From contig NZ_CP042582.1 in assembly GCF_008728835.1 (NCBI RefSeq), positions 2,197,001 to 2,261,000 on the forward strand: 64,000 nucleotides of DNA. Direction: 5' to 3'. Made by a program: the position numbers and the translations under genes. The stretch's first letter is position 1. Every line of letters starts with the position of its first letter. This document shows positions 1 through 64,000 of the stretch, one piece after another. The notes under the pieces were generated by a model that did not search any database, was not told the origin of the DNA, and saw only the letters and a list, made by a program, of their open reading frames with translations. The stretch is from Hypericibacter adhaerens (GTDB taxonomy: Bacteria > Pseudomonadota > Alphaproteobacteria > Dongiales > Dongiaceae).

Positions 1-588
1 CTGGCGCTGCACCATCTCGAGCTGTCGCTCTATGCCGTGGCGCTGGCCCTGGCCATCGGCGTGCCCCTCGGCGTGCTCTGCTATCTCGTGCGCCCGGTCG
101 CGACGGTGCTGCTCAATGCCGTCTCCATCATCTACACGGTGCCGACCCTGGCCTTGTTCGGCCTGATGATTCCCCTGATCGGGATCGGCATCGTCCCGGC
201 GATCACCGCCGTGGTGCTCTATTCCCTGCTGCCGATCGTGCAGAACACCTATACCGGCCTGACCGCGGTGGCACCTGAGATCCGCGAGGCGGCGAAGGGC
301 GTCGGCATGAGCTCCGGCGGCCGGCTATGGCGGGTGGAGCTGCCGTTGGCGCTCCCGGTCGTCTCGGCCGGCGTGCGGGTGGCCGTGGTCAATGCGGTCG
401 GCATGATGACGCTCGCGTCCCTGATCGGCGCCGGCGGGTTGGGCGACCTGATCTTCCGCGGCATCTCGACCCTGTCCTGGGCGCTCGTGCTGGCCGGCAG
501 CGTTCCGGTGCTGGCGCTCGCGGCCCTTGCCGATATCGGGCTCAAGGCCCTGGAGCGGCGCCTCGCGTCATGGCAGGGCGTCGCATGA
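1..588 (+). CDS. Osmoprotectant ABC transporter permease (5' truncated)
   Basis: The reading frame is open from base 1, so the gene begins left of the window; 195 residues are visible. It looks like an OpuCB/YehW-type inner-membrane permease: several hydrophobic segments, then an EAA-type loop (EIREAAKGVGM...RLWRVELPLALP) that contacts the ATPase, and a C-terminal GAGGLGDLIFRG stretch. The family imports glycine betaine, choline or related solutes with a periplasmic binding protein, which is not visible here and may lie upstream. Its TGA overlaps the ATG of the next permease (ATGA), so the two are translationally coupled. The substrate is inferred from the family only. Confidence 0.85.
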   Translation: MALHHLELSLYAVALALAIGVPLGVLCYLVRPVATVLLNAVSIIYTVPTLALFGLMIPLIGIGIVPAITAVVLYSLLPIVQNTYTGLTAVAPEIREAAKGVGMSSGGRLWRVELPLALPVVSAGVRVAVVNAVGMMTLASLIGAGGLGDLIFRGISTLSWALVLAGSVPVLALAALADIGLKALERRLASWQGVA

Positions 589-1214
589 GCCTGTCGGATT
601 ATCTCCATTTCCAGGGAGACCTAGTGTTGCGGCTGGCCTGGCAGCATCTGCTGCTGTTCGGGCTCTCGATCCTGGGCGCCACGATCATCGGCGTCGGGCT
701 CGGCATCGCCATCGCCCGCGTTCGCTGGATCGCCTCGATCGTGGTGCCGCTCGTCAATCTGCTGCAGGCCTGCCCCGAGGTGGTGCTGCTGGCCGTGTCG
801 ATCCCGCTGCTGGGGATCGGGTTCGAGGGCGCCTTGATTCCGCTCTTCGTCAAGGGCGTGCTCCCCATCCTGCGCAACACGGCGAGCGGCCTGGCCGGCG
901 TCGATGCCCGCACCGTCGAGGCCGCCACCGGTATCGGCCTGACGCCGCGCCAGGTCCTGTTCCGCATCGAGCTGCCGTCGGCCCTGCCGGTGATCATCGC
1001 CGGCATCCGCGTGGCCGCGGTGATGCTGGTCTCCGTCCTGACGCTTACCGCCTATATCGGCGTCGAAAGCCTGGGCACGCTGATCGTCCAGGGCATCGCG
1101 CGCATGGACCCGACGCCCCTGATCCTGGGATCAGCCCTGACGGCGCTCCTCGCCGTCGCCATCAATTACCTTCTGATCGGCGTCGAACGCGCCGCCGCCA
1201 ACCGTCTCCGCTGA
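585..1214 (+). CDS. Osmoprotectant ABC transporter permease, second subunit
   Basis: This 209-residue BPD_transp_1 permease starts at the ATG overlapping the previous stop. It carries the family EAA loop (TVEAATGIGLTPRQVLFRIELPSALP) and about five or six transmembrane helices. It resembles the gene before it, as expected for the paired OpuCB/OpuCD or YehW/YehY permeases that form the channel as a heterodimer. The ATPase follows after 10 bases, completing a permease-permease-ATPase operon. A longer frame open upstream of 585 is only a shadow over the first permease. Confidence 0.88.
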   Translation: MSLSDYLHFQGDLVLRLAWQHLLLFGLSILGATIIGVGLGIAIARVRWIASIVVPLVNLLQACPEVVLLAVSIPLLGIGFEGALIPLFVKGVLPILRNTASGLAGVDARTVEAATGIGLTPRQVLFRIELPSALPVIIAGIRVAAVMLVSVLTLTAYIGVESLGTLIVQGIARMDPTPLILGSALTALLAVAINYLLIGVERAAANRLR

Positions 1215-1224
1215 GGATAGCGCC

Positions 1225-2172
1225 ATGGCTCAAGCGATCGAGTTCCGACATGTCAGCAAGCGGTTCGACCATGGCGGCCTTGCCGTCGACGATCTCTCCT
1301 TCCGGGTCGAGGCCGGCAGCACCATGGCCCTGGTGGGACCGTCGGGTTGCGGCAAGACGACGAGCCTGAAGATGATCAACCGGCTCGTCGAACCGACCAG
1401 TGGCGAGATTTCGGTGGGCGGGCGCTCGATTACGTCGATGGGTCTGCTCGAGCTGCGTCGCTCGCTGGGCTATGTCATCCAGTATGTCGGGTTGTTCCCG
1501 CATATGACGGTCGCCGAAAATATCGGCGTGGTGCCGCAGCTCCTGGGATGGCCCAAGGCGAAGATCGCGGCTCGGACCGACGAGCTGCTGGATCTCGTGG
1601 GGCTGGCGCCGAAGGATTATCGCGGCCGCCGGCCCCGGGCGCTGAGCGGCGGGCAGCAGCAGCGCGTCGGCGTGGCGCGCGCGCTGGCGGCCGATCCGCC
1701 GGTGCTGCTGATGGACGAGCCGTTCGGCGCGCTCGATCCGATTACCCGCGACCGGCTCCAGGACGAGCTGATCCAGATCCAGAGGAAGCTGCGCAAGACC
1801 ATCGTCATCGTCACGCACGACATGGACGAGGCCGTGCGGCTCGCCGACCGCATCGCGGTCTTGCGCGCGGGCAAGCTGATTCAGCTGGGCACGCCCGCCG
1901 AGGTCCTGGCGAAGCCGGCCGACGATTTCGTCGCCGACCTGCTGGGGCGCGATCGCCTGCTCAAGCTGCTGCGAACGACGCCCGTGACCAAGGTGATGCA
2001 GCCGGTCGGCAGCGGCGAGGCGGCGCGCATCTCGGAGCAGGGCTCGCTCGAAGAGGCGTTGCTTGCGATGCTGGCGGCGGGGCAGTCCCGTGCCGCGGTG
2101 TTCGGCGGCGATGGCGGCATCGTCGGCAGCGTGACGGCGGCCGACATCGTCAGCTCGGCAGCGCGCCGCTAG
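1225..2172 (+). CDS. Osmoprotectant ABC transporter ATP-binding protein
   Basis: This 315-residue ATPase powers the importer encoded just upstream. Visible motifs are Walker A GPSGCGKTT at residues 38-46, the Q-loop region (VIQYVGLFPHMTV), signature SGGQQQRVGVARAL, Walker B VLLMDEPFGALD and the switch histidine in VTHDMDEA. After the ATPase core, residues of about 260-313 resemble a single CBS-like repeat (VGSVTAADIV), typical of OpuCA/ProV-type subunits where such domains can sense ionic strength. Only one CBS unit is evident instead of the usual tandem pair. ATG at 1225 follows a weak GAGGA ribosome site. Glycine betaine or choline is the likely cargo class. Confidence 0.9.
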   Translation: MAQAIEFRHVSKRFDHGGLAVDDLSFRVEAGSTMALVGPSGCGKTTSLKMINRLVEPTSGEISVGGRSITSMGLLELRRSLGYVIQYVGLFPHMTVAENIGVVPQLLGWPKAKIAARTDELLDLVGLAPKDYRGRRPRALSGGQQQRVGVARALAADPPVLLMDEPFGALDPITRDRLQDELIQIQRKLRKTIVIVTHDMDEAVRLADRIAVLRAGKLIQLGTPAEVLAKPADDFVADLLGRDRLLKLLRTTPVTKVMQPVGSGEAARISEQGSLEEALLAMLAAGQSRAAVFGGDGGIVGSVTAADIVSSAARR

Positions 2173-2338
2173 GTCGGTTCGCGTCGGCCTCGCGTACTAA
2201 CAAATGTAAAGAAGAAATCCACGCTCACACGATTGACGCCGCCGCTGTTCCGGCGCGACGCTCAAGGTCGCTCGGGCGGCATGCTTCTCCACCGGGCGGA
2301 CATTGCGACAGTCATGATTCACGCCCAGTGGCCTCGTC

Positions 2339-4795
2339 ATGGTCGAGCACAGCCCTTCGGCCGAGCCCGTCGGCGCTGCCCCGGCGGCGGGGAGAGCGGC
2401 TGCCGATAAGCTGCCGGAAGCCTTCACCGTCGCCTCCGGCCATCTGTTGGGCGGGCGGATGAAGCAGGCCGAGGCCGCCTGCCTCGATCTCGTGAAGGCC
2501 TATCCCGGCAGCGCCAAGGCGTTTCAGCTTCTGGGCGACGTGCTGCAGCGTACCAGCCGCGCCGAAGCGGCGCTGCCGCATTTCGAGCGAGCGCTGCAGC
2601 TCAATCCGAAGTTCGCCGATGCCCATCTGGGCCATGGCAATGCGCTCTATCAGCTGGGGCGCTACGAGGCGGCCGCGGCGGCGTTTCGGCACGCTCTGGC
2701 GCTGCGTCCCGGTTTCGTCGAGGCCTCGCACAACTTGGCCAGCACCCTGCGGGCGCAAGGCAGGATCGCCGAGGCCATCGTCCAGTTCGAGCGCACGCGC
2801 GAGCTCAGCCCGGGCTGGGCGATCGTCCATTGCAATCTGGGTCACGCCTTCCAGGCCGCCGGCCAGACGGAGAATGCCGCCGCCGCCTTCCGGCGCGCGC
2901 TGGAGCTGAAGCCCGACCTGATCGAGGCGCTCAACAATCTGGGGCTCGTGCTCGCGGAGATGGGAAAGCCGGCGGAGGCCGAGGCCTGCTATCGCCGCGC
3001 CATCACGCTCAAGCCCGCCTATGTGGTGCCCTACAACAACCTGGCGAACCTGCTGACGGCGCAGGGCCGGCGCAAGGAGGCGATCGCCTATTACGAGCGG
3101 GCCTTGCGGGTGGATCCCAACCTGCCCGAGCTTCACAACAACCTGGGCAATGCGCTGAAGGATCGCGGCCAGGTCGACCGGGCCGAGCAATGCTACCGGC
3201 GCGCGATCGAGCTCAGGCCCAACTTCGCCGCCGCCCACAACAATCTGGGCAGCGTGCTGCAGATCATGGGCAAGATGGAGGCGGCGCGGACCGCCTATCG
3301 CCGTGCGCTCGCGATCGAGCCGCAATTCGCCGAGGCCTACAGCAATCTCGGCAACACCGTGCGCGAGCTCGGGCGGCTGCAGGAGGCCGAGGAGGCCTAC
3401 CGGCAGGCGCTGGCGCTCAAGCCGGACAGCACCGAGGCCCTCAACAATCTCGCGACCGTGCTCAAGGATGGCGGTCAGCTCCACGAGGCCGCGAGCCTGC
3501 TGCGCCGGGCGCTCGCCTTGCGGCCCGATTTCGTCACGGCGCATCACAATCTCCTGATGACGCTGCAGTACGATCCGGAAACGACGCCGGCCGAGCTGCT
3601 GGAGGCGCATCGGGCGTTCGACCGGCAGTTCGCCGCACCGCTGCTCCCCACCGTGCTTCGTCATCGCAGCGAGCCCGATCCCGGGCGCCGTCTTCGGGTC
3701 GGCTATGTCTCCGGCGACTTCGCGCGTCATCCGGTCGGGCATTTTCTCTCGCGGCTGCTGCCGGCCCATGACCGCTCGCAGGTCGAGCTCTTCGCCTATT
3801 CCGACCGGCTGGGCGAGGACGAGATCACCCATCGATTGCGCGATGCCTGCGACCAGTGGCGGCGCATCTTCGAGTGGAGCGATACCGAGCTCGTGGAGCG
3901 GATCGCGGCCGACGGCATCGACATCCTGGTCGATCTCTCCGGCCACACCGCCGACAATCGCCTGTTGGCCTTCGCGCGCAAGCCGGCGCCGGTTCAGGCA
4001 ACCTGGGCGGGCTATGTCGGCACCACGGGAATGACGGCCATGGATTATCTCATCGCCGACGAGCGCGAGGTGCCGCCCGGCTGCGAGGGCGAGAGCGTCG
4101 AGACGGTGGTCCGGCTGCCGAGCTGCTATGTCTGCTACGCGCCGCCGACCTACGCGCCGGATGTGGGAGCATTGCCCGCGCTCGATGCCGGACATGTGAC
4201 CTTCGGCTGCTTCAACAATCTCTCGAAGCTCAACCCGTCGGTCGCGGCCCTCTGGGCCCGGCTCCTCAACGGCCTGCCGGGGGCGGTGCTGGTGCTCAAG
4301 ACCCACCAGCTCGACGACACGAGGCTGAAGGCCCATGTCGCCGATCTCTTCGCCACACAGGGGCTCGATCCGGACCGGATCCGCTTGTTCGGCAAGTCGC
4401 CGCATCGCGGCCTGCTGCAGGAATATAACCGCATCGACATCGCGCTCGATCCCTTTCCCTATTCGGGCGGCTTGACGACGCTGGAGAGCCTGTGGATGGG
4501 CGTGCCGGTCGTCACCAAGCAGGGCGATCGTTTCGCGGCCCGGCACAGCGCCTCGCACCTGACGGCGGTCGGCCTGGAGGATCTGGTGGCACCCGACGCC
4601 GACGGCTATGTCGAGATCGCCCGCCGGTTGGCCCTGGACCTGCCGCGCCTGGACGCCTTGCGGCACGGGCTGAGGCCTCGGATGGCGGCGTCGCCCGTCT
4701 GCGATGGCGCGGGCTTCGCGCGCGATCTCGAGGCGGCCTACCGGCGGATGTGGCGCGACTGGTGCGGGAGACAGGCGTCACGGGGGCAATCATGA
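2339..4795 (+). CDS. TPR / GT41 (SPINDLY, OGT-like) glycosyltransferase 1
   Basis: This 818-residue protein has two parts. Residues of about 30-415 are roughly ten or eleven tandem TPR units (recurring A-x-x-x-Y-x-x-A-L-x-L-x-P and AHNNLG patterns). Residues of about 430-805 are a GT41 catalytic region like that of O-GlcNAc transferase: VDLSGHTADNRLLAFARKP, WAGYVGTTGM, TFGCFNNLSKLNP and the nucleotide-sugar region GGLTTLESLWMGVPVVTK. The family transfers a sugar from a nucleotide donor to Ser/Thr (or Asn) of proteins chosen by the TPR superhelix. No signal peptide is seen, so it should be cytoplasmic. ATG at 2339 is the first good start. It overlaps its paralogue by 4 bases. Donor and target are unknown. 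Confidence 0.9.
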   Translation: MVEHSPSAEPVGAAPAAGRAAADKLPEAFTVASGHLLGGRMKQAEAACLDLVKAYPGSAKAFQLLGDVLQRTSRAEAALPHFERALQLNPKFADAHLGHGNALYQLGRYEAAAAAFRHALALRPGFVEASHNLASTLRAQGRIAEAIVQFERTRELSPGWAIVHCNLGHAFQAAGQTENAAAAFRRALELKPDLIEALNNLGLVLAEMGKPAEAEACYRRAITLKPAYVVPYNNLANLLTAQGRRKEAIAYYERALRVDPNLPELHNNLGNALKDRGQVDRAEQCYRRAIELRPNFAAAHNNLGSVLQIMGKMEAARTAYRRALAIEPQFAEAYSNLGNTVRELGRLQEAEEAYRQALALKPDSTEALNNLATVLKDGGQLHEAASLLRRALALRPDFVTAHHNLLMTLQYDPETTPAELLEAHRAFDRQFAAPLLPTVLRHRSEPDPGRRLRVGYVSGDFARHPVGHFLSRLLPAHDRSQVELFAYSDRLGEDEITHRLRDACDQWRRIFEWSDTELVERIAADGIDILVDLSGHTADNRLLAFARKPAPVQATWAGYVGTTGMTAMDYLIADEREVPPGCEGESVETVVRLPSCYVCYAPPTYAPDVGALPALDAGHVTFGCFNNLSKLNPSVAALWARLLNGLPGAVLVLKTHQLDDTRLKAHVADLFATQGLDPDRIRLFGKSPHRGLLQEYNRIDIALDPFPYSGGLTTLESLWMGVPVVTKQGDRFAARHSASHLTAVGLEDLVAPDADGYVEIARRLALDLPRLDALRHGLRPRMAASPVCDGAGFARDLEAAYRRMWRDWCGRQASRGQS

Positions 4796-7251
4796 GCGCT
4801 GCGACGACCGAGCCGATCTTCTCGTCCGACACGGCTGCCTTGCTGGCGCAGGCCGCGCATCAGATGCGTGGGGGTTTTCTGACGCAGGCGGAGGACCGGC
4901 TTCGGGCGCTGCTGGTTCTCGATCCGGACCACCCCGAGGCGCTGTGCCTGATGGGCGACGTCCTGCTGCGGACGGGGCGGTACGACACCGCGGTCCGCTT
5001 CTTCGAGAAGGGGATCGAGCGCCGATCCGGCAATCCGGAAGCCCATGTCGGTCTCGGCAATGCCTGGTTTCAGCTGAAAGCGTTTGGTGCGGCCGCGATA
5101 CAGTACCGCCGGGCGCTGGCGCTGCGCCCCGATTTCCCCGAGGCCGGGCACAACCTCGCCAGCACGCTGCATGCGCTGGGCCGCTCGACCGAAGCGATCA
5201 AGGAGCTCGAGCGGATCCTGGACCGGAATCCGGGCTGGCCGGTCGGACATGCCACGCTCGGTCGGTTGCTGCTGGCGGCGGGGCGCTTGGCGGACGCAAC
5301 CCGCTGCTTGCGGCGAGCGCTGGAGCTCCAGCCCGACTCCGCCGCGCTGCTGTCGGATCTGGCGGGAGCCTTGAAAGGGCAGGGAGAGCGCCGCGAGGCT
5401 GAAGATTGCGCCCGCCGCGCGATCGCGCTCAAGCCCGATTTCGTCGAGCCCCTCAATACGCTGGGGACTCTCCTGCTTTCTTCCGGCCGGCATGAGGAAG
5501 CGGCGGCTGCCTTCGAGCGCGCCATCGCCATCGATGCCACGCGGCCCGAGCTGCACAACAATCTCGGTAATGCGCTCAAGGAGCGGGGCGATCTCGAGGG
5601 CGCCAGGGCCTGCTATCAGCAGAGCCTGGCGCTTCGTCCGGATTTCGCCCCCGCCCACAGCAATCTCGGCAACGCGCTGCAGGATCTGCGCCGGTTCGAC
5701 GAGGCTTATACGTCGTACCGGCGCGCGGTGGAGATCGACCCGCGCTTCGACGTGGCCTGGAGCAACCTGGGCAATGCCGCCCGCGAGCTGGGCCGGCTCC
5801 AGGAGGCCGAAGAGGTCTATCGCCAAAGCCTGGCCTTGAATCCCGGCAATGCGGAAGCGCTCAACAATCTCGCGAACGTCCTCAAGGACGATGGCCGCCT
5901 GGAGGAGGCGCTGGCCTGCCTGCATCGCGCCCTGGCGCTCAAGCCGGATTTCAGGACCGCCTACCACAATCTGCTCATGATCATGCAGTACGACCCGACG
6001 ATCCCACCGGGACAGCTGCTCGAGGCGCATCGGGAATTCGACCGGCGGTTCGCGGCCCCCCTGGCCGCGCTGCGCCGCCCGCATCGCAACGCACCGGATC
6101 CGGAACGCCGGCTGCGGCTGGGCTATGTGTCCGGCGATTTCGGGCGCCATCCGGTCGGCTATTTCATGATGCCGGTGTTTCCCGCCCATGATCGCGGCCA
6201 GGTCGAGCTCTTCGCCTATTCCGACCGGCTCGGCAGCGACGAGATCACCGACGCGCTGCGCGCCGGCTGCGATCATTGGTGCCGGATCGGGGATCTGGAC
6301 GAGGCCTCGTTCGCGGAGCGTGTCGCGGCCGACGGGATCGACATCCTGGTCGATCTCTCCGGCCATACGCCGCGCAACCGCCTGCTGGCCTTCGCCCTGA
6401 AGCCGGCGCCGGTCCAGGTCACCTGGGCGGGCTATGCGGGAACCACAGGCATGTCCGCGATCGACGGCTTGATCTCCGACGCCGAGGAGACGCCCCCGGG
6501 CGCCGAAGGCGAGAATGTCGAGGAGACGCTGCGGCTGCCGCAGGGCTATGTCTGCTACGGGCCGCCAGCCTACGCGCCGGAGGTCGGTCCCTTGCCGGCC
6601 CTCGAGGCCGGCCATCTCACCTTCGGCTGCTTCAACAACCTGGCGAAGATCAACGGCCCGGTCGTGGCGCTCTGGGCCCGGCTGCTGCAGCGCCTGCCGG
6701 AAGCGCGGCTCGTGCTGAAGACGCTCCAGCTCGACGAGCCGCGGCTTCGGGAGCGTCTGGCGGATCGGTTCGCCGGGCAGGGCGTCGATCCGGCACGCGT
6801 GAGCCTGCTCGGCCGCTCGCGGCATCCGGGGCTCCTGGCGACCTATAACCAGATCGATATCGCGCTCGACCCCTTTCCCTATTCGGGCGGCTTGACGACG
6901 CTCGAAAGCCTGTGGATGGGGGTGCCGGTGGTGACGAAGCGGGGCGACCGCTTCGCAGGACGCCACAGCAGCTCGCACCTGACGACCGTCGGCTTGCCGG
7001 CGCTCGTGGCCCGCGACGCCGACGAGTATCTGGAGATCGCCTGCGGCCTGGCCGGGGACCTTGGCCGCCTGGCGGCGCTGCGCCGCGAGCTCCGGCCGCG
7101 CATCGCCGCTTCGCCTCTCTGCGACGGCCCGCGTTTCGTCCGCGGCCTGGAGAGCGTCTATCGCCGTCTCTGGCGCCGCTGGTGTGCGTCTAACCCGCCG
7201 GAGACGCTGTTTCGCCGGCCATCCGCGCCGACATCGCATCGTCGAGATTGA
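4792..7251 (+). CDS. TPR / GT41 (SPINDLY, OGT-like) glycosyltransferase 2
   Basis: This 819-residue paralogue of the preceding gene has the same architecture: TPR units over about residues 20-410, then a GT41 domain with VDLSGHTPRNRLLAF, WAGYAGTTGMSAIDG, FGCFNNLAKING and GGLTTLESLWMGVPVVTK. It starts at ATG 4792, overlapping the upstream TGA, so both copies are probably made together. Several catalytic-domain stretches are almost identical at DNA level to gene 1, while the N-termini differ, which indicates a tandem duplication with divergence of the target-selecting part. Its last 62 bases overlap the convergent DUF6065-SapC gene. Confidence 0.9.
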   Translation: MSAATTEPIFSSDTAALLAQAAHQMRGGFLTQAEDRLRALLVLDPDHPEALCLMGDVLLRTGRYDTAVRFFEKGIERRSGNPEAHVGLGNAWFQLKAFGAAAIQYRRALALRPDFPEAGHNLASTLHALGRSTEAIKELERILDRNPGWPVGHATLGRLLLAAGRLADATRCLRRALELQPDSAALLSDLAGALKGQGERREAEDCARRAIALKPDFVEPLNTLGTLLLSSGRHEEAAAAFERAIAIDATRPELHNNLGNALKERGDLEGARACYQQSLALRPDFAPAHSNLGNALQDLRRFDEAYTSYRRAVEIDPRFDVAWSNLGNAARELGRLQEAEEVYRQSLALNPGNAEALNNLANVLKDDGRLEEALACLHRALALKPDFRTAYHNLLMIMQYDPTIPPGQLLEAHREFDRRFAAPLAALRRPHRNAPDPERRLRLGYVSGDFGRHPVGYFMMPVFPAHDRGQVELFAYSDRLGSDEITDALRAGCDHWCRIGDLDEASFAERVAADGIDILVDLSGHTPRNRLLAFALKPAPVQVTWAGYAGTTGMSAIDGLISDAEETPPGAEGENVEETLRLPQGYVCYGPPAYAPEVGPLPALEAGHLTFGCFNNLAKINGPVVALWARLLQRLPEARLVLKTLQLDEPRLRERLADRFAGQGVDPARVSLLGRSRHPGLLATYNQIDIALDPFPYSGGLTTLESLWMGVPVVTKRGDRFAGRHSSSHLTTVGLPALVARDADEYLEIACGLAGDLGRLAALRRELRPRIAASPLCDGPRFVRGLESVYRRLWRRWCASNPPETLFRRPSAPTSHRRD

Positions 7252-8710
7252 GCAGGCCGTTCCAATGGCGGCTCGAGGCGATCTGCGCCTCGATCGCGGC
7301 GAGCCAGCCATTGGCTCGCCAGGCTTCGCGCGTGGCGTCCAGTAATGAGGCGAGGCGGGCGGGATCGATCGTGCGCAGGCCCTCCATGCAGCTGCGCGTG
7401 GCGATGCGCGCCGGCGCGGCGTTGCGCAGGGGCATCAGCAGGCCGCTCTGGGACAGGGTCGTTCCGAAATCGTCCGCCTGCCTCAAGGCGGCGCTGACCC
7501 GCGAGCAGAATTCCAGCCGTTCGCGGCAGAGCGCCGTCATCTCGCCGCGATCGAAGAGTTTGCTCGGGGCCGACGGCGAAAGCTGGGTGGCGGTCTCGTC
7601 GATGCCGAGGATGAGCGTGTCGGCATTGTCCTTGCTGACGATGGTGATGAAGGGATAGCGCCGCGCCGCCGCCGGGATATAGGCGCCGGCGCGCCAGTGG
7701 CCCGAGGCGTCGACATGGAGGTTGCTGTCGGCCATGGCGCCCAGAACGCAGAGGGGGCGCGGCGGATTCATGGCGGCGAAGACGATGGGGTAATGGCGGG
7801 CGGCAGGCGCCAGCTCGCTGATTCCGAGCGGAACCAGCGGGGTCGAGGCGGCGAACCCGTAGTCGCCCTCCTGCAGGCCGAGCTCGGCGTGGGCGAGGCG
7901 GGAGAGCGGCGCGATCTTGCGGAAGAAGGGAGGCAGCCCGAGGGGACCTGCGCCGGGCGTGGATCTCATCGCCGGCGAGCGCCGGTCGGCGAATTCGGGC
8001 AGGCGGAGCTTGATCTGATGATCGGGCGCGCCGGGCCGGTCCTGCATGTTCATGCCGCGGTAATAGCGCTTCTGCCAGCGTTCCTTCTGCTCGGGCGAGC
8101 CGGTCACGTTGAGCCGGTCGCCGAACGAGGTACGCTCCCGCGACCAGCGCTCATAGTCGGCCTTGAGCGACGGGTCGTCGGCGATGTCCCGCACTTCCGC
8201 AGCCACGCCGTCGAGGACGCCGCGCTGGACCGGGAACAGGAAGCAGAACGGCTCGCCCGCCTCGAAGGAGACCCAGTGCCGGGCCCGCGTGAACTTCCAG
8301 TTCATGGTGAAGGTGTAGGGCGCCCAGTCGGTCTCGATCACGCCGCTCAAGGCCGCGATCCCGTCCTTGGGCCGGTTGACGGGGCCGGTGACGAACAGGT
8401 TCCAGCCCGGCTCCGTGCGGAAGATGCCGTGGAGATGGAAGGTCAGCACGCCATGACCGAAGAGGCTGGTCGGCTGCAGCAGCGGTTCCGCGTCGCTTCG
8501 GATATCGATGGCGCCGGGCTCGGCGCCGCCGTTCCAGCAGGCGCTGAAGGCGGCGGGCGACAGCAGCTCCCAGCCATGAGCGTTGGCGATGTTGAGCGGC
8601 AGGCAGCGATAGGCGAAGGCCTGCGCGGTCTCGTCCATCCAGGGCCGCGTCGGCGATGCCGGTTGCGGCACGCCGCTGAGAGGGTCGGTCGCGAAGTAGG
8701 ACAGCTTCAT
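7190..8710 (-). CDS. DUF6065-SapC fusion protein
   Basis: This 506-residue soluble protein has two parts. Residues 1 to about 265 resemble DUF6065 (early FAYRCLPLNIANAHGWEL, later VTGPVNRPKDGI and WKFTRARHWVSFEAGEPFCF). Residues of about 268-500 resemble SapC (LAHAELGLQEGDYGFAAS, PLVPLGISELAPAARHYPIVFA). SapC was first named in Campylobacter S-layer secretion, but its biochemical role is unclear. No signal peptide or membrane segment is seen. The ATG at 8710 (MKLSYFATDP) is preferred over a longer frame to 8950 whose extra residues look non-coding. The gene converges on the GT41 pair and diverges from the repeat-protein operon. Function unknown. Confidence 0.75.
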   Translation of the reverse strand: MKLSYFATDPLSGVPQPASPTRPWMDETAQAFAYRCLPLNIANAHGWELLSPAAFSACWNGGAEPGAIDIRSDAEPLLQPTSLFGHGVLTFHLHGIFRTEPGWNLFVTGPVNRPKDGIAALSGVIETDWAPYTFTMNWKFTRARHWVSFEAGEPFCFLFPVQRGVLDGVAAEVRDIADDPSLKADYERWSRERTSFGDRLNVTGSPEQKERWQKRYYRGMNMQDRPGAPDHQIKLRLPEFADRRSPAMRSTPGAGPLGLPPFFRKIAPLSRLAHAELGLQEGDYGFAASTPLVPLGISELAPAARHYPIVFAAMNPPRPLCVLGAMADSNLHVDASGHWRAGAYIPAAARRYPFITIVSKDNADTLILGIDETATQLSPSAPSKLFDRGEMTALCRERLEFCSRVSAALRQADDFGTTLSQSGLLMPLRNAAPARIATRSCMEGLRTIDPARLASLLDATREAWRANGWLAAIEAQIASSRHWNGLLNLDDAMSARMAGETASPAG

Positions 8711-9132
8711 CTTGCCTGCCAAGCCCTGCTCGCACGAGGGAAGCCCGCGGTCCGCATTTAGCGACAAATCCGACGGCCGAAAAAGAGGAAACGAATCAGG
8801 CCGTCGACCGCTGCGGATGCATCCGCCGAACGGCGGTGCCGGGGCGGGTCCGTCCGCCATGATCGCCCCACCGCGTTCCGGGGTCATGATGCAGTTGCGA
8901 AGAGACCGGCTGCTGTCGCCCCAGGGATCGAAAGCTGACCAAAACTCCACAATCCGCTGCGGTGGGTTGCGGCCGCCTCACCAGCCATGGGCTGTTCTGC
9001 CGCGATATGTGGCGGTTAAGCAGCAGGCGGATGAATTTACCACTTTCTAACATTGTTTAAGGCTGGCCCCCGGAGGCACGGGCAGAGTTGCCGCTACCGA
9101 CTTGTGTCCACAACCGAGAACGGGGAGCCACA
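8711..9132. promoter_or_regulatory. Divergent intergenic region upstream of the repeat-protein operon
   Basis: This 422-base gap separates the minus-strand DUF6065-SapC gene from the plus-strand secreted-protein operon. An AT-richer patch at about 9025-9060 (around AATTTACCACTTTCTAAC) is the likeliest promoter area for the operon, but no convincing -35/-10 pair can be assigned by eye. A GGGGAGCC ribosome site at 9122-9129 precedes the ATG at 9133. No gene is evident inside the gap. Confidence 0.4.
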
Positions 9133-10074
9133 ATGAAGAAAATCCTATACATGGGAGTGGCTGGCTGCGCGCTGTTGATCGCCAATGCGGCCTCGGCGGA
9201 CGTGAATATCCTAGCGAACATCAACAAGACCAAGGATATCACCGTCACCGAGTGGATCACGATCTCCAAGACCGTGAACCTCACCGCCGTGGTTGACATC
9301 ACGCCCGGCAAAGCCGCCGAAGCGACCGGTATCGTCAACCAGACGAACTACGACAACGAGGCCTGCGGCAACTGCGCCGAGAAGATCGATGCCATCATCG
9401 ATTCGATCGACGGCAACACCGGCCTCGTCAACAACAACCAGTCCGCGGGCAACATGAACAACCAGGGCAACGCCGTTTCCGTTGCCTGGGATCTGGATCG
9501 CCCGCCGGGAGCACCGCCGCCGCCGCCGCAGGTTCCGGCGCCGGGCCGCAGCGGTTTCGCCAACTCGTCGGCGGACGTCGACCAGAAGAACGGGTCCTTC
9601 TCGCCGGATGAGTCGACGACCGACATCCAGGCCGCGGCTGTGTTGGGGGATCCGAACATCGTCGACACGATCAACCTGCTGTTCCGCGACGCGATCATTT
9701 CCGGGTCGATCAACAGCAACACGGGCGTGGTTCAGGTCAACCAGTCGGTCGGCAACATGAACAACCAGGCGAACCAGTTCGTGCTGGCGGTCAGCTTGCT
9801 GGGCGACAGCCAGCAGGGCGGCGTGGCGCTGTCGGAAGCCGATCTGGGTCAGGTGACCACCGGCAACTACGCGCAAGAGTCCGACAACGTTCCGACCAGC
9901 GACGACACCACCCTGGTGGGGATCAACAAGAATACGACGATCGAGAATTCGATCAGCTTCAACACCGGCGTGATCGGTGTGAACCAGTCGGCGGGCAACA
10001 TGTCGAACCAGGCCAACAACGTCTCCGCGGCGGTGGTGGTGGTCGGCAGCGGCAGCCCTCCGGGCGCACCGTAA
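9133..10074 (+). CDS. Secreted three-repeat Asn/Gln-rich protein A (candidate Fap-like amyloid subunit)
   Basis: This 313-residue protein has a signal peptide (MKKILYMGVAGCALLIANAASA, cleavage near residue 22), so it is exported. Three long repeats lie near residues 92-114, 192-214 and 272-295, each fitting N-x-G-[IV]-x-x-[VI]-N-Q-x-[AV]-G-N-M-x-N-Q (the first repeat diverges slightly), and are joined by variable acidic linkers. Short Asn/Gln motifs such as NQTNYDN recur between them. Three imperfect repeats with linkers is the layout known for FapB and FapC amyloid subunits. Unlike its paralogues it has a CxxC pair (C78, C81) and a Pro-rich linker near 123-138. Amyloid function is inferred from architecture and operon context, not from recognised sequence identity. 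Confidence 0.65.
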   Translation: MKKILYMGVAGCALLIANAASADVNILANINKTKDITVTEWITISKTVNLTAVVDITPGKAAEATGIVNQTNYDNEACGNCAEKIDAIIDSIDGNTGLVNNNQSAGNMNNQGNAVSVAWDLDRPPGAPPPPPQVPAPGRSGFANSSADVDQKNGSFSPDESTTDIQAAAVLGDPNIVDTINLLFRDAIISGSINSNTGVVQVNQSVGNMNNQANQFVLAVSLLGDSQQGGVALSEADLGQVTTGNYAQESDNVPTSDDTTLVGINKNTTIENSISFNTGVIGVNQSAGNMSNQANNVSAAVVVVGSGSPPGAP

Positions 10075-10092
10075 GAGGAAGGAGAACCAGTC

Positions 10093-11046
10093 ATGAAAAA
10101 AGCTCTTCTCGCGACTGCCGGCTCGGCGCTCGCCCTGGTGCTGCTTTCCTACAGCATGCCGGCCTCGGCGGACGTCGACGTCCATGTGACCGTCAACAAG
10201 ACGAAGGACATCACCGTCAGCGAGTTCATCACGATCTCGAAGACGGTGCTGATCGACGTCACCACGAACGTCACCTATCACTCGGCGGCGGAAGCTGACG
10301 CGATCGTGAATCAGACCAACAACGACAACACGGTCACGCACACCGTCATCCAGCTGAAGAACGCTCCGGACTCCGACGAACCGCCGCCGGAACAGCAGCT
10401 CAACAACTTCGGGCTGCGCAAGGTGGCGTCGATCACCAACTCGATCAACACCAACACCGGCATCGTGAACGTCAACCAGGACGTCGGGAACATGAGCAAT
10501 CAGGGCAACCAGGTCGCCCTGGCGGTCTCGACCCCGGCGAACACCGGTAACCAGAACGCGCGGCCGGTGCTGACCAACTCGCAGTCGGAATCGGATCAGT
10601 CCAACTACGACAACCATGTCGTGGAGATCGAGCATCCGAATCCGGAGACCGACTTCTTCACCAGCCCCTACAACGAGTCCGCGTCGATCGACGGCTCGAT
10701 CAACGGGAACATCGGCGTCGTCAACGTCAACCAGAACGCCGGCAACATGAACAACCAGGCCAATTCCGAGGCCCTGGCGGTTGCCCTCGATCTGGCTGGC
10801 GTGGCCCTGTCCGAGGCGGCCCTGGGCCAGGTGAACACCGACAACGCCGGCAGCGACGAAACCGGCAGCGGATCCGCCGGCGTCTTCGAGGCCGGGGTGA
10901 ACAAGCTGGCTTCGGCGACCGGCTCCCTGAACGGCAACACCGGAATCGGTGGCGTCAATCAGTCGGCGGGCAACATGGCCAACCAGGCCAACACCTTCTC
11001 GCTCTCGTTCATCGACGCGGGCGGCGGTGTCGGTTTGGTCCCATGA
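10093..11046 (+). CDS. Secreted three-repeat Asn/Gln-rich protein B (candidate Fap-like amyloid subunit)
   Basis: This 317-residue paralogue lies 18 bases after protein A. The signal peptide ends near SMPASA (residue 26). An N-terminal block (VNKTKDITVSEFITISKTV) is shared with A and C. Long repeats fall near residues 117-140 (NTGIVNVNQDVGNMSNQ), 202-225 and 278-301, with short motifs NQTNNDN, DQSNYDN and GQVNTDN ahead of each. There are no cysteines and few aromatic residues; the protein is rich in Asn, Gln, Ser, Val and Gly, as in beta-solenoid or amyloid-forming secreted proteins. An AGGAAGGAG ribosome site precedes the ATG. Probably a structural subunit of an extracellular fibre. Confidence 0.65.
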   Translation: MKKALLATAGSALALVLLSYSMPASADVDVHVTVNKTKDITVSEFITISKTVLIDVTTNVTYHSAAEADAIVNQTNNDNTVTHTVIQLKNAPDSDEPPPEQQLNNFGLRKVASITNSINTNTGIVNVNQDVGNMSNQGNQVALAVSTPANTGNQNARPVLTNSQSESDQSNYDNHVVEIEHPNPETDFFTSPYNESASIDGSINGNIGVVNVNQNAGNMNNQANSEALAVALDLAGVALSEAALGQVNTDNAGSDETGSGSAGVFEAGVNKLASATGSLNGNTGIGGVNQSAGNMANQANTFSLSFIDAGGGVGLVP

Positions 11047-11072
11047 GCCGATAAGCGGAAAGGAGACAGACC

Positions 11073-12032
11073 ATGAAGAAAGCTCTCTATGCGACCGCCG
11101 GATCGGCCTTGGCTCTCGTCCTGCTTGCTGCCAGCGCGCCGGCCTTCGCCGACGTGAACGCCTTCGCCACGATCAACAAGACGAAGGACATCACGGTCAC
11201 CGAGCAGATCACGATCCACAAGACGGTCACCATCTTCGTCGGCACCCAGTTCACCGACCGCGACATCACGGCCGCGGCCGAGGCGGATGCCCTGCTGAAC
11301 GTGACCAACAGCAACAACAAGGTGGACGGCCAGGACATCAATGTCGACGAGGACGGGAATCCGGTGTCGGATCACGGCGATCCGCCGGGCACCGACTACC
11401 ATATCCAGCTCTCGGCCGTGATCGGCGGCGAGGAAGGTGGTTCCGTCAACAATAATATCGGCGTCTTCGGCTTCAACCAGGACGTCGGCAACATGACGAA
11501 CCAGGGCAACGCGGTCTCCGTTGCCGGTATCTCGAACCTGCCGGCCTTCGCGAATTCCCAGGCGGAAGCCGATCAGTCGAATACCGACAACAGCTCGTAT
11601 GACTTCGAGCGGATCCGGTCAGCCGAAGACGGTCATGTCCTCTCCTTCGAGGACATCCAGGCCGATCACGATCCGACGTCGTTCCAGGTCGGCAAGTCGA
11701 CCCTGATCGACGGTTCGATCAACACCAACACCGGCGTGATCAACGTCAACCAGAACGCCGGCAACATGAACAACCAGAACAACGGCGTGGCACTTGCCGT
11801 CGGTCTGGGCGCGCTGGTGGCGCTGTCGGAAGGCGCCCTCGGCCAGACCAATGCCGGCAACTTCGTGAGCGAAGTCGAGACGGTGAAGACCGATACGATC
11901 TCCGATTCGATCAACGGCAACACCGGCATCGTCAACGTGAACCAGTCGGTCGGCAACATGAACAACCAGGGCAACGTGGTGAGCCTCGCGGCCGTGGCCT
12001 CGGGCGCCATCATCGCGTCGCCTCCGCAGTAA
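11073..12032 (+). CDS. Secreted three-repeat Asn/Gln-rich protein C (candidate Fap-like amyloid subunit)
   Basis: This 319-residue third copy is closest to B in its signal peptide and first block (INKTKDITVTEQITIHKTV). Long repeats lie near residues 126-148, 214-237 and 280-302, each containing G-N-M-[NT]-N-Q; short motifs (NVTNSNN, DQSNTDN, GQTNAGN) precede them. There is no cysteine. The linkers are long and acidic (for example VDEDGNPVSDHGD), compatible with solubility before assembly. Genes A, B and C look like tandem duplications, so they may co-assemble or replace one another. A strong hairpin follows the stop at 12046-12075. The amyloid assignment is inferred from architecture. Confidence 0.65.
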   Translation: MKKALYATAGSALALVLLAASAPAFADVNAFATINKTKDITVTEQITIHKTVTIFVGTQFTDRDITAAAEADALLNVTNSNNKVDGQDINVDEDGNPVSDHGDPPGTDYHIQLSAVIGGEEGGSVNNNIGVFGFNQDVGNMTNQGNAVSVAGISNLPAFANSQAEADQSNTDNSSYDFERIRSAEDGHVLSFEDIQADHDPTSFQVGKSTLIDGSINTNTGVINVNQNAGNMNNQNNGVALAVGLGALVALSEGALGQTNAGNFVSEVETVKTDTISDSINGNTGIVNVNQSVGNMNNQGNVVSLAAVASGAIIASPPQ

Positions 12033-12045
12033 CCGGACCTGATTG

Positions 12046-12075
12046 GGGGAGGGAAGACGATCGTTTTCCCTCCCC
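12046..12075 (+). terminator. Intra-operon hairpin (attenuator or processing site)
   Basis: Arms GGGGAGGGAA (12046-12055) and TTCCCTCCCC (12066-12075) are perfectly complementary. The ten bases between them contain the palindrome ACGATCGT and can extend the pairing with a G-U pair. There is no long U-tract, and the next gene starts only 90 bases on in the same direction. It fits a leaky terminator or an mRNA-stabilising hairpin separating the three large subunit genes from the downstream accessory genes. Confidence 0.6.
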
Positions 12076-12164
12076 TCGACTTCTCGAATTCCTCTACGCC
12101 AGCGGTCTTCAAGTTTCGCCTCGACATTCGTTTAGCTCTTTCGTTGCGAGCCACGGGGTCAGGA

Positions 12165-12956
12165 ATGAAGCGTTTGATGCTCCTTTCTGCTGTCGGCGTA
12201 CTCGCCTTGGCCGTGCAGGCACCGGCGGCGGGCGCGGCCGATCCGGTGGCGACCGTGCTGATGAGCCCGGAGGCGGGCCTGCTGATGACCATGCCCGCCG
12301 GCATCGACGGCGTCGCGTCGGTGGTCAATTCGAGCACGGCCAGCGCGGAAGTCGACGTCGAGGCCGTTCAGAGCCTCGTCGGCAACAGCGTGATCGTCGA
12401 CGGCGGCAACCGCTCGGTCGAGTTCGTCGACAGCGGCAACCTCCTGGCCGGCGTCCTGAGCATCAATCAGGAAGCGGGCAACATGAACCAGCAAGCCAAT
12501 GTGCGATCGATCGCGGTCGCCATGGCCGACGGCGGTTTCGGCGACGTCCAGATCGGCGTCAATACGCTGCAGGAGCTACGCAACAACAGCCTCACCGTCG
12601 GCGGCGTCTCCGATACGAGCGTCACGATCGCCAACAGCTTCAACAACGGCAGCGGCATCGTCGGCATCAACCAGACCGCCGGCAACATGAACCAGCAGCT
12701 CTCCGTGGTGGCGATCGGGATCGGCCTGAATGTCGGACCGGACGCTGTCCAGATCGGCGATACCCAGCTGGGCCAGATCGGCACCGATGCCGACAACCAG
12801 CGCACCGACGACGGGCTGCTGGATACCGGTCACAACAGCCTGACCAACTCCTTCAACGATTTCTCGGGCATCGCCCAGGTCAGCCAGGTCACGGGGGACA
12901 TGAACCGCGTGACCCAGGTGGTCGGCGTCTCCCTGACCACCATGTCCGCGCCATGA
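12165..12956 (+). CDS. Secreted repeat protein D (minor subunit or nucleator candidate)
   Basis: This 263-residue protein has a signal peptide (MKRLMLLSAVGVLALAVQAPAAGA). It shares the repeat type of A-C in a divergent form: GVLSINQEAGNMNQQAN near 96-112, GIVGINQTAGNMNQQLS near 164-180 and a degenerate third copy GIAQVSQVTGDMNRVTQ near 235-251. The N-terminal NKTKDIT block of A-C is missing. It is smaller and lies beyond the hairpin at 12046, so it is probably made in lower amounts. By analogy with FapB it could nucleate or cap fibres; this is inference. ATG 12165, after GGGG, is preferred over a start at 12144. Its stop overlaps the peptidase ATG. Confidence 0.62.
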   Translation: MKRLMLLSAVGVLALAVQAPAAGAADPVATVLMSPEAGLLMTMPAGIDGVASVVNSSTASAEVDVEAVQSLVGNSVIVDGGNRSVEFVDSGNLLAGVLSINQEAGNMNQQANVRSIAVAMADGGFGDVQIGVNTLQELRNNSLTVGGVSDTSVTIANSFNNGSGIVGINQTAGNMNQQLSVVAIGIGLNVGPDAVQIGDTQLGQIGTDADNQRTDDGLLDTGHNSLTNSFNDFSGIAQVSQVTGDMNRVTQVVGVSLTTMSAP

Positions 12957-13648
12957 CCCGCGCCCGCATCCTCGTACTGGCGTCGGCCTTGCTGCTGCTG
13001 GCGTCCGTGACCGAACCCGCCCTTGCGACGGACAGCATTCCGCTCCCGGGCAATACCACCATCCGGGCGCCGGTCACGAGCTATTTCGGGCTGCGATTCA
13101 AGCAGGTCGTGAGGCAGGGCTACGACGTGAGCTGCGGCGCCGCCGCGCTGGCGACCCTGCTGAAGTACTATTACGGGATGGATGTGGGCGAGAAGCAGAT
13201 CATCGAGGAGATCTTCGCCAACAGCACCGACGAGCAGAAGCAGAAGATCAACGCCTACGGCTTCTCGATGCTCGAGCTCAAGCATTACGGTGAATCCCTG
13301 GGGTTCGTCGGCGGCGGCTTCAAGCTCGACAGCGTGGAGAAGCTGGCGAAGCTGCGGGTGCCGGCGCTGACCCTGATTACCGTGCGTGGCTACAAGCATT
13401 TCGTGGTGCTGAAGGGCCTCTATCGGGGCCAGGTCTACATCGCCGATCCCGCCTTCGGAAACCGATCGCGCCCGCTGGAGCGGTTCGCGACCGAATGGGA
13501 CGGCGTCATCCTGGTGCTGGTCAGCGACAAGTTCACAGGGCGCAACGACTTCTCCGCCGACGGCTCCTTGCGGGCGCCGGCGGACGGCGTGCTGCCCCTG
13601 ATCGATCGATATGCGCGGCCGATCACGCGATCGCCGACGGAGTTCTGA
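12953..13648 (+). CDS. C39-family cysteine peptidase (FapD-like)
   Basis: This 231-residue protein has an N-terminal signal or anchor (residues 1-26) and a C39 peptidase domain. Catalytic residues are visible: oxyanion Q55 in RQGYDVSCGAAAL, nucleophile C61, H149 in GYKHFVVLKG and D165 in YIADPAFG. It is a stand-alone peptidase, without the ABC transporter part found in bacteriocin exporters. C39 enzymes typically cut after a double glycine in a leader, and the next gene encodes such a motif. A stand-alone periplasmic C39 peptidase (FapD) is a hallmark of fap operons. ATGA overlap with the repeat-protein D gene implies coupled translation. Confidence 0.85.
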   Translation: MTRARILVLASALLLLASVTEPALATDSIPLPGNTTIRAPVTSYFGLRFKQVVRQGYDVSCGAAALATLLKYYYGMDVGEKQIIEEIFANSTDEQKQKINAYGFSMLELKHYGESLGFVGGGFKLDSVEKLAKLRVPALTLITVRGYKHFVVLKGLYRGQVYIADPAFGNRSRPLERFATEWDGVILVLVSDKFTGRNDFSADGSLRAPADGVLPLIDRYARPITRSPTEF

Positions 13649-13675
13649 CAGACGGGTTCACTCGGGGAGGTTGAG

Positions 13676-14152
13676 ATGTCGCGGAAATGGGCGTGGCTTC
13701 TGGGTGCAGCTTTCCTGTCGGTGGCGGCCATGCCGGCCGGCGCGGACGAGCTCAAGGCCAAATCCCTGGACACACTGACCCAGATGGCGGCGTGGGCAAC
13801 GCCGCTCAATGACGAGCAGATGGGCGAGATGCGCGGCGGCTTCGCGGGCCTCGCTTTCAACGTGATCATGTCGGGCACCATCGAGCATCTGGCGGATCCG
13901 GGAACCGGCGCCAACGGCGTGGCCGGCGCGCCCGATCCGACCGTGACCCAGAGCGACGGCATGGTGAACATCCAGACCGCGATCGGCAATTTCAACGGCG
14001 CGCAGGGCGTGTTCCAGCTCGCGAATCTCGATCACAGCAATTTCAACGTCATCAATCAGAACATGTTCGTGCAGATCGCGATCATCGACGTGGCGAATGC
14101 CGCGAGCATCCCGACCATCCAGACTCTGCTGAACGGTGCGTTCCACAACTGA
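13676..14152 (+). CDS. Small secreted protein with double-glycine leader motif (FapE-position)
   Basis: This 158-residue protein has a signal peptide (cleavage near AGA, residue 23), then LNDEQMGEMRGG at residues 44-55. Relative to the second glycine this places L at -12, Q at -8, M at -7, M at -4 and GG at -2/-1, matching the double-glycine consensus cleaved by C39 peptidases. The remaining part (56-158) is rich in Asn, Gln and Ile (NIQTAIGNFNGAQGVFQLAN, HSNFNVINQNM) and may be a short amyloid-like or beta-helical chain. It is probably the substrate of the peptidase encoded just upstream. A GGGGAGG ribosome site precedes ATG 13676. I do not recognise the family. Confidence 0.62.
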   Translation: MSRKWAWLLGAAFLSVAAMPAGADELKAKSLDTLTQMAAWATPLNDEQMGEMRGGFAGLAFNVIMSGTIEHLADPGTGANGVAGAPDPTVTQSDGMVNIQTAIGNFNGAQGVFQLANLDHSNFNVINQNMFVQIAIIDVANAASIPTIQTLLNGAFHN

Positions 14153-14436
14153 TCGGATCGGGTCGGACGCTGCACGCGGGTGCCACGGCCGGTGAGAAAC
14201 AACGGCCAGGCCCGCCCGAATGCTTCTGCGGTTCGGAGGGGGATTTGACCGATATGTCCTTGTTCAGACGGCGGGCGGCAACCCGAAGCTGGGAGTTCGG
14301 CCTCGGGGCGGACAGTTGTCTGTCGTCCTGGCGCGATCGGGATCCCTTCGCCGCGGACCTCGATGCCGGTCGCGGCGAAGACGGGGCATCGATCCCGAAT
14401 CCCTCCCGAGAGGCACCCATCGGATCAGGATGGGCG

Positions 14437-15903
14437 GTGCAAGGCATGGCACGGCGATCATCGGCGCTGCCCGGGACGGGGCGGCAAGGCGAGGCGGACA
14501 CGCATGGCCGGCGCCGCTGGAGCGCGCTCACGGCCGCGACCTCGATCGCGATCTGGCTGGTGTTCGTCGCGCCCGCGCTGGCCCAGGATGCATCCGGCAC
14601 GGGAAGCGCCAATGCGGGCGCCTCGACCGGCGATATTGCCGCGATGCTGCGGCGCCAGCAGCAGATGATCGACGAGCAGGCGCGCAAGCTCGAGGAACAG
14701 GCGCGGCTGCTGCAGCAGCAGGAGCAGGCGCTGCGTCAGCAGCAGACCCAGATCGACGATCTGCAGCGCCAGTCGGCCGGTGGCGCCACATTCCTCCTGC
14801 CGGCGACAATGGCGATGCCCGACCTCGACACCCAGAACACACCCTATCTTCGCACCGACGAGGTGATCCCCGTGCCGCCCGATACCGGCGAGACGCCGCC
14901 CGCTGGCAGCCCGTCGGGGACGCCGCCCGCGGGCACCGCCCCGTCCGGGACGCCGCCTTCCGGCGGCACGGCGGAAGAGCAGCGTCCGGAATCGGAGCGG
15001 CCGCCGGAGCAGCTGCTGGTCGAGCGGGGCGGCGTGCTCCTGCCGGCCGGCACGCTGCAGCTCGAGCCCAGCATCGAGTACGACTATTATTCGAACAGCA
15101 ACGTGGCGATCAACGGCTTCACCATCTTCGACGCGATCGTCATCGGCAATGTGCGGGTCGACGAGGTCAATCGCAACGTCGTCACCGCGGCGGCGACGGC
15201 GCGCTACGGCGTCACCGACCGCGTTCAGGTCGAGGCCCGCGTGCCCTACGTCTACCGGAAGGACAGCACGACCTTCGGCGTGGGCACGGGAACCCAGCAG
15301 GAGTTCCAGACCGACGGCTACGATATCGGCGACGTGCAGCTCACCGCGTCCTACCAGCCGATCATCGGCGACGGCGCCCTGATCCCCGATACCATCCTGC
15401 GCGTGTTCACGCGCCTGCCGACCGGCCGCGACGCCTTCGGGATCGGCACGGAGGATATCGGCAACAACCGCACGGTGCTCAAGGAGCCGCCGACCGGCAC
15501 CGGCTTCTACGGGGTGGGCGCGGGCTTCACCCTGGTCTGGCGCGTCGATCCGGTGGTGTTCTTCGGCGGCTTCAGCTACACGGGAAACCTGTCCGACGAC
15601 AAGGGTGCTTCCGGCAACATCGACCCCGGCGATACCTACGAGTTCTATGGCGGCATCAACGTGGCGCTGAGCGAGCTGGTCTCGATGAACCTGTCGTTCG
15701 ACGATCAGCTCACCAGCTCGACCACGCAGAACGGCGACAAGGTGGTCAATACGGATTTCACGGATGCCCGCCTGATCCTCGGCACATCCGTGGGCGTCGC
15801 CCCAGGCACCACCCTGACCTTCAATGCGTCGGCCGGCCTCACCGATCAGTCGCCGGACTTCGCCTTCACGATCAGCCTGCCCATCACCTTCTCGATCTTC
15901 TGA
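14437..15903 (+). CDS. Outer-membrane beta-barrel with N-terminal coiled coil (FapF-like exporter)
   Basis: From the GTG at 14437 (AGGA site 14427-14430) the protein has 488 residues. It has a signal segment (LTAATSIAIWLVFVAPALAQ, residues 31-50), a Gln/Glu-rich coiled coil at about 66-112, a Pro/Gly/Ser linker at about 145-190, and a C-terminal region of about 200-488 with alternating amphipathic strands resembling the MetA-pathway/transporter barrel family, ending in Phe as outer-membrane barrels do. Coiled coil plus barrel is the known design of FapF, the trimeric secretion pore for Fap fibres. The frame is open to a TTG at 14245, but those codons are unlike the rest and would bury the signal peptide; ATG 14446 is another option. 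Confidence 0.7.
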   Translation: MQGMARRSSALPGTGRQGEADTHGRRRWSALTAATSIAIWLVFVAPALAQDASGTGSANAGASTGDIAAMLRRQQQMIDEQARKLEEQARLLQQQEQALRQQQTQIDDLQRQSAGGATFLLPATMAMPDLDTQNTPYLRTDEVIPVPPDTGETPPAGSPSGTPPAGTAPSGTPPSGGTAEEQRPESERPPEQLLVERGGVLLPAGTLQLEPSIEYDYYSNSNVAINGFTIFDAIVIGNVRVDEVNRNVVTAAATARYGVTDRVQVEARVPYVYRKDSTTFGVGTGTQQEFQTDGYDIGDVQLTASYQPIIGDGALIPDTILRVFTRLPTGRDAFGIGTEDIGNNRTVLKEPPTGTGFYGVGAGFTLVWRVDPVVFFGGFSYTGNLSDDKGASGNIDPGDTYEFYGGINVALSELVSMNLSFDDQLTSSTTQNGDKVVNTDFTDARLILGTSVGVAPGTTLTFNASAGLTDQSPDFAFTISLPITFSIF

Positions 15904-15982
15904 GGCCGGGTCCATCCCCTTTTGGCCTCTGCGCGCGCGGGCATCGCCCGTCGCGGCAAACCGAAGGGGCGGCTCTGCGAGA

Positions 15983-16010
15983 TGTCATCCCCGCTGTCGC
16001 GGGGATGACA
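15983..16010. terminator. Perfect palindrome between convergent genes
   Basis: Arms TGTCATCCCCGC (15983-15994) and GCGGGGATGACA (15999-16010) flank the loop TGTC. It sits between the ends of the FapF-like gene and the minus-strand binding-protein gene, a good place for a bidirectional terminator. The core resembles short dispersed palindromes seen in many proteobacterial genomes, so it may be one copy of a REP-like family. Confidence 0.6.
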
Positions 16011-16062
16011 CTCAGAATTCAGAATGGCGAGCGGAGCGGGTGGGGGAGACCGGTTGTTCGGC

Positions 16063-17052
16063 TCACTGCAGGGTCTTGACCGCCGCGTCGGCGAAGCGGT
16101 TGTCCACATAGCCGGCCAGCTTCGGCGCCACCTTCAGGATCTTGTCGGCGTTCAGGGCCCAACCGTTATACTCGGCATCGGTCACGGCGGCCGCCGACCA
16201 GGAATACTGGTCGTACTTGATCATCTTGACCCAGGCCTGGGCCATGGGCGGGGCCACCACGACGCCCTGCCGGTGGAAGAAGATCTGCAGCACCCGGGCG
16301 GCATCCTCCGGGTCCTTCTGGATGTAGGCGACCGATTTGACCCAGGCGTTCACGAATCGCTGGGTCAGGTCCGCGTCCTTCGTGACCGTGTCGCTGCGCG
16401 CCACCAACGGAATGGCGCCGATCACGCCGATCATCTTCGTGACGCCGGCCGCGTCCAGCACGACATTGCCTTCCTTCTTGTCGACCAGCGGCACGGTGAA
16501 GTGGCGGGTCTCGAAGACCGCGTCGGCCTTCTTGTCGGCCAGGGACTTGAGGAGGGCGTCGGCGGACATGTTGGCGATCTTCACGTCGGTCGGCTTCAGC
16601 TTGGCCTGGTTGAGGAGGCGCACCAGGACGGGCAGCGCTTCGGATCCCTGGACCACCGCCACGGTCTTGCCCTTGAGATCGGCCACCGCCTTGATATTGC
16701 TGTCGGGCCGGGCGACGAGCTCCATCTCCGTGCCCCAGCCGCCCTGGGCGATGACCTTGATGGGCAGCTTCGCCGCGACCATGACCAGCATCACGCGCTG
16801 GGGAACGAGCGCGAAGTCGGTGGTCCCCACCGCCAGGGAATCGATGACCGCGGTCGGCGAGGCGACCGCCAGCCCGCTCACGATGATCTTCTGCTCGGCG
16901 AAGAAACCGCGCTCGATGCCGATGATGGCGGGCAGCGCGTCCCAGCCGCTGCCATAGGACAGGCGCGCCAGCGCCATGTCCGCCGCCATGGCCCTGAAGC
17001 TCATCACACCCAAGATCAAAATCGCGAGAGCGAAGGGCCGGATGACGCGCAT
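16063..17052 (-). CDS. NMT1/THI5-like ABC substrate-binding protein
   Basis: This 329-residue periplasmic protein has a signal peptide (residues 1 to about 24, ending FRAMAA). The fold type is that of SsuA/TauA/THI5-like binding proteins: LSYGSGWDALPAIIGIERGFFAEQ at the start, DLKGKTVAVVQGSEA as the second-lobe entry, and KMIKYDQYSWSAAA near the end. Such proteins deliver sulfonates, nitrate, pyrimidines or similar small compounds to an ABC permease. No permease or ATPase gene lies beside it, so it is an orphan here. ATG 17052, preceded by GGGGG, is preferred over a start at 17094. Substrate unknown. Confidence 0.8.
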   Translation of the reverse strand: MRVIRPFALAILILGVMSFRAMAADMALARLSYGSGWDALPAIIGIERGFFAEQKIIVSGLAVASPTAVIDSLAVGTTDFALVPQRVMLVMVAAKLPIKVIAQGGWGTEMELVARPDSNIKAVADLKGKTVAVVQGSEALPVLVRLLNQAKLKPTDVKIANMSADALLKSLADKKADAVFETRHFTVPLVDKKEGNVVLDAAGVTKMIGVIGAIPLVARSDTVTKDADLTQRFVNAWVKSVAYIQKDPEDAARVLQIFFHRQGVVVAPPMAQAWVKMIKYDQYSWSAAAVTDAEYNGWALNADKILKVAPKLAGYVDNRFADAAVKTLQ

Positions 17053-17510
17053 TTTATCCCCCGTCGGATGTTTTATTACCGATTGCCGGACCAATCTTCC
17101 GAGAAGTCCATGCGGCGCAATGGCTGTCCTTGCAGCCTAGACCATTGAAGAGTCGGTGCTTCTCACGACTGCCAACTAGACCAGGTGATGGCAAATGAAA
17201 TCGCCGACATCCCATAATCTACGTCGTCGAATGTTTAATATACTACACTTGCTAGGATAAAACTCCTGAGGCATTATTTAGATCAAATGTTGCAAGAAAA
17301 TGCTGGCTTCTAAGAAAACAGGGCAACATTTCTTACGCTTAGGGGCAGAAAGCAGGGACGGGACTCCGTTTTCAGTCACGTGACAATTTCGCGCCGGGAC
17401 CGCTGGTGGCCCTGGGTTCCTGGCGAGTGCAACGAGTAATTGGCCAGTGGATGCTGTCTTGCGGGGACAGTCATCCGCTTCGGTCTTGGTTCCGAGGGGA
17501 ACGAGAGACC
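17053..17510. promoter_or_regulatory. AT-rich divergent promoter region upstream of the FNR-like gene
   Basis: This 458-base divergent gap is markedly AT-richer than the flanking genes between about 17190 and 17340. A weak promoter candidate for the plus strand is TTGCTA (17249-17254), 17 bases, CATTAT (17272-17277); it would give a leader of over 200 bases. No convincing FNR box (TTGAT-N4-ATCAA) is visible. No gene is evident. Confidence 0.3.
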
Positions 17511-18263
17511 ATGTGGAAGAGTCATAACGAACCGCCGTCCATTCCAAAGGACTGTCGAAATTGTGCGATCCGCGAGGCGACGCTCTGCGGCGCATTGCGC
17601 AGCGATCAGCTCGACATCCTGCAGGAATTCAAGAGTTGCGACCGCATCGTTCCCGCCCATTCCCATCTCTACCGCGCGGGCGAGCGGCTCAACGAGATCT
17701 ATAACCTGCTGAGCGGATGGGTGGCGCTCTATCGGATCCTCGAATCCGGCCGGCGCCAGATCCTGCAGATCGAACTCCCGGGCGCGTTCCTCGGCTACCA
17801 GGCCCGTATCGACGAGCCCATGCTGCACAGCGCCGAATGCATCACCGATGTCGCGGTCTGCGTCTTCCCGCGCCGCGCCTTTCCGGATCTGCTGGACCGC
17901 CATCCGGTGCTGGGTCTGAAGCTGGCCGGCATCATGGCGCAGGACGTCGTCCGCACCCATGACCAACTCACCAATGTCGGCGGGCGCTCGGGCATGGAAC
18001 GCGTCGCTCATTTCCTGCTGCAGCTCTATCTGAGGCTTCGGCATCGCCAGCCGGCGTTGGGCGGCGACTCGCTCGCCTTGCCGCTGACGCAGGAGATGAT
18101 CGGCGACGCGCTGGGGCTGACGCCGGTCCATATCAACCGGATCCTGCGGCAGCTGCGCGAGCGGCGTCTCGTCGTGTTGCACAACAAGACGCTTCAGGTT
18201 CTCGATCTGGAGGGGCTGCGCCGGATGGCCGAGGTGCCGCAGCTCGACCCGGCGGAACTCTAG
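17511..18263 (+). CDS. Crp/Fnr-family regulator with FNR-type N-terminal cysteines
   Basis: This 250-residue regulator has C15-x2-C18-x7-C26 near the N-terminus, plus C110 in the sensor domain, the spacing seen in oxygen-sensing FnrL/FnrN proteins that bind a [4Fe-4S] cluster. The cNMP-binding-like beta-roll covers about residues 40-130, the dimer helix about 133-175 and the winged HTH about 191-240. The recognition helix reads LTPVHINRILRQLR; the Glu of the E. coli FNR E-x-x-S-R motif is replaced by His and the Ser by Asn, so its DNA target is probably not the standard FNR box. ATG 17511 is chosen because GAGGGGA lies upstream and the cysteines then sit at the usual positions. Confidence 0.85.
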   Translation: MWKSHNEPPSIPKDCRNCAIREATLCGALRSDQLDILQEFKSCDRIVPAHSHLYRAGERLNEIYNLLSGWVALYRILESGRRQILQIELPGAFLGYQARIDEPMLHSAECITDVAVCVFPRRAFPDLLDRHPVLGLKLAGIMAQDVVRTHDQLTNVGGRSGMERVAHFLLQLYLRLRHRQPALGGDSLALPLTQEMIGDALGLTPVHINRILRQLRERRLVVLHNKTLQVLDLEGLRRMAEVPQLDPAEL

Positions 18264-18291
18264 CGGCCCGAAACGGGCCTGCGTCCTCTGC

Positions 18292-18555
18292 TCAGGCGAG
18301 CTCGGCGCCGTTCTCTTCCATCAGGCGCTGGATCTGCTGATCGTCGAGCGTCTGGCCGCTGCGCAGCCGCCAGACATCGCGATAGAAGGCGATCGCCGCC
18401 GGCTTGTCCGGAAATGCGAACAGGCGCGGCGCTTCCTCGCCCACAGAGAAGATACGCACTTCAACGCGCGTCTCGTCGACACAGGCGATTTCGATCTTCT
18501 CGATGCGGTCGGGATCGAGGCGAATGCCCGTGCCCGGCAAAACTGTCGACGCCAT
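18292..18555 (-). CDS. Small hypothetical protein
   Basis: This 87-residue protein (MASTVLPGTGIRLDPDRIEK...) has no signal peptide, membrane segment or motif I recognise. The composition is that of a small folded alpha/beta protein, with an amphipathic C-terminal helix (DDQQIQRLMEENGAEL). Codon use matches neighbouring genes, which supports real coding. It is convergent with the FNR-like gene, 28 bases from its stop. Function unknown. Confidence 0.6.
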   Translation of the reverse strand: MASTVLPGTGIRLDPDRIEKIEIACVDETRVEVRIFSVGEEAPRLFAFPDKPAAIAFYRDVWRLRSGQTLDDQQIQRLMEENGAELA

Positions 18556-19071
18556 CAGTGCTTCATATCCTGGAAGTCCAGGGAGGCCCGCCGCCCGGCA
18601 AAGCCAGAGGCCAGCCGGCGGAGAAACTCCACGGGAGATTGACGTTCCACCTTGTCACTGGAATGCCATCGCACCTATGAGCGAACTGTCACATGTGTAG
18701 CAAAGGCAAGGCGCCGGTTGCAACGACAGAAGAGGGTTCAATCTTGAGAATCCCGTGGAAATGTTTAGTCGATTCATAAATGACAGTGGAAAAAGTGAAT
18801 AAATCTGGTCAGTCAATCAACGATCTATTGTAAACGGACGATACAAAGACAGGCCCGCCACTGAAACAAACGACAAGAAATGCCCCGAAAATAAACCAGT
18901 CGATCAATCCGTGCGGGAACAGAACGCGGCCCGATATAACTTTGTATAATTAACGAGGGCGATCGGGGGCCCGCATGCCGCGCGCGCCGCTTCGGCGCGC
19001 ATTTGTTTTCGGAAACGAAAACGTTGGCACGAAGATCGGCAATCTGCGTTCCCGCGAAGCGCCGCTCGGGT
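18556..19071. other. AT-rich intergenic region, possible small RNA locus
   Basis: There are about 515 bases without a protein gene, clearly AT-richer than the surroundings from about 18730 to 18955. It ends with a plus-strand terminator (18982-19009) although no plus-strand gene lies in between. A TATAAT hexamer occurs inside TTTGTATAATTAACG just before 18960, without a good -35. A plus-strand small RNA ending near 19009 would explain the terminator. Confidence 0.35.
18982..19009 (+). terminator. Rho-independent terminator without an upstream coding gene
   Basis: Stem GCGCGCCG (18982-18989) pairs with CGGCGCGC (18993-19000) around a CTT loop, followed by ATTTGTTTT. The U-tract lies on the plus strand, so it terminates plus-strand transcripts. 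The nearest upstream plus gene ends at 18263 and both flanking genes are on the minus strand. Confidence 0.65.
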
Positions 19072-19842
19072 TCACAGCGAAGACGATGAAGACCGGCCGG
19101 TCAACGCGAAACGCGTCGCGAGCGTGAAGCCATCGCCCGCGGTTCGTTCGACGAAGAGCGCGATCTCGCCGATCTCGACCGGTGCCGCCGTCGCCGGTGA
19201 GAAGAAGGCCGCCAGAGGCGCGCGCAGCCGCTCGATCGTTGCCGCGTCGAGGGGACCGGTCAGTGTGACGTGAAATCGGAATCGATCATGCACGTAAGGG
19301 TAGCCCCAGCGCCGAAGATGCGCTTCCTCGATCGGGTCGAGTCCGGTGGCACGTCGGCGCGACAGCTCTTCTTCCGACGCGGGACGCCGATAGGAATCGA
19401 ACTGCGTCACGCAGCGTGCGGCCAGCGCATCCAGATCCGGAGACGGTGCGGATGGGATCAGCGCCAGGAACCGCCGGCCGATCACCTCGAGCCGCAATGG
19501 TGGAATGAAGAAGGGAGCCGAGGAAGAGGCGAAGCGGTCGAGATCGACGCGCAGGCTGTCCGCATCGTGTCCCTCGGCGAGCACGAAAGGCGGCTTCAGC
19601 GTGGCGTGAAGCGCATAGCGGCGCGGCTCCGCGGTCAGCGCCGTCAATTGCTCGGGCGAGAATCCGGCGACGAGAGGGCGCGGCGGCAGTCCGCCGCCAC
19701 CCACGGGCGATTCGGCATCGCGGCCGAGCCAGGCGAGGCCTCGCCGCGTCAGTTCTGAATCGCGGGGCGGCGCCCAATAGATCGCGTAACGCGCGACCGA
19801 GGGGCGGGAAGTGGTGGATTGAACGAGCGTGGGGGTTGTCAT
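19072..19842 (-). CDS. DUF1045 2H-phosphoesterase-like phosphonate-associated protein
   Basis: This 256-residue cytoplasmic protein contains two H-x-T motifs, HATLKPPF in the first half and FHVTLTGPL in the second. That is the paired signature of the 2H phosphoesterase fold (two HxT/S elements forming the active site on cyclic phosphates). DUF1045 proteins are regularly found with C-P lyase genes. It is divergent from phnC, and the candidate PhnF operator lies in the 77-base gap, so it probably belongs to the regulon. No phnP is seen in this window; this enzyme might act on the cyclic ribosyl phosphate that PhnP normally opens (inference). Confidence 0.75.
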   Translation of the reverse strand: MTTPTLVQSTTSRPSVARYAIYWAPPRDSELTRRGLAWLGRDAESPVGGGGLPPRPLVAGFSPEQLTALTAEPRRYALHATLKPPFVLAEGHDADSLRVDLDRFASSSAPFFIPPLRLEVIGRRFLALIPSAPSPDLDALAARCVTQFDSYRRPASEEELSRRRATGLDPIEEAHLRRWGYPYVHDRFRFHVTLTGPLDAATIERLRAPLAAFFSPATAAPVEIGEIALFVERTAGDGFTLATRFALTGRSSSSSL

Positions 19843-19888
19843 CGAAGCTTCATAGAACTGCGAAACGGGAGTCTCGGGCCACCCCTAT

Positions 19889-19899
19889 TGTCTAGACGA
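19889..19899. promoter_or_regulatory. Candidate PhnF operator upstream of phnC
   Basis: TGTCTAGACGA, with palindromic core GTCTAGAC, lies 20 bases before the phnC start, in the gap to the divergent DUF1045 gene. An almost identical copy (TGTCTAGATGA) lies at the phnG start. Two copies at exactly the two promoters flanking the regulated genes suggest binding by the GntR-family PhnF. Confidence 0.6.
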
Positions 19900-19919
19900 C
19901 TCTACGGGGGCGCGCATCC

Positions 19920-20753
19920 ATGTCTTCGATCCGGATCGATCAGCTGAGCAAGACATTCGGCAATGGGCGCCGGGCCTTGCAGTCGGTTTCGCTCACGATC
20001 GAGCCGGGGGAGATGGTCGGGCTCATCGGCGCCTCGGGCTCCGGAAAGTCGACTCTCCTGCGGCATATCGCGGGTCTCGCCTCCTGCGACCGCGATGCCG
20101 GCCGCATCGAGGTCGATGGCCGCATCGTGCAACGCGACGGCCGGATCGCCAAGGATATCCGTCAGCAGCGCGCCTCGATCGGCTTCGTCTTCCAGCAGTT
20201 CAACCTGGTGGATCGCCTGCCGGTCATCACCAACGTCTGTGTCGGCGGCCTGGCGCGGGTGCCGCTCTGGCGCAGCCTTCCGGGCTGGTTCACGGCGGCC
20301 GAGCGCAAGGCGGCGTTCGAGGCGCTGGCGCGGGTCGGCATCGAGGAGCAGGCCTATCAGCGGGCTTCGACTCTTTCGGGCGGGCAGCAGCAGCGCGCCG
20401 CCATCGCCCGCGTGCTGATCCAGGGAGCCCGCACGCTGCTCGCCGACGAGCCGATCGCCTCGCTCGATCCGGAATCGGCCCGTCGCGTCATGGAGCTCCT
20501 GCATGACATCAACCTGCGCGACGGGATCACCGTCGTCGTCTCCCTGCATCAGGTCGACATGGCCACGCATTACTGCCCGAGGATCGTGGCGCTGAAGGAC
20601 GGCCAGGTCCTTTTCGACGGCCCCAGCGAGGACGTCACGGGCTCGCTCCTGGCCGAAGTCTATGGCAGCGAGCTCGAATCGGCACCGATCCCCCATCGCT
20701 CGCGGCGCGCGCCTTTGCGCCTGGCGACCGTTGCCGCCGCGGCCGGCTCCTGA
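19920..20753 (+). CDS. phnC: Phosphonate ABC transporter ATP-binding protein PhnC
   Basis: This 277-residue ATPase energises phosphonate import through PhnE. It has Walker [10 protein letters not shown] (residues of about 37-45), Q-loop [14 protein letters not shown], signature [17 protein letters not shown], Walker [15 protein letters not shown] and the switch His in [10 protein letters not shown]; the FNLVDRL stretch is typical of PhnC. ATG 19920 follows a TACGGGGG ribosome site and the candidate PhnF operator. It is the first gene of phnCDE. Confidence 0.93.
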
Positions 20754-20821
20754 AAGCCGCAAGCTCGCCGACCCGAGACCCGCCTGTTCTTGAACCTCTA
20801 CTGAAGAAGGAGACGAACCTG

Positions 20822-21817
20822 ATGCTACGTCGCGCATTCCTCGCAGGCATGGCCGCATTGGCGCTCGGCGCCAGTGCCGCCAGCGCCGAGACGCCCAAGG
20901 AAATCAATTTCGGAATCATTTCGACCGAATCGACGCAGAACCTCAAGACGCAGTGGGAGCCCTTCCTCGCCGACATGGAGAAGGCGACGGGCATCAAGGT
21001 GAATCCCTTCTACGCGACCGACTATGCGGGCGTCATCGAGGCCATGCGCTTCAACAAGGTCCAGGTCGCCTGGTACGGCAACGCTTCGGCCATCCAGGCC
21101 GTGGACCGCGCCAATGGCGAGGTGTTCGCGCAGAAGATCTATGCCGACGGCTCGCGCGGCTACTACTCGATCCTGATCGCCAACACCAACAGCAACATCA
21201 ACTCGCTCGATGACGTGCTCAAGCAGCCGGGCAAGCTGAAGTTCGGCAACGGCGATCCGAACTCCACCTCGGGCTTCCTGATCCCCAGCTACTATGCCTG
21301 GGCCAAGAACAACATCGACATCCGCAAGCATTTCACCACGGCCCTCAATTCCAACCATGAGGCCAACCTGATGGCCGTGGCCACCGGCCAGGTCGATGTC
21401 GCCACCAACAACACCGAGGACTTCGCCAAGTTCCAGCGGGCCCAGCCGGACAAGGCCAAGCTGGTCCGCGAGATCTGGCGCTCGCCGATGATCCCGGCCG
21501 ATCCGCTGGTCTGGCGCACGGATCTCGACGAGGGCGCCAAGAAGAAGATCCTGGCCTTCCTGCTGGCCTACGGCCAGCCGGGCCCGAATCAGGCACATGA
21601 GAAGGAAGTGCTGGACGCGCTCGGCCAGTGGGGCGGGTTCCTGGCTTCCAGCAACGACCAGCTTCTGCCGGTCCGCCAGGTCTCGCTCTTCAAGGACCGG
21701 ATGAAGATCGAGCAGGACGCCACGATCTCGGACGCGGACAAGAAGAAGCAGATCGCCGAGATCGACGCCAAGCTCGACGAGCTGTCGAAGAAGATGGCCG
21801 AGGTGAAGACGCAGTAA
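20822..21817 (+). CDS. phnD: Phosphonate ABC transporter substrate-binding protein PhnD
   Basis: This 331-residue periplasmic binding protein has a signal peptide ([22 protein letters not shown]). The mature part starts [20 protein letters not shown], like PhnD, and includes [27 protein letters not shown] and [15 protein letters not shown], family segments near the phosphonate site. A charged helical tail ([22 protein letters not shown]) closes the protein. It captures alkylphosphonates such as 2-aminoethylphosphonate and passes them to PhnE. An AGAAGGAG ribosome site lies a few bases before the ATG. Confidence 0.93.
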
Positions 21818-21854
21818 GCCTCGACCCCATCGGTTCGTTGGACAAGGTTCCGAC

Positions 21855-22685
21855 TTGACGGTCTCTCTCCAACCGGCGACGCCGACCGGGCCCCGGGGCC
21901 CGGCGGCGTCGCATGCCGTCGCATCCAGGCCCAGGTTCCCCTGGATCCGGCTCCTCGCCTACGGCGTGATCCTGGCGGCGCTTGCCGGCTCCTGGCGCGG
22001 CGCCGACATGCGTCCGCTCGACCTGCTGCGCGACAGCGGCAACATGGCGATCTTCCTCGCCGATTTCTTCCCGCCGGACTTCAAGGACTGGCAGTACTAC
22101 GTGCAAGAGATGATCATCACCGTCCAGATCGCGCTCTGGGGCACGGTGATGGCGATCGTCTGCGCCATTCCCTTCGGTCTCGCCTGCGCCGGCAATATCG
22201 CACCCTGGTGGATCAACCAGCCGGTGCGCCGCTTGATGGACATCTGCCGCTCCATCAACGAGATGGTCTTCGCCATGCTGTTCGTGGTGGCGGTGGGGCT
22301 GGGGCCCTTCGCCGGCGTGCTGGCGCTCTGGATCCATACCACCGGCATCCTCGCCAAGCTGTTCGCCGAAGCGGTGGAAGCGATCGACCCGCGGCCCGTG
22401 GAAGGCATCCGCTCGACCGGCGCCCACAAGCTCGAAGAGATCGTCTTCGGCGTGATCCCGCAGGTGATGCCGCTCTGGGTGTCCTATTCGCTTTACCGGT
22501 TCGAGTCCAACGTCCGTTCCGCCTCCGTCGTCGGGCTGGTGGGTGCCGGCGGCATCGGCCAGGTGATCTGGGAGATCATCCGCGGCTTCCAGTTCAGCCA
22601 GACCTGCGCGGTGATGATCGTGATCGTCATCACCGTGGTGCTGATCGATCTTCTGTCGCAGTGGCTGCGCCGCGCCTTCATCTGA
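21855..22685 (+). CDS. phnE: Phosphonate ABC transporter permease PhnE
   Basis: This 276-residue inner-membrane permease has about six hydrophobic segments and the EAA loop [47 protein letters not shown] near the end is characteristic of PhnE. The start is the TTG at 21855, with AAGG eight bases upstream; no in-frame ATG gives the full N-terminus. It completes phnCDE and converges with phnF 18 bases later. Confidence 0.92.
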
Positions 22686-22702
22686 GGCGCGGGCGGAACC
22701 GG

Positions 22703-23485
22703 TCAACCGCCCGCGAAGAGGTCTTCCGGCCGCACGATCATCTGCACCCGGTCGCCGGCGAAGACGGCGAGGCTGTGATGGGTCGGCTTGCCCTTGGCGT
22801 CGACATTGACGGCCTCCGCCTGGAGCACGGGGCGGCTCGCGGTCTGCTCCAGGAACTCGGCTTCGCGCGGGCTCGGCAGCCGCGCCAGGATGCGCGTCAC
22901 CTTGCGGGTATAGTCGCTGACGCCGAATTCCTCGAGCGCTGCGGTCAGCGAACCCAGCCGCCGATAGGCCTCATCGATCCCGGCGAAGCGGGGCAGGGGA
23001 AACTCGTGGACCCCGTAGCACATCGGCGCGCCATCGGCGATGGCCAGGGTTTCGACCCGCGTCACCGCGGCGCCGTCGCGCAGCCTGAGGTCGGTCGCGA
23101 TGCTGCCGGAGACGGTCGCGCGCTCGGCCGAGATCAGCCGGTGACCGGGCTCGCGGCCCTGGGCCAGGAGATTGGCGCTGAAGCGGGTGCGCCTTCCCAG
23201 CACGTAATCGATCGTGTTGTCGTTCACGAAGGTGCCGCGGCCCTGCTCGATGCGCAGGATGCCTTGCTCCGCCAGCGCCGCGACGGCGCGGCGGACGGTA
23301 TGGCGGTTGACCATGAACCGCTCGGCCAGCTCGAGCTCGGTCGGAAGGCGATCGCCCGGTTTCAGGCGGCCGGCCTTCAAGTCGGCCCCCAGGGTCTCGG
23401 CGATCTGTCGCCAAACCGTCATGCCGCGGCCGCGGGCAATCGCAACTTTCATCAGGGCGTCCGACTCCGTTCGCGTTTCTGTCAT
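22703..23485 (-). CDS. phnF: GntR-family phosphonate regulator PhnF
   Basis: This 260-residue regulator has an N-terminal GntR winged HTH (residues of about 20-90: VWRQIAETLGADLKAG, LPTELELAERFMVNRHTVRR, GRGTFV) and a C-terminal UTRA ligand domain (about 100-255, ending VQMIVRPEDLF). PhnF proteins repress phn genes until phosphate starvation or phosphonate supply. It sits between phnE and phnG, divergent from phnG, with a TCTAGA-centred candidate operator in that gap and another before phnC. Possible starts are GTG 23509, ATG 23485 and ATG 23452 (best ribosome site, MKVAIARGRG); the HTH is intact with each. Confidence 0.9.
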   Translation of the reverse strand: MTETRTESDALMKVAIARGRGMTVWRQIAETLGADLKAGRLKPGDRLPTELELAERFMVNRHTVRRAVAALAEQGILRIEQGRGTFVNDNTIDYVLGRRTRFSANLLAQGREPGHRLISAERATVSGSIATDLRLRDGAAVTRVETLAIADGAPMCYGVHEFPLPRFAGIDEAYRRLGSLTAALEEFGVSDYTRKVTRILARLPSPREAEFLEQTASRPVLQAEAVNVDAKGKPTHHSLAVFAGDRVQMIVRPEDLFAGG

Positions 23486-23525
23486 CGACAGTGAGGTTGA
23501 ATCTGGCACAAAGCTACGAGATCGG

Positions 23526-23554
23526 TTGACACATATAGATGTCTAGATGAATAT
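23526..23554 (+). promoter_or_regulatory. phnG promoter with embedded candidate PhnF operator
   Basis: TTGACA (23526-23531), 17 bases, GAATAT (23549-23554) forms a promoter with a perfect -35 and a weak -10. The motif TGTCTAGATGA (23540-23550) lies between and over these elements, matching the copy upstream of phnC in 10 of 11 positions. A repressor bound there would block RNA polymerase directly. Confidence 0.6.
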
Positions 23555-23561
23555 GGCGCCC

Positions 23562-24050
23562 ATGGCAACCGAGCTCTCCCACCCTTCATTGGCGCCGGCG
23601 TCCCCGCAGGGCGAGCGGGCCCGATGGATGGCGCAGCTGAGCCAGGCCGACCCCGACCACCTCGAGGCGGCTTGGCGCCAGCTTGCGGCGCCCCCGGCCC
23701 ATTCCTGGCTGAGGCCGGTGGAAACGGGTCTCGTGATGCTGCGCGGGCGGGCGGGCGGGACCGGCCAGCCTTTCAATCTCGGCGAGATGACGGTCACGCG
23801 CGCGGCCGTGATGCTGGAGCCGCCCCACAACCGGGTCGGGTTTGGCTATGTGACCGGCCGGGCCCGGCGCCATGCCGAGCTGGCGGCGCTCTTCGATGCG
23901 CTGCTCCAGGATGAGGCGCTCCGGCAAGGCATGCTGGCCGGACTGCTGTCGGAACTCGCCGAAACGGACCAGAAACGGCGCCGCCGCCGCGCGGCCGACG
24001 TCGCGGCGACCCGGGTCGATTTCACGACGATGGTGCGCGGCGATGATTGA
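23562..24050 (+). CDS. phnG: C-P lyase complex subunit PhnG
   Basis: This 162-residue (from ATG 23562) subunit of the PhnGHIJ core converts phosphonates into ribosyl triphosphate derivatives before C-P cleavage. Family segments are MAQLSQADPDHLEAAW and ETGLVMLRGRAGGTGQPFNLGEMTVTRAAV, followed by GFGYVTGRARRHAELAALFDAL. In-frame ATGs also lie at 23547 and 23553, but they fall inside the operator and -10, so if the promoter at 23526 is right the mRNA would begin near 23561 and be leaderless or nearly so. It overlaps phnH by 8 bases. Confidence 0.92.
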   Translation: MATELSHPSLAPASPQGERARWMAQLSQADPDHLEAAWRQLAAPPAHSWLRPVETGLVMLRGRAGGTGQPFNLGEMTVTRAAVMLEPPHNRVGFGYVTGRARRHAELAALFDALLQDEALRQGMLAGLLSELAETDQKRRRRRAADVAATRVDFTTMVRGDD

Positions 24051-24693
24051 GCTCGGGAACGTGGCCAAGGCTTCGTCTTCGGCGAATCGCGGCGTGCTGG
24101 CGCCCGGGCTGCCGGATCCGGTCGAGGATGCGCAACGCATCTTCCGCTGCGCGCTGACGGCGCTGAGCGAGCCCGGCCGCATCCTTCAGCTCCCGGTCAC
24201 GTTGCGGAGCACCTGCCAGCAGCTCGGCAATGCGACGGGACCGGCGGCGCTCGGCCTGTTGCTGGCTCTGGCCGACGGCGATACGCCTGTCTGGCTCGAC
24301 CGGCAGGCTTCGGGCATCGCGACCTTTCTCGCGTTTCATACGGGCGCACCCATCGCCGGCGAGCCCATGGCCGCGCGTTTCGCGCTCGTCGCCGACGCGG
24401 CGACGGCGCCGCGCCTGGCCGATTTCGATGGCGGCAGCGTCGACCATCCCGACCGTTCGGCCACGCTGATCATCGAGGCGAGCCGGTTGGCGTCGGGCGG
24501 CCCGATCGGTTTTTCGGGCCCTGGCATCCCGACCCGCCGGTTCCTGGCGATCGACGGGCTGCCGGAAGGCTTCGTCGCCGATTGGACCCTCAACCACGCC
24601 CGGTTCCCTTGCGGGGTCGATGTCCTCGTCACCTGCGGCGATCGCCTGGTGGGATTGCCGCGCAGCACCGCCTTGGAGCTCTCATGTACGTAG
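24043..24693 (+). CDS. phnH: C-P lyase complex subunit PhnH
   Basis: This 216-residue homologue of PhnH is part of the C-P lyase core with PhnG, PhnI and PhnJ. Recognisable segments are RIFRCALTALSEPGRI, ALGLLLALADGDTPVWL, SATLIIEASRL, GPGIPTRRFLAIDGLPEGFVADW and HARFPCGVDVLVTCGDRLVGLPRST. ATG 24043 overlaps the end of phnG, and its last codons overlap phnI by 10 bases, so translation is coupled. It is slightly longer than the E. coli protein at the N-terminus. Confidence 0.92.
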   Translation: MIELGNVAKASSSANRGVLAPGLPDPVEDAQRIFRCALTALSEPGRILQLPVTLRSTCQQLGNATGPAALGLLLALADGDTPVWLDRQASGIATFLAFHTGAPIAGEPMAARFALVADAATAPRLADFDGGSVDHPDRSATLIIEASRLASGGPIGFSGPGIPTRRFLAIDGLPEGFVADWTLNHARFPCGVDVLVTCGDRLVGLPRSTALELSCT

Positions 24694-25778
24694 CCGTCAA
24701 GGGCGGCGAGGCCGCCATCGAGGCCGCTCACCGGCTGCTCGAGCAGGACCGGCGCGGCGACGCCGATCTGCCGGCGCTGACGGTCGACCAGATCGAAGGC
24801 CAGCTCCGGCTCGCGGTCGATCGCGTCATGGCCGAAGGCGCGCTCTATGACCGGCGCCTGGCGGCACTCGCCATCAAGCAGGCGGCGGGCGATCTGGTGG
24901 AGGCGATCTTCCTCTTGCGCGCCTACCGCACCACCTTGCCCCGGTTCGCCGTCAGCGAGCCGATCGACACGGCGCGGATGGAAGCCGACCGGCGCATCTC
25001 GGCGATCTTCAAGGATGTTCCCGGCGGCCAGTTCCTCGGGCCGACCTTCGACTATACCCACCGCCTGCTGGACTTCTCCTTGGAGGAGGAAACGACGCGC
25101 AAGGCGCCGGCGGCCAAGCCAGGCGCTACGGTCGCGACGGCGACCGCGGCCTTGCCGCCGGTGATGGGTTGGCTGGAGCAGGAAGGGCTCATGGAGCCCG
25201 AGCGGCCCGATCCCGCTCTTCCCGTCGGCGATATCACGCGCGAACCGCCGTCCTATCCGGCGACGCGCGATGTCCGTCTTCAGGCGCTGGCGCGCGGCGA
25301 CGAGGGATTCCTCTTGAGCCTCGCCTATTCGACGCAGCGCGGCTATGGCCGCAACCATCCCTTCGCCGGCGAGATCCGCAGCGGGCGGGTGACGGTGGAG
25401 ATCGTTCCGGAGGAACTGGGCTTTCCGGTCGCCATCGGCGAGATCGAGCTGACGGAATGCCAGCTCGTGAACCAGTTCAAGGGATCGGCCACCCAGCCGC
25501 CGCAATTCACGCGCGGCTACGGGCTGGTGTTCGGCCGGTGCGAGCGCAAGGCCATGGCCATGGCGCTGGTCGATCGCAGCCTCAGGGCGGCGGAGTTCGA
25601 GGAAACGGTGACGGCGCCGGCGCAGGACGAGGAGTTCGTCCTCAGCCATGCCGACAATGTCGAGGCCTCGGGCTTCGTGCAGCACCTGAAGCTGCCGCAT
25701 TACGTCGACTTCCAGGCCGAGCTCGACATCGTCCGCCGGATGCGCGCCGAAGAGGCCCAGCAGGAGGCTGCGGAATGA
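24684..25778 (+). CDS. phnI: C-P lyase complex subunit PhnI
   Basis: This 364-residue PhnI homologue begins MYVAVKGGEAAIEAAHRLL, the usual PhnI N-terminus, and includes LAVDRVMAEGALYDRRLAALAIKQ and, later, GDITREPPSYPATRDVRLQ. PhnI supplies the nucleosidase-like activity that swaps adenine of ATP for the phosphonate, with PhnG, PhnH and PhnL. It overlaps phnH by 10 bases and phnJ by 4 (ATGA). Length fits the family. Confidence 0.93.
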   Translation: MYVAVKGGEAAIEAAHRLLEQDRRGDADLPALTVDQIEGQLRLAVDRVMAEGALYDRRLAALAIKQAAGDLVEAIFLLRAYRTTLPRFAVSEPIDTARMEADRRISAIFKDVPGGQFLGPTFDYTHRLLDFSLEEETTRKAPAAKPGATVATATAALPPVMGWLEQEGLMEPERPDPALPVGDITREPPSYPATRDVRLQALARGDEGFLLSLAYSTQRGYGRNHPFAGEIRSGRVTVEIVPEELGFPVAIGEIELTECQLVNQFKGSATQPPQFTRGYGLVFGRCERKAMAMALVDRSLRAAEFEETVTAPAQDEEFVLSHADNVEASGFVQHLKLPHYVDFQAELDIVRRMRAEEAQQEAAE

Positions 25779-26620
25779 GCGGCACCGGCTACAACTTCGC
25801 CTATCTCGACGAGCAGACGAAGCGCATGATCCGCCGCGCCCTGCTGAAGGCGGTGGCGATTCCGGGCTACCAGGTGCCCTTCGCCGGCCGCGAGATGCCG
25901 CTGCCCTATGGCTGGGGCACCGGCGGCATCCAGGTCACCGCCTCGATCATCGGCCGCAAGGATCGCCTCAAGGTCATCGACCAGGGCGCCGACGACACGA
26001 CCAATGCCGTCAGCATCCGCAAGTTCTTCGCGCGGGTGGCGGGCGTGGCCACCACCACGCGCACGGCCGACGCCAGCATCATCCAGACCCGGCATCGCAT
26101 CCCGGAGACGCCGCTGCAGCACGGCCAGATCATGGTGTTCCAGGTGCCGATCCCGGAGCCCCTGCGCTGGCTCGAGCCGCGCGAAACCCATACCCGGCGC
26201 ATGCATGCGCTGGCCGACTACGGCGCCATGCATCTCAAGCTCTACGAGGACATCGCCCGCTTCGGGCGGGTGACGACGGCCTATGACTATCCGGTCCAGG
26301 TGAACGGCCGCTATCTGATGTCGCCGTCGCCGATCCCGCGGCTCGACAATCCCAAGCTCGATCGCTCGCCGGCCCTGATGCTCTTCGGCGCCGGCCGCGA
26401 GAAGCGGATCTATGCCGTGCCGCCCTTCACCCCGGTGAAGAGCCTCGATTTCGCCGATCATCCCTTCGCCGTGGAGCAGTGGTCGACCCATTGCGCCCGC
26501 TGCGGGGCGAGCGACAGCTATCTCGACGAGATCGTGGTCGACGATCGCGGCACGCGCCGTTTCATCTGCTCCGACACCGACTATTGCGACAGCCGGCTTC
26601 AGCCGCGGGCGGCCGAATGA
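25775..26620 (+). CDS. phnJ: Alpha-D-ribose 1-methylphosphonate 5-phosphate C-P lyase PhnJ
   Basis: This 281-residue radical-SAM enzyme breaks the C-P bond. The C-terminal cysteines have the exact spacing C-x2-C-x21-C-x5-C (residues 240, 243, 265 and 271). The first three match the [4Fe-4S] ligands known for E. coli PhnJ and the last matches its thiyl-radical cysteine (Cys272). The N-terminus YNFAYLDEQTKRMIRRALLKA and AVAIPGYQVPFAGREMPLPYGWGTGG are typical. All catalytic residues appear intact. ATGA overlaps join it to phnI and phnK. Confidence 0.95.
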   Translation: MSGTGYNFAYLDEQTKRMIRRALLKAVAIPGYQVPFAGREMPLPYGWGTGGIQVTASIIGRKDRLKVIDQGADDTTNAVSIRKFFARVAGVATTTRTADASIIQTRHRIPETPLQHGQIMVFQVPIPEPLRWLEPRETHTRRMHALADYGAMHLKLYEDIARFGRVTTAYDYPVQVNGRYLMSPSPIPRLDNPKLDRSPALMLFGAGREKRIYAVPPFTPVKSLDFADHPFAVEQWSTHCARCGASDSYLDEIVVDDRGTRRFICSDTDYCDSRLQPRAAE

Positions 26621-27405
26621 TGGCGCCTTCCGCCGAACAGCCCCTCTTGACCGTCGAAGGCCTGACCAAGCGCTTCGGTGCCCGCACGGCCTGCCGCGAC
26701 ATCGGCTTCTCGCTCTGGCCCGGCGAGGTGCTGGGCGTGGTCGGCGAATCCGGGTCGGGCAAGACCACCTTGCTCGGCTGCATCGCCGGCCATGTGACGC
26801 CGACGGAAGGGCAGGTCTGGTACGAGACGCGCGAGGGCGACCGGATCGATCTGGCGAGCCTCTCGGAGGCCGAGCGGCGCCGGCGGCTGGGCAACGATAT
26901 GGGCTTCGTGCATCAGAACCCGCGCGACGGGCTCCGGCTCGATATCAGCGCCGGCGGCAATATCGGCGAGCCGCTCATGCGGGCGGGCATGCGCCATTAC
27001 GGCACGATCCGCAGCCTCGCCGCCGAGTGGCTGGGACGGGTCGAGATCGACGCCGCCCGGATCGACGAGAACCCGCGCCGCTTTTCCGGCGGCATGCAGC
27101 AGCGCCTCCAGATCGCCCGCAACCTGGTCACCAAGCCGCGCCTGGTGCTGATGGACGAGCCGACCGGCGGGCTCGATGTCTCGGTCCAGGCGCGCCTGCT
27201 CGACCTGGTCCGTCAGCTGGTGGCGGATCTGGGCCTTGCCGTGATCCTCGTCACCCACGATCTGGGCGTCGCCCGGCTGCTCGCCCACCGCCTGATGGTC
27301 ATGCAGGACGGCCGCATCGTCGAGACCGGCCTGACCGACCAGGTGCTGGACGACCCGCACGAGCCCTATACGCAGCTCCTGGTTTCCTCGGTGCTGCCGA
27401 TATGA
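26617..27405 (+). CDS. phnK: C-P lyase system ATP-binding protein PhnK
   Basis: This 262-residue ABC-type ATPase has no membrane partner; PhnK docks onto the C-P lyase core rather than driving transport. Motifs are Walker A GESGSGKTT, Q-loop GFVHQNPRDGLRLDISAGGN, signature FSGGMQQRLQIARNL, Walker B LVLMDEPTGGLD and the switch VTHDLGVARLL. Two consecutive ATGs (26617, 26620) overlap the phnJ stop; either could be used. It is followed by phnL with a 4-base overlap. Confidence 0.93.
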   Translation: MMAPSAEQPLLTVEGLTKRFGARTACRDIGFSLWPGEVLGVVGESGSGKTTLLGCIAGHVTPTEGQVWYETREGDRIDLASLSEAERRRRLGNDMGFVHQNPRDGLRLDISAGGNIGEPLMRAGMRHYGTIRSLAAEWLGRVEIDAARIDENPRRFSGGMQQRLQIARNLVTKPRLVLMDEPTGGLDVSVQARLLDLVRQLVADLGLAVILVTHDLGVARLLAHRLMVMQDGRIVETGLTDQVLDDPHEPYTQLLVSSVLPI

Positions 27406-28115
27406 CCCGCGGCGGCGCCATGCCCATGATCGAGACCCGGGGTCTCGCCAAGAACTTCACGCTCCATGTTCAGGGCGAGGTCAAGCTCGCGGTCCTGTCC
27501 GACATCGACCTTTCGGTCGCGGCCGGGGAATGCGTCGTGCTCGACGGGCCGTCCGGGGCCGGCAAGAGCACGCTGATGCGCACCCTCTATGGCAATTACC
27601 GGGCCGATGCCGGCGCCATCCTGGTGCGCCATGGCGACGAACGGGTCGATCTGGCCACGGCCAGCCCGCGCCTCGCCCTCGAGCTGCGCCGCCGGACGCT
27701 GGGTTATATCAGCCAGTTCCTGCGCGTGATCCCCCGCGTGCCGACCCTCGAGGTGGTGGCGGAGCCGCTGCGCGCCCGAGGCGTCGGCCCGCAGGAGGCG
27801 CGCGAACGGGCGGGCGCTCTCCTGGAGCGCCTGGCACTGCCGCGCCGGCTCTGGCCGCTCTCGCCCGTGACCTTCTCCGGCGGCGAGCAGCAGCGCGTCA
27901 ATATCGCGCGCGGCCTCCTGGCCGGCCACCCGATCCTGCTGGTGGACGAGCCGACGGCCTCGCTCGACGCCGTCAACCGGAGCACGGTCGTCAGCCTGCT
28001 GCGCGAGGCCCGCGCCGCCGGGACAGCGATCGTCGCCATCTGCCACGATCCCGAGGCGCGCGACGCGCTGGCGACCCGGTATTACAATCTTCCGCCCAGA
28101 GAGTTGGCCGCATGA
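27402..28115 (+). CDS. phnL: C-P lyase system ATP-binding protein PhnL
   Basis: This 237-residue ABC-type ATPase begins with a short lead before MIETRGLAKNFTLHVQG. Motifs are Walker A GPSGAGKST, Q-loop YISQFLRVIPRVPTLEVVAEPL, signature FSGGEQQRVNIARGL, Walker B ILLVDEPTASLD and AICHDPEARD. PhnL works with PhnG, PhnH and PhnI in forming ribosyl phosphonate triphosphate. ATG 27402 overlaps the phnK stop; an internal in-frame ATG at 27420 is possible. Confidence 0.93.
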   Translation: MTRGGAMPMIETRGLAKNFTLHVQGEVKLAVLSDIDLSVAAGECVVLDGPSGAGKSTLMRTLYGNYRADAGAILVRHGDERVDLATASPRLALELRRRTLGYISQFLRVIPRVPTLEVVAEPLRARGVGPQEARERAGALLERLALPRRLWPLSPVTFSGGEQQRVNIARGLLAGHPILLVDEPTASLDAVNRSTVVSLLREARAAGTAIVAICHDPEARDALATRYYNLPPRELAA

Positions 28116-29254
28116 GCACCGAGACGATCCTGACCCGTGCCCGCATCGTGCTTCCCGACGAGATCCTCGACGGGACGCTGCTGGTCCGCGACGGCAGGAT
28201 CGCCGAGATCGAGACGGGTCAGACCCGCCTGGAGAGCGCCGTCGATTGCCAGGGCGATTACCTGATCCCGGGCATGGTCGAGCTCCATACCGACAATCTC
28301 GACAAGCATATCGCGCCGCGGCCGCGCGTCCATTGGCCGGCGCGCTCGGCGGTGGTCGCGCATGACGCGCAGATCGCGACCGCCGGCATCACGACCGTGT
28401 TCGATTCCGTGGCGATCGGCGACATCCACCGCGAAAGCGACCGTATCGAGACCCTGACCGCCATGGCCGAAGGTCTCGAGGAATGCCAGCGCGAAGGCAT
28501 GCTGCGGGTCGAGCATTTCCTTCATCTGCGCTGCGAGATCTCGCATGGCGATCTGCCGGGCCACCTGGCGCGGCTGGCCGGCCATCCCTGCCTCAAGCTG
28601 GTGTCGCTGATGGACCACACGCCTGGGCAGCGGCAGTTCGCGACCCTGGCGCAGTATGCGGCCTATTACCAGGGCAAGTATCAGCTGAGCGACGCCGAGC
28701 TCGACAGCTTCGTCCAGCGCTGCCTCGACGATCGGGCCAGGCACGGCGATGCCAACCGGGCCGCCGTCATCGAGCTCGTGCGCGAGCGCAACATCAAGCT
28801 GGCGAGCCACGACGACGCGACCGTGGAACATGCCGAGGAGGCGGCCGAGGCGGGCGCCGTGGTCGCCGAGTTTCCCACCACGCGGGTGGCGGCGCTGGCT
28901 TTGCGCGAACGCGGCATCGGCATCCTGAGCGGCGCTCCCAACGTGGTGCGCGGCGGGTCCCATTCGGGCAACATCTCCGCGATCGATCTGGCGCGCGACG
29001 GGCTGGTCGACATCCTGTCCTCGGATTATGTGCCGGCGAGCCTGCTGCCGGCGGCCTTCCGCCTGGTACAGGAGCTGGGCTATTCCTTGCCGGCGGCCAT
29101 CCGGATGGTGGCGACGCGGCCGGCCGATGCGATGGGGCTGACCGATCGCGGCCGGATCGCGCCGGGCCTGCGCGCCGATCTGGTGCGCGTCGCCGAGCGC
29201 GGCGGCCTGCCGCTGGTCCGCGCCGTCTGGCACCGGGGCGAGCGGGTCGCCTGA
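28112..29254 (+). CDS. phnM: Ribosyl phosphonate triphosphate pyrophosphatase PhnM
   Basis: This 380-residue amidohydrolase-fold enzyme removes pyrophosphate from alpha-D-ribose 1-methylphosphonate 5-triphosphate. Visible family segments include DYLIPGMVELHTDNLDKHIAPRP (start of the metal site), KLVSLMDHTPGQRQF, LASHDDATVEHAEEAAEAG, FPTTRVAALALRERGIGIL, GAPNVVRGGSHSGNISA and DILSSDYVPASLLPAAF. ATG 28112 overlaps the phnL stop. It follows the C-P lyase core, as in most phn operons. Confidence 0.94.
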   Translation: MSTETILTRARIVLPDEILDGTLLVRDGRIAEIETGQTRLESAVDCQGDYLIPGMVELHTDNLDKHIAPRPRVHWPARSAVVAHDAQIATAGITTVFDSVAIGDIHRESDRIETLTAMAEGLEECQREGMLRVEHFLHLRCEISHGDLPGHLARLAGHPCLKLVSLMDHTPGQRQFATLAQYAAYYQGKYQLSDAELDSFVQRCLDDRARHGDANRAAVIELVRERNIKLASHDDATVEHAEEAAEAGAVVAEFPTTRVAALALRERGIGILSGAPNVVRGGSHSGNISAIDLARDGLVDILSSDYVPASLLPAAFRLVQELGYSLPAAIRMVATRPADAMGLTDRGRIAPGLRADLVRVAERGGLPLVRAVWHRGERVA

Positions 29255-29257
29255 GTC

Positions 29258-29944
29258 ATGATCGCGCTCGAGCAGGGGGAGCCGGAGCATCCCTGGGGCG
29301 ACGGGCGCTTCATGACGGAGGCGCCGATGCTGCACCCGACCGCGATCGTCAAGTCGAGCCGCTTCGGCCCTTGGACCGTGATCGGCCCCCGCAGCCAGCT
29401 GCTGGAGGTCGATTTCCGCGACTGGTCCTATACCGCGCGCGATGCCGAGATCTTCAACGCCGATGTCGGCAAGTTCTGCAACATCGCGGCCGGCGTCCGC
29501 CTCAATCCGACCAACCATCCGATGGAGCGGGCGACGCTCCATCACTTCACCTATCGCAGCCGCTCGCACCATCTGGCCGACGCGGACGATTCCGAGGTGT
29601 TCGCCTGGCGGCGCGCGCACCGGGTCGTGGTCGGGCCGGATGTCTGGATCGGCCACAATGCGATCGTCCTGCCGGGCCGCCGCATCGGCACGGGAGCCGC
29701 GATCGGGGCCGGAGCGATTGTGACCAAGGACGTGCCCGACTACATGATCGTCGCCGGCAATCCCGCCCGGCCGATCCGTCGGCGCGTCGACGAGGCGACC
29801 GAGGCGAAGCTCAAGGCGATCGCCTGGTGGGACTGGAGCCCGGCCCGCTTGCGCGCGGCGCTGCCCGATTTCCGCCGGCTCGATGCGACGGCCTTCGCGG
29901 CTCGATACAGCCGGCCCGAAATCGTGGCGGAGCTGCCGCCGTGA
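29258..29944 (+). CDS. Phosphonate-operon hexapeptide-repeat acetyltransferase
   Basis: This 228-residue left-handed beta-helix acyltransferase of the xenobiotic/chloramphenicol acetyltransferase class carries imperfect hexapeptide repeats (FNADVGKFCNIAAGVRL, GPDVWIGHNAIVLPGRRIGTGAAIGAGAIVTKDVPDYMIVAGNPARPIRRR) and the catalytic-loop type NHPMERATLHHF. Homologues recur in alphaproteobacterial phn operons, where they may acetylate aminoalkylphosphonates in place of PhnO; I infer that from context. ATG 29258 lies 3 bases after phnM; ATG 29312 is another possible start. It overlaps phnN by 4 bases. Confidence 0.85.
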   Translation: MIALEQGEPEHPWGDGRFMTEAPMLHPTAIVKSSRFGPWTVIGPRSQLLEVDFRDWSYTARDAEIFNADVGKFCNIAAGVRLNPTNHPMERATLHHFTYRSRSHHLADADDSEVFAWRRAHRVVVGPDVWIGHNAIVLPGRRIGTGAAIGAGAIVTKDVPDYMIVAGNPARPIRRRVDEATEAKLKAIAWWDWSPARLRAALPDFRRLDATAFAARYSRPEIVAELPP

Positions 29945-30525
29945 CGGAACCTTCGCCGGGGCGGCTGTTCTATGTCATGGGCGCCTCGGGCGTCGGCAAG
30001 GACAGCCTGCTGCAATTCATCCGCCAGGCGGGCGATCCCCGGCGGTTCGCGGTGGCCCATCGCTACATCACCCGGCCGGCCAAGGCGGGCGGCGAAAATC
30101 ACATCGCGCTCAGCGAGGCGGAGTTCCAGGCGCGGCTGGCGGCCGGCTGGTTCGCGATGCATTGGCGCAGCCATGGCCTCCACTATGCCATCGGTCGGGA
30201 AATCGATGCCTGGCGCCGGACCGGGGTCAACATCATCCTGAACGGGTCGCGCGAGTATCTGGCCGAGGCGCTGGAGCTCTATCCCGACCTCGTGCCGGTG
30301 CTGATCACCGCCGACCCCGACCTGATCGCGAGCCGGCTGGCCGCGCGCAAGCGGGAATCCGCCGAGCAGATCGCCGAGCGCATCCGGCACCAGATCGACC
30401 TGAGCCGCGTCACCGACAGGCTCGTCACGATCGACAACAGCGGCGCGCTCGAGGTGGCGGGAGCGGCACTCCTGGCCCTGGTCGAGCAACGGGCCCAGGG
30501 GGCCGCCCTCGAGCCGGCGGGCTAG
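29941..30525 (+). CDS. phnN: Ribose 1,5-bisphosphokinase PhnN
   Basis: This 194-residue guanylate-kinase-like enzyme phosphorylates ribose 1,5-bisphosphate to PRPP, closing the C-P lyase pathway. The P-loop GASGVGKDS lies at residues 14-22. RYITRPAKAGGENHIALSEAEF matches the substrate-recognition part of PhnN, followed by WRSHGLHYAIGREID and NGSREYL. It starts with GTG at 29941, overlapping the previous stop. It is the last gene of the operon, with no clear terminator after it. Confidence 0.92.
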   Translation: MTEPSPGRLFYVMGASGVGKDSLLQFIRQAGDPRRFAVAHRYITRPAKAGGENHIALSEAEFQARLAAGWFAMHWRSHGLHYAIGREIDAWRRTGVNIILNGSREYLAEALELYPDLVPVLITADPDLIASRLAARKRESAEQIAERIRHQIDLSRVTDRLVTIDNSGALEVAGAALLALVEQRAQGAALEPAG

Positions 30526-30610
30526 CTAGCGTCGGCAGGCCCTAGGCGGGCCGGGCGCGATGTGGGAAGAATAGCCTCGGCATTGCCGGCTGCCCGGAGG
30601 CTGGGAAACC

Positions 30611-31504
30611 GTGACGCTCGATGCGCCGAAGATCGCAGCGACCGAGGCGGCGCGCGTTCTGATCGATCTGCTCGCGCTCGATCGGTTGATATCGGTCGTG
30701 GATATCGGCGCCAGCCGGATCGGCGACCCGCCTCCCTATAGGCCGCTCCTGGCCAGCGGGATCGCGCGATTGACCGGCTTCGAACCGCAAGCGGAGGAGC
30801 TGGCAAAGCTGTGCGCCGCGGGCCAGCCCAACGAGACCTATCTGCCTTATGCGGTCGGAGACGGGGCCGAGCATACGCTGCATGTCTGTGCCGCCAGCGG
30901 CATGACCAGCCTGCTGCGGCCGGATCCGGAGACCCTGGCGCTGTTCCATGAGTTTCCGCGGTGGGGCCAGGTCGTCGAAACCCGGCGGATCGCCACGCGC
31001 CGCCTCGACGAGATCGAAGAGGTCGACAGGATCGACTATCTGAAGATCGACGTGCAGGGATCGGAGCTGCCAATCTTCGAGAACGGCCGCGACAAGCTCC
31101 GCCCGACGATGGCGATCCACACCGAGGTTTCCTTCGTCCCTCTCTATCTCGAGCAACCGCCCTTCGGCGAGATCGATCGGGCGCTGCGGTCGTGGGGGTT
31201 CATCCCCCACGCCTACGCTTCCCTCAATCGGCGCGCGATCTTCCCCGTCATCATCGACAACGACCCGTATCGCGGCCTGAACCAGCTGCTCGAAGCGGAC
31301 ATCGTCTATGTCCGGGACTTCCGGCGCCCGGAACGGCTCGACGACGAGCAGCTCAAGTTCCTGGCCGCCATCGCTTATTGCTGCTACGGGTCGTACGATC
31401 TGGCCATCCACGCCCTCTTGCTGCTGGCCAAGCGCGACGCCGTCGCGGGCAACGGCGTCGAGGCCTTCGTCGCGGCCATCAGGAAGGCCGCGGCGGCGCC
31501 GTAA
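30611..31504 (+). CDS. FkbM-family methyltransferase
   Basis: This 297-residue SAM-dependent methyltransferase has a motif-I-like VVDIGASRIGDPP (residues of about 28-40), the acidic position in GFEPQAEEL and the FkbM hallmark DYLKIDVQGSELPIFENGRDKL. FkbM proteins O-methylate sugars, glycans or natural products. It starts with GTG 30611 preceded by GGAGG at 30596-30600. It stands alone: not part of the phn operon by function and convergent with the aldo/keto reductase. The substrate could be a surface glycan, but nothing nearby shows this. Confidence 0.82.
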   Translation: MTLDAPKIAATEAARVLIDLLALDRLISVVDIGASRIGDPPPYRPLLASGIARLTGFEPQAEELAKLCAAGQPNETYLPYAVGDGAEHTLHVCAASGMTSLLRPDPETLALFHEFPRWGQVVETRRIATRRLDEIEEVDRIDYLKIDVQGSELPIFENGRDKLRPTMAIHTEVSFVPLYLEQPPFGEIDRALRSWGFIPHAYASLNRRAIFPVIIDNDPYRGLNQLLEADIVYVRDFRRPERLDDEQLKFLAAIAYCCYGSYDLAIHALLLLAKRDAVAGNGVEAFVAAIRKAAAAP

Positions 31505-31527
31505 GGCAAAGCCCGGACAGGGCCGTC

Positions 31528-32502
<975 letters not shown>

Positions 32503-32675
32503 GGGGTGATTCCTTCGGATGACAGCCGGGGCGATGCCAGGCCTGCCGGGGAGGGGCAGGGCGAGATCGGCACCGGTTCAGAGAACGGGTCGGCCCGGAA
32601 GCGGGCGACGTTGTTCTAGGAGATTGCAGGCAACGGCCTCTCGTCAAGGCCGCTCTGCCGGTCACAAACCCGCAA

Positions 32676-33905
32676 TCAGGCGGGCTCGGCTTCGCGATTG
32701 GCGCCGCGCCGCAACCGAAGCAAGGTACCGCGCAGGTTTTTGGCGAAGTCCCGCCGGCCGAGCCAGGCCGCATGAAGGATTCGCAATCCGCGGTAGCGGG
32801 GCCGGGACTGGCCGGCAAGCCAAAGTCCGGCCAGCCGCGCCAGGATCGCCCTCTTGCGCTCGCCCTGGTGCGGCTGCATCCGATTGAGCTCGGCGATCGT
32901 GTTGGGCAGCAGGTTGAGCTTGTGGGCCTGCTCCATCCGCGCCAGCAGAGCTTCGCCGGCCGCACTCCGGGCGATCACCGCGTTCCAGCTTTCATACTCG
33001 CCATGCGCATAGCCGTCGGCCGTGATCCAGGCATCGCCGCAGGCGATGTCGGCCTGCTCGCCGGTGGCATCGGGGCAGATCTTGCAGCGGAACTGGATCT
33101 CCTGCGCCAGCTCGTTGCCCCATGTCTCGTCATAGCTCTGCTCGAAGACGCGGCCATCCTTGGCCTCGATCCGGGTCGGGCCGGGGCAGCCATGGCCGCG
33201 ATAGCGCATCAGCCGCACCTGGTCTTCGGCGAGGCCGTATTTGGCGATGATCGCCCGCGAGATGCCGAGGCTCGACACGCCGGCACAGAAGAAGGCGATG
33301 CGGTATTTCACCAGCCGGTCCACGCGCGGATCGAGGCGCGCGAGGTTGCGGACCGCGGCGATGTCGCAGGGCTTGCCCACGACCGCGAAGGGCCGGCCCG
33401 CGGCGAGCAGAGTTTCGATGTCGGTCAGCGGCGCCGCCGGACCGTAGCGCGCGCCGGCCGCCTGCATCACCCCTTGCGGGCTGCGGCTCACCTGCGGCAT
33501 GGAGCGCAAGGCCTGGGCCGGATCGGCGATCGTGTGCAGCACCGCTTCGACCTCGCCGCTCTCGAGGAGATAGCTGGCGAGCGCCGAGATCACGCCGCCC
33601 GACGCGGCCTTGAAGCGCGTCGCCTCGTCGGTCGCCTGGCCGCGCGCCAAACGCCGGATCGGTCCCCACAGCGGATCGACCGGCGTCCCCGGCTCGGGCG
33701 AGGGCTGCTGGCGGTTGCCGGGGCAGGCGGAAAGGATGCGGGCCTCGTCGGCGGGCGCGAGCGGCTTGCGGATCTTGGGGCGGAGGAATCCGTCCGCCGT
33801 CATATCGAGCCGGACATGCTCGGGCCCGGCCATGCTCTGGCACAGGCCGCAGCCGGTGCAGAGCCCCTGGCGGACGACCTCGGTGAGCGATCGGGGATGG
33901 CTCAC
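32676..33905 (-). CDS. Coenzyme F420 hydrogenase/dehydrogenase beta-subunit family protein
   Basis: This 409-residue iron-sulfur flavoprotein-like protein has an N-terminal ferredoxin-like cluster motif C16-x2-C19-x2-C22 (CTGCGLC) and further cysteines in FRCKICPDATGEQADIACGDAW. FrhB-family central segments are ASGGVISALASYLLE, FAVVGKPCDIAAVRNLARLDPRVD and FFCAGVSSLGISRAII. In bacteria without F420 such proteins act as electron-transfer or polysaccharide pyruvyl-type partners; the exact role is open. It starts with GTG 33905, overlapping the dihydropyrimidinase stop by 4 bases, so it is co-translated with that catabolic cluster. A redox step in the cluster is an inference. Confidence 0.75.
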   Translation of the reverse strand: MSHPRSLTEVVRQGLCTGCGLCQSMAGPEHVRLDMTADGFLRPKIRKPLAPADEARILSACPGNRQQPSPEPGTPVDPLWGPIRRLARGQATDEATRFKAASGGVISALASYLLESGEVEAVLHTIADPAQALRSMPQVSRSPQGVMQAAGARYGPAAPLTDIETLLAAGRPFAVVGKPCDIAAVRNLARLDPRVDRLVKYRIAFFCAGVSSLGISRAIIAKYGLAEDQVRLMRYRGHGCPGPTRIEAKDGRVFEQSYDETWGNELAQEIQFRCKICPDATGEQADIACGDAWITADGYAHGEYESWNAVIARSAAGEALLARMEQAHKLNLLPNTIAELNRMQPHQGERKRAILARLAGLWLAGQSRPRYRGLRILHAAWLGRRDFAKNLRGTLLRLRRGANREAEPA

Positions 33906-35299
33906 GATGGCGAGCGGTTACCGACATGGCGGCCGCGTCCGGCCGCATTCGAGACCCAGCCGCGGTCCCAGACCTTCTCGCCACGCGAGAAGGTGACGAC
34001 CGGCCAGGCGGAGAGCTCGCGCCCCTCATAGGGCGTGTAGTCGCAATCGTCATGCAAGTCGGCATGGCGAAGGATGCGGCGCTCGCCCTGGGACCAGAGC
34101 GCGATGTCGGCATCGGCGCCGGGCATGAGGCTGCCCTTGCGCGGATAGAGGCCATAGACGCGGGCCGGGTTGGTCGCCGTCACGGCCACGAATTGCTGGC
34201 GCGTCAGCCGGCCTTGCGCCACGCCTTCGTGATAGAGCAGCGGCAGGCGCGTCTCGAGCCCCGGCAGTCCCGGGGGCACCTTGCGGAAGTGAGGTCGCTC
34301 GCCGCCCTGGCTGCGCTTGCCGTCGGTGCCTGCGAAGCGATAGGGGCAATGATCCGAGGAGACGAGCTGAAAGGCGCCCTGCTGCAGCCCGCGCCAGAGC
34401 TCGGCGGCATCGTCGGATCCGCGCGGCGGCGGGGAGCAGACATGCTTGGCGGCTTCCCAGCCGGGCTCGTGCAGATGAGGACCGAGGCCCAGCAGATATT
34501 GCGGGCAGGTCTCGGCCAGCACGGGGATGCCGCGATCCTGGCCCCAGCGGATCTGCTCCAGCGCCTGGCCCGAGGAGACATGGACGATCATCACCTTGGC
34601 GCCGGTGATCTCGGCCAGGGCGATGGCGCGATGGGTGGCCTCGCGCTCGACCGCCGGGGGCGCGGACTCCGCGAAGGCGCCGAGGCCGGTCTCGCCGCGC
34701 GCCTCCAGCCGCTGGCCCAGCCAATGGACGCAATGCCCGTTCTCGGCATGGACCATCGTGAGGGCGCCGCCGCGCCGGGCCGCGTCCATGACCTCCAGGA
34801 TCTGAGCGTCCTCCAGCATATAGCCCGGATAGGTCATGAAGACCTTGAAGGAACGGTAGCCGTCGGCGATCAAGGCCGGCAGCTCCTGGCCGATCAGCGG
34901 GGCCGACACCTGCGACAGGATCAGATGGAAGGCATAGTCGATCAGCGCCTTGCCCTGGGCGCGTCCGTGATAATCCTCGACCACCTCGCGCAGGCTCTTG
35001 CCCGGCAGCTGGTTGGCGAAGGGCATGATGGTGGTGGTGCCGCCGCAGGCAGCGCCTCGGGTCGCCGCGACGAAATCGTCGGCGAGCCGGGCGCCCATAT
35101 ATTCGGGCTCCTCCACATGGCAATGGGCATCGACCCCGCCCGGCATCACCAGCAGCCCCGTCGCGTCGATCTCCTGGTCCCCCTTGGCCAGGTCGCGGGC
35201 GACCGCGACGATGCGGCCCTCCGCCACGCCGACATCGGCCTCGAACTCGTCCGAGGCTGTCACCACGGTGCCGTTGCGGATGACGAGATCGAGGCGCAT
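33902..35299 (-). CDS. hydA: Dihydropyrimidinase / D-hydantoinase
   Basis: This 465-residue amidohydrolase opens the ring of dihydropyrimidines or 5-substituted hydantoins to N-carbamoyl amino acids. The binuclear zinc ligands are visible: H59 and H61 (DAHCHVEEP), carbamylated K152 (SFKVFMTYPG), H184 (MVHAENG), H240 (VHVSSGQ) and D316 (SSDHCPY). It fits the hydantoinase/DHPase family in length. It lies in an operon with a D-carbamoylase and a PLP decarboxylase; the D-carbamoylase suggests D-hydantoinase activity. Its ATG overlaps the decarboxylase TGA by one base. Confidence 0.88.
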   Translation of the reverse strand: MRLDLVIRNGTVVTASDEFEADVGVAEGRIVAVARDLAKGDQEIDATGLLVMPGGVDAHCHVEEPEYMGARLADDFVAATRGAACGGTTTIMPFANQLPGKSLREVVEDYHGRAQGKALIDYAFHLILSQVSAPLIGQELPALIADGYRSFKVFMTYPGYMLEDAQILEVMDAARRGGALTMVHAENGHCVHWLGQRLEARGETGLGAFAESAPPAVEREATHRAIALAEITGAKVMIVHVSSGQALEQIRWGQDRGIPVLAETCPQYLLGLGPHLHEPGWEAAKHVCSPPPRGSDDAAELWRGLQQGAFQLVSSDHCPYRFAGTDGKRSQGGERPHFRKVPPGLPGLETRLPLLYHEGVAQGRLTRQQFVAVTATNPARVYGLYPRKGSLMPGADADIALWSQGERRILRHADLHDDCDYTPYEGRELSAWPVVTFSRGEKVWDRGWVSNAAGRGRHVGNRSPS

Positions 35300-36720
35300 C
35301 AGATCACCTCGTTGAAGAGCAGGTCGGTGTAGCTGTCGCGTCGGCGCATGATCTCGTAGTTACCGCTCGCATCGAGCATGCCGATCTCGGGGCGCGGCCG
35401 GCCGTTGTTGGGCGTGATCTGATCGAGCGTGTAGGCGCCGGTATCGAGGAAAGCGACGATGTCGCCGGGGCCGGTCGAGGCCGCCAGGCTGCGCGTGGGC
35501 GGCAGCCGCACCAGCGTGTTCTCCAGGAGCTCCCGGGATTGCGCCAGCCGCGGGTCGGCCTTCAGCAGCCGCGCCAGGGTCTGCTCGCCATCGACATCGA
35601 AGAAGGCGTCACCATTGTCGCAGAGCGGCCCGACGACACGGAACGCCGCCAGCGGCTCGTCCAGCTTGTTGGCTGTCAGGCCGTGGTAATACCACTTGTA
35701 AGTGTAGGACTCGACGATCGTGTTGTAGCCGGCATCGAGATAGAGCCATCGATGGCCGGCGCGCTGTTTCACGTTCTCGACCGAGGCGAGGGTGACGGCG
35801 GAATCGCCGACCATCCGCCGGCCGGGCTCGACCAGGATCTCGATCTGCTCGCCGAGCCCCTTGCGCAAGGGGGCGAGGCCAGCGCGGGCGATATCGGCGC
35901 TGTCGATCCGGGGCGCGAAGATATCGCCCTGCGGCGTGCGGTTGACGCCGCGCATATAGGGCAGGGGGAAGCCGCCGCCCAGATTGACATGCTCGAGCCG
36001 GAGGCTCAGCGCGTCCTGCAACCGGCGCGCCTGTTCGACCAGGACGTTCGCCGCCGAGACATAGGGCCCGGTGTCGGTGATCTGCGAACCGACATGAGCG
36101 TGGATCCCGACCAGCTTGAGGGCATTGGGATGGTCGCGCAGAAGTTGCAGGGCGCGATCGATCTCCTGCAACAGGATGCCGAACTTGGTGCCTTCGGAGC
36201 CGGTCCGGTTGCCGGGCGAGGTGGGGCTGTCGACCTCCGGCACGATGCGCAAGGCGACGCGGGCCTGCCGGCCCAGACCGCCGGCGACCGTCGCGACGCG
36301 CTCCAGCTCGAACAGGCTGTCGACATTGATGGCCTTGATCGGCGGGCTCAGGGCTTCGGCGATCTCCGATTTCGATTTGGCGACCCCGTTGAAGACGATC
36401 GCCTCGGGCGGGATGCCGGCGAGCCGGGCGCGGAACAGCTCGCCGCCCGAATTGACCTCGAGCGCGATGCCTTCCGCATGGAGGAGGCGCAGCACCTTGA
36501 TGGTGGAAAGCGCCTTGGCCGCATAGCAGATCGTGCTGCGCGGGTGGGAGGCGGCGAAGGCGGTCTTGATCGCCCGCGCGGTCTCCGCGATCCGCCGCGC
36601 CGAATAGACGAAGAGGGGCGTGCCGCGTTCCTGCACCAACGCCACGAGGTCGACACCGTCCATGGTCAGGCGACCCCGGCGGGACTCCAGATAGCCCTCG
36701 ATCTTCCAGTCCTGCGCCAT
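35299..36720 (-). CDS. Fold-type III PLP decarboxylase (diaminopimelate/ornithine decarboxylase family)
   Basis: This 473-residue PLP enzyme has an alanine-racemase-like barrel. PLP lysine K69 lies in CYAAKALSTIKVLR; VNSGGELFRARLAG, GIHAHVGSQI, HVNLGGGFPLPY and phosphate-site EPGRRMVGDS follow, and VVGPLCDNGDAFFD supplies the second-subunit Cys/Asp. Family members decarboxylate meso-diaminopimelate, ornithine, arginine or carboxyspermidine. DAP decarboxylase acts at a D-stereocentre, so a D-amino acid made by the neighbouring carbamoylase is a possible substrate (inference). ATG 36720 is chosen; the frame stays open upstream over the carbamoylase gene but that part is a shadow. Confidence 0.85.
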   Translation of the reverse strand: MAQDWKIEGYLESRRGRLTMDGVDLVALVQERGTPLFVYSARRIAETARAIKTAFAASHPRSTICYAAKALSTIKVLRLLHAEGIALEVNSGGELFRARLAGIPPEAIVFNGVAKSKSEIAEALSPPIKAINVDSLFELERVATVAGGLGRQARVALRIVPEVDSPTSPGNRTGSEGTKFGILLQEIDRALQLLRDHPNALKLVGIHAHVGSQITDTGPYVSAANVLVEQARRLQDALSLRLEHVNLGGGFPLPYMRGVNRTPQGDIFAPRIDSADIARAGLAPLRKGLGEQIEILVEPGRRMVGDSAVTLASVENVKQRAGHRWLYLDAGYNTIVESYTYKWYYHGLTANKLDEPLAAFRVVGPLCDNGDAFFDVDGEQTLARLLKADPRLAQSRELLENTLVRLPPTRSLAASTGPGDIVAFLDTGAYTLDQITPNNGRPRPEIGMLDASGNYEIMRRRDSYTDLLFNEVI

Positions 36721-36734
36721 GGCCAGGCCGGCGC

Positions 36735-37676
36735 TCACGTCGTTTCCAGCGGCGGGATGGCGCCGGTGCGCTCGGTGATGAGCTTGTAATGCTCGATGCG
36801 GCGGTGATAGGCGAAATTGAAGATGTCGGCCCGGTAGGGCGCGCCCATGTCGAGGTCGCATTTGCGCACGATGAGCTCGTCGCCCATGGTGGCGCATTGC
36901 GCGACGATCTCGCCCGAGGGCGCGATGATGCAGGTCTGGCCGATCATGTTGAAGCCTTCTTCGAGCCCGGCCTTGGCGACACCGACCACCCAGGTCGCGT
37001 TCTGATAGGCGCCCGACTGCATCACCAGGTGGTTGTGGAAGGGCTCGAGCGCGTCGAGCTCGAAGGGATCGCCCAGGCCGATCGGCGAGTTGTAGCCGAG
37101 CAGCACCATCTCGACGCCCTGGAGCCCCATCACGCGATAGGTCTCGGGCCAGCGCCGGTCGTTGCAGATGCACATGCCGAGGATGCCGCCGAAGGCGCGC
37201 CAGACCGGAAAGCCCAGGTCGCCCACCTCGAAGAAGCGCTTCTCGAGATGCTGGCCCGGCCGGTCCATCACGTCGGAATGGCCGGGAAGATGCACCTTGC
37301 GGTATTTGCCGACGATGCGGCCGGTCTTGTCGACCAGGATCGAGCTGTTGAAGCGGCGCTTGCGCCCGTTCTCGATCACGAGCTCGGCGAAGCCCAGCGA
37401 GAAGCCGATGCCGCGCCGCGCCGCCTCCTCGAACAGGGGGCGCGTCTCGGGCCCCGGCATCTCGGTCTCGTAGAAGGAATCGAGCTCGGCCTCGTCCTCG
37501 ATCGGCCAGCGCGGGAAGAAGGTGGTGAGCGCCAGCTCGGGATAGGCGATCAGGTCGCAGCGGAAGCCGTGCGCCTCGCGCATCAGCTCGAGCAGCCGGC
37601 TGACGGTCTGCCTGCGGGTGTCGTGGCGCGCGATGGGGCCGAGCTGGGCGGCGCCGACGGTGATGGTACGAGCCAT
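36735..37676 (-). CDS. N-carbamoyl-D-amino acid hydrolase
   Basis: This 313-residue nitrilase-superfamily amidase has catalytic triad E47 (YPELALTTFFPRW), K127 (YRKVHLPG) and C171 (GMCICNDRRWPETYRV), at nearly the same numbers as in Agrobacterium D-carbamoylase. HLVMQSGAYQNATWVVG and SGEIVAQ are family segments. It hydrolyses N-carbamoyl-D-amino acids to D-amino acid, CO2 and ammonia, the step after D-hydantoinase. It is 15 bases upstream of the decarboxylase in the same transcription unit. Confidence 0.9.
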   Translation of the reverse strand: MARTITVGAAQLGPIARHDTRRQTVSRLLELMREAHGFRCDLIAYPELALTTFFPRWPIEDEAELDSFYETEMPGPETRPLFEEAARRGIGFSLGFAELVIENGRKRRFNSSILVDKTGRIVGKYRKVHLPGHSDVMDRPGQHLEKRFFEVGDLGFPVWRAFGGILGMCICNDRRWPETYRVMGLQGVEMVLLGYNSPIGLGDPFELDALEPFHNHLVMQSGAYQNATWVVGVAKAGLEEGFNMIGQTCIIAPSGEIVAQCATMGDELIVRKCDLDMGAPYRADIFNFAYHRRIEHYKLITERTGAIPPLETT

Positions 37677-37711
37677 TGTCTGTTCCGAAAGATGGGTTCG
37701 AGGCCGGGATA

Positions 37712-37777
37712 CGCCGTCCCCGGCCGGGGGCGCTGTTCAGTTGGGGCTTCGCAGCGCACCCCGGGCCGGGAACGGCG
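37712..37777 (-). other. Extended hairpin between binding-protein and carbamoylase genes
   Basis: The left arm begins CGCCGTCCCCGGCC (37712 on) and the right arm ends GGCCGGGAACGGCG (to 37777); the pairing continues through GGGG/CCCC to an inner GCGCTG/CAGCGC. The result is a stem of more than 20 pairs with few mismatches around a short loop. No U-tract follows on the minus strand. It may separate expression of the binding-protein gene from the catabolic genes (processing or partial termination). Confidence 0.5.
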
Positions 37778-37789
37778 GCCTTAATCCTA

Positions 37790-38884
37790 TCAGTTGCCGG
37801 CCTTCACCAAGTCCCACATCGTCTGCAGCCGCTCGCGCTGCTTCTCCGACATGGGGCCGAGGAAATTGCCCTTCTTCAGATATTCGCTGGGATCGCCGGC
37901 CAGCCCGATCGCCTCGAGATCGGCCTTGGGCACCAGCGCCAGCGCCTTCTTGTTGGCATGGCCGTAGCCCCAGTTCTCGACCAGGTTCTTGCCGGATTCC
38001 GGGTCCTCGAGGGCGTTGATGAAGTCATAGACCTCGGTGACGGGTGCCGTCGCCGATTTCAGATGCGCGAAGCCGCAGAGCCAGGTCACCAGCCCTTCCT
38101 TCGGCTGGAGCATGAAGTCGACCGGCACGCCTTCCTTGCGCAGGTTCTTGAAGCTGTTGGGCCAGCCCCAGGCCACCTCGATCTCGCCCGAGGCCATGGC
38201 CTGCTCGAGCTGGGCCGGGTCCTGCCAGATGAAGCGCACATTGCTGCGCAGCGCCTTCATCTGCGCCTCGACCAGCGGATAGTCGGATTCCTGCAGATCG
38301 AGCGGGTGCTTGATCCCGGCCAGCACGGCCGTGAGCTGGTAGATCTCGTCGAAGGCGTCGGGGATCGCGACTTTTCCCTTGTATTGCGGGTCGGTCAGGA
38401 TCGTGAAGCTCTGCTCGCCGATCTTCACCTTGTCGGTGCGGTAGAGCACCGAGGAGGCGCCCCATTCCCAGGGCACCAGCCAATGCTGGCCGTCCAGCAC
38501 CAGCGCATCGGCCTCGCGCAGCTCGGGGATGATGTCGTTCCAGGCCGCGACCTTGCTGGTATCGATCGGCTGCAGCAGGCCCGCCTCCTTCCATTTCTTG
38601 ACGTCATGGATGCAGGGATGCGCGACATCGGCGGTGAAGCCGCTTTGCAGCTTGGTGAAGGCCTCGTCGGTGCCGGCATAGAAGGAGAATTGCGGGCCCT
38701 CGCCATATTTGTCGGTGTAGGGCTTGCGGAAGGATGGGTCGTCATAGCCGGCCCAGGTGAAGTAGCGCAGCGTCGAGGTGGCGGCGAGGGCGGTCGCGGC
38801 GAGGGAGGCGAGGAGGAGGGCGGGCAAGGCCAGCATCGCAAGCCGCGACCCGCGACGGCGTTTGCGATCGGTTCTCTCGATCAT
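37790..38884 (-). CDS. Polyamine-type ABC substrate-binding protein (PotD/PotF-like)
   Basis: This 364-residue periplasmic protein has a twin-Arg-like basic N-terminus (RKRRRGSR) and a hydrophobic signal segment (residues of about 17-34). The mature part TSTLRYFTWAGYDDPSFRKPYTDKYG resembles the spermidine/putrescine binding-protein family. LVPWEWGASSVLYRTDKVK and VAWGWPNSFKNL line the presumed ligand cleft. No permease or ATPase genes are adjacent. Divergent from a LysR regulator; it heads the minus-strand catabolic cluster, so its ligand may be a precursor or product of that pathway (inference). Confidence 0.82.
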   Translation of the reverse strand: MIERTDRKRRRGSRLAMLALPALLLASLAATALAATSTLRYFTWAGYDDPSFRKPYTDKYGEGPQFSFYAGTDEAFTKLQSGFTADVAHPCIHDVKKWKEAGLLQPIDTSKVAAWNDIIPELREADALVLDGQHWLVPWEWGASSVLYRTDKVKIGEQSFTILTDPQYKGKVAIPDAFDEIYQLTAVLAGIKHPLDLQESDYPLVEAQMKALRSNVRFIWQDPAQLEQAMASGEIEVAWGWPNSFKNLRKEGVPVDFMLQPKEGLVTWLCGFAHLKSATAPVTEVYDFINALEDPESGKNLVENWGYGHANKKALALVPKADLEAIGLAGDPSEYLKKGNFLGPMSEKQRERLQTMWDLVKAGN

Positions 38885-39030
38885 GACGTGAATCCCCTGA
38901 TGACGGACGACAGTCCGGTTCGTTGGCCGGTCAATGGGGGAGCGCGGGCGGGTCCGGACGCCAGCAGCCCCTGTTTTTATCCGGTGTTTCCAGGCTAGGT
39001 GCCAGGGCCCCCACCGCCAAACGACGAGTG

Positions 39031-39060
39031 TTGAGGCAATGGCCCAAATTTTGTTATGGG
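39031..39060 (+). promoter_or_regulatory. Candidate promoter/operator in the LysR divergent gap
   Basis: TTGAGG (39031-39036), 17 bases, TTATGG (39054-39059) could be the promoter of the downstream LysR gene. It contains the dyad CCCA (39043-39046) / TGGG (39057-39060), a plausible LysR-type autoregulatory site. Assigned by eye only. Confidence 0.3.
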
Positions 39061-39075
39061 TCTGTTGGAACAGCC

Positions 39076-40032
39076 ATGCGCCGCCTGCTCAACCTCAACT
39101 GGATTCGCAGCTTCGAAGCCTCCGCCCGGCATCTGAGCTTCACCGGGGCTGCGCGCGAGCTGAACATGACCCAGGCGGGCGTCAGCCAGCATATCCGCCT
39201 GCTCGAGGGCCAGCTTCGCGAATCCCTGTTCCACCGCCTGCCGCGCGGGCTGCAGCTGACCGATGCCGGCGAGGCCTATCTGCGCGTGGTACGGGAGAGC
39301 TTCGACCATCTGACCTTCGGCACGGACGAGATCTTCGGCCACGGGGAGGAGGGGCTGGTGACCGTGCGCACCAACGTCGCCTTCGCCACCCATTGGCTGG
39401 CACCGCGCCTGGCGCGCTTCCATGCCCGGTTCCCCGCGATCGCGCTGCGACTGACCGCGGCGGTGCATGGGCTGGACACGGTCTGGGAGGGCGTCGATCT
39501 CGAGATCCGCTATGGTCATGACCATGCGACCGGGCTGTCGAGCCAGCCGGTCACGACCGATCGCCTGTTCCCGGTTTGCGCGCCCGCCCTCGCAGGCTCC
39601 CTCAAGGAGCCCCGCGACCTGCTGCGCCAGCGCCTGATCCATGTCATCGGCAACCGGCAGGGCTGGACCGACTGGTTCGCCGCCGCGGGCCTGCGCGACG
39701 TGACCTTCGACCAGGTGCTGCAGACGGACACCTCCGCCATCGGCCTGGAGCTGGCGGCCGAAGGCGTGGGGATCGCCCTGGGGCACAGCTCGCTGGTGAA
39801 GCCGATGATCGCGGCAAACCGGCTGGCGCGGCCTTTCGCTGCCGAGATCGATGCGCAAGGCCCGTTCTATCTGGTGTCGCCGTCCGATCGCCCGATGCGT
39901 CCCGAGGCGAGGAGCTTCAAGGGCTGGCTGCTCGACGAGGCTGCCGCCGAGATCGAGGCAGCGGCAACGCCCGCCCGGCGCAAGTCCGCCGCGCCGTCGC
40001 CGCGCCGCCGGCGGGCTGCCGGCAAGCGCTGA
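39076..40032 (+). CDS. LysR-family transcriptional regulator (GcvA-like)
   Basis: This 318-residue regulator has an N-terminal HTH (residues of about 8-66: LNWIRSFEASARHLSFTGAARELNMTQAGVSQHIRLLEGQL) and a periplasmic-binding-like effector domain (about 90-295). LNWIRSFEAAARH-type starts and VEGVDLEIRYG are typical of the GcvA subgroup. The C-terminal tail is basic (RRKSAAPSPRRRRAAGKR), unusual for the family. It is divergent from the polyamine-type binding protein, so it probably controls the minus-strand hydantoin/decarboxylase cluster. ATG 39076 is set by the HTH. Confidence 0.88.
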   Translation: MRRLLNLNWIRSFEASARHLSFTGAARELNMTQAGVSQHIRLLEGQLRESLFHRLPRGLQLTDAGEAYLRVVRESFDHLTFGTDEIFGHGEEGLVTVRTNVAFATHWLAPRLARFHARFPAIALRLTAAVHGLDTVWEGVDLEIRYGHDHATGLSSQPVTTDRLFPVCAPALAGSLKEPRDLLRQRLIHVIGNRQGWTDWFAAAGLRDVTFDQVLQTDTSAIGLELAAEGVGIALGHSSLVKPMIAANRLARPFAAEIDAQGPFYLVSPSDRPMRPEARSFKGWLLDEAAAEIEAAATPARRKSAAPSPRRRRAAGKR

Positions 40033-40038
40033 GGCGGG

Positions 40039-40902
40039 TCAGACGGCCGTTTCGCGATCGACCAGGATGGCCTGGAGCCGGCCCAGGGCGCGCTTCTCGA
40101 GCTGGCGGACGCGCTCCTTGCTGACGCCGAGCTCGTGGCTGAGGTCCTCCAGCGTGGCGCCGTTCTCCGCCAGATGGCGCTTGCGGATGATGATCTGCTC
40201 GCGATCCGGCAGCTCGCGCATCGCCGCGGCCAGCCAGCGCGAGCGGGTCTGGGAGTCGAGCTGCGAGGTCGTCTGCTCCTCGGGGGAGGCGCGCTCGTCG
40301 GCGATCAGATCCTGCCACTCGCCGTCGCCGTTCTCGCCGAAGGGCTCGTTGACCGAGCAGTCGCGGGCGGACAGGCGGGCGTCGATGGTCTCGATCACGT
40401 CGAGCGAAACGTCGAGCTCGCGCGCCAGCAGCGCCGCCTGTTCGGGATTGAGCGTGCCCGCGCCCGATTGGGCGATCTTGGCGCGCAGGCGGCGCAGGTT
40501 GAAGAACAGACGCTTCTCCGCATGCGTGGTGCCGACGCGGACCACCGACCAGTTGCGCAGCACATAATCCTGTATGGCGGCCCGGATCCACCAGATCGCG
40601 TAGGTCGAGAAGCGCACCTGGCGCTCCGGGTCGAACCGTTCCGCGGCCTGCATCAGCCCGACCGTGCCCTCCTGGACCAAGTCGGCGAAGGCCAGTCCGT
40701 ACGACCGGTAGCGTGCCGCCTGGGAGATCACCATGCGCAGATGCGCGCTGACCAGCTTCTGCAGGGCGCTTTCGTCGTGATCGTCGGCCCAGGCGCGGGT
40801 GAGAACCCCTTCCTCCTCGGCGGACAAGGTGGGCAGCTTCATGGCATAGCGGAGTAGGTTGCGATCCAACCTGTCGGTGCTTGAGCCGGGAACGTTGCCC
40901 AT
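40039..40902 (-). CDS. rpoH: RNA polymerase sigma-32-type factor (RpoH-like)
   Basis: This 287-residue group-3 sigma factor has region 2 at about 48-120 (LVSAHLRMVISQAARYRSYGL, DLVQEGTVGLMQAAERFDP, RFSTYAIWWIRAAIQDYVLRNWS) and region 4 at about 228-280 (LGVSKERVRQLEKRALGRLQ). The RpoH box KRLFFNLRR is present at 130-138, distinguishing it from sigma-70. Sigma-32 drives heat-shock genes; many alphaproteobacteria keep more than one copy, so this may be RpoH1 or RpoH2. A strong GGGGAGAGA ribosome site lies 3 bases before the ATG, and the leader can fold (see hairpin at 40925). Confidence 0.92.
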   Translation of the reverse strand: MGNVPGSSTDRLDRNLLRYAMKLPTLSAEEEGVLTRAWADDHDESALQKLVSAHLRMVISQAARYRSYGLAFADLVQEGTVGLMQAAERFDPERQVRFSTYAIWWIRAAIQDYVLRNWSVVRVGTTHAEKRLFFNLRRLRAKIAQSGAGTLNPEQAALLARELDVSLDVIETIDARLSARDCSVNEPFGENGDGEWQDLIADERASPEEQTTSQLDSQTRSRWLAAAMRELPDREQIIIRKRHLAENGATLEDLSHELGVSKERVRQLEKRALGRLQAILVDRETAV

Positions 40903-40905
40903 GGT

Positions 40906-40949
40906 TCTCTCCCCTTGATCGATCGCCGCCGTGCGGGCGGCTTCAGGAG
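40906..40949 (-). promoter_or_regulatory. Structured rpoH leader
   Basis: A hairpin GCCGCC (40925-40930) / GGCGGC (40936-40941) lies about 22 bases before the rpoH start. On the minus strand the bases CTCCT (40945-40949) could pair with the Shine-Dalgarno GGGAG within 40906-40913, with the hairpin between them. This might hide the ribosome site at low temperature, as in other rpoH leaders. Inspection only; no energy was computed. Confidence 0.3.
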
Positions 40950-41566
40950 GAATGCGGCTGTCGATCGCCGCCCAATCAATGCACCAGGGACAACCGACCC
41001 TGGCAAGTTAGAACTTCGCAAAAGCTCACATCGCAATGTCAGGTGGAGACGATTTCCTTCCGCCCCTGAAACTGTCCTCCGCATGTTGCAATCATCCGTC
41101 GCCGGCTTGCTGCAACCCGTGGTTTTTTTCGGGCAAATCGGCTGCGGACATGGGTAGGGGGAAATACCTACGACTTTCGTCGCGGAGCGCTGTGCCGCAG
41201 CCGCTTTTCTGATTCATCGACAAACAAAAAAACGAGCCCATGGGGGCGAGCGGTGGCGGCCTCGCCCGTTCCGTCCGGCGCGACCCGCTCAAACCCACAG
41301 GCGGTGTGGGTGCATTTCATGCCGCCGGACGAAAGTTCGGCGCGCCGGCTGCCGCAACCGGGCGTCGAGTTGCCCATAATTCGCAACTATCGACCTCTTT
41401 CTTTTCGGAAAGCGGACGCGGGCTCCGATGACGGCCCTGTCATGACGGCGATGCAATCATGGGCTTTGTGCCCAATTTTGCATCACGGGGGGAAGCCCGG
41501 TGCGTCGCTTCACATCGTCGTGAGCGCGCGGGAGGGGTGGGAAGGATCGGGACGCATCGCGTCGTG
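40950..41566. other. Long non-coding gap upstream of rpoH
   Basis: There are about 617 bases between the rpoH leader and the secreted hypothetical gene. It holds a second copy of TCGATCGCCGCC (first copy at 40919-40930), a dyad GTAGG (41154-41158) / CCTAC (41167-41171), a T-run at 41123-41129, and a minus-strand terminator at 41226-41264. No protein gene is convincing; short frames in it have atypical codons. Confidence 0.4.
41226..41264 (-). terminator. Minus-strand rho-independent terminator
   Basis: On the minus strand CGAGGCC (41264-41258) pairs with GGGCTCG (41239-41233) with one mismatch, and a second stem GGGCGAG/CTCGCCC can form. Seven Ts (41232-41226) follow at once. It lies about 300 bases after the stop of the secreted hypothetical gene at 41567, so that transcript has a long 3' end or a separate small RNA ends here. 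Confidence 0.5.
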
Positions 41567-42115
41567 TCAGTCGCCCGCCACGAACTCCGACCAGGTGCCG
41601 TCCGAGTTGATCGACAGCCGCCAGCCGACGTAATAGCCGACCTCGGGACCCTCGATGTACTGGTCCGCGAGCTGTCCCTGGTAGAGTTTCTGGAGCGCGG
41701 CGATCTCCTTCTTGGTGAGCCGCTGGTAGGGCAGGTCGGCGGCGCTGGGCCAGGTGAAGACTTCGCCCTCGGCGCCGTTATAGACCGCGCACGGCATCTT
41801 CAGCAGGGCCGCCATGATCGGGCGCACATCGTCGCCCTGCTTCAGCAGGCCCTCCCAGTAGGAGATAGGTTCCACATCGTCGCCGACCGAGGCGGCGAAG
41901 GCATTGCGATCGATCAGCGGCGAGAAGGCCTGGAAGTCCTTCTGCCCGGCGGCGGCGATGATCGCGTCGCGCGTCTTGGCGACCACGTCGGGAATTTCGG
42001 TGCAGCGCACGGCATCCTGCGCCTCGACCGGCGTCGCGAGCAGCAGCCCGAGGAATCCCGCAATCGCAAGCAGCCCGCCTCTCATGCACGAGCCGCGGAA
42101 TCCAGAAAAAGACAT
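41567..42115 (-). CDS. Secreted hypothetical protein
   Basis: This 182-residue protein has a signal peptide (MRGGLLAIAGFLGLLLATPVEA, cleavage before QDAVRC). The mature part carries two cysteines (RCTEIPDVVAK, KMPCAVYNG) that may form a disulfide, and ends GWRLSINSDGTWSEFVAGD, suggesting a small beta-rich domain. ATG 42115 (after GGTGGGG) or ATG 42085 could be the start; GTG 42124 is also in frame. I do not recognise the family. It is not linked to a clear operon and is divergent from the SMP-30 gene. Confidence 0.65.
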   Translation of the reverse strand: MSFSGFRGSCMRGGLLAIAGFLGLLLATPVEAQDAVRCTEIPDVVAKTRDAIIAAAGQKDFQAFSPLIDRNAFAASVGDDVEPISYWEGLLKQGDDVRPIMAALLKMPCAVYNGAEGEVFTWPSAADLPYQRLTKKEIAALQKLYQGQLADQYIEGPEVGYYVGWRLSINSDGTWSEFVAGD

Positions 42116-42294
42116 GAAACACACCCCACCATCCCGGCGCCCCGGCTCTCATCCTCCCGGGGCTTGCGGGATCCGTCACCACCCGGCGCCAATCCTATAG
42201 CGCCTTGACGTTGCGACCAAGCACGCCGCCTAATTCGCCTCGACAAGAAACGAGCCGGCGGCGCGACCGCCCGGCCGGCGGGGGAGGACGGCCC

Positions 42295-43173
42295 ATGGAA
42301 CATGTCGAGCGGGCACTGGATCTGCGTTCGGTGCTGGGCGAGGGGCCTCTCTGGCGCGAGGGCGAGCGCCGTCTCTACTGGCTTGATCTGCGCAGCCCGG
42401 CGATCTTCCGTTTCGATCCCGCCAGCGGCCGCAACGAGACGCTGGCGGCCAGCCTGCCGACGGGCCTGGGCGGGATGGTGTTCGACCGTCAGGGACGGTG
42501 GATCGTGGTCGACGACAGCGGCATACACCGGCTCGATCCGAAATCCGGTCAGCGGGTCGACATCGCGAATCCGGAGGCGGGCCATCCGGAGAACAGCTTC
42601 AACGACGCCAAGGTCGATCGCCGGGGGCGCCTCTGGACCGGGAGCTGCAATCAGGATTGGGTCACGCCGACGGGGAGCTTCTACATGCTGGACCCGGCGG
42701 GAAAGATCGCCGTCATCGACCGGTCGATCGGTTGCGCCAACGGCCCGGCCTTCAGCCCGGACGGACGCCGCGCCTATTGGACCGACAGCCCCGCGCGCGA
42801 GATCTATTGCTACGACATCGATCCCGCGACCGGTGCGGTAGGCCCGCGGCAGAGCTTCCACAAGTTCGGCGCCGTTCCGGAACAGCCGGACGGCATGACC
42901 GTCGATGCCGATGGCCATCTCTGGGTGGCGCTCTGGGACGGCTGGTGCGTGGCGCAGATCCGTCCCGATGGCAAGCTGGAACGGCGGGTCAAGCTGCCGG
43001 TGCCGCAGCCGACCGCGGTCGGTTTCGGCGGCGAGGGGATGAAGCAGCTCTATATCACGACCGCGTCGCTTGGTCTTTCCGACGAGCAGCTGCGGGCGGC
43101 ACCGCTTTCCGGCCATCTGCTCGTCGCCGATGTCGGGCAGAGAGGCGTCGTCGAGCCGGATTTCGCCGGGTGA
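42295..43173 (+). CDS. SMP-30/gluconolactonase family protein
   Basis: This 292-residue six-bladed beta-propeller lactonase of the regucalcin/gluconolactonase family has metal-site residues in LGEGPLW (Glu), NSFNDAKVDRRGRLWTG (Asn) and EQPDGMTVDADGHLWVALW (Asp), all at expected places; ANGPAFSPDGRRAYWTDS is also typical. It hydrolyses sugar lactones such as gluconolactone or arabinonolactone, releasing the acid for catabolism. ATG 42295 follows GGGGAGGAC. Single gene. Confidence 0.9.
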   Translation: MEHVERALDLRSVLGEGPLWREGERRLYWLDLRSPAIFRFDPASGRNETLAASLPTGLGGMVFDRQGRWIVVDDSGIHRLDPKSGQRVDIANPEAGHPENSFNDAKVDRRGRLWTGSCNQDWVTPTGSFYMLDPAGKIAVIDRSIGCANGPAFSPDGRRAYWTDSPAREIYCYDIDPATGAVGPRQSFHKFGAVPEQPDGMTVDADGHLWVALWDGWCVAQIRPDGKLERRVKLPVPQPTAVGFGGEGMKQLYITTASLGLSDEQLRAAPLSGHLLVADVGQRGVVEPDFAG

Positions 43174-43412
43174 CGATCCGCGCGCTGCCAGGCCGGGACT
43201 GACTCGCCGAGCGGCATGCGACTGCGATTGCACTTCGTTCGCAGCCGACAGCTTTCTGACAGCAGGATTCTTCACCTTCGCGCGTGATAAGTGCGGTCGC
43301 GCGCTCTGCGACCTGTTGGCCATCATCCGACAATCCGCTTGCAGCGTCGTCGATGGCGCTCAACTAATGATGAAGCGCTGATTGTCGCCGTTCGTCATCA
43401 TCGGAGTGAACT

Positions 43413-44198
43413 GTGAATCCATCCGTCTCCGTTCGCGTCTGGGATCTGCCCACCCGCGTCTTTCATTGGTTGCTGGCTCTCTCGGTTCTGGTGGCCTATG
43501 TCACCGGCGGCGAGCGGGGCACATCCTTCGTCATTCACGTCGGCGCCGGTCATCTGATCCTGCTGCTGCTCCTGTTCCGCCTCGTCTGGGGGTTCATCGG
43601 CAGCCCGCACTCGCGCTTCGGCGATTTCATCTTCTCCGCGCGCTCGATCTGGAACTACGTGAAGGGGCTGGCTCGCTTCCGGGCCGGTCACTTCGTCGGC
43701 CACAATCCGCTGGGCGGGCTGATGGTCCTGGCGCTGCTTCTGCTGCTGCTGGTGATCGTCGGCACGGGCCTGTCGGCGGCGGCGGCGCGCGGCTACCAGG
43801 CGGGATCGCCGCTGATCGCGGCGATGGGCAGCGGCAGCCGCGCCATGGGCGATCTGCATGAGACGCTGGGCAATCTCATCATCATTCTGGCCGGCATCCA
43901 TGTTGCGGCCGTGCTCGGTCACTGGCTGCTGGCCCGCGAGAATCTGGTACGGTCCATGATCACCGGCCGCAAGCAGCTCGTCCCCGGCACGGAGACCAAG
44001 GAGCGGCCCCTGGCGAGCCCTGCCCGTGCCGGCGCCGTGGCCGTCCTGGTGGTCCTGGGGGCGCTGGCCGTGTTCAGCCGGTTCGATGCCGCAACCCTCA
44101 TGACGCGGCCGGAAAGACCGGCGAGCGAGGCCAGCGACAGCGCCAACCCGTCGGTGGCGGACGATTCCGGCGACGAGCCCGGCGAGACCGCGGATTGA
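43413..44198 (+). CDS. Cytochrome b561-family membrane protein
   Basis: This 261-residue inner-membrane di-haem cytochrome has about four or five hydrophobic helices (LPTRVFHWLLALSVLVAYV, LILLLLLFRLVWGFIG, VLALLLLLLVIVGTGLS, NLIIILAGIHVAAVLGHWLL). Haem-ligand-type His residues lie in VFHW, VIHVGAGH, DLHETLGN and GIHVAAVLGH. VRVWDLPTRVFHW is the usual start of the b561/Ni-Fe hydrogenase b-type group. After the haem domain, a further hydrophobic segment (about 204-220) and a polar acidic tail are extra. Start GTG 43413. No soluble cytochrome partner is adjacent. Confidence 0.85.
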   Translation: MNPSVSVRVWDLPTRVFHWLLALSVLVAYVTGGERGTSFVIHVGAGHLILLLLLFRLVWGFIGSPHSRFGDFIFSARSIWNYVKGLARFRAGHFVGHNPLGGLMVLALLLLLLVIVGTGLSAAAARGYQAGSPLIAAMGSGSRAMGDLHETLGNLIIILAGIHVAAVLGHWLLARENLVRSMITGRKQLVPGTETKERPLASPARAGAVAVLVVLGALAVFSRFDAATLMTRPERPASEASDSANPSVADDSGDEPGETAD

Positions 44199-44258
44199 TG
44201 CGGGAAAAGGCCCCTCTGGCCGCGGGGTCGGCATCGCTTTCCTGCCCATGATATAGTC

Positions 44259-44294
44259 GCGCCGGCCCGCCTTTCCTGAAAGGCGGGCCGGCGC
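44259..44294 (+). other. Perfect 17-bp hairpin between cytochrome b561 and Lon-like genes
   Basis: Arms GCGCCGGCCCGCCTTTC (44259-44275) and GAAAGGCGGGCCGGCGC (44278-44294) are perfectly complementary with a 2-base spacer. It ends 36 bases before the Lon-like start. Without a U-tract it is not a canonical terminator; it may be a terminator variant, a stabilising 5' structure, or a cruciform/protein-binding site. Confidence 0.6.
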
Positions 44295-44330
44295 TGCCAT
44301 CATCATGCCCACGCAGGAAAGTGAGGATTT

Positions 44331-46766
44331 GTGGCTGGTCCCATCACCCCGCTCAAGCCCGAGGCGCTTTATCGTCATTGCGATGAAACCGAGCTGCCGT
44401 TCCAGACGACGGCGGAGCTCAAGGATATCCATAACATCGTCGGGCAGGAACGGGCCCTCGACGCGTTGGAATTCGGCATCGGGATCCGCCGCCAGGGCTA
44501 CAACCTCTATGCGCTGGGCCCCGGCGGCACCGGCAAGCACACCATCGCCTTCGGCTTCCTGCATCAGCGCGCGCGCTCCGGTCCCGTGCCGCCGGATCTC
44601 TGCTACGTCAACAATTTCGATGTGCCGTACAAGCCGATCGCCCTGCGCCTGCCGGCCGGCCGCGGCAGCAAGCTGCAAGCCGAGATGCGGAGCCTGATCG
44701 ACGATCTGCGCGTCGCCATCCCGGCGCTCCTGGAGAGCGAGGACTACCGCAACCGCCGCCAGCTCATCGACGAGGCCACCAAGAACCAGCAGGCGGCCGT
44801 GTTCGAGGGGTTGCAGGCCAAGGCCGAGCCGAAGGGGATCGCGCTGTTGCGCACCCCGATGGGCTTCGCCTTCGCGCCGGTGCGCGACGGCGCGGCCTTG
44901 AGCCCCGAGGAGTTCCAGAAGCTCTCGGAAGCCGACCGCAAGCGCATCGAGACCGATCTCAAGGCGCTGCAGGAGGAGCTCGAGGAGGAGCTGCGCAAGT
45001 TTCCGCAGATGGAGCGCCAGCGGCGCGACCAGGCGCGCGAGCTCGACCGGCAGGTGACGAGCGCTGCCGTCGCCAACGGCATCGCCAGCGTCAGGGATCA
45101 TTTCCGCGACCTGCCGGATGTGGTCGGCTATCTCGACGCGGTCGAGAAGGATATCGTCGACAATGCCGATGCCTTCCTGCCGAGCGACGGCGAGACGCCG
45201 GCCGTGCCCGGCGCCGTCCGCCAGCCGCCGGCGGCCCGCGACCGTTTCCGGCGCTACCGCGTCAATCTGCTGGTGGACCACACCCACCAGGTCGGCAGCC
45301 CGGTCATCTATGAGGACAATCCGACCATGCCCAACCTGGTCGGCCGGGTGGAGAACCTCGCCGAGCTGGGGGCCCTGATCACCGACTTCACGCTGATCAA
45401 GGCGGGCGCCCTGCATCGGGCCAATGGCGGCTATCTGATGCTCGATGCGCAGAAGCTGCTGACGCAGCCTTATGCCTACGAGGCCCTGAAGCGGGCCTTG
45501 CGGGCGCGCTCGATCACCATCGAATCCCCCGGACAGGCGCTGAGCCTGGTCTCGACCGTGTCGGTCGAGCCGGAACCCGTCCATCTCGACGTGAAGATCG
45601 TCATCGTCGGGAGCCGCGAGATCTACTACCTGCTGGCCTCGCAGGACCCGGAATTCAACGACCTCTTCAAGGTGGCGGCCGATTTCGACGACGACATGCC
45701 GCGCGAGGAGGACGCGATCCAGGCCTATGCGCGGCTGATCGCCACGATCGGCCGGCGCGAGGGGCTCAAGACCTTCGACCGCGGCGCGGTGGCCCGGCTG
45801 ATCGAGCAGGCCGGGCGCATCGCCGACGACAACCAGAAGCTCACCACGCGGTTCGGCGACATTGCCGATCTGATGCGCGAGGGCGACTACTGGGCCGACA
45901 AGGCGAAGCGGGACGTCATCGGCGCCGACGATATAGAAACGGCGATCGACCAGCAGATGCACCGTTCCGGGCGCATCCGCGAGCGGTCGCTCGAGGTGAT
46001 CGACAGCGGCATCGTGCTGATCGACACCGCGGGCAGCAAGGTCGGCCAGATCAACGGCCTTTCGGTCCTGTCGCTGCCGAACTTCTCCTTCGGCAAGCCG
46101 AGCCGCATCACGGCCAGGGTCAGGCTGGGTCGCGGCGAGGTGATCGATGTGGAGCGCCGCGTCGAGCTGGGCGGGCCGACCCATTCCAAGGGCGTGCTGA
46201 TCCTCTCGGCCTTCCTCGCGGCGCGCTATGCCAGCGACCAGCCGCTTTCGCTCTCGGCCACGCTGGTGTTCGAGCAGTCCTATGGCGGGGTCGACGGCGA
46301 CAGCGCCTCCTCGGCCGAGCTTTATGCGCTGCTCTCGGCGCTCTCGGAGCTGCCGATCGACCAGTCCTTCGCCGTGACCGGCTCGGTCAACCAGTTCGGA
46401 CAGGTGCAGGCGATCGGCGGCGTCAACGAGAAGATCGAGGGCTATTTCGACGTCTGCCGCCATCATGGGCTGACCGGCAAGCAGGGCGTGCTGATCCCGG
46501 CCTCGAATGTCCGCCATCTGATGCTCCGGCGCGATATCATCGAGGCCGCGCGCAAGGGCCAGTTCCGGATCTTCCCGGTCGAGACCATCGATCAGGGGAT
46601 CGAGATCCTGACCGGCTTTCCCGCCGGCGCCCGCGAGGATGACGGGAAGTTCCCCAAGGGCAGCGTCAACCGACGCGTCGAGGACCGGTTGATCGCACTT
46701 GCACAGCAACGCCGCCGTTTCGGAGCCGGTGACGGCGCCGAAACGGGGCAGGAGGGTAGAGCATGA
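44331..46766 (+). CDS. Lon-like ATP-dependent protease (LonB/LonC type)
   Basis: This 811-residue AAA+ protease has Walker A GPGGTGKHT at residues 63-71 near the N-terminus, a long inserted coiled region (about 170-260), the second half of the AAA module around GALHRANGGYLMLDAQKLL, VKIVIVGSREIYYLL and PREEDAIQAYARLIATI, and a C-terminal Lon protease domain with catalytic dyad S658 (DGDSASSAEL) and K701 (NEKIEGYF). The LON substrate-binding N-domain of classic LonA is absent. It degrades damaged or regulatory proteins. It starts with GTG 44331 after GTGAGGA. Its stop overlaps the UspA-like gene, hinting at a stress role. Confidence 0.9.
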   Translation: MAGPITPLKPEALYRHCDETELPFQTTAELKDIHNIVGQERALDALEFGIGIRRQGYNLYALGPGGTGKHTIAFGFLHQRARSGPVPPDLCYVNNFDVPYKPIALRLPAGRGSKLQAEMRSLIDDLRVAIPALLESEDYRNRRQLIDEATKNQQAAVFEGLQAKAEPKGIALLRTPMGFAFAPVRDGAALSPEEFQKLSEADRKRIETDLKALQEELEEELRKFPQMERQRRDQARELDRQVTSAAVANGIASVRDHFRDLPDVVGYLDAVEKDIVDNADAFLPSDGETPAVPGAVRQPPAARDRFRRYRVNLLVDHTHQVGSPVIYEDNPTMPNLVGRVENLAELGALITDFTLIKAGALHRANGGYLMLDAQKLLTQPYAYEALKRALRARSITIESPGQALSLVSTVSVEPEPVHLDVKIVIVGSREIYYLLASQDPEFNDLFKVAADFDDDMPREEDAIQAYARLIATIGRREGLKTFDRGAVARLIEQAGRIADDNQKLTTRFGDIADLMREGDYWADKAKRDVIGADDIETAIDQQMHRSGRIRERSLEVIDSGIVLIDTAGSKVGQINGLSVLSLPNFSFGKPSRITARVRLGRGEVIDVERRVELGGPTHSKGVLILSAFLAARYASDQPLSLSATLVFEQSYGGVDGDSASSAELYALLSALSELPIDQSFAVTGSVNQFGQVQAIGGVNEKIEGYFDVCRHHGLTGKQGVLIPASNVRHLMLRRDIIEAARKGQFRIFPVETIDQGIEILTGFPAGAREDDGKFPKGSVNRRVEDRLIALAQQRRRFGAGDGAETGQEGRA

Positions 46767-47620
46767 CCGCGGAACGTGAGATCGCAGCCGTCCGGCGCAT
46801 CCTGGTGGCGCTCGACGCCTCGCCGGAAAGCATGGCGGCGCTGGAGCAGGCGGCAAGCCTCGCCGTGCGGCTCCAGGCCGAGCTCGAGGGGCTCTTCATC
46901 GAGGATGAGGACCTGATCAACCTGGCGCGCCAGCCCTTCGCCCGCGAGGTCTGCCGCCTGACCAGCGCGGTGCAGAGCTTCGACGTCGCCAGGCTGGAGC
47001 AGGATCTGCGCAACCAGGCCGGCATGGCCCGCAACGCGCTCAGGCAGAAGGCCGAAGCCTTGCAGCTGCGCTGGTCGTTCCACGTCGTGCGCGGCCGGAT
47101 CGAAGGGGCGATCGAGGCCGCAGCCGGGTCGGCCGACCTGCTGGCGATCGGCCGGCGCCGCCAGCCGATCGGCGGCGAGGCGCTGGGGCGGACCTCGACC
47201 AGGATGGCCAAGCGCCTCGGCTGCTCGGTGCTGATGGCGATGCCGTCGCAGCCGCCGGCCCAGGCCCCGGTTGCCGTCGTCTTCACCGCCTCGCCCTGTG
47301 GCGACGCGGCCCTTGACCTGGCGCAGCGCACCGCGCGCGAGGAGGGGCGGCGCCTGCTCGTGATCGTCCAGGCCAAGGACAAAGCCGAATACGAGGCGCG
47401 CAAGCGCCTCATCGAGGAAGGGATCGGCCGCGATCCGAAGCGGATCCTGATCAAGCCGGCCATCGGTCCGGACGGCAAGACGCTGCAGCAGGCCCTCGAA
47501 CGCGAGCAGCCGCAGCTCCTGGTGCTGGGCTGCGACCTGGCCGGCCAGTTGCCGCCCGAGCTGGCGGAGTTCGCGGCGGCCTCCAACTGCCCCGTGCTGG
47601 TGATGCGGGGCTCGCTCTAA
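46763..47620 (+). CDS. UspA-like universal stress protein
   Basis: This 285-residue cytoplasmic protein with two Rossmann-like halves starts IRRILVALDAS-like (VRRILVALDASPESMAALEQAASLA), the normal UspA start. The second half (APVAVVFTASPCGDAALDLA... PQLLVLGCDL... NCPVLVMRGSL) is a diverged repeat. The usual ATP-binding G-x2-G-x9-G[ST] is only partly recognisable, so nucleotide binding is uncertain. It overlaps the Lon-like protease gene by 4 bases (ATGA) and is probably co-expressed with it. Confidence 0.75.
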   Translation: MTAEREIAAVRRILVALDASPESMAALEQAASLAVRLQAELEGLFIEDEDLINLARQPFAREVCRLTSAVQSFDVARLEQDLRNQAGMARNALRQKAEALQLRWSFHVVRGRIEGAIEAAAGSADLLAIGRRRQPIGGEALGRTSTRMAKRLGCSVLMAMPSQPPAQAPVAVVFTASPCGDAALDLAQRTAREEGRRLLVIVQAKDKAEYEARKRLIEEGIGRDPKRILIKPAIGPDGKTLQQALEREQPQLLVLGCDLAGQLPPELAEFAAASNCPVLVMRGSL

Positions 47621-47690
47621 TCTGACGGAGGACGGCGGCCCGGGCTTGCCCCGAGGCCGCACCCGTCGAACTCGCGTCGAAGGAAAAGCG

Positions 47691-48671
47691 ATGGCCAAGC
47701 AGCAGACGAATCCACAGCCGGTGGATGCGGCGGTGACGCCGCGTTTCGGCTCGATCCCGACCTTCATGCGGCTGCCGCATCTGAAGGACCCGAGCCAGCT
47801 CGACATCGCGCTGATCGGCGTGCCTTGGGACGGCGGCACCACCAACCGCGCCGGCGCCCGGCATGGCCCCCGCGAGATCCGCAACATGTCGAGCTTCATG
47901 CGCAAGGTCCATCATGTGAGCCGCATCGCGCCCTACGAGCTCGCCCGCGTGGCCGATCTCGGCGACGCGCCGGTCAACCCGATCGACCTGATGGACAGCC
48001 TGGCGCGGATCGAGAGATTCTTCGCCAAGGTCCATGCCGGCGGCTGCATCCCCCTTTCGGCCGGTGGCGATCACCTGATCACCCTGCCGATCTTCCGCGC
48101 CATCGCGGCGAAGCGGCCGATCGGCATGATCCATGTCGACGCGCATTCCGACACCAACGACCGCTATTTCGGCGACAACAAATACACCCACGGCACGCCC
48201 TTCCGCCGCGCGGTGGAGGAGGGGCTGCTCGACCCCCGGCGCGTCGTGCAGATCGGCATCCGCGGCTCGATCTACAGCGCCGACGACATGGAATTCGCCG
48301 AGAGCTCGGGGATGCGCGTCATCTATATGGAGGAGTTCGCCAGGCTGGGCGTCGAGAAGGTGATCAAGGAGGCGCGCCGCGTGGCGGGTCGCGGCCCCAC
48401 CTATATCAGCTTCGACGTGGACGGGCTCGATCCGGTCTATGCGCCCGGCACCGGCACGCCGGAGATCGGCGGGCTGACCACGCTCGAGGCGCAGCATCTG
48501 CTGCGGGGCCTGCAGGGGCTCGACCTGATCGGCGGCGACGTGGTCGAGGTCTCGCCGCCCTTCGATCCCTCGGGCAACACGGCGCTGGTCGGCGCCACCG
48601 TGATGTTCGAGATCCTCTGCCTGCTGGCGGATGCCGTCGCGCGCCGGCGCAAGCCGCCGAAGAAGCGATGA
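47691..48671 (+). CDS. Agmatinase-family ureohydrolase
   Basis: This 326-residue binuclear-manganese hydrolase shows all ligands: H128 (GGDHLI), D150, H152, D154 (VDAHSDTND) and D242, D244 (SFDVDGLDP). The N-terminal SIPTFMRLPHL and GVPWDGGTTNRAGARHGPR are typical of the agmatinase/guanidinobutyrase/guanidinopropionase group. It releases urea from a guanidino compound; the exact substrate cannot be read from sequence alone. A PuuA-like gene lies 1.7 kb downstream, so a polyamine route is plausible but unproven. ATG 47691 follows AAGGAAA. Confidence 0.88.
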   Translation: MAKQQTNPQPVDAAVTPRFGSIPTFMRLPHLKDPSQLDIALIGVPWDGGTTNRAGARHGPREIRNMSSFMRKVHHVSRIAPYELARVADLGDAPVNPIDLMDSLARIERFFAKVHAGGCIPLSAGGDHLITLPIFRAIAAKRPIGMIHVDAHSDTNDRYFGDNKYTHGTPFRRAVEEGLLDPRRVVQIGIRGSIYSADDMEFAESSGMRVIYMEEFARLGVEKVIKEARRVAGRGPTYISFDVDGLDPVYAPGTGTPEIGGLTTLEAQHLLRGLQGLDLIGGDVVEVSPPFDPSGNTALVGATVMFEILCLLADAVARRRKPPKKR

Positions 48672-48689
48672 ACGCGTTCTGAAGCCGCC

Positions 48690-49097
48690 TCAGGCGCCGC
48701 GCTTCGGCCAGAGCCCCAGCATGGCTCCGGTGACGAGCGCGGCGGCGACCGTCACGCCGGCATCGATCCAGGCGGCCGGCCAGATCGCGGGAATGAAGGC
48801 GTAGTGCAGCAGCACCGCGCTGCCGGCGAAGGCGATGCCGGTGAAGAGGCCCAGGGCGAGGCCCTGTCCCAGGCCGCGCCGGCCCGTTGCCGCCATCAGC
48901 CAGGCGAGGCCATAGGCCGAGAGCAGGCCGCAGCCGATCGCCACCGCGAACCGCCATTGCCGGCCCTGCATCTGGTCGGGCGTCATGCCGAGACCTGCGA
49001 GCCAGGCGGGCCCGAACAGGAGATGGTACCAGACGAACCCCACGACCTGCTGCAGCACAACCGCCAGCAGCACCGCGAAATGGTTGATGCGTCCCAT
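48690..49097 (-). CDS. DUF1761-like membrane protein
   Basis: This 135-residue protein has four hydrophobic helices: FAVLLAVVLQQVVGFVWYHLLFG, FAVAIGCGLLSAYGLAWLMAA, GLALGLFTGIAFAGSAVLLHYAF and AWIDAGVTVAAALVTGAMLGLW. The pattern with WY in helix one and a GMTPDQM loop fits the DUF1761 family of unknown function. ATG 49097 (GGTGGAG site upstream) is preferred over GTG 49106. It converges with the ureohydrolase gene. Confidence 0.75.
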   Translation of the reverse strand: MGRINHFAVLLAVVLQQVVGFVWYHLLFGPAWLAGLGMTPDQMQGRQWRFAVAIGCGLLSAYGLAWLMAATGRRGLGQGLALGLFTGIAFAGSAVLLHYAFIPAIWPAAWIDAGVTVAAALVTGAMLGLWPKRGA

Positions 49098-49307
49098 GAG
49101 CTCCACCCGCCTCCCGTCCTGATCGCGCGAGGTTCATAGCATGATCGGCAGCGGCGGCGAACGCGCCGGCATGTCGCGGTTCCGGTAGGCCGGTCCGCGC
49201 CCGGGCCTGAGACTCGGGAGCTTCGAGATCCGGCACGGTTCCCATTCCTACGCCATGGCAAAGCGCTCTAGAATTGCCGATCCACGGCATCGAATCGCGG
49301 GCGCCCC

Positions 49308-50246
49308 ATGGCTTTGCCGATCATCATCGACACGGATCCCGGCCAGGACGATTGCATCGCCATCCTGCTGGCGCTGGCCTCGCCGGAATTGCAGGTGCTG
49401 GGGCTGACCACGGTCGCCGGCAACGTGTCGGCACCGCAGACGGCACGCAACGCCCTGCGCATCTGCGCGCTCGCCAAGCGGCGCGACCTGCCGGTTTTCG
49501 CCGGCTGCGAGCGGCCGCTCCTCAACCAGCCCTATCACGCGCCGGAGATCCACGGGGAGTCGGGGCTCGACGGGGCGCATCTGCCCGAACCCCGCACCAA
49601 GCTGCAGCCACGCCACGCGGTCGACTGGCTGGTCGAGACCCTGATGAGCCGCGACGAGCCCACGACGATCGTGGCGGTGGCACCGCTGACCAACATCGCG
49701 ATGGCGCTGCGCCGCGAGCCGCGGATCGCCGACAAGATCAAGAGGCTCGTCATCATGGGGGGCGCGCTCCGGGTGGGCGGCAACATGACGCCGGCCGCCG
49801 AGTTCAATGTCTTCGTCGACCCGCATGCGGCGGCGATCGTGTTCGACAGCGACATCGATATCGCGCTCTTCCCCCTGGACGTGACCTGGAAGGTGCGGGT
49901 GCGGTACGAGCATGTGGAGCGCCTGCGCGCCGCGAAGGGCGCCGCCGCCCATACCGTCGCCGACCTGATGGATTTCTATCTCGGCACCGAGGCCATGGCC
50001 CAGAGCGGCCAGGACAAGGGCGCGCCGCTGCACGATGCCTGCGCCATCGCCTGGCTCATCGACCCGACGCTGTTCCGCGGCTCGCGCCTCTCGGTCCGGG
50101 TGGAGACGGGCAGCCCGCTCACCCTGGGCCAGACGCTCCCCGACTGGCGCGGCCTCTGGGACCGCCCCGCCAATGTCGAAGCCTTCGAGGACGCCGACGC
50201 GCCCCGCATCCTCGACCTGCTGATCCAGCGGCTGGGAAAGCTGTAG
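49308..50246 (+). CDS. Inosine-uridine-type nucleoside hydrolase
   Basis: This 312-residue enzyme opens with the calcium-binding signature IIIDTDPGQDDCIAILLALA; GGALRVGGNMTPAAEFNVFVDPHAA and LHDACAIAWLI (active-site His/Asp) follow. It cleaves the N-glycosidic bond of ribonucleosides to ribose and base. Length is normal for the IU-nucleoside hydrolase family. No nucleoside transporter lies beside it. ATG 49308. The C-terminus is followed by a GC-rich palindrome shared with the convergent PuuA-like gene. Confidence 0.92.
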   Translation: MALPIIIDTDPGQDDCIAILLALASPELQVLGLTTVAGNVSAPQTARNALRICALAKRRDLPVFAGCERPLLNQPYHAPEIHGESGLDGAHLPEPRTKLQPRHAVDWLVETLMSRDEPTTIVAVAPLTNIAMALRREPRIADKIKRLVIMGGALRVGGNMTPAAEFNVFVDPHAAAIVFDSDIDIALFPLDVTWKVRVRYEHVERLRAAKGAAAHTVADLMDFYLGTEAMAQSGQDKGAPLHDACAIAWLIDPTLFRGSRLSVRVETGSPLTLGQTLPDWRGLWDRPANVEAFEDADAPRILDLLIQRLGKL

Positions 50247-50254
50247 CGGGAGAT

Positions 50255-50360
50255 CATCGCCGCACACACCCTCTCCGCGCGAAGCGGGGAGAGGGAGGGT
50301 GAGGTGCTGGTGAGATCGAGGGTTTGCAGGTACCCCTCACCTCGCAAGAGGGGGCGAGAG
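50255..50360. repeat. GC-rich extragenic palindromic repeats
   Basis: CCCTCTCCGC (from about 50263) pairs with GCGGGGAGAGGG, and a second block CCCCTCACCTCGC...GAGGGGGCGAGAGGG follows, between two convergent genes. The same CCTC/GAGG-rich style of palindrome occurs in the thi operon at 58164-58309. It probably belongs to a dispersed REP-like family and can act as a bidirectional terminator. Confidence 0.5.
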
Positions 50361-50373
50361 GGAGGTTAAGTCC

Positions 50374-51738
50374 TCACAAATACCACTCATACTCCCGCGG
50401 GATGATCTCGCTCAGGATCTGCTCGTGCTCGCCGCGCTTCACCGCAGCGTAGATCTGGAGATAAAGCGGATGGATCGCTTGGCGGAGGACCGTGCCCTGC
50501 TCGAGCCGGTCGACCGCCTCCTGCCAGGTGAAGGGGATGTCGGGATCGACCTCGCCGCTGACATTGCGCGAGGGCGCGGGCGCGCCGGGATCGAGCCGGT
50601 TCTCGATGCCGTGCTGGATCGAGGCGAGGAGGGCGGCCGCCACCAGATAGGGGTTGGCATCAGCGCCGGCGACGCGATGCTCGATGCGCCGCGCCTGGGA
50701 AGAGCCGCCCGGGATACGGAAGGCGACCGAGCGGTTCTGCGCGCCCCAGCTCTTGTTCACCGGCACGAAGCGGTTGGGGCCGTAGCGCCGGAAGGCGTTG
50801 AGGTTCGGGCTGCAGATCGCCATCGCCTCGGCCATCGCCGCCTGCAGGCCGCCGACCGCATGGCGCAGGGTGGCGCTGCCGAGCTCCGATCCGTCGTCGA
50901 ACACATTGCGGCCCGCCTTGTCGAGCAGGCTGACATGGATGTGGGTCCCGCTGCCGTTGCGGTCGAGGAAGGGCTTCGACATGAAGCTCGCGCGCATGCC
51001 ATGGCGCTGGGCCACCGCCTTGATCACGCGCCGCTGCAGCACCGCATGGTCGGCGGCGAGGAGGGGATCGTCCACATGGTCGAGATTGATCTCGTACTGC
51101 GCCGTGGCGAACTCGGTGCAGGCGACGGAGCTCGGAATGTTCTGGGCACGGCAAGCGGCGTCCACCTCGGCGAGGAAGCTGCCGAAGGCGTCGAGCTCCT
51201 CCATCGAGTTGGTCTGCATGCTGGCGAGGCGCTGCCGCGTACCGGGCTGGATCGGCGATTGCGGGCGGCCCAGCGCATCGGGCGCCGGATCGAGCAGGTA
51301 GAATTCGAGCTCGAAGGCCATCATCGGCTTGAGACCGGTTTCGGCGAAGCGCTCCGCCGCCAGCCGCAGGATCTGGCGGGGATCGACGAAATGGGGCGGG
51401 CGCTCGCTGCGCGCCTGCGTCATGAGCAGCTGCGCGCGCGGCTCGGCCGCCCAGGGAACGGGCGCCAGGCTGCCGGGCACGGGATAGGTCACGCAGTCGG
51501 GATCGCCGTCGCTGAAGCCGCGCCCGCAGGGATCGACGGAATCGCCGGTGGCGTAGAGGATGTAATGCGCTTCCGGCATCTGCATGCCGCCGCTGTAGAG
51601 CTTGCCGGCCTTCGCCGCGGGATAGCGTTTCCCGCGCACGAAACCGTTCAGATCGACATAGAGCGCGTCGACGAAGCGCGTTTCGGGACGGGCACGCAGA
51701 TAGTCCTGAAGCTCGGTCGTGGGCAGGCCTTCATCCAT
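50374..51738 (-). CDS. Glutamine-synthetase-family protein (gamma-glutamylputrescine synthetase-like)
   Basis: This 454-residue ATP-dependent amide ligase has the glutamine-synthetase beta-grasp at about 20-110 (VDLNGFVRGKRYPAAK) and the catalytic domain with metal-site MAFELEFYLLDP, FEATAQYEIN-like CTEFATAQYEINLDH, GSGTHIHVSL and RRYGPNRFVPVNKSWGAQNRSVAFRIP. The sequence resembles PuuA-type ligases, which join glutamate to putrescine or other amines, more than nitrogen-assimilating GlnA (no adenylylation-site region is apparent). Ligand assignment is tentative. ATG 51738. Confidence 0.85.
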   Translation of the reverse strand: MDEGLPTTELQDYLRARPETRFVDALYVDLNGFVRGKRYPAAKAGKLYSGGMQMPEAHYILYATGDSVDPCGRGFSDGDPDCVTYPVPGSLAPVPWAAEPRAQLLMTQARSERPPHFVDPRQILRLAAERFAETGLKPMMAFELEFYLLDPAPDALGRPQSPIQPGTRQRLASMQTNSMEELDAFGSFLAEVDAACRAQNIPSSVACTEFATAQYEINLDHVDDPLLAADHAVLQRRVIKAVAQRHGMRASFMSKPFLDRNGSGTHIHVSLLDKAGRNVFDDGSELGSATLRHAVGGLQAAMAEAMAICSPNLNAFRRYGPNRFVPVNKSWGAQNRSVAFRIPGGSSQARRIEHRVAGADANPYLVAAALLASIQHGIENRLDPGAPAPSRNVSGEVDPDIPFTWQEAVDRLEQGTVLRQAIHPLYLQIYAAVKRGEHEQILSEIIPREYEWYL

Positions 51739-51913
51739 GATGAACCCGGTATGAGTGGCGAGAAGGCCGGCACTCTACCGGGAAGCGCCGCCGCCGACAA
51801 ACAGCTACCCCTCGCGGGGTAGTGGCCGGCCCCCACGTGACGCGCCAGGACTTTGCGCTGTCCCCGAGCCCAAGCGGGCCCGGGGCAAACGGATCGCTTT
51901 CGCGAACGAGCTC

Positions 51914-52312
51914 TTATTTGCCGCCGAGCGGATCGGGGCCGAAGCGGTTGTCGCCGACCGTGCCGCGCAGGAAGCCGCACTCGATCAGCGCCCAGAGCGA
52001 ACCGATGATGGGGACGAAGTTGATCAGGATCCACCAGGCGCTCTTGTTGCGGTCATGCCAGCGCTTTCCCTGGATACAGATCGCGGGATAGATCAAGACC
52101 AGACTGGCGATGATCGTGATCGGGCCGTAGCCGGTCGTGGGGTCGGCCAATCCCAGAACGGCATCGAGCACTCCGGCGATGATGCCGATGATGATGAAAG
52201 CCACCACGCCGAACAGCCAGTATTTGGAACGGTTGATTCTGCCATTGAGAGACAGGTAGAGCCACTTCAGGTCCTGATTGGACGGTGCGGTCACGGACGG
52301 CACGGTAGCCAT
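51914..52312 (-). CDS. DUF805 membrane protein
   Basis: This 132-residue protein begins with a soluble part (LKWLYLSLNGRINRSKYWL) and then has three or four hydrophobic helices (FGVVAFIIIGIIAGVLDAVLGL, ITIIASLVLIYPAICI, SAWWILINFVPIIGSLWALIECGFL). The GRINRSKYW motif and RWHDRNKSAWW loop are hallmarks of DUF805. Function is unknown for the family. Single gene, with about 150 bases to the divergent Rieske gene. Confidence 0.85.
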   Translation of the reverse strand: MATVPSVTAPSNQDLKWLYLSLNGRINRSKYWLFGVVAFIIIGIIAGVLDAVLGLADPTTGYGPITIIASLVLIYPAICIQGKRWHDRNKSAWWILINFVPIIGSLWALIECGFLRGTVGDNRFGPDPLGGK

Positions 52313-52466
52313 GATTTGAACTCCCCTGATTGCCCCGAGATGAATCCCCTAAGGGGTAAGGGAGATAATAATCCTGACCAGGGAAGCCGACAATGAGCGG
52401 CCCCTCGGGACATCCCCAATTCGCGTCGGGTTGACCGGACGGCTAACCAGCGCGATTCTCATTGTT

Positions 52467-54062
52467 ATGGATGACAGCGCTCCCCGCAGCGAATGGGTGA
52501 GGGCCTGCAGCCGCCAGGAGCTGGAGCAGGCGGGCCGCACGCTGTTCCGCGCCGGACCCAAGCAGATCGTGCTGTTTGCGACGCCGAAGGGCGTTCGCGC
52601 CTGCAATAATCGTTGTCCCCACGAGGGTTATCCGTTGAGCGAGGGCACGCTCGACGCCGAGTGCCGGCTGACCTGCAACTGGCACAACTGGAAATTCGAC
52701 CTGGAGGACGGCGCCAATCTCTACGGTGGCGACCGGCTGCGGACATACCCGGTTGCGTTGCGCGGCGAGGATTACTGGGTCGATGTCGCGGACGCGCCGG
52801 CGGCGTTGCGCCAGCGTGAGGCGCTCGAGCATCTGCGCGACGCCTTCGCCGACAAGGAATATGACCGGATCGCGCGGGACCTCGTCCGTTTGCGGCGGGC
52901 CGGCGGCGCGCTGAGCGACGCGCTGGCCGCCGCGATCCTCTGGTCTCATGACCGGCTCGAGTTCGGCTGGACCCATGCCTATGCCGGCGCCGCCGACTGG
53001 CTGGCGCTGGCGGACGAAGCCGGCCCCGATCCGGAGCGGCCGCTCATCGCGATCCTGGAGGCCATGACCTACATCGCCGAAGATGTGCTGCGCGAGCCGG
53101 TCTTCGGCTATGGCGACGATGTCGCCGACTATGACGAAGCGGCGTTCCTCGCCGCGATCGAGGCGCAGGACGAGGGCAGGGCCATGGCCCTGGTTCGCGG
53201 CGGGTTCGAGCGCGGCCTGGGCTTCGCCGATCTCGAGCCGGCCTTGAGCCGGGCCGCGCTGGCGCATTACATCGATTTCGGCCACCCGCTCATCTATGTC
53301 GTCAAATGCGGGCGGCTGATCGCGCGGCTGGGCGCTGCCGTGGAGAAGCCCCTGACGCTGGCGCTGGTGCGCGGGATCGCCTATGCCGCGCGCGAGGACC
53401 TGATCCCGGAGTTCCGGGGCTATGCGAAGGCGTTGGCCCGCTTCGGCAAGGCGCCGGCCAAATCCCTCGATGACGAGGCCTTGCGCCGTGCCGGCATCGG
53501 GCTGGCGCTCGAGCTGGTCGCCGCTGCCGGTGCCGCGCCGCCGCTCGATCTCTACCGCTCGATGCTCGCAGCCGGTGCCGAGCGGCTCCTGACCTTCGAT
53601 CTCGGCTTCGACAGCCGCCATGACGGGCCGGTCGCCGACAATGCGAGCTGGCTCGACGTCACCCATGGCATCACCTTCGCCAATGCCGTCAGGCGGCAAG
53701 GCACGAAGTTTCCGGATCTCTGGCCGGCCGGTCTGCTGCAGCTCGCCTGCCATGCCGGGCGCAACCTGGGCTTCACCGACCGGACGCAGGACCTGTCGCG
53801 CTGGGCGGTCAAGGACGCGGACCGCTTCTTCGAGGAGGAGATCGCAGCCCTCTTCGATCACGGCATCGAGGAGGAGATCGTCGCGGTCCATCGGCTGAAG
53901 ACGCTGCTCGCCGCGCGCGAGGAATGGCGCGCCGGGGCCGCCGGCAAGGACGGGCCGCTCCTGCTGGCGGCGGTCCATCGCTATCTGCACGAGCCGCTCA
54001 AGGGCCGCCATCCGCGGCGCACGGCACGCCAGGCCATGGCTTTCGTCGCGCGGGAAGGCTAG
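52467..54062 (+). CDS. Rieske [2Fe-2S] protein with large C-terminal helical domain
   Basis: In this 531-residue protein, residues of about 10-100 form a Rieske ferredoxin domain with cluster motif C-P-H (RCPHEGYPL) and C-N-W-H (LTCNWHNWKF), 17 residues apart, the normal C-x-H...C-x2-H ligand set. The remaining 420 or so residues are predicted alpha-helical (EYDRIARDLVRLRRAGG..., HYIDFGHPLIYVVKCGRLIARLG, RLKTLLAAREEWRAG). They look unlike the ring-hydroxylating oxygenase catalytic domain, lacking its D-x2-H-x4-H iron motif. The C-terminal part may belong to a questin-oxidase-like group, but I am not sure. ATG 52467. Its stop overlaps the convergent EamA gene by 4 bases. Confidence 0.72.
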   Translation: MDDSAPRSEWVRACSRQELEQAGRTLFRAGPKQIVLFATPKGVRACNNRCPHEGYPLSEGTLDAECRLTCNWHNWKFDLEDGANLYGGDRLRTYPVALRGEDYWVDVADAPAALRQREALEHLRDAFADKEYDRIARDLVRLRRAGGALSDALAAAILWSHDRLEFGWTHAYAGAADWLALADEAGPDPERPLIAILEAMTYIAEDVLREPVFGYGDDVADYDEAAFLAAIEAQDEGRAMALVRGGFERGLGFADLEPALSRAALAHYIDFGHPLIYVVKCGRLIARLGAAVEKPLTLALVRGIAYAAREDLIPEFRGYAKALARFGKAPAKSLDDEALRRAGIGLALELVAAAGAAPPLDLYRSMLAAGAERLLTFDLGFDSRHDGPVADNASWLDVTHGITFANAVRRQGTKFPDLWPAGLLQLACHAGRNLGFTDRTQDLSRWAVKDADRFFEEEIAALFDHGIEEEIVAVHRLKTLLAAREEWRAGAAGKDGPLLLAAVHRYLHEPLKGRHPRRTARQAMAFVAREG

Positions 54063-55024
54063 GGCAAAGCTTTCGTCGTCGCGACTTGCCTGACCGTCGG
54101 GCTTGGCCGGCCGACGACGAGCCATCCCGCAAGGGCGATCAGCGCCATCCCGGCCATGGTCGGGAGGTTCGGTGCTTCCGCGAAGACGAGATAGCTCCAG
54201 AGGCCCGCGAACAGCAGATAGCTGTAGTCGAATGTGGCGATGATGGAAGGTGGCGCCGATTGATAGGCCTTGGCGAGCCCGATACTGATGCCCAGCATGA
54301 GGACGGCAAGAACAGCCAGAATTCCCCATTCCCGCAAACCTGTCGTGCCCCAGGGACCGAGCAGGAAGGGATAAGCGGCACCGTCGGGCAAGCTCGGCTG
54401 CCATGAGGCGAGGAGTGCGCTCATGGCGCCGCCGAGGATCAAGAGGCCGAGATTGAGGGCCAGACCGAGGACGGGCGGTGCCTCCGCGGCGCATTTCGAT
54501 CGGGTGATGATCGCCGCCAAGGCATAGAGCAGCGCGGAGCCGACCGGGATCAGCGCCAAGGGCGAGAAATCGGCTGCCGCCGGCCGGATGACGAGAAGGA
54601 CGCCGCCGAATCCGATCGCGATGGCAAGCCATCGGCGCCCGCCGACCGGCTCTCCGATCAGGAGCGCCGACAGCAGTGCGATGAAGAGCGGGCCGGTATA
54701 GGCGGACGCGGCAATCACCGGCAGGCTCAGCACCGGGATCGCTGCATAGAGGGCGACATACATGAACGCCAACAGCAGGCTGCGCAGAATGACCCATGGC
54801 TTCAGCACGGCTCGCAGGTCGATGGGCGATCGGCGTAGACGCATCATGGCGATGAGCGTGGGGATCACCAGCAGCGACCGCAATACGTAGACCTGCCAGA
54901 GCGTGAAATGGGCGCTGCTGGACTTGATGATCGTATCGGCGATCGACATGGCGAGCACGCTCGCCACGATCGTCGCGATTCCCGTCGTCAGATGCTGTGG
55001 CCGCCGCACCGCCTCGGTCATCAT
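54059..55024 (-). CDS. EamA/DMT-family transporter
   Basis: This 321-residue inner-membrane protein has about ten hydrophobic helices in two EamA repeats (ATIVASVLAMSIADTIIK ... and ALIPVGSALLYALAAIITRS...). The second repeat ends SYLLFAGLWSYLVFAEAPNLPTMAGMALI, typical of the drug/metabolite exporter superfamily (RhaT/YdcZ/RarD relatives). Likely an exporter of small metabolites; substrate unknown. It is divergent from a LysR regulator across 82 bases that contain a dyad, so that regulator probably controls it. Confidence 0.88.
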   Translation of the reverse strand: MMTEAVRRPQHLTTGIATIVASVLAMSIADTIIKSSSAHFTLWQVYVLRSLLVIPTLIAMMRLRRSPIDLRAVLKPWVILRSLLLAFMYVALYAAIPVLSLPVIAASAYTGPLFIALLSALLIGEPVGGRRWLAIAIGFGGVLLVIRPAAADFSPLALIPVGSALLYALAAIITRSKCAAEAPPVLGLALNLGLLILGGAMSALLASWQPSLPDGAAYPFLLGPWGTTGLREWGILAVLAVLMLGISIGLAKAYQSAPPSIIATFDYSYLLFAGLWSYLVFAEAPNLPTMAGMALIALAGWLVVGRPSPTVRQVATTKALP

Positions 55025-55048
55025 CGCCTCCCTCGGCGCAATATTGCG

Positions 55049-55075
55049 GGCCGGTCATTGTTTCGTGAACTGGCC
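55049..55075. promoter_or_regulatory. Dyad in the EamA-LysR divergent gap (candidate LysR operator)
   Basis: Arms GGCCGGTCA (55049-55057) and TGAACTGGCC (55066-55075) form an imperfect dyad centred between the two divergent starts. LysR regulators usually bind such dyads upstream of a divergently transcribed target. Confidence 0.4.
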
Positions 55076-55106
55076 TAAATGGGATCAGTGTAGTAAGAAA
55101 TAGGAC

Positions 55107-56006
55107 ATGATCAGGAGGCTTCCGACAGGCGGTTTCGAGATTTTTCTGGCGATCGCCGATGGCGGTTCGCTGCGCGCGGCCGCCACGGCCATGGGCGTTC
55201 GGCCGCCAGCCATCAGCCAGCAGCTGAAAGCGTTCGAGAACGAGATCGGCGTCAGCCTGTTCACACGAACCACCCGATCGGTCGAGCTGACCGATGCCGG
55301 ACGGGCCCTTCTGCGGCGGGCTCGGCCCGCGATGTCTGAGCTGAAGGAGGCCCTGGAAGATGCCCGCGGCATTGGCAGAGCGCGGAAGGGAAGCATCCGG
55401 ATCACGCTGCCCTATCGCGCCTATCAGTTGCGGATCGCCCAGCGTCTGGCTGCCTTCCAGCAGAAATACCCGGAGATCGAGCTGGAATTGTCGTTCAACG
55501 AGGCCTTCGTCGACATCGTGGCGGAGCGGTTTCACGCAGGAATCAGGTTGGGCGACCGTATCGACGAGGACATGGTCGCGGTCCGGCTGACGCCGCCTCT
55601 CAAGGGATGCTATTTCGCGTCGCCCGCCTACTTCGCCCGGCACGGGCGGCCTCGGCGGCCGCGCGATCTCCTGCGGCACAATTGCATCCGCTATCGCTTC
55701 ATCGATTCCAAACGTATCGGCGAATGGCAGTTCCAGGGGCCAGCCGGACCTCAGACTGTTACCGTCAAGGGCAATCTCATCGTCAACAGCTTCGCGGCGG
55801 TCGTGGCGGCGGCGCGGGACGGACTGGGAATCGGCTGGTCGTTGCGTGCCGGCGTTCAAGAGGAACTGAACGCCGGGCTGGTGGAAAGCGTGCTTGACCG
55901 TTTTGTGCCCGTGCGTCCGGGTTTCTACTTGTATTATCCCAAGGAAAATGCCCGTATCGAGATCCTCAGGCTTTTTGCGGATTTCATGCGGGTGGGCCGG
56001 GATTGA
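55107..56006 (+). CDS. LysR-family transcriptional regulator
   Basis: This 299-residue regulator has an HTH at about residues 8-66 (TGGFEIFLAIADGGSLRAAATAMGVRPPAISQQLKAFENEIG, then LFTRTTRSVELTDAGRALL) and a substrate-binding-like effector domain at about 90-295 (RITLPYRAYQLRIAQRL, FVDIVAERFHAGIRLGDRI, GLGIGWSL). It belongs to the LTTR group that often controls an adjacent exporter, here the divergent EamA gene. ATG 55107. Confidence 0.9.
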   Translation: MIRRLPTGGFEIFLAIADGGSLRAAATAMGVRPPAISQQLKAFENEIGVSLFTRTTRSVELTDAGRALLRRARPAMSELKEALEDARGIGRARKGSIRITLPYRAYQLRIAQRLAAFQQKYPEIELELSFNEAFVDIVAERFHAGIRLGDRIDEDMVAVRLTPPLKGCYFASPAYFARHGRPRRPRDLLRHNCIRYRFIDSKRIGEWQFQGPAGPQTVTVKGNLIVNSFAAVVAAARDGLGIGWSLRAGVQEELNAGLVESVLDRFVPVRPGFYLYYPKENARIEILRLFADFMRVGRD

Positions 56007-56037
56007 TTCCCGAGCCGCTCATGGTCGGCTGGTGGCA

Positions 56038-56907
56038 ATGAAATCGCTCTGGCTCGATCGCCTGTCGGGCAAGGAGCCCGGCTGGGCGGCGACGCCGCTG
56101 GCGGGGCTGACCAACCGCAGCTTCAGGCTCCAGCGCGGCGCCGAGACCGTCGTCGTCCGGCTGCCGGGTGCCGGGACCGAACGCTATATCGACCGGCGGG
56201 CGGAGCTGCACAACCATGACGTGGCCGCGCGGCTGGGCATCGCGCCGGCGATCCTGCTGGCCGATCCCGACTGCCTGGTGACGCGCTATGTCGAAGGGAC
56301 GGAACCGCTGACCCCGGAGACGTTGCGCGAACCGGCGACATTGTCGGCGGTCGGCCGTCTGTTGGCGCGGCTGCATCGCAGCGGCGAGCTCTTCCAGGGC
56401 CGGATGGCGCTCTTTCCCAAGACCGACCAGTATCTGTGTCTGGCGGGCGACGAGACCCCGGCCGCCCTGCGCCGCTTGTGCGAGATCGCGACGCCGGCGC
56501 GCCCGATCCTTGCCGATCCCCGCGTCGCCTGGGTCCCCAGCCATATCGACCCGTCGCCCGCGAATTTCCTGCGCAGCGCGGAACGGCTTTCGCTCATCGA
56601 CTGGGAATATTCGGCGATGTGCGATCCGGCCTGGGACCTGGCCGGCCTCGTCATCGAAGCCGGGCTCGGGGAGGGGCAGCGGAGGAGCCTGCTCGATGCC
56701 TATGGTGTCGGCGACGAAAGGCTGCCCTTGCGCGTCGAGCTGTTCCGGGCGCTGCTGCATCTGGTGGCGGCGAGCTGGGCCGCGGCGCAGATCGCGACCG
56801 CCGAGGATCGCGACGGCTACCGCCGCCTGGCGGAGGACTACACGCGGCGGGCCGAGCCGCTGATCGCCGGCCTCGGTTTTGCGGCGCTGATCGCGGCGCT
56901 GCGCTGA
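56038..56907 (+). CDS. APH/choline-kinase-like phosphotransferase
   Basis: This 289-residue kinase of the aminoglycoside-phosphotransferase/choline-kinase fold has catalytic-loop PSHIDPSPANFL (H-x-D-x4-N type) and metal-binding LIDWEYSAMCDPAWDLAGL. The N-lobe TNRSFRLQRGAETVVVRLPG carries the nucleotide Lys/Arg region. It resembles the choline/ethanolamine/thiamine kinase group. It directly precedes a TPP riboswitch and thiBPQ but lies upstream of the riboswitch, so a thiamine-kinase role is only suggested by position. ATG 56038, or GTG 56032 in the same frame. Confidence 0.8.
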   Translation: MKSLWLDRLSGKEPGWAATPLAGLTNRSFRLQRGAETVVVRLPGAGTERYIDRRAELHNHDVAARLGIAPAILLADPDCLVTRYVEGTEPLTPETLREPATLSAVGRLLARLHRSGELFQGRMALFPKTDQYLCLAGDETPAALRRLCEIATPARPILADPRVAWVPSHIDPSPANFLRSAERLSLIDWEYSAMCDPAWDLAGLVIEAGLGEGQRRSLLDAYGVGDERLPLRVELFRALLHLVAASWAAAQIATAEDRDGYRRLAEDYTRRAEPLIAGLGFAALIAALR

Positions 56908-56960
56908 CGGGCGTCCGGCTCCGGCTTGCAATCGCGGATTGCCTCCCTATGATGGGCGCC

Positions 56961-57060
56961 ACTCAACGGGGTGCCCTTCGGGGCTGAGAGGAGAGACGGG
57001 GCCGTTCCCGCCTCCAACCCGACGAACCTGATCCGGGTCATGCCGGCGGAGGGAAATGAG
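56961..57060 (+). ncRNA. TPP (THI-box) riboswitch
   Basis: Conserved THI-box blocks are present in order: GGGGTGC and GGGGCTGAGAG (pyrimidine-binding arm, CTGAGA at 56984-56989), then AACCTGATCCGGGTCATGCC and GGCGGAGGGAA (pyrophosphate-binding arm, to about 57055). It lies 60 bases upstream of the thiamine binding-protein gene. Thiamine pyrophosphate binding should reduce expression of thiBPQ; whether at transcription or translation is not clear from the short spacer. Confidence 0.93.
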
Positions 57061-57117
57061 CCGCTCTCAGAGAACCGCTCGTCCGCGCACCCTCCGCGTC
57101 ACCAAGGGAGCGACGCG

Positions 57118-58137
57118 ATGCGCCATTTCAAGTCTTTTGCCGTTCTGGCGGCGATATCCATCGGCCTCGGCCTCGGTGCCTTGGGCACCGCGGCGGCCGA
57201 CACGCCGACCCTCCGCATTCTGACCTACGAATCCTTCACCTCCGAATGGGGGTTGGGCACGGCGATCAAGCCGGCCTTCGAGAAGGAATGCGGCTGCAAG
57301 CTCGAGTTCATCTCGGTCGAGGACGGCGCCGCCCTGCTGTCGCGCCTGAAGCTCGAAGGCGCCAGCTCCAAGGCCGATATCGTGCTGGGGCTCGACACCA
57401 ACCTCACCGCCGAGACGGCGGCGACCGGCCTGATCGCGGATCATGGGCTCGATCTCTCCCGGCTCGACCTGCCGATGGCCTGGGCCGACAAGCAATTCGT
57501 GCCGTTCGACTATGGCTGGTTCGCCTTCGTCTACGACAAGACGCGCCTGCCCAACCCGCCGCAGAGCCTGGCCGACCTGGCGAAGGGCGACGCCAAGGAC
57601 AAGATCGTGATCGAGGATCCGCGCACCTCGACGCCCGGCCTCGGGCTCCTGATGTGGGTGCGCAAGGTCTATGGCGACAAGGCGCCGGACTATTGGGCGA
57701 GCCTCAAGCCTCGCATCCTGACCGTGACCAAAGGTTGGAGCGAGGCCTACGACATGTTCCTCAAGGGCGAGGCGGCGCTGGTGCTGAGCTACACCACCTC
57801 GCCCAGCTATCACCTGATCGAGGAGAAGAAGGACCAGTACGCCGCCGGCGATTTTGCCGAGGGCAACTATCTCCAGATCGAGGTGGCGGCGAAGCTCGCC
57901 CATGCGCCGCAGCCGGCGCTCGCCGACAAGTTCCTCGCCTTCATGCTGTCGCCGGGTTTCCAGTCCGCGGTCGCCACCACGAACTGGATGTATCCGGCGA
58001 AAACGCCGGCGGAGGGCCTGCCGGCCGGCTTCGCGGCGCCGCTGCCGAAGGACAAGACCCTGCTCTTCACGCCCGAAGAAGCGGGGCAGGGCCGCCGCGC
58101 CTGGGTCGACGAGTGGCTGAAGGCGATGAGCCGGTGA
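57118..58137 (+). CDS. thiB: Thiamine ABC transporter substrate-binding protein ThiB
   Basis: This 339-residue periplasmic binding protein has a signal peptide (residues 1-27, ending GTAAA). The mature start LRILTYESFTSEWGLGTAIKPAFEKECGCKLEF is diagnostic of ThiB; VPFDYGWFAFVYDKTRL and TTSPSYHLIEEKKDQYAAG contain ligand-site aromatic residues. It captures thiamine, TMP and TPP. Controlled by the TPP riboswitch ahead of it. The extra-long gap to thiP (192 bases) holds an inverted-repeat element. Confidence 0.93.
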   Translation: MRHFKSFAVLAAISIGLGLGALGTAAADTPTLRILTYESFTSEWGLGTAIKPAFEKECGCKLEFISVEDGAALLSRLKLEGASSKADIVLGLDTNLTAETAATGLIADHGLDLSRLDLPMAWADKQFVPFDYGWFAFVYDKTRLPNPPQSLADLAKGDAKDKIVIEDPRTSTPGLGLLMWVRKVYGDKAPDYWASLKPRILTVTKGWSEAYDMFLKGEAALVLSYTTSPSYHLIEEKKDQYAAGDFAEGNYLQIEVAAKLAHAPQPALADKFLAFMLSPGFQSAVATTNWMYPAKTPAEGLPAGFAAPLPKDKTLLFTPEEAGQGRRAWVDEWLKAMSR

Positions 58138-58163
58138 AGGCAGATGGCGGCGTCCGTGTCCCT

Positions 58164-58309
58164 CCCCTCCCCCTACCCCCTCCCGCAAGGGGAGGGGGCT
58201 TGAGTTGTTCTTTGCTCGCTTCGCATTCTTCACTGATCCCCACAGAAGGGTGCGGCGCAGAGGAAGCTTTCTCGCCCCCTCCCCTTGCGGGAGGGGGTAG
58301 GGGGAGGGG
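58164..58309. repeat. BIME-like pair of 36-bp inverted repeats inside the thi operon
   Basis: A GC-rich 36-base unit (58164-58199, containing CCCTACCCCCTCCCGCAAGG) is repeated as an exact reverse complement at 58274-58309 (containing CCTTGCGGGAGGGGGTAGGG), with 74 bases between. Each unit also has internal palindromic pairing. It lies between the thiB stop and the thiP start and resembles a bacterial interspersed mosaic element. It could fold into one long stem and reduce read-through or protect thiB mRNA. Confidence 0.75.
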
Positions 58310-58330
58310 TTGCCGCAGGAACGGGTCTCG

Positions 58331-59938
58331 TTGACGACGCGCGCCCACACGCTCAACCTCCCGCTCCTCGGCGGCCTCGCGAGCCTCGTCGTCATCCTCC
58401 TGCTGATCGGCGGCGCCTTCGTCGCCCTGCTGCTGGCGGCGGCCGACATCGACATCGGCGCGGTCGTGGGCGACAGCTATATCCGCCACGTCGTCGGCTT
58501 CACCGTCTGGCAGGCGGCGCTCTCGACCCTGCTGAGCGTCGGGCTGGGCGTTCCGGTGGTGCGGGCGCTCGCGCGGCGCCCGCGTTTCTTCGGCCGGGAA
58601 GGGCTGCGTTACCTCTTCGCCATGCCGTTCCTGACGCCGGTCATCGTCGCGATCTTCGGGCTGGTGGCGATCTATGGCGTCAGCGGCTGGCTCAATCGCG
58701 GCCTCGATCTGTTGGGCTCCGCGCAGGATTTCCATCTCTACGGCCTTGCCGGCATCCTGATCGCGCATGTGTTCTTCAACATGCCGATGGTGGTAACGCT
58801 GCTGCTGCCCCGCTTCGAGGCGGTGCCGGCCGACAGCTGGCGGCTGGCGGCCCAGCTCGGCATGAAGAGCGGGGCGATCTTCCGCGTCATCGAGCTGCCG
58901 CTGCTGCGCCAGACGCTCCCCACCATCGCCATGCTGGTGTTCCTGCTCTGCTTCGTCAGTTTCGTCGTGGTGCTGGCGCTGGGCGGCGGCCCGCAGGCGA
59001 CGACGCTGGAGGTCGCGATCTACCAGGCCCTGCGCTTCGATTTCGATCTCGGCCGCGGCGTGTCGCTGGCCTTGCTGCAGCTCGCGATCGGCGCGGGCTT
59101 GTTCGCGATGACCCGCCTGCTCGAGCGCCAGATGCCGCTGATGCCGAAGCTCAGATCCCTGGTCGCCCGGCCGGATGCGGCCGGGCGCCTCGGACGGGCG
59201 CTCGACCTGATCGTCATCGCGATCGCGGCCCTGTTCGTGGCGACGCCGCTGGCCGCGATCGTGATCGAAGGCATCCTGGGATCGGTCGGGCATCTGGTCT
59301 CGGACCCGCGGCTGCAGCTCGGAACCCTGCGCAGCCTGACGATCGCCGGTTGCGCCAGCCTGCTTTGCGGCTGCCTGGCGCTGGGGATCTCGATGTCGGG
59401 CCGGCAGCGCCCGGGCCGGAGCCCGCGCTGGTCGGGACTGCTCCAGATGGCTTCGGTGAGCGGCCTCGTCGTCTCGCCGCTGGCGTTGGGCACGGGGCTC
59501 TTCCTGCTGTTCCGCCCGGTCGTCGACCAGCCCTGGATCGCTTACGGGCTCGTCGTCGCGATGAACGCCATCATGGCGCTGCCGTTCGGGCTGCGGACGC
59601 TCTCCCAGGCGGTCGCCGACGCGGCGCGCGAGGACGACCGGCTCTGCGGAGCGCTGGGCCTTTCGGGATGGAACCGCTGGCGCCTCATCGATTGGCCCAA
59701 GCTGCGCAGGCCGCTGGGCGGCTGCCTGGCGCTGGCGTTCAGCCTGGCCCTGGGCGATCTTTCGGCCATCGCGCTGTTCGGCCGCGACGGCATGGAGACG
59801 CTGCCGCTGCTGCTCTATCAGCAGATGGGGGCCTATCACATGCCCGATGCCAACGTGACGGCAGCCCTGCTGCTGATTCTCAATTTCGCATGCTATGCGG
59901 CGATCGCCGCGGGAGTGGGGGGCCGTGCTCGCCGTTGA
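58331..59938 (+). CDS. thiP: Thiamine ABC transporter permease ThiP
   Basis: This fused double permease has 535 residues from TTG 58331 (AGGA at 58317); the frame stays open to TTG 58310, which abuts the inverted repeat. Twelve or so hydrophobic helices lie in two BPD_transp halves, each with an EAA-type loop (RLAAQLGMKSGAIFRVIELPLLRQTLP and CGALGLSGWNRWRLIDWPKLRRPLG). The C-terminal half includes SLALGDLSAIALFGRDGMETLPLLLYQQMGAY, a ThiP hallmark. It forms the channel for thiamine with ThiB and ThiQ. Its last bases overlap thiQ. Confidence 0.92.
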   Translation: MTTRAHTLNLPLLGGLASLVVILLLIGGAFVALLLAAADIDIGAVVGDSYIRHVVGFTVWQAALSTLLSVGLGVPVVRALARRPRFFGREGLRYLFAMPFLTPVIVAIFGLVAIYGVSGWLNRGLDLLGSAQDFHLYGLAGILIAHVFFNMPMVVTLLLPRFEAVPADSWRLAAQLGMKSGAIFRVIELPLLRQTLPTIAMLVFLLCFVSFVVVLALGGGPQATTLEVAIYQALRFDFDLGRGVSLALLQLAIGAGLFAMTRLLERQMPLMPKLRSLVARPDAAGRLGRALDLIVIAIAALFVATPLAAIVIEGILGSVGHLVSDPRLQLGTLRSLTIAGCASLLCGCLALGISMSGRQRPGRSPRWSGLLQMASVSGLVVSPLALGTGLFLLFRPVVDQPWIAYGLVVAMNAIMALPFGLRTLSQAVADAAREDDRLCGALGLSGWNRWRLIDWPKLRRPLGGCLALAFSLALGDLSAIALFGRDGMETLPLLLYQQMGAYHMPDANVTAALLLILNFACYAAIAAGVGGRARR

Positions 59939-60638
59939 GATGACCGCAGTCACCTTCCGCTACGAGGCGATGCTGATGCGCTTCGACCTCGCGGTCGAGG
60001 CGGGCGAGAGCCTCGCCATCATCGGTCCCAGCGGCGCCGGCAAGAGCACGCTGCTCAACCTCGTCGCGGGCTTCGAGACGCCGCTTGCCGGCAGCATCAA
60101 GCTCGCGGGGCTCGATATGGCGGGCCTGCCGCCGGCCGAGCGCCCCGTGACCATGGTGTTCCAAGAGCACAATCTCTTCGCCCATCTTCCGCTCTTCGAC
60201 AACGTCGCATTGGGCATCGATCCGGGCCTGCGGCTGAAGCCCGGCGACAGCGCCCGGGTCGAGGCGGCGCTGGCCGAGGTGGGGCTGACCGGCCTCGGCC
60301 ATCGCAAGCCCGAGCAGGTCTCGGGCGGCGAGCGCCAGCGCGCGGCCCTGGCACGCGCCCTGGTGCGCAACCGGCCTCTGCTGCTGCTGGACGAGCCCTT
60401 CGCCGCGCTGGGTCCCAAGCTGCGGCGCGAGATGCTGGATCTCGTGAACGCGCTGCGGCGCGGCCGCGGCCTCACCGTGCTGTTCGTCAGCCACCAGCCC
60501 GAGGATGCGCGTCACGGCGCCGACCGTGTCGCCTTCGTCCAGGACGGCCAGATCCGGCGGATCGCGGCCACGGCCGACTTCTTCGCCGAGCCGCGCCTGC
60601 CTGAGATCGCGGCCTATCTCGGCGAGGCCGAGGGCTAA
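59925..60638 (+). CDS. thiQ: Thiamine ABC transporter ATP-binding protein ThiQ
   Basis: This 237-residue ATPase has Walker A GPSGAGKST, Q-loop MVFQEHNLFAHLPLFDNVALGI (typical of ThiQ), signature VSGGERQRAALARAL, Walker B LLLLDEPFAALG and the switch VSHQPEDARH. The D-loop has GPK in the place of the common DPx. GTG 59925 is preferred (GGGG upstream, 14-base overlap with thiP); ATG 59940 lies just after the thiP stop and is equally possible. Last gene of the TPP-controlled operon; its stop overlaps the convergent NADH dehydrogenase gene. Confidence 0.92.
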   Translation: MLAVEMTAVTFRYEAMLMRFDLAVEAGESLAIIGPSGAGKSTLLNLVAGFETPLAGSIKLAGLDMAGLPPAERPVTMVFQEHNLFAHLPLFDNVALGIDPGLRLKPGDSARVEAALAEVGLTGLGHRKPEQVSGGERQRAALARALVRNRPLLLLDEPFAALGPKLRREMLDLVNALRRGRGLTVLFVSHQPEDARHGADRVAFVQDGQIRRIAATADFFAEPRLPEIAAYLGEAEG

Positions 60639-61972
60639 TCGTTGTCGTCGCCGGTGATCAGCCGCGCGCCGCTGTGGAACAGGAAATAGGCCCAGAGCCA
60701 ACTGAGCAGCACGAAGATGCGGTTGCGGAATCCGATCAGGAAGAAGATATGGACGCCGCCCCAGAACAGCCAGGCGAGCGTGCCGCTCATCTGCATCCAG
60801 CCGAGATCGGCGACCGCGGCCCGGCGCCCGATGGTGGCAAGGTTGCCGTAGTTGAAATAGGCGAAGGGCTTGCTGCTTCGTCCCGCGAGCGCGCGCAGGA
60901 TATAGCGCGCGACATAGCCGCCCTGCTGCTTGGCGACCGGCGCCACGCCGGGGAGCGGCTTGCCGTTGGCGCCCAGGCACAGCGCCGTATCGCCGATGAC
61001 GAAGATGCGGGGGTCGTCCGGCAGGTTCAGGTGCGGCGTCACGGCGACGCGGCCGGCACGGTCGCCGGCGATGCCGAGCCATCTGGCGGCCGGCGAAGCC
61101 TGGACGCCGGCGGCCCAGATCACGGTTGCGGCGGGAATGAAGCGCCGGCCCCGGCTGTCCTCGATCTCGATCCCGGCCTCCTCGCAGCGCGTGACCTTGG
61201 CGCCCAGCAGCAGCTCGACGCCCAGCTTGTGGAGCTGGGTTGTCGCCTTGACCGAGAGATGGTCCGGGAAGCTGGTGAGGGGCCGCTCCGCCGCCTCGAC
61301 CAGCAGGATGCGGGCCTCGCGCGGGTCGATGGCGCGGAAGTCGGCGGCCAGCGCCTTCTTCGCCAGCTCGGCGAGGGCGCCGGCCAGCTCCACCCCGGTG
61401 GGGCCGGCACCGACGATGGCGAAGGTGAGGAGACGTTCGCGGGCCTTTTCCGCCGTCGCCATCTCCGCCCGCTCGAAGGCGAGCAGGATGCGCCGGCGGA
61501 TGCCGGTGGCGTCGTCGATCTGCTTGAGGCCGGGGGCCACCGGCTCCCACTCGTCATGGCCGAAATAGGCATGGCGGGCGCCGGTCGCGACGATGAGGCT
61601 GTCGAAGGGAATGCGTCGGCCATCCGCCAGGAACACCTCGCGCGCCTGGCGGTCGACGCCCTCGACCTCGCCCATCAGCACGCGGGCATTGGCCTGGTGG
61701 CGCAGGATGCTGCGGATCGGCACCGCGATGTCGGCCGGCGACAGGCCGGCGATGGCGACCTGGTAGAGCAGGGGCTGGAAGAGATGATAGTTGCGCCGGT
61801 CGATGACCGTGACCTCGACCGGCGCCTTGGCCAGGGCCTTGGCGGCGGAGAGGCCGCCGAAGCCCGCGCCCAGGATCACCACGCGATGGCGCGATCCCGC
61901 CGCGCTGGACCGATCGCCGCCCGATGCGGCGGAAGAAGCCGGACGCCGGTCGAGCGTGGCTTCCGGCGCCAT
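60635..61972 (-). CDS. ndh: Type II NADH dehydrogenase
   Basis: In this 445-residue flavoprotein a short disordered N-terminus precedes the FAD dinucleotide fold VVILGAGFGGLSAAKAL (residues of about 30-46). The NAD-binding fold FAIVGAGPTGVELAGALAELA, the quinone-site region AGVQASPAARWLG, FVIGDTA and VAKQQGGYVARYI are conserved. The C-terminal WLFWGGVHIFFLIGFRNRIFVLLSWLWAYFLF is a hydrophobic membrane anchor. It passes electrons from NADH to quinone without proton pumping. ATG 61972 lies 2 bases after the aminotransferase stop, so the two are co-transcribed; the upstream open frame is a shadow. Confidence 0.93.
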   Translation of the reverse strand: MAPEATLDRRPASSAASGGDRSSAAGSRHRVVILGAGFGGLSAAKALAKAPVEVTVIDRRNYHLFQPLLYQVAIAGLSPADIAVPIRSILRHQANARVLMGEVEGVDRQAREVFLADGRRIPFDSLIVATGARHAYFGHDEWEPVAPGLKQIDDATGIRRRILLAFERAEMATAEKARERLLTFAIVGAGPTGVELAGALAELAKKALAADFRAIDPREARILLVEAAERPLTSFPDHLSVKATTQLHKLGVELLLGAKVTRCEEAGIEIEDSRGRRFIPAATVIWAAGVQASPAARWLGIAGDRAGRVAVTPHLNLPDDPRIFVIGDTALCLGANGKPLPGVAPVAKQQGGYVARYILRALAGRSSKPFAYFNYGNLATIGRRAAVADLGWMQMSGTLAWLFWGGVHIFFLIGFRNRIFVLLSWLWAYFLFHSGARLITGDDND

Positions 61973-61974
61973 GG

Positions 61975-63321
61975 TTATCCGAGGGCGCTCTTCACCAGCG
62001 CGCCGCGCGTCGCCAGGAACTCGTCGAGCGCCGCCTCGAAGCGCGCCACATCGGGCTCGCGCATCGGCAAGCTGAGGGCGACGAAGCCGCGTCGAGCCAG
62101 ATAGATCCCGGCGGCGATCATGTCCAGATGGAAGAGCTTCAGCAGCTCGCCCATGCGGTTCTCGAGCGCGGGGTCGCTCGGATGAGCCTCGGCCGGCGTG
62201 CGCACGGGGCCTTTGACGAAATGCAGGTTCATCAGCGAGCCCACGCCGGTGACCTGAAGCGGCGCCGCGTGGCGGCGCGCCACCGCGTTGAGGCGGTCGC
62301 GCATCTGGTCGCCCAGCGCGTTGAGCCGGGTCGCCTCCTCGGGCGTGAAGACCTGGGTCAGGCCGGCGACGCCGCCCGCCATGGAGCAGACATTGTTGTT
62401 GAAGGTGCCGGCATGGCCGATCGAATCCGGGCGATAGGGGTCGTAGCGTTCCATCAGGTCGCGCCGGCCGCCGAAGGCGCCGAAGGAAAGGCCGCCGCCC
62501 AGATATTTGCCGAGCGTGGTCATGTCCGGCTTGACGCCGACCAGCGCCTGGCAGCCGCCGGGCGAGAGGCGCGAGGTCATGACCTCGTCGAAGATGAGGA
62601 CGATGCCGCGCCGGGTGCATTCCTCGCGCAGCATCTTGAGGAAGGCGGGATCGGCCGGCAGGCAGCCGGCGGAGCCCTGCATCGGCTCGACCAGCACGGC
62701 CGCGAGCTCGGCGCCATGCTGCGCGATCAGGTCCTTCGTGTATTCGGTCTCGTTGTAGCGGCCCTTGACCCAGTTCAGCGGCAGGTTGAGCGGATTGCCG
62801 TGGCTGCCGAAATAGAACACGCCGCCGTGATAGGCGAACTCGAACACCATGATCTTGTCGCGGCCGGTCATGATGCGCGCGGTCTGGATCGCGAACAGAT
62901 TGGCCTCGGTGCCGGAATTGCAGAACCGCACCAGCTCGATCGAGGGGATGCGCTTGCAGATCGCCTCGGCGAGCTGCGCCTCGTAGCGGTTGGGTCCGCC
63001 CAGCACGATGCCGTCGCCGAGCGCCTTGCCGATGGCGCCCTGGATCACCGGGTCGGAATGGCCGTAGAGCCCGGCCGTGTATTCGCCGAGGAAGTCCAGA
63101 TATTCATGCCCGTCGAGGTCGGTGAGTCTGTTGGCCTTGCCGTGGCCCCAAGCGAGCGGGAAGGGGGTGTAATGCAGCACGGTGCGGGTGTTGCCGCCCG
63201 GCATGACCTGCGCGGCCGAGGTGGCGCGGGCCTTGCTCTTCGGGTTGGCGGCGCTGTAGCGCGCCTCGGCCTCGGCGATCGCCGCATCGAGATCGGCATT
63301 GGGGCGGGATCCATCGGCCAT
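61975..63321 (-). CDS. Class III aminotransferase / glutamate-1-semialdehyde aminomutase-like
   Basis: This 448-residue PLP enzyme has the Schiff-base lysine in TTLGKYLGGGLSFGAFGG, the cofactor Asp in IVLIFDEVMTSRLSPGG and the glycine-rich CNSGTEANLFAIQTAR. The N-terminal MPGGNTRTVLHYTPFPL and HAGTFNNNVCSMAGG resemble the HemL-like aminomutase group, but members with this N-terminus are usually catabolic aminotransferases, so I do not call it hemL. ATG 63321 follows AGGAG. Upstream of ndh in a two-gene unit. Confidence 0.85.
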   Translation of the reverse strand: MADGSRPNADLDAAIAEAEARYSAANPKSKARATSAAQVMPGGNTRTVLHYTPFPLAWGHGKANRLTDLDGHEYLDFLGEYTAGLYGHSDPVIQGAIGKALGDGIVLGGPNRYEAQLAEAICKRIPSIELVRFCNSGTEANLFAIQTARIMTGRDKIMVFEFAYHGGVFYFGSHGNPLNLPLNWVKGRYNETEYTKDLIAQHGAELAAVLVEPMQGSAGCLPADPAFLKMLREECTRRGIVLIFDEVMTSRLSPGGCQALVGVKPDMTTLGKYLGGGLSFGAFGGRRDLMERYDPYRPDSIGHAGTFNNNVCSMAGGVAGLTQVFTPEEATRLNALGDQMRDRLNAVARRHAAPLQVTGVGSLMNLHFVKGPVRTPAEAHPSDPALENRMGELLKLFHLDMIAAGIYLARRGFVALSLPMREPDVARFEAALDEFLATRGALVKSALG

Positions 63322-63467
63322 GGGCGAACACTCCTGCTGGAACGGCCGGCCTCGGGGCGGCCGGAAAGCCCCGAGCATCGGGATTGAGGGCGCCGCCGTC
63401 AATCGTTCACAGCGGTGGTTTCCGCAGGGTGTGGGGGACGCCGATCGGCTTCATCACCGTCACGATG

Positions 63468-64000
63468 TCACCAGGGGACCGTGCGGCCGAGATAGTCCAG
63501 ATATTCCAGGCCCGGCCTCCGCTGCTTCTCGAGAAGCACGTTCACCAGGCTGGGGATGCTCTCTTCGATGGTGAGCCTCGCGTCGGGGCCGCCCAGATCG
63601 GTTTTGACCCAGCCCGGCGCCATGACCGCCAGGGCGCGCGATGTCCCGGCCTGGCGCGCCGCGAAGCTCCGCATGAACATGTTCAGCGCCGCCTTGCTGC
63701 CGCGATAGAGCTCCCGCTGACCGGTCTCGTTGTTGGCGATGCTTCCTTGTCCGGACGACATCACGCCGATCAGGCCCGTCGCCGCAACGTAGGGCTCCAG
63801 GCTTTCGATCACCCGCATCGGGCTCAGGGCGTTGGTGATCATGAGATGCACGAAATCGTCGGTCGACACCTCGCCGATCGTCTGCGTCGGGTCTCGATTG
63901 GCCGTGCCGGCATTGACGAACAGCATGTCGAACATCCGGCCGGACAGGCGGTCATGCAGCGCCGCGAGCTGGTCGGGCTCGCAGATGTCCAGGATCTCGA
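63468..64000 (-). CDS. SDR-family oxidoreductase (5' part beyond the window)
   Basis: The frame stays open to the right edge; about 177 residues are visible, lacking the N-terminal TG-x3-G-x-G cofactor motif. Seen are the NAG motif (LFVNAGTAN), catalytic serine region GVMSSGQGSIAN and the active-site YRGSK (Y-x3-K), then APGWVKTDLGG, all typical of short-chain dehydrogenases. The preceding EPDQLAALHDRL fits the C-factor-like SDR group. Substrate unknown. Confidence 0.85.
   Translation of the reverse strand, partial: EILDICEPDQLAALHDRLSGRMFDMLFVNAGTANRDPTQTIGEVSTDDFVHLMITNALSPMRVIESLEPYVAATGLIGVMSSGQGSIANNETGQRELYRGSKAALNMFMRSFAARQAGTSRALAVMAPGWVKTDLGGPDARLTIEESIPSLVNVLLEKQRRPGLEYLDYLGRTVPW

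What the first reader, a model, noticed from the sequence alone, without database searches (positions are those of the whole stretch)
9133..15903. A Fap-like functional-amyloid operon with unrecognised subunits
Seven consecutive plus-strand genes give four secreted three-repeat Asn/Gln-rich proteins, a stand-alone C39 peptidase with intact Q55/C61/H149/D165, a small secreted protein, and an outer-membrane barrel with a coiled-coil N-terminus. The Pseudomonas fap order is subunits, FapD (C39), FapE, FapF (coiled coil plus barrel), and the last three genes here match that order. The subunits are not recognisable as FapB/FapC by sequence. From memory, fap operons were described mainly in beta-, gamma- and deltaproteobacteria, so an alphaproteobacterial version with three or four subunit paralogues would be new.
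Basis: partly seen in the sequence, partly recalled or inferred. Interest (0 to 1): 0.9.

Follow-up and report, generated by a model that had tools for sequence, protein, structure and literature searches.

The report
Deep-branching Fap amyloid operon, four subunits
Seven neighbouring genes in an alphaproteobacterium are an unusual, apparently early-branching version of the Fap system that Pseudomonas uses to spin amyloid fibres, with four fibre proteins instead of two and a clear clue to what its protease cuts.

Summary
The seven genes are there and form a fap operon without fapA: four three-repeat subunits, FapD, FapE, FapF. All four subunits match FapB/FapC models (best 8.8e-19, below NCBI's naming cut-offs), so they are recognisable. 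The small protein is FapE (profile match 8.7e-12), the barrel is FapF, and a predicted subunit fits one FapC fibre structure (Z 12.3; another FapC structure only 2.2). Alphaproteobacterial Fap is not new in itself: three of 289 sampled class genomes carry canonical-like operons. Unusual are the four subunits in one operon, shared by both genomes held of the genus (94.5% of published clusters have two), and a deep branch in FapD and FapF trees with a Nitrospinae MAG, apart from the other alphaproteobacterial operons. FapE carries a C39 double-glycine leader, LNDEQMGEMRGG|F. A version is in 46 of 47 Fap-clade loci (P1 Gly in 4, Lys/Arg in 42) and 48 of 64 sister-clade loci (Gly in 47). In the sister clade it also occurs in a small, probably FapE-related protein and in 13 of 60 FapF linkers. 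This points to FapE as the substrate of FapD, called unclear in 2017. Cleavage and fibres are inferred, not shown.

The parts
9133..10074 (+). Subunit S1 (313 aa), FapB/FapC-like, three repeats, a CGNC motif before repeat 1
   Evidence: (FapC 4.8e-7)
10093..11046 (+). Subunit S2 (317 aa), three repeats
   Evidence: (FapB 5.7e-8)
11073..12032 (+). Subunit S3 (319 aa), three repeats; predicted model matches the FapC fibre structure 9u4u
   Evidence: (FapB 8.7e-8)
12165..12956 (+). Subunit S4 (263 aa), closest to FapC; third repeat degenerate; overlaps fapD by 4 bases
   Evidence: (FapC 8.8e-19, FapB 1.8e-15)
12953..13648 (+). FapD, stand-alone C39 peptidase with signal-like N-terminus, Q55/C61/H149/D165
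   Evidence: (FapD 3.1e-44)
13676..14152 (+). FapE, short form (158 aa)
   Evidence: no family hit on its own; profile-profile match to FapE 8.7e-12 with four relatives, 2.7e-7 with the genus mate only
13805..13840 (+). Double-glycine leader motif in FapE, residues 44-55 LNDEQMGEMRGG, predicted FapD cut after G55
   Evidence: cleavage is inferred
14446..15903 (+). FapF, outer-membrane transporter (frame open from 14245)
   Evidence: 5.6e-47; 5o67 4.2e-36
14626..14781 (+). FapF N-terminal coiled-coil helix
   Evidence: model residues 54-105, pLDDT over 90 in its core
15052..15894 (+). FapF barrel
   Evidence: Foldseek 5o67_B 1.5e-23

Best explanation
This is a fap functional-amyloid operon without fapA, from a deep Fap lineage, with four paralogous subunits. 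The products go through Sec to the periplasm (inferred from signal-like N-termini). FapD, a periplasmic C39 peptidase, removes a leader from FapE after the double glycine MRGG|F; this lets FapE start or license export (inferred). FapF (a trimer in Pseudomonas, inferred here) passes the unfolded subunits out; outside they fold into stacked three-layer FapC-like units and polymerise (inferred). S4, next to fapD, is the most FapC-like subunit; S1-S3 share an extra conserved N-terminal segment and are probably co-subunits or regulators of fibre make-up (inferred).
For: Family models: FapB/FapC for all four subunits, FapD 3.1e-44, FapF 5.6e-47. FapE by profile-profile comparison, probability 97.5%, E 8.7e-12, leader aligned to leader. 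S3 model against FapC fibre 9u4u: Foldseek probability 1.00, E 3.6e-3, Z 12.3, rmsd 2.8, 149 of 150 residues, next row 4.5. A subunit profile from this genus alone hits the FapC chains at 1.7e-4. FapF fold: 5o67_B E 1.5e-23. Same operon in the genus mate. Window and genus mate fall on the side of the FapBC-bearing loci in the FapD tree (99/98) and FapF tree (100/99). Leader: FapE is the only one of the seven proteins with it, in 2 of 2 species; 46 of 47 Fap-clade and 48 of 64 sister-clade loci, against 197 of 5926 other ORFs. In the sister clade 13 of 60 FapF proteins have the Arg form in their first 260 residues, against 35 of 1083 control ORFs of 300-700 aa, and 15 of 63 loci have it on a small protein upstream of fapD, against 70 of 5327. 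FapD's cysteine is needed for FapC secretion, and FapE lacks its N-terminus by mass spectrometry (PMC5557850, section 8 read).
Against: All scores are below NCBI's equivalog cut-offs. N/Q-rich repeats inflate scores (HMMER bias 29.4 against score 24.3). The S3 model has mean pLDDT 53.5 and its 16-row alignment holds 11 FapB/C rows from other genera and one from the Nitrospinae MAG; a second FapC structure, 9nqd, matches it poorly (Foldseek probability 0.20, Z 2.2). With the genus pair alone the FapE match covers only 62 N-terminal columns. In most Fap-clade FapE the P1 residue is Lys or Arg, which a classical double-glycine peptidase would not be expected to cut; no convincing FapD change tracked this. 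The motif was derived from FapE itself and the best of several ORFs per locus was taken. 16 of 64 sister-clade loci gave no motif. The small upstream protein is probably a distant FapE relative, so it is weak as independent evidence. The window's own FapF has no such motif. No fibril, cleavage or expression data exist.
Confidence: 0.85

Rival explanations
1. The conserved LxxxELxxxRG[G/R/K] stretch of FapE is not a protease site but a helix that docks FapE on FapF or FapD; FapD acts on something else or as a chaperone.
For: P1 is Lys/Arg in 42 of 46 Fap-clade motifs; the published FapD target was left open; the small upstream protein that shares the motif is probably a FapE relative, so shared descent can explain it.
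Against: The Arg form of the motif also occurs in 13 of 60 sister-clade FapF proteins, against 35 of 1083 control ORFs; the FapD cysteine is needed for secretion (PMC5557850); the position pattern -12, -8, -7, -4, -2 fits the recalled C39 leader consensus.
Confidence: 0.3
2. The system is a pilus or adhesin exporter of the Fil type or of the sister FapD/FapF clade rather than Fap; the repeat proteins are soluble adhesins.
For: FilB and FilC models also hit (2.3e-34 and 2.7e-15); the sister clade has D, E-like and F genes but no FapBC in 63 of 64 loci by the profile used.
Against: FapD and FapF models score higher than FilB and FilC; both trees put it on the side of the FapBC loci; the subunits match FapC by sequence and fold.
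Confidence: 0.06
3. Only S4 is the amyloid; S1-S3 are capsule- or S-layer-like surface proteins that use the exporter.
For: S4 scores best against FapC (8.8e-19 against 4.8e-7 to 1e-7 for S1-S3), lies next to fapD, and its relative is the one seen next to fapD in the Nitrospinae contig; S1-S3 share an N-terminal segment that S4 lacks.
Against: S3 itself models onto the FapC fibre fold; all repeats share the N/Q/G pattern.
Confidence: 0.25

Closest known systems
Pseudomonas fapABCDEF operon (Dueholm 2013, Rouse 2017/2018)
   Same: Order subunits-D-E-F, three-repeat subunits, periplasmic C39, coiled coil plus barrel, FapE between D and F
   Different: No fapA among the seven genes; four subunits rather than FapB and FapC; FapE 158 aa rather than about 250; FapE leader ends in GG rather than GR/GK; FapF barrel only 27% identical to 5o67
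Fap operon of Thermodesulfobacteriaceae (L109, L168) and the Nitrospinae MAG contig (L091)
   Same: Short FapE (163-170 aa); RGG leader in L109 and L168; FapF 36-47% identical
   Different: L109 and L168 have two FapBC genes and their FapF frames (336 and 321 aa) show no coiled coil by eye; L091 has RGK and its contig ends next to the S4-like gene, so its subunit number is unknown
Canonical-like alphaproteobacterial fap operons (L040, L041, L043)
   Same: Same class; FapBC, D, E, F present
   Different: They branch among the beta/gamma-type operons in both trees, two FapBC genes, RGK/RGR/HGK leaders
Sister FapD/FapF clade without FapBC (relation to FilB/FilC systems not tested)
   Same: FapD, FapE-like and FapF homologues
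   Different: No FapBC in 63 of 64 loci; leader RGG, also on a small upstream protein in 15 of 63 loci and in 13 of 60 FapF proteins

Membership tests
Fap functional-amyloid system | FapB/C-type subunit(s) with about three imperfect repeats | tested here: met
Fap functional-amyloid system | Periplasmic C39 peptidase FapD with catalytic residues | tested here: met
   periplasmic location inferred from the signal-like N-terminus
Fap functional-amyloid system | FapE between FapD and FapF | tested here: met
   profile-profile 8.7e-12 with four relatives, 2.7e-7 with the genus mate alone; the single sequence hits no FapE model
Fap functional-amyloid system | FapF barrel with N-terminal coiled coil | tested here: met
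Fap functional-amyloid system | At least four fap homologues clustered within 5 kb gaps, in order (A)BCDEF | tested here: met
   seven consecutive genes; clustering criterion from PMC6173800, section 6, order from PMC3792158
Fap functional-amyloid system | Subunits form amyloid fibres outside the cell | not testable with these tools
   needs fibrillation and microscopy
NCBIfam FapB/FapC/FapD/FapF equivalogs (naming models) | Score above NCBI's curated cut-off | tested here: not met
   best FapC 68 of 195, FapB 57 of 190, FapD 151 of 330, FapF 161 of 700 bits; so not filed as those equivalogs. In a phylum sample 7 of 398 genomes pass for FapC and 21 match
C39 double-glycine substrates | Leader with hydrophobic -12, -7, -4, acidic -8, Gly -2, Gly/Ala -1 | tested here: inconclusive
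   LNDEQMGEMRGG in FapE fits all but -8, which is Gln here; -8 is Glu in 33 of 66 non-redundant relatives. Consensus recalled, not from a call
C39 double-glycine substrates | Cut after the double glycine by the cognate peptidase | not testable with these tools
   needs N-terminal sequencing
Fil putative pilus system (FilB/FilC) | FilB and FilC best among models | tested here: not met
   FapD and FapF score higher

The most novel reading that the evidence does not exclude
FapD is a leader peptidase and FapE its substrate: FapE carries a conserved C39 leader whose original end is Gly-Gly, kept in this deep lineage, in Thermodesulfobacteriaceae and in the sister FapD/FapF clade, and changed to Gly-Arg/Gly-Lys in the Pseudomonas-type branch, which hid it. 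In part of the sister clade the same peptidase also matures a second, FapE-like small protein and cuts the FapF linker. The four subunits here make a mixed fibre whose make-up can be tuned.
Probability: 0.45. Interest if true: 0.75.

Novelty: new variant of a known kind. Interest (0 to 1): 0.56.

Why it matters
FapD is needed for Fap fibre export in the Pseudomonas system, but its substrate was described as unclear in 2017. An operon whose FapE ends its leader in a plain Gly-Gly gives a one-experiment test of that question. The deep branch and four subunits also depart from the picture of Fap as a nearly uniform two-subunit, mainly vertically inherited system, and offer new natural subunits to compare with the FapC structure.

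Tried and rejected
Covariation of FapD residues with the P1 residue of FapE: columns differ between the groups but could as well follow descent, and I saw no clean change in the one independent contrast (L091, Lys), so dropped.

Its profile matches short FapE beyond the leader (probability 88.9%, E 2.4e-6), though hardly canonical FapE (16.4%). I lowered the novel case from 0.50 to 0.45 and raised the docking-helix rival from 0.25 to 0.30 for this.

Naming the organism: Stella was considered, but the published Stella genomes are 5.83, 5.83 and 5.34 Mb (PMC6687932, whole text), not 5,865,246 bp. Hypericibacter is a recalled guess from genome size and two complete genomes in the genus, not verified.

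Promoter and terminator scan: one sigma-70-like site, on the minus strand, 1.1 expected; 7 terminator-like, 5.3 expected; uninformative.

Not-in-print searches: FapC+FapF+alphaproteobacteria, 0 papers; FapC+Alphaproteobacteria, 3 papers, none on Fap by title and abstract start; Fap system/amyloid with alphaproteobacterial names; C39/double-glycine/amyloid/FapE and FapE+FapD (30 of 124 listed). I judged these by titles and abstract starts. Papers opened: PMC3792158 (parts 1-2 of 5), PMC6173800 (passages, section 6), PMC5557850 (passages, section 8), PMC12822426 (passages), PMC12392863 (passages, section 2.1), PMC6173795 and PMC5135000 (passages), PMC6687932 (whole). GG/GA motifs in FapE and FapF were already noted in PMC5557850, and a double-glycine motif in FapF in PMC5135000. 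No preprints or supplements were searched.

Rows dropped: 15 Burkholderiaceae loci of genera already represented from the FapD tree (100 of 115 loci kept); 36 of 112 from the FapF tree (those 15; L032, broken by stops; L044-L046; 17 relatives of kept loci, for speed), 76 kept. The four long-branch loci L039, L044-L046 lack FapBC and had no motif.
Full report
What is there. Seven plus-strand genes fill 9133-15903. The genome is one contig of 5,865,246 bases with one match to the FapD model and four matches to the subunit profile, all here. The one other genome held of the genus has the same seven genes in the same order. In the order, 2 of 17 genomes match the subunit profile, both from this genus; in a class sample, 4 of 385, the other three being weak matches in genomes with canonical-like fap operons.

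Identity of the genes. NCBIfam gives FapB/FapC for all four subunits (best E per protein 4.8e-7, 5.7e-8, 8.7e-8, 8.8e-19), FapD 3.1e-44 and FapF 5.6e-47, all below NCBI's naming cut-offs; FilB and FilC score lower. Pfam gives C39-type peptidase families for the protease and nothing above cut-off for the rest. The small protein hits no family alone, but a five-row profile of its kind matches a 21-row FapE profile at probability 97.5% and E 8.7e-12 over 133 columns; with the genus mate alone the match is 93.3%, 2.7e-7, over 62 N-terminal columns. None of the seven matches a FapA model; the rest of the genome was not searched for one. Loss of fapA is among the commonest variants (PMC3792158, parts 1-2 of 5 read).

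Structure. An AlphaFold2 model of S3 has low mean confidence (53.5) with the repeats at about 60-80. Its best Foldseek match is the FapC fibre of Pseudomonas UK4 (9u4u, probability 1.00, E 3.6e-3), and VIA-align 2 gives Z 12.3, rmsd 2.8 over 149 of 150 residues; the next rows are a CsgA fibril at 4.5 and SufB-SufC-SufD chains, and the other FapC structure, 9nqd, gets only 2.2. Of the 16 rows behind the model, 12 come from other genomes. A profile of this genus alone hits the two solved FapC sequences at 1.7e-4 and 2.0e-4, with a large composition bias. The FapF model shows a signal helix, a coiled-coil helix, a linker of low confidence and a barrel, best matched by FapF 5o67_B (E 1.5e-23); the sequence alone hits FapF at 4.2e-36.

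Subunit number. The 2025 survey reports 1172 clusters, 94.5% with two fapBC genes (PMC12392863, section 2.1 read). Among my 47 Fap-clade loci 38 have two, three have three, three have one, and three have four: the window, its genus mate, and L079, a locus with two FapD genes. S1-S3 share a conserved N-terminal segment that S4 lacks. The Nitrospinae MAG has an S4-like gene beside FapD at a contig end and a second subunit-like gene on another contig.

Placement. A scan of named genomes with a FapD alignment kept the best 80 of 586 relatives, and the pattern list itself was capped, so counts below are of loci near this FapD, not a census. The FapD tree (100 of 115 loci) splits into 36 rows, 32 with FapBC and four long-branch loci without, and 64 rows with no FapBC except L116 (99/98). 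The window, its genus mate and the Nitrospinae contig L091 group at 100/99; a link to Thermodesulfobacteriaceae is weak (81/27). The FapF tree (76 of 112 loci) gives the same split and puts window plus L091 (100/100) outside all other rows of the Fap side (95/81), with Thermodesulfobacteriaceae next to the remaining FapBC operons, among them the three alphaproteobacterial ones. Both trees are midpoint-rooted for drawing, so 'deep' rests on taking the sister clade as outgroup. Three other members of the window's own family were found to have FapF genes, and these fall in the sister clade. Horizontal transfer is a fair inference but not proved, and the MAG contig could be misbinned.

The FapE leader. 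FapE carries LNDEQMGEMRGG|F (residues 44-55), LSDNQMGELRGG|Y in the genus mate; no other protein of either operon has the pattern. Across 115 loci the best-scoring stretch in the ORFs just downstream of FapD fits the pattern in 94: 46 of 47 Fap-clade loci (P1 Lys 27, Arg 15, Gly 4), 48 of 64 sister-clade loci (Gly 47, Ala 1) and 0 of 4 long-branch loci. Any match in the first 130 residues occurs in 197 of 5926 other ORFs (3.3%). Many Fap-clade loci are close relatives; at 60% identity 66 FapE remain, with Leu/Met at -7 and Gly at -2 in all (required by the pattern), Arg at -3 in 58 and Phe/Tyr at +1 in 57. A stricter test, a score above the 99.9th percentile of 5765 control ORFs, is passed by 56 of 115 loci, the window among them; the scoring matrix left out the locus tested but not its relatives. 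In the sister clade the Arg form also occurs on a small protein upstream of fapD in 15 of 63 loci that have such an ORF (13 RGG, 2 RGR; 0 of 27 in the Fap clade; control 70 of 5327 ORFs) and in the first 260 residues of 13 of 60 FapF proteins (2 of 47 in the Fap clade; control 35 of 1083). The small protein is probably a distant relative of short FapE, so only the FapF occurrences argue independently for a processing signal, and they are a minority. In the Pseudomonas system the FapD cysteine is needed for secretion, the mature FapE N-terminus is missing by mass spectrometry, and the target was called unclear, with GG/GA motifs already noted in FapE and FapF (PMC5557850, section 8; PMC5135000, passages). 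The contribution here is the aligned leader, its presence in nearly all Fap-clade loci examined, and the Gly versus Lys/Arg difference at P1.

Mechanism, shown and inferred. Shown by sequence: homology and order of the parts, catalytic residues, leader. Inferred: Sec export, cleavage, FapF-borne secretion, amyloid. The role of S1-S3 is the least certain.

Judgement. A new variant of a known system: ordinary in kind, unusual in subunit number and branch, and useful because it makes the FapD substrate question directly testable.

Noticed in passing
L029, L031, L036, L093, L094, L099 and others: A sister clade of FapD/FapF loci without FapBC, in Alpha-, Beta- and Gammaproteobacteria and Geobacteraceae, has in some loci up to three proteins with a double-glycine-type leader (small FapE-like protein, FapE-like protein, FapF linker).
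   Followed up: partly
L034:4-1815; L116:1200-2444: Next to sister-clade genes lie proteins with N/Q repeats (QQNNG units, 603 aa; a four-repeat protein in Roseomonas rubea that matches the FapBC profile), so this clade may also export amyloid-like fibres.
   Followed up: partly
L173 (G756:C145): The Nitrospinae MAG has a second C39 gene with a 208-aa gene that looks FapE-like before it and an N/Q-repeat protein, besides an S1-S3-like subunit.
   Followed up: partly
window 2339-7251 (+) and 7193-8950 (-): Two tandem TPR/glycosyltransferase-41 genes and a DUF6065-SapC gene lie upstream of the operon; in L028 a TPR protein of the same look, a DUF6065-SapC gene and a Crp-type regulator (window 17511-18263) are also near it.
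   Followed up: partly
L079: An unnamed relative carries two FapD genes and four FapBC genes with one FapF found: possibly a duplicated fap operon sharing one transporter.
   Followed up: no
window 9133-10074, residues 78-81 of S1: S1 of both species has a CGNC motif; a C-terminal CXXC is reported for FapC (PMC5135000, passages).
   Followed up: no
window 56957-57072: TPP riboswitch (Rfam RF00059, 62.5 bits).
   Followed up: no
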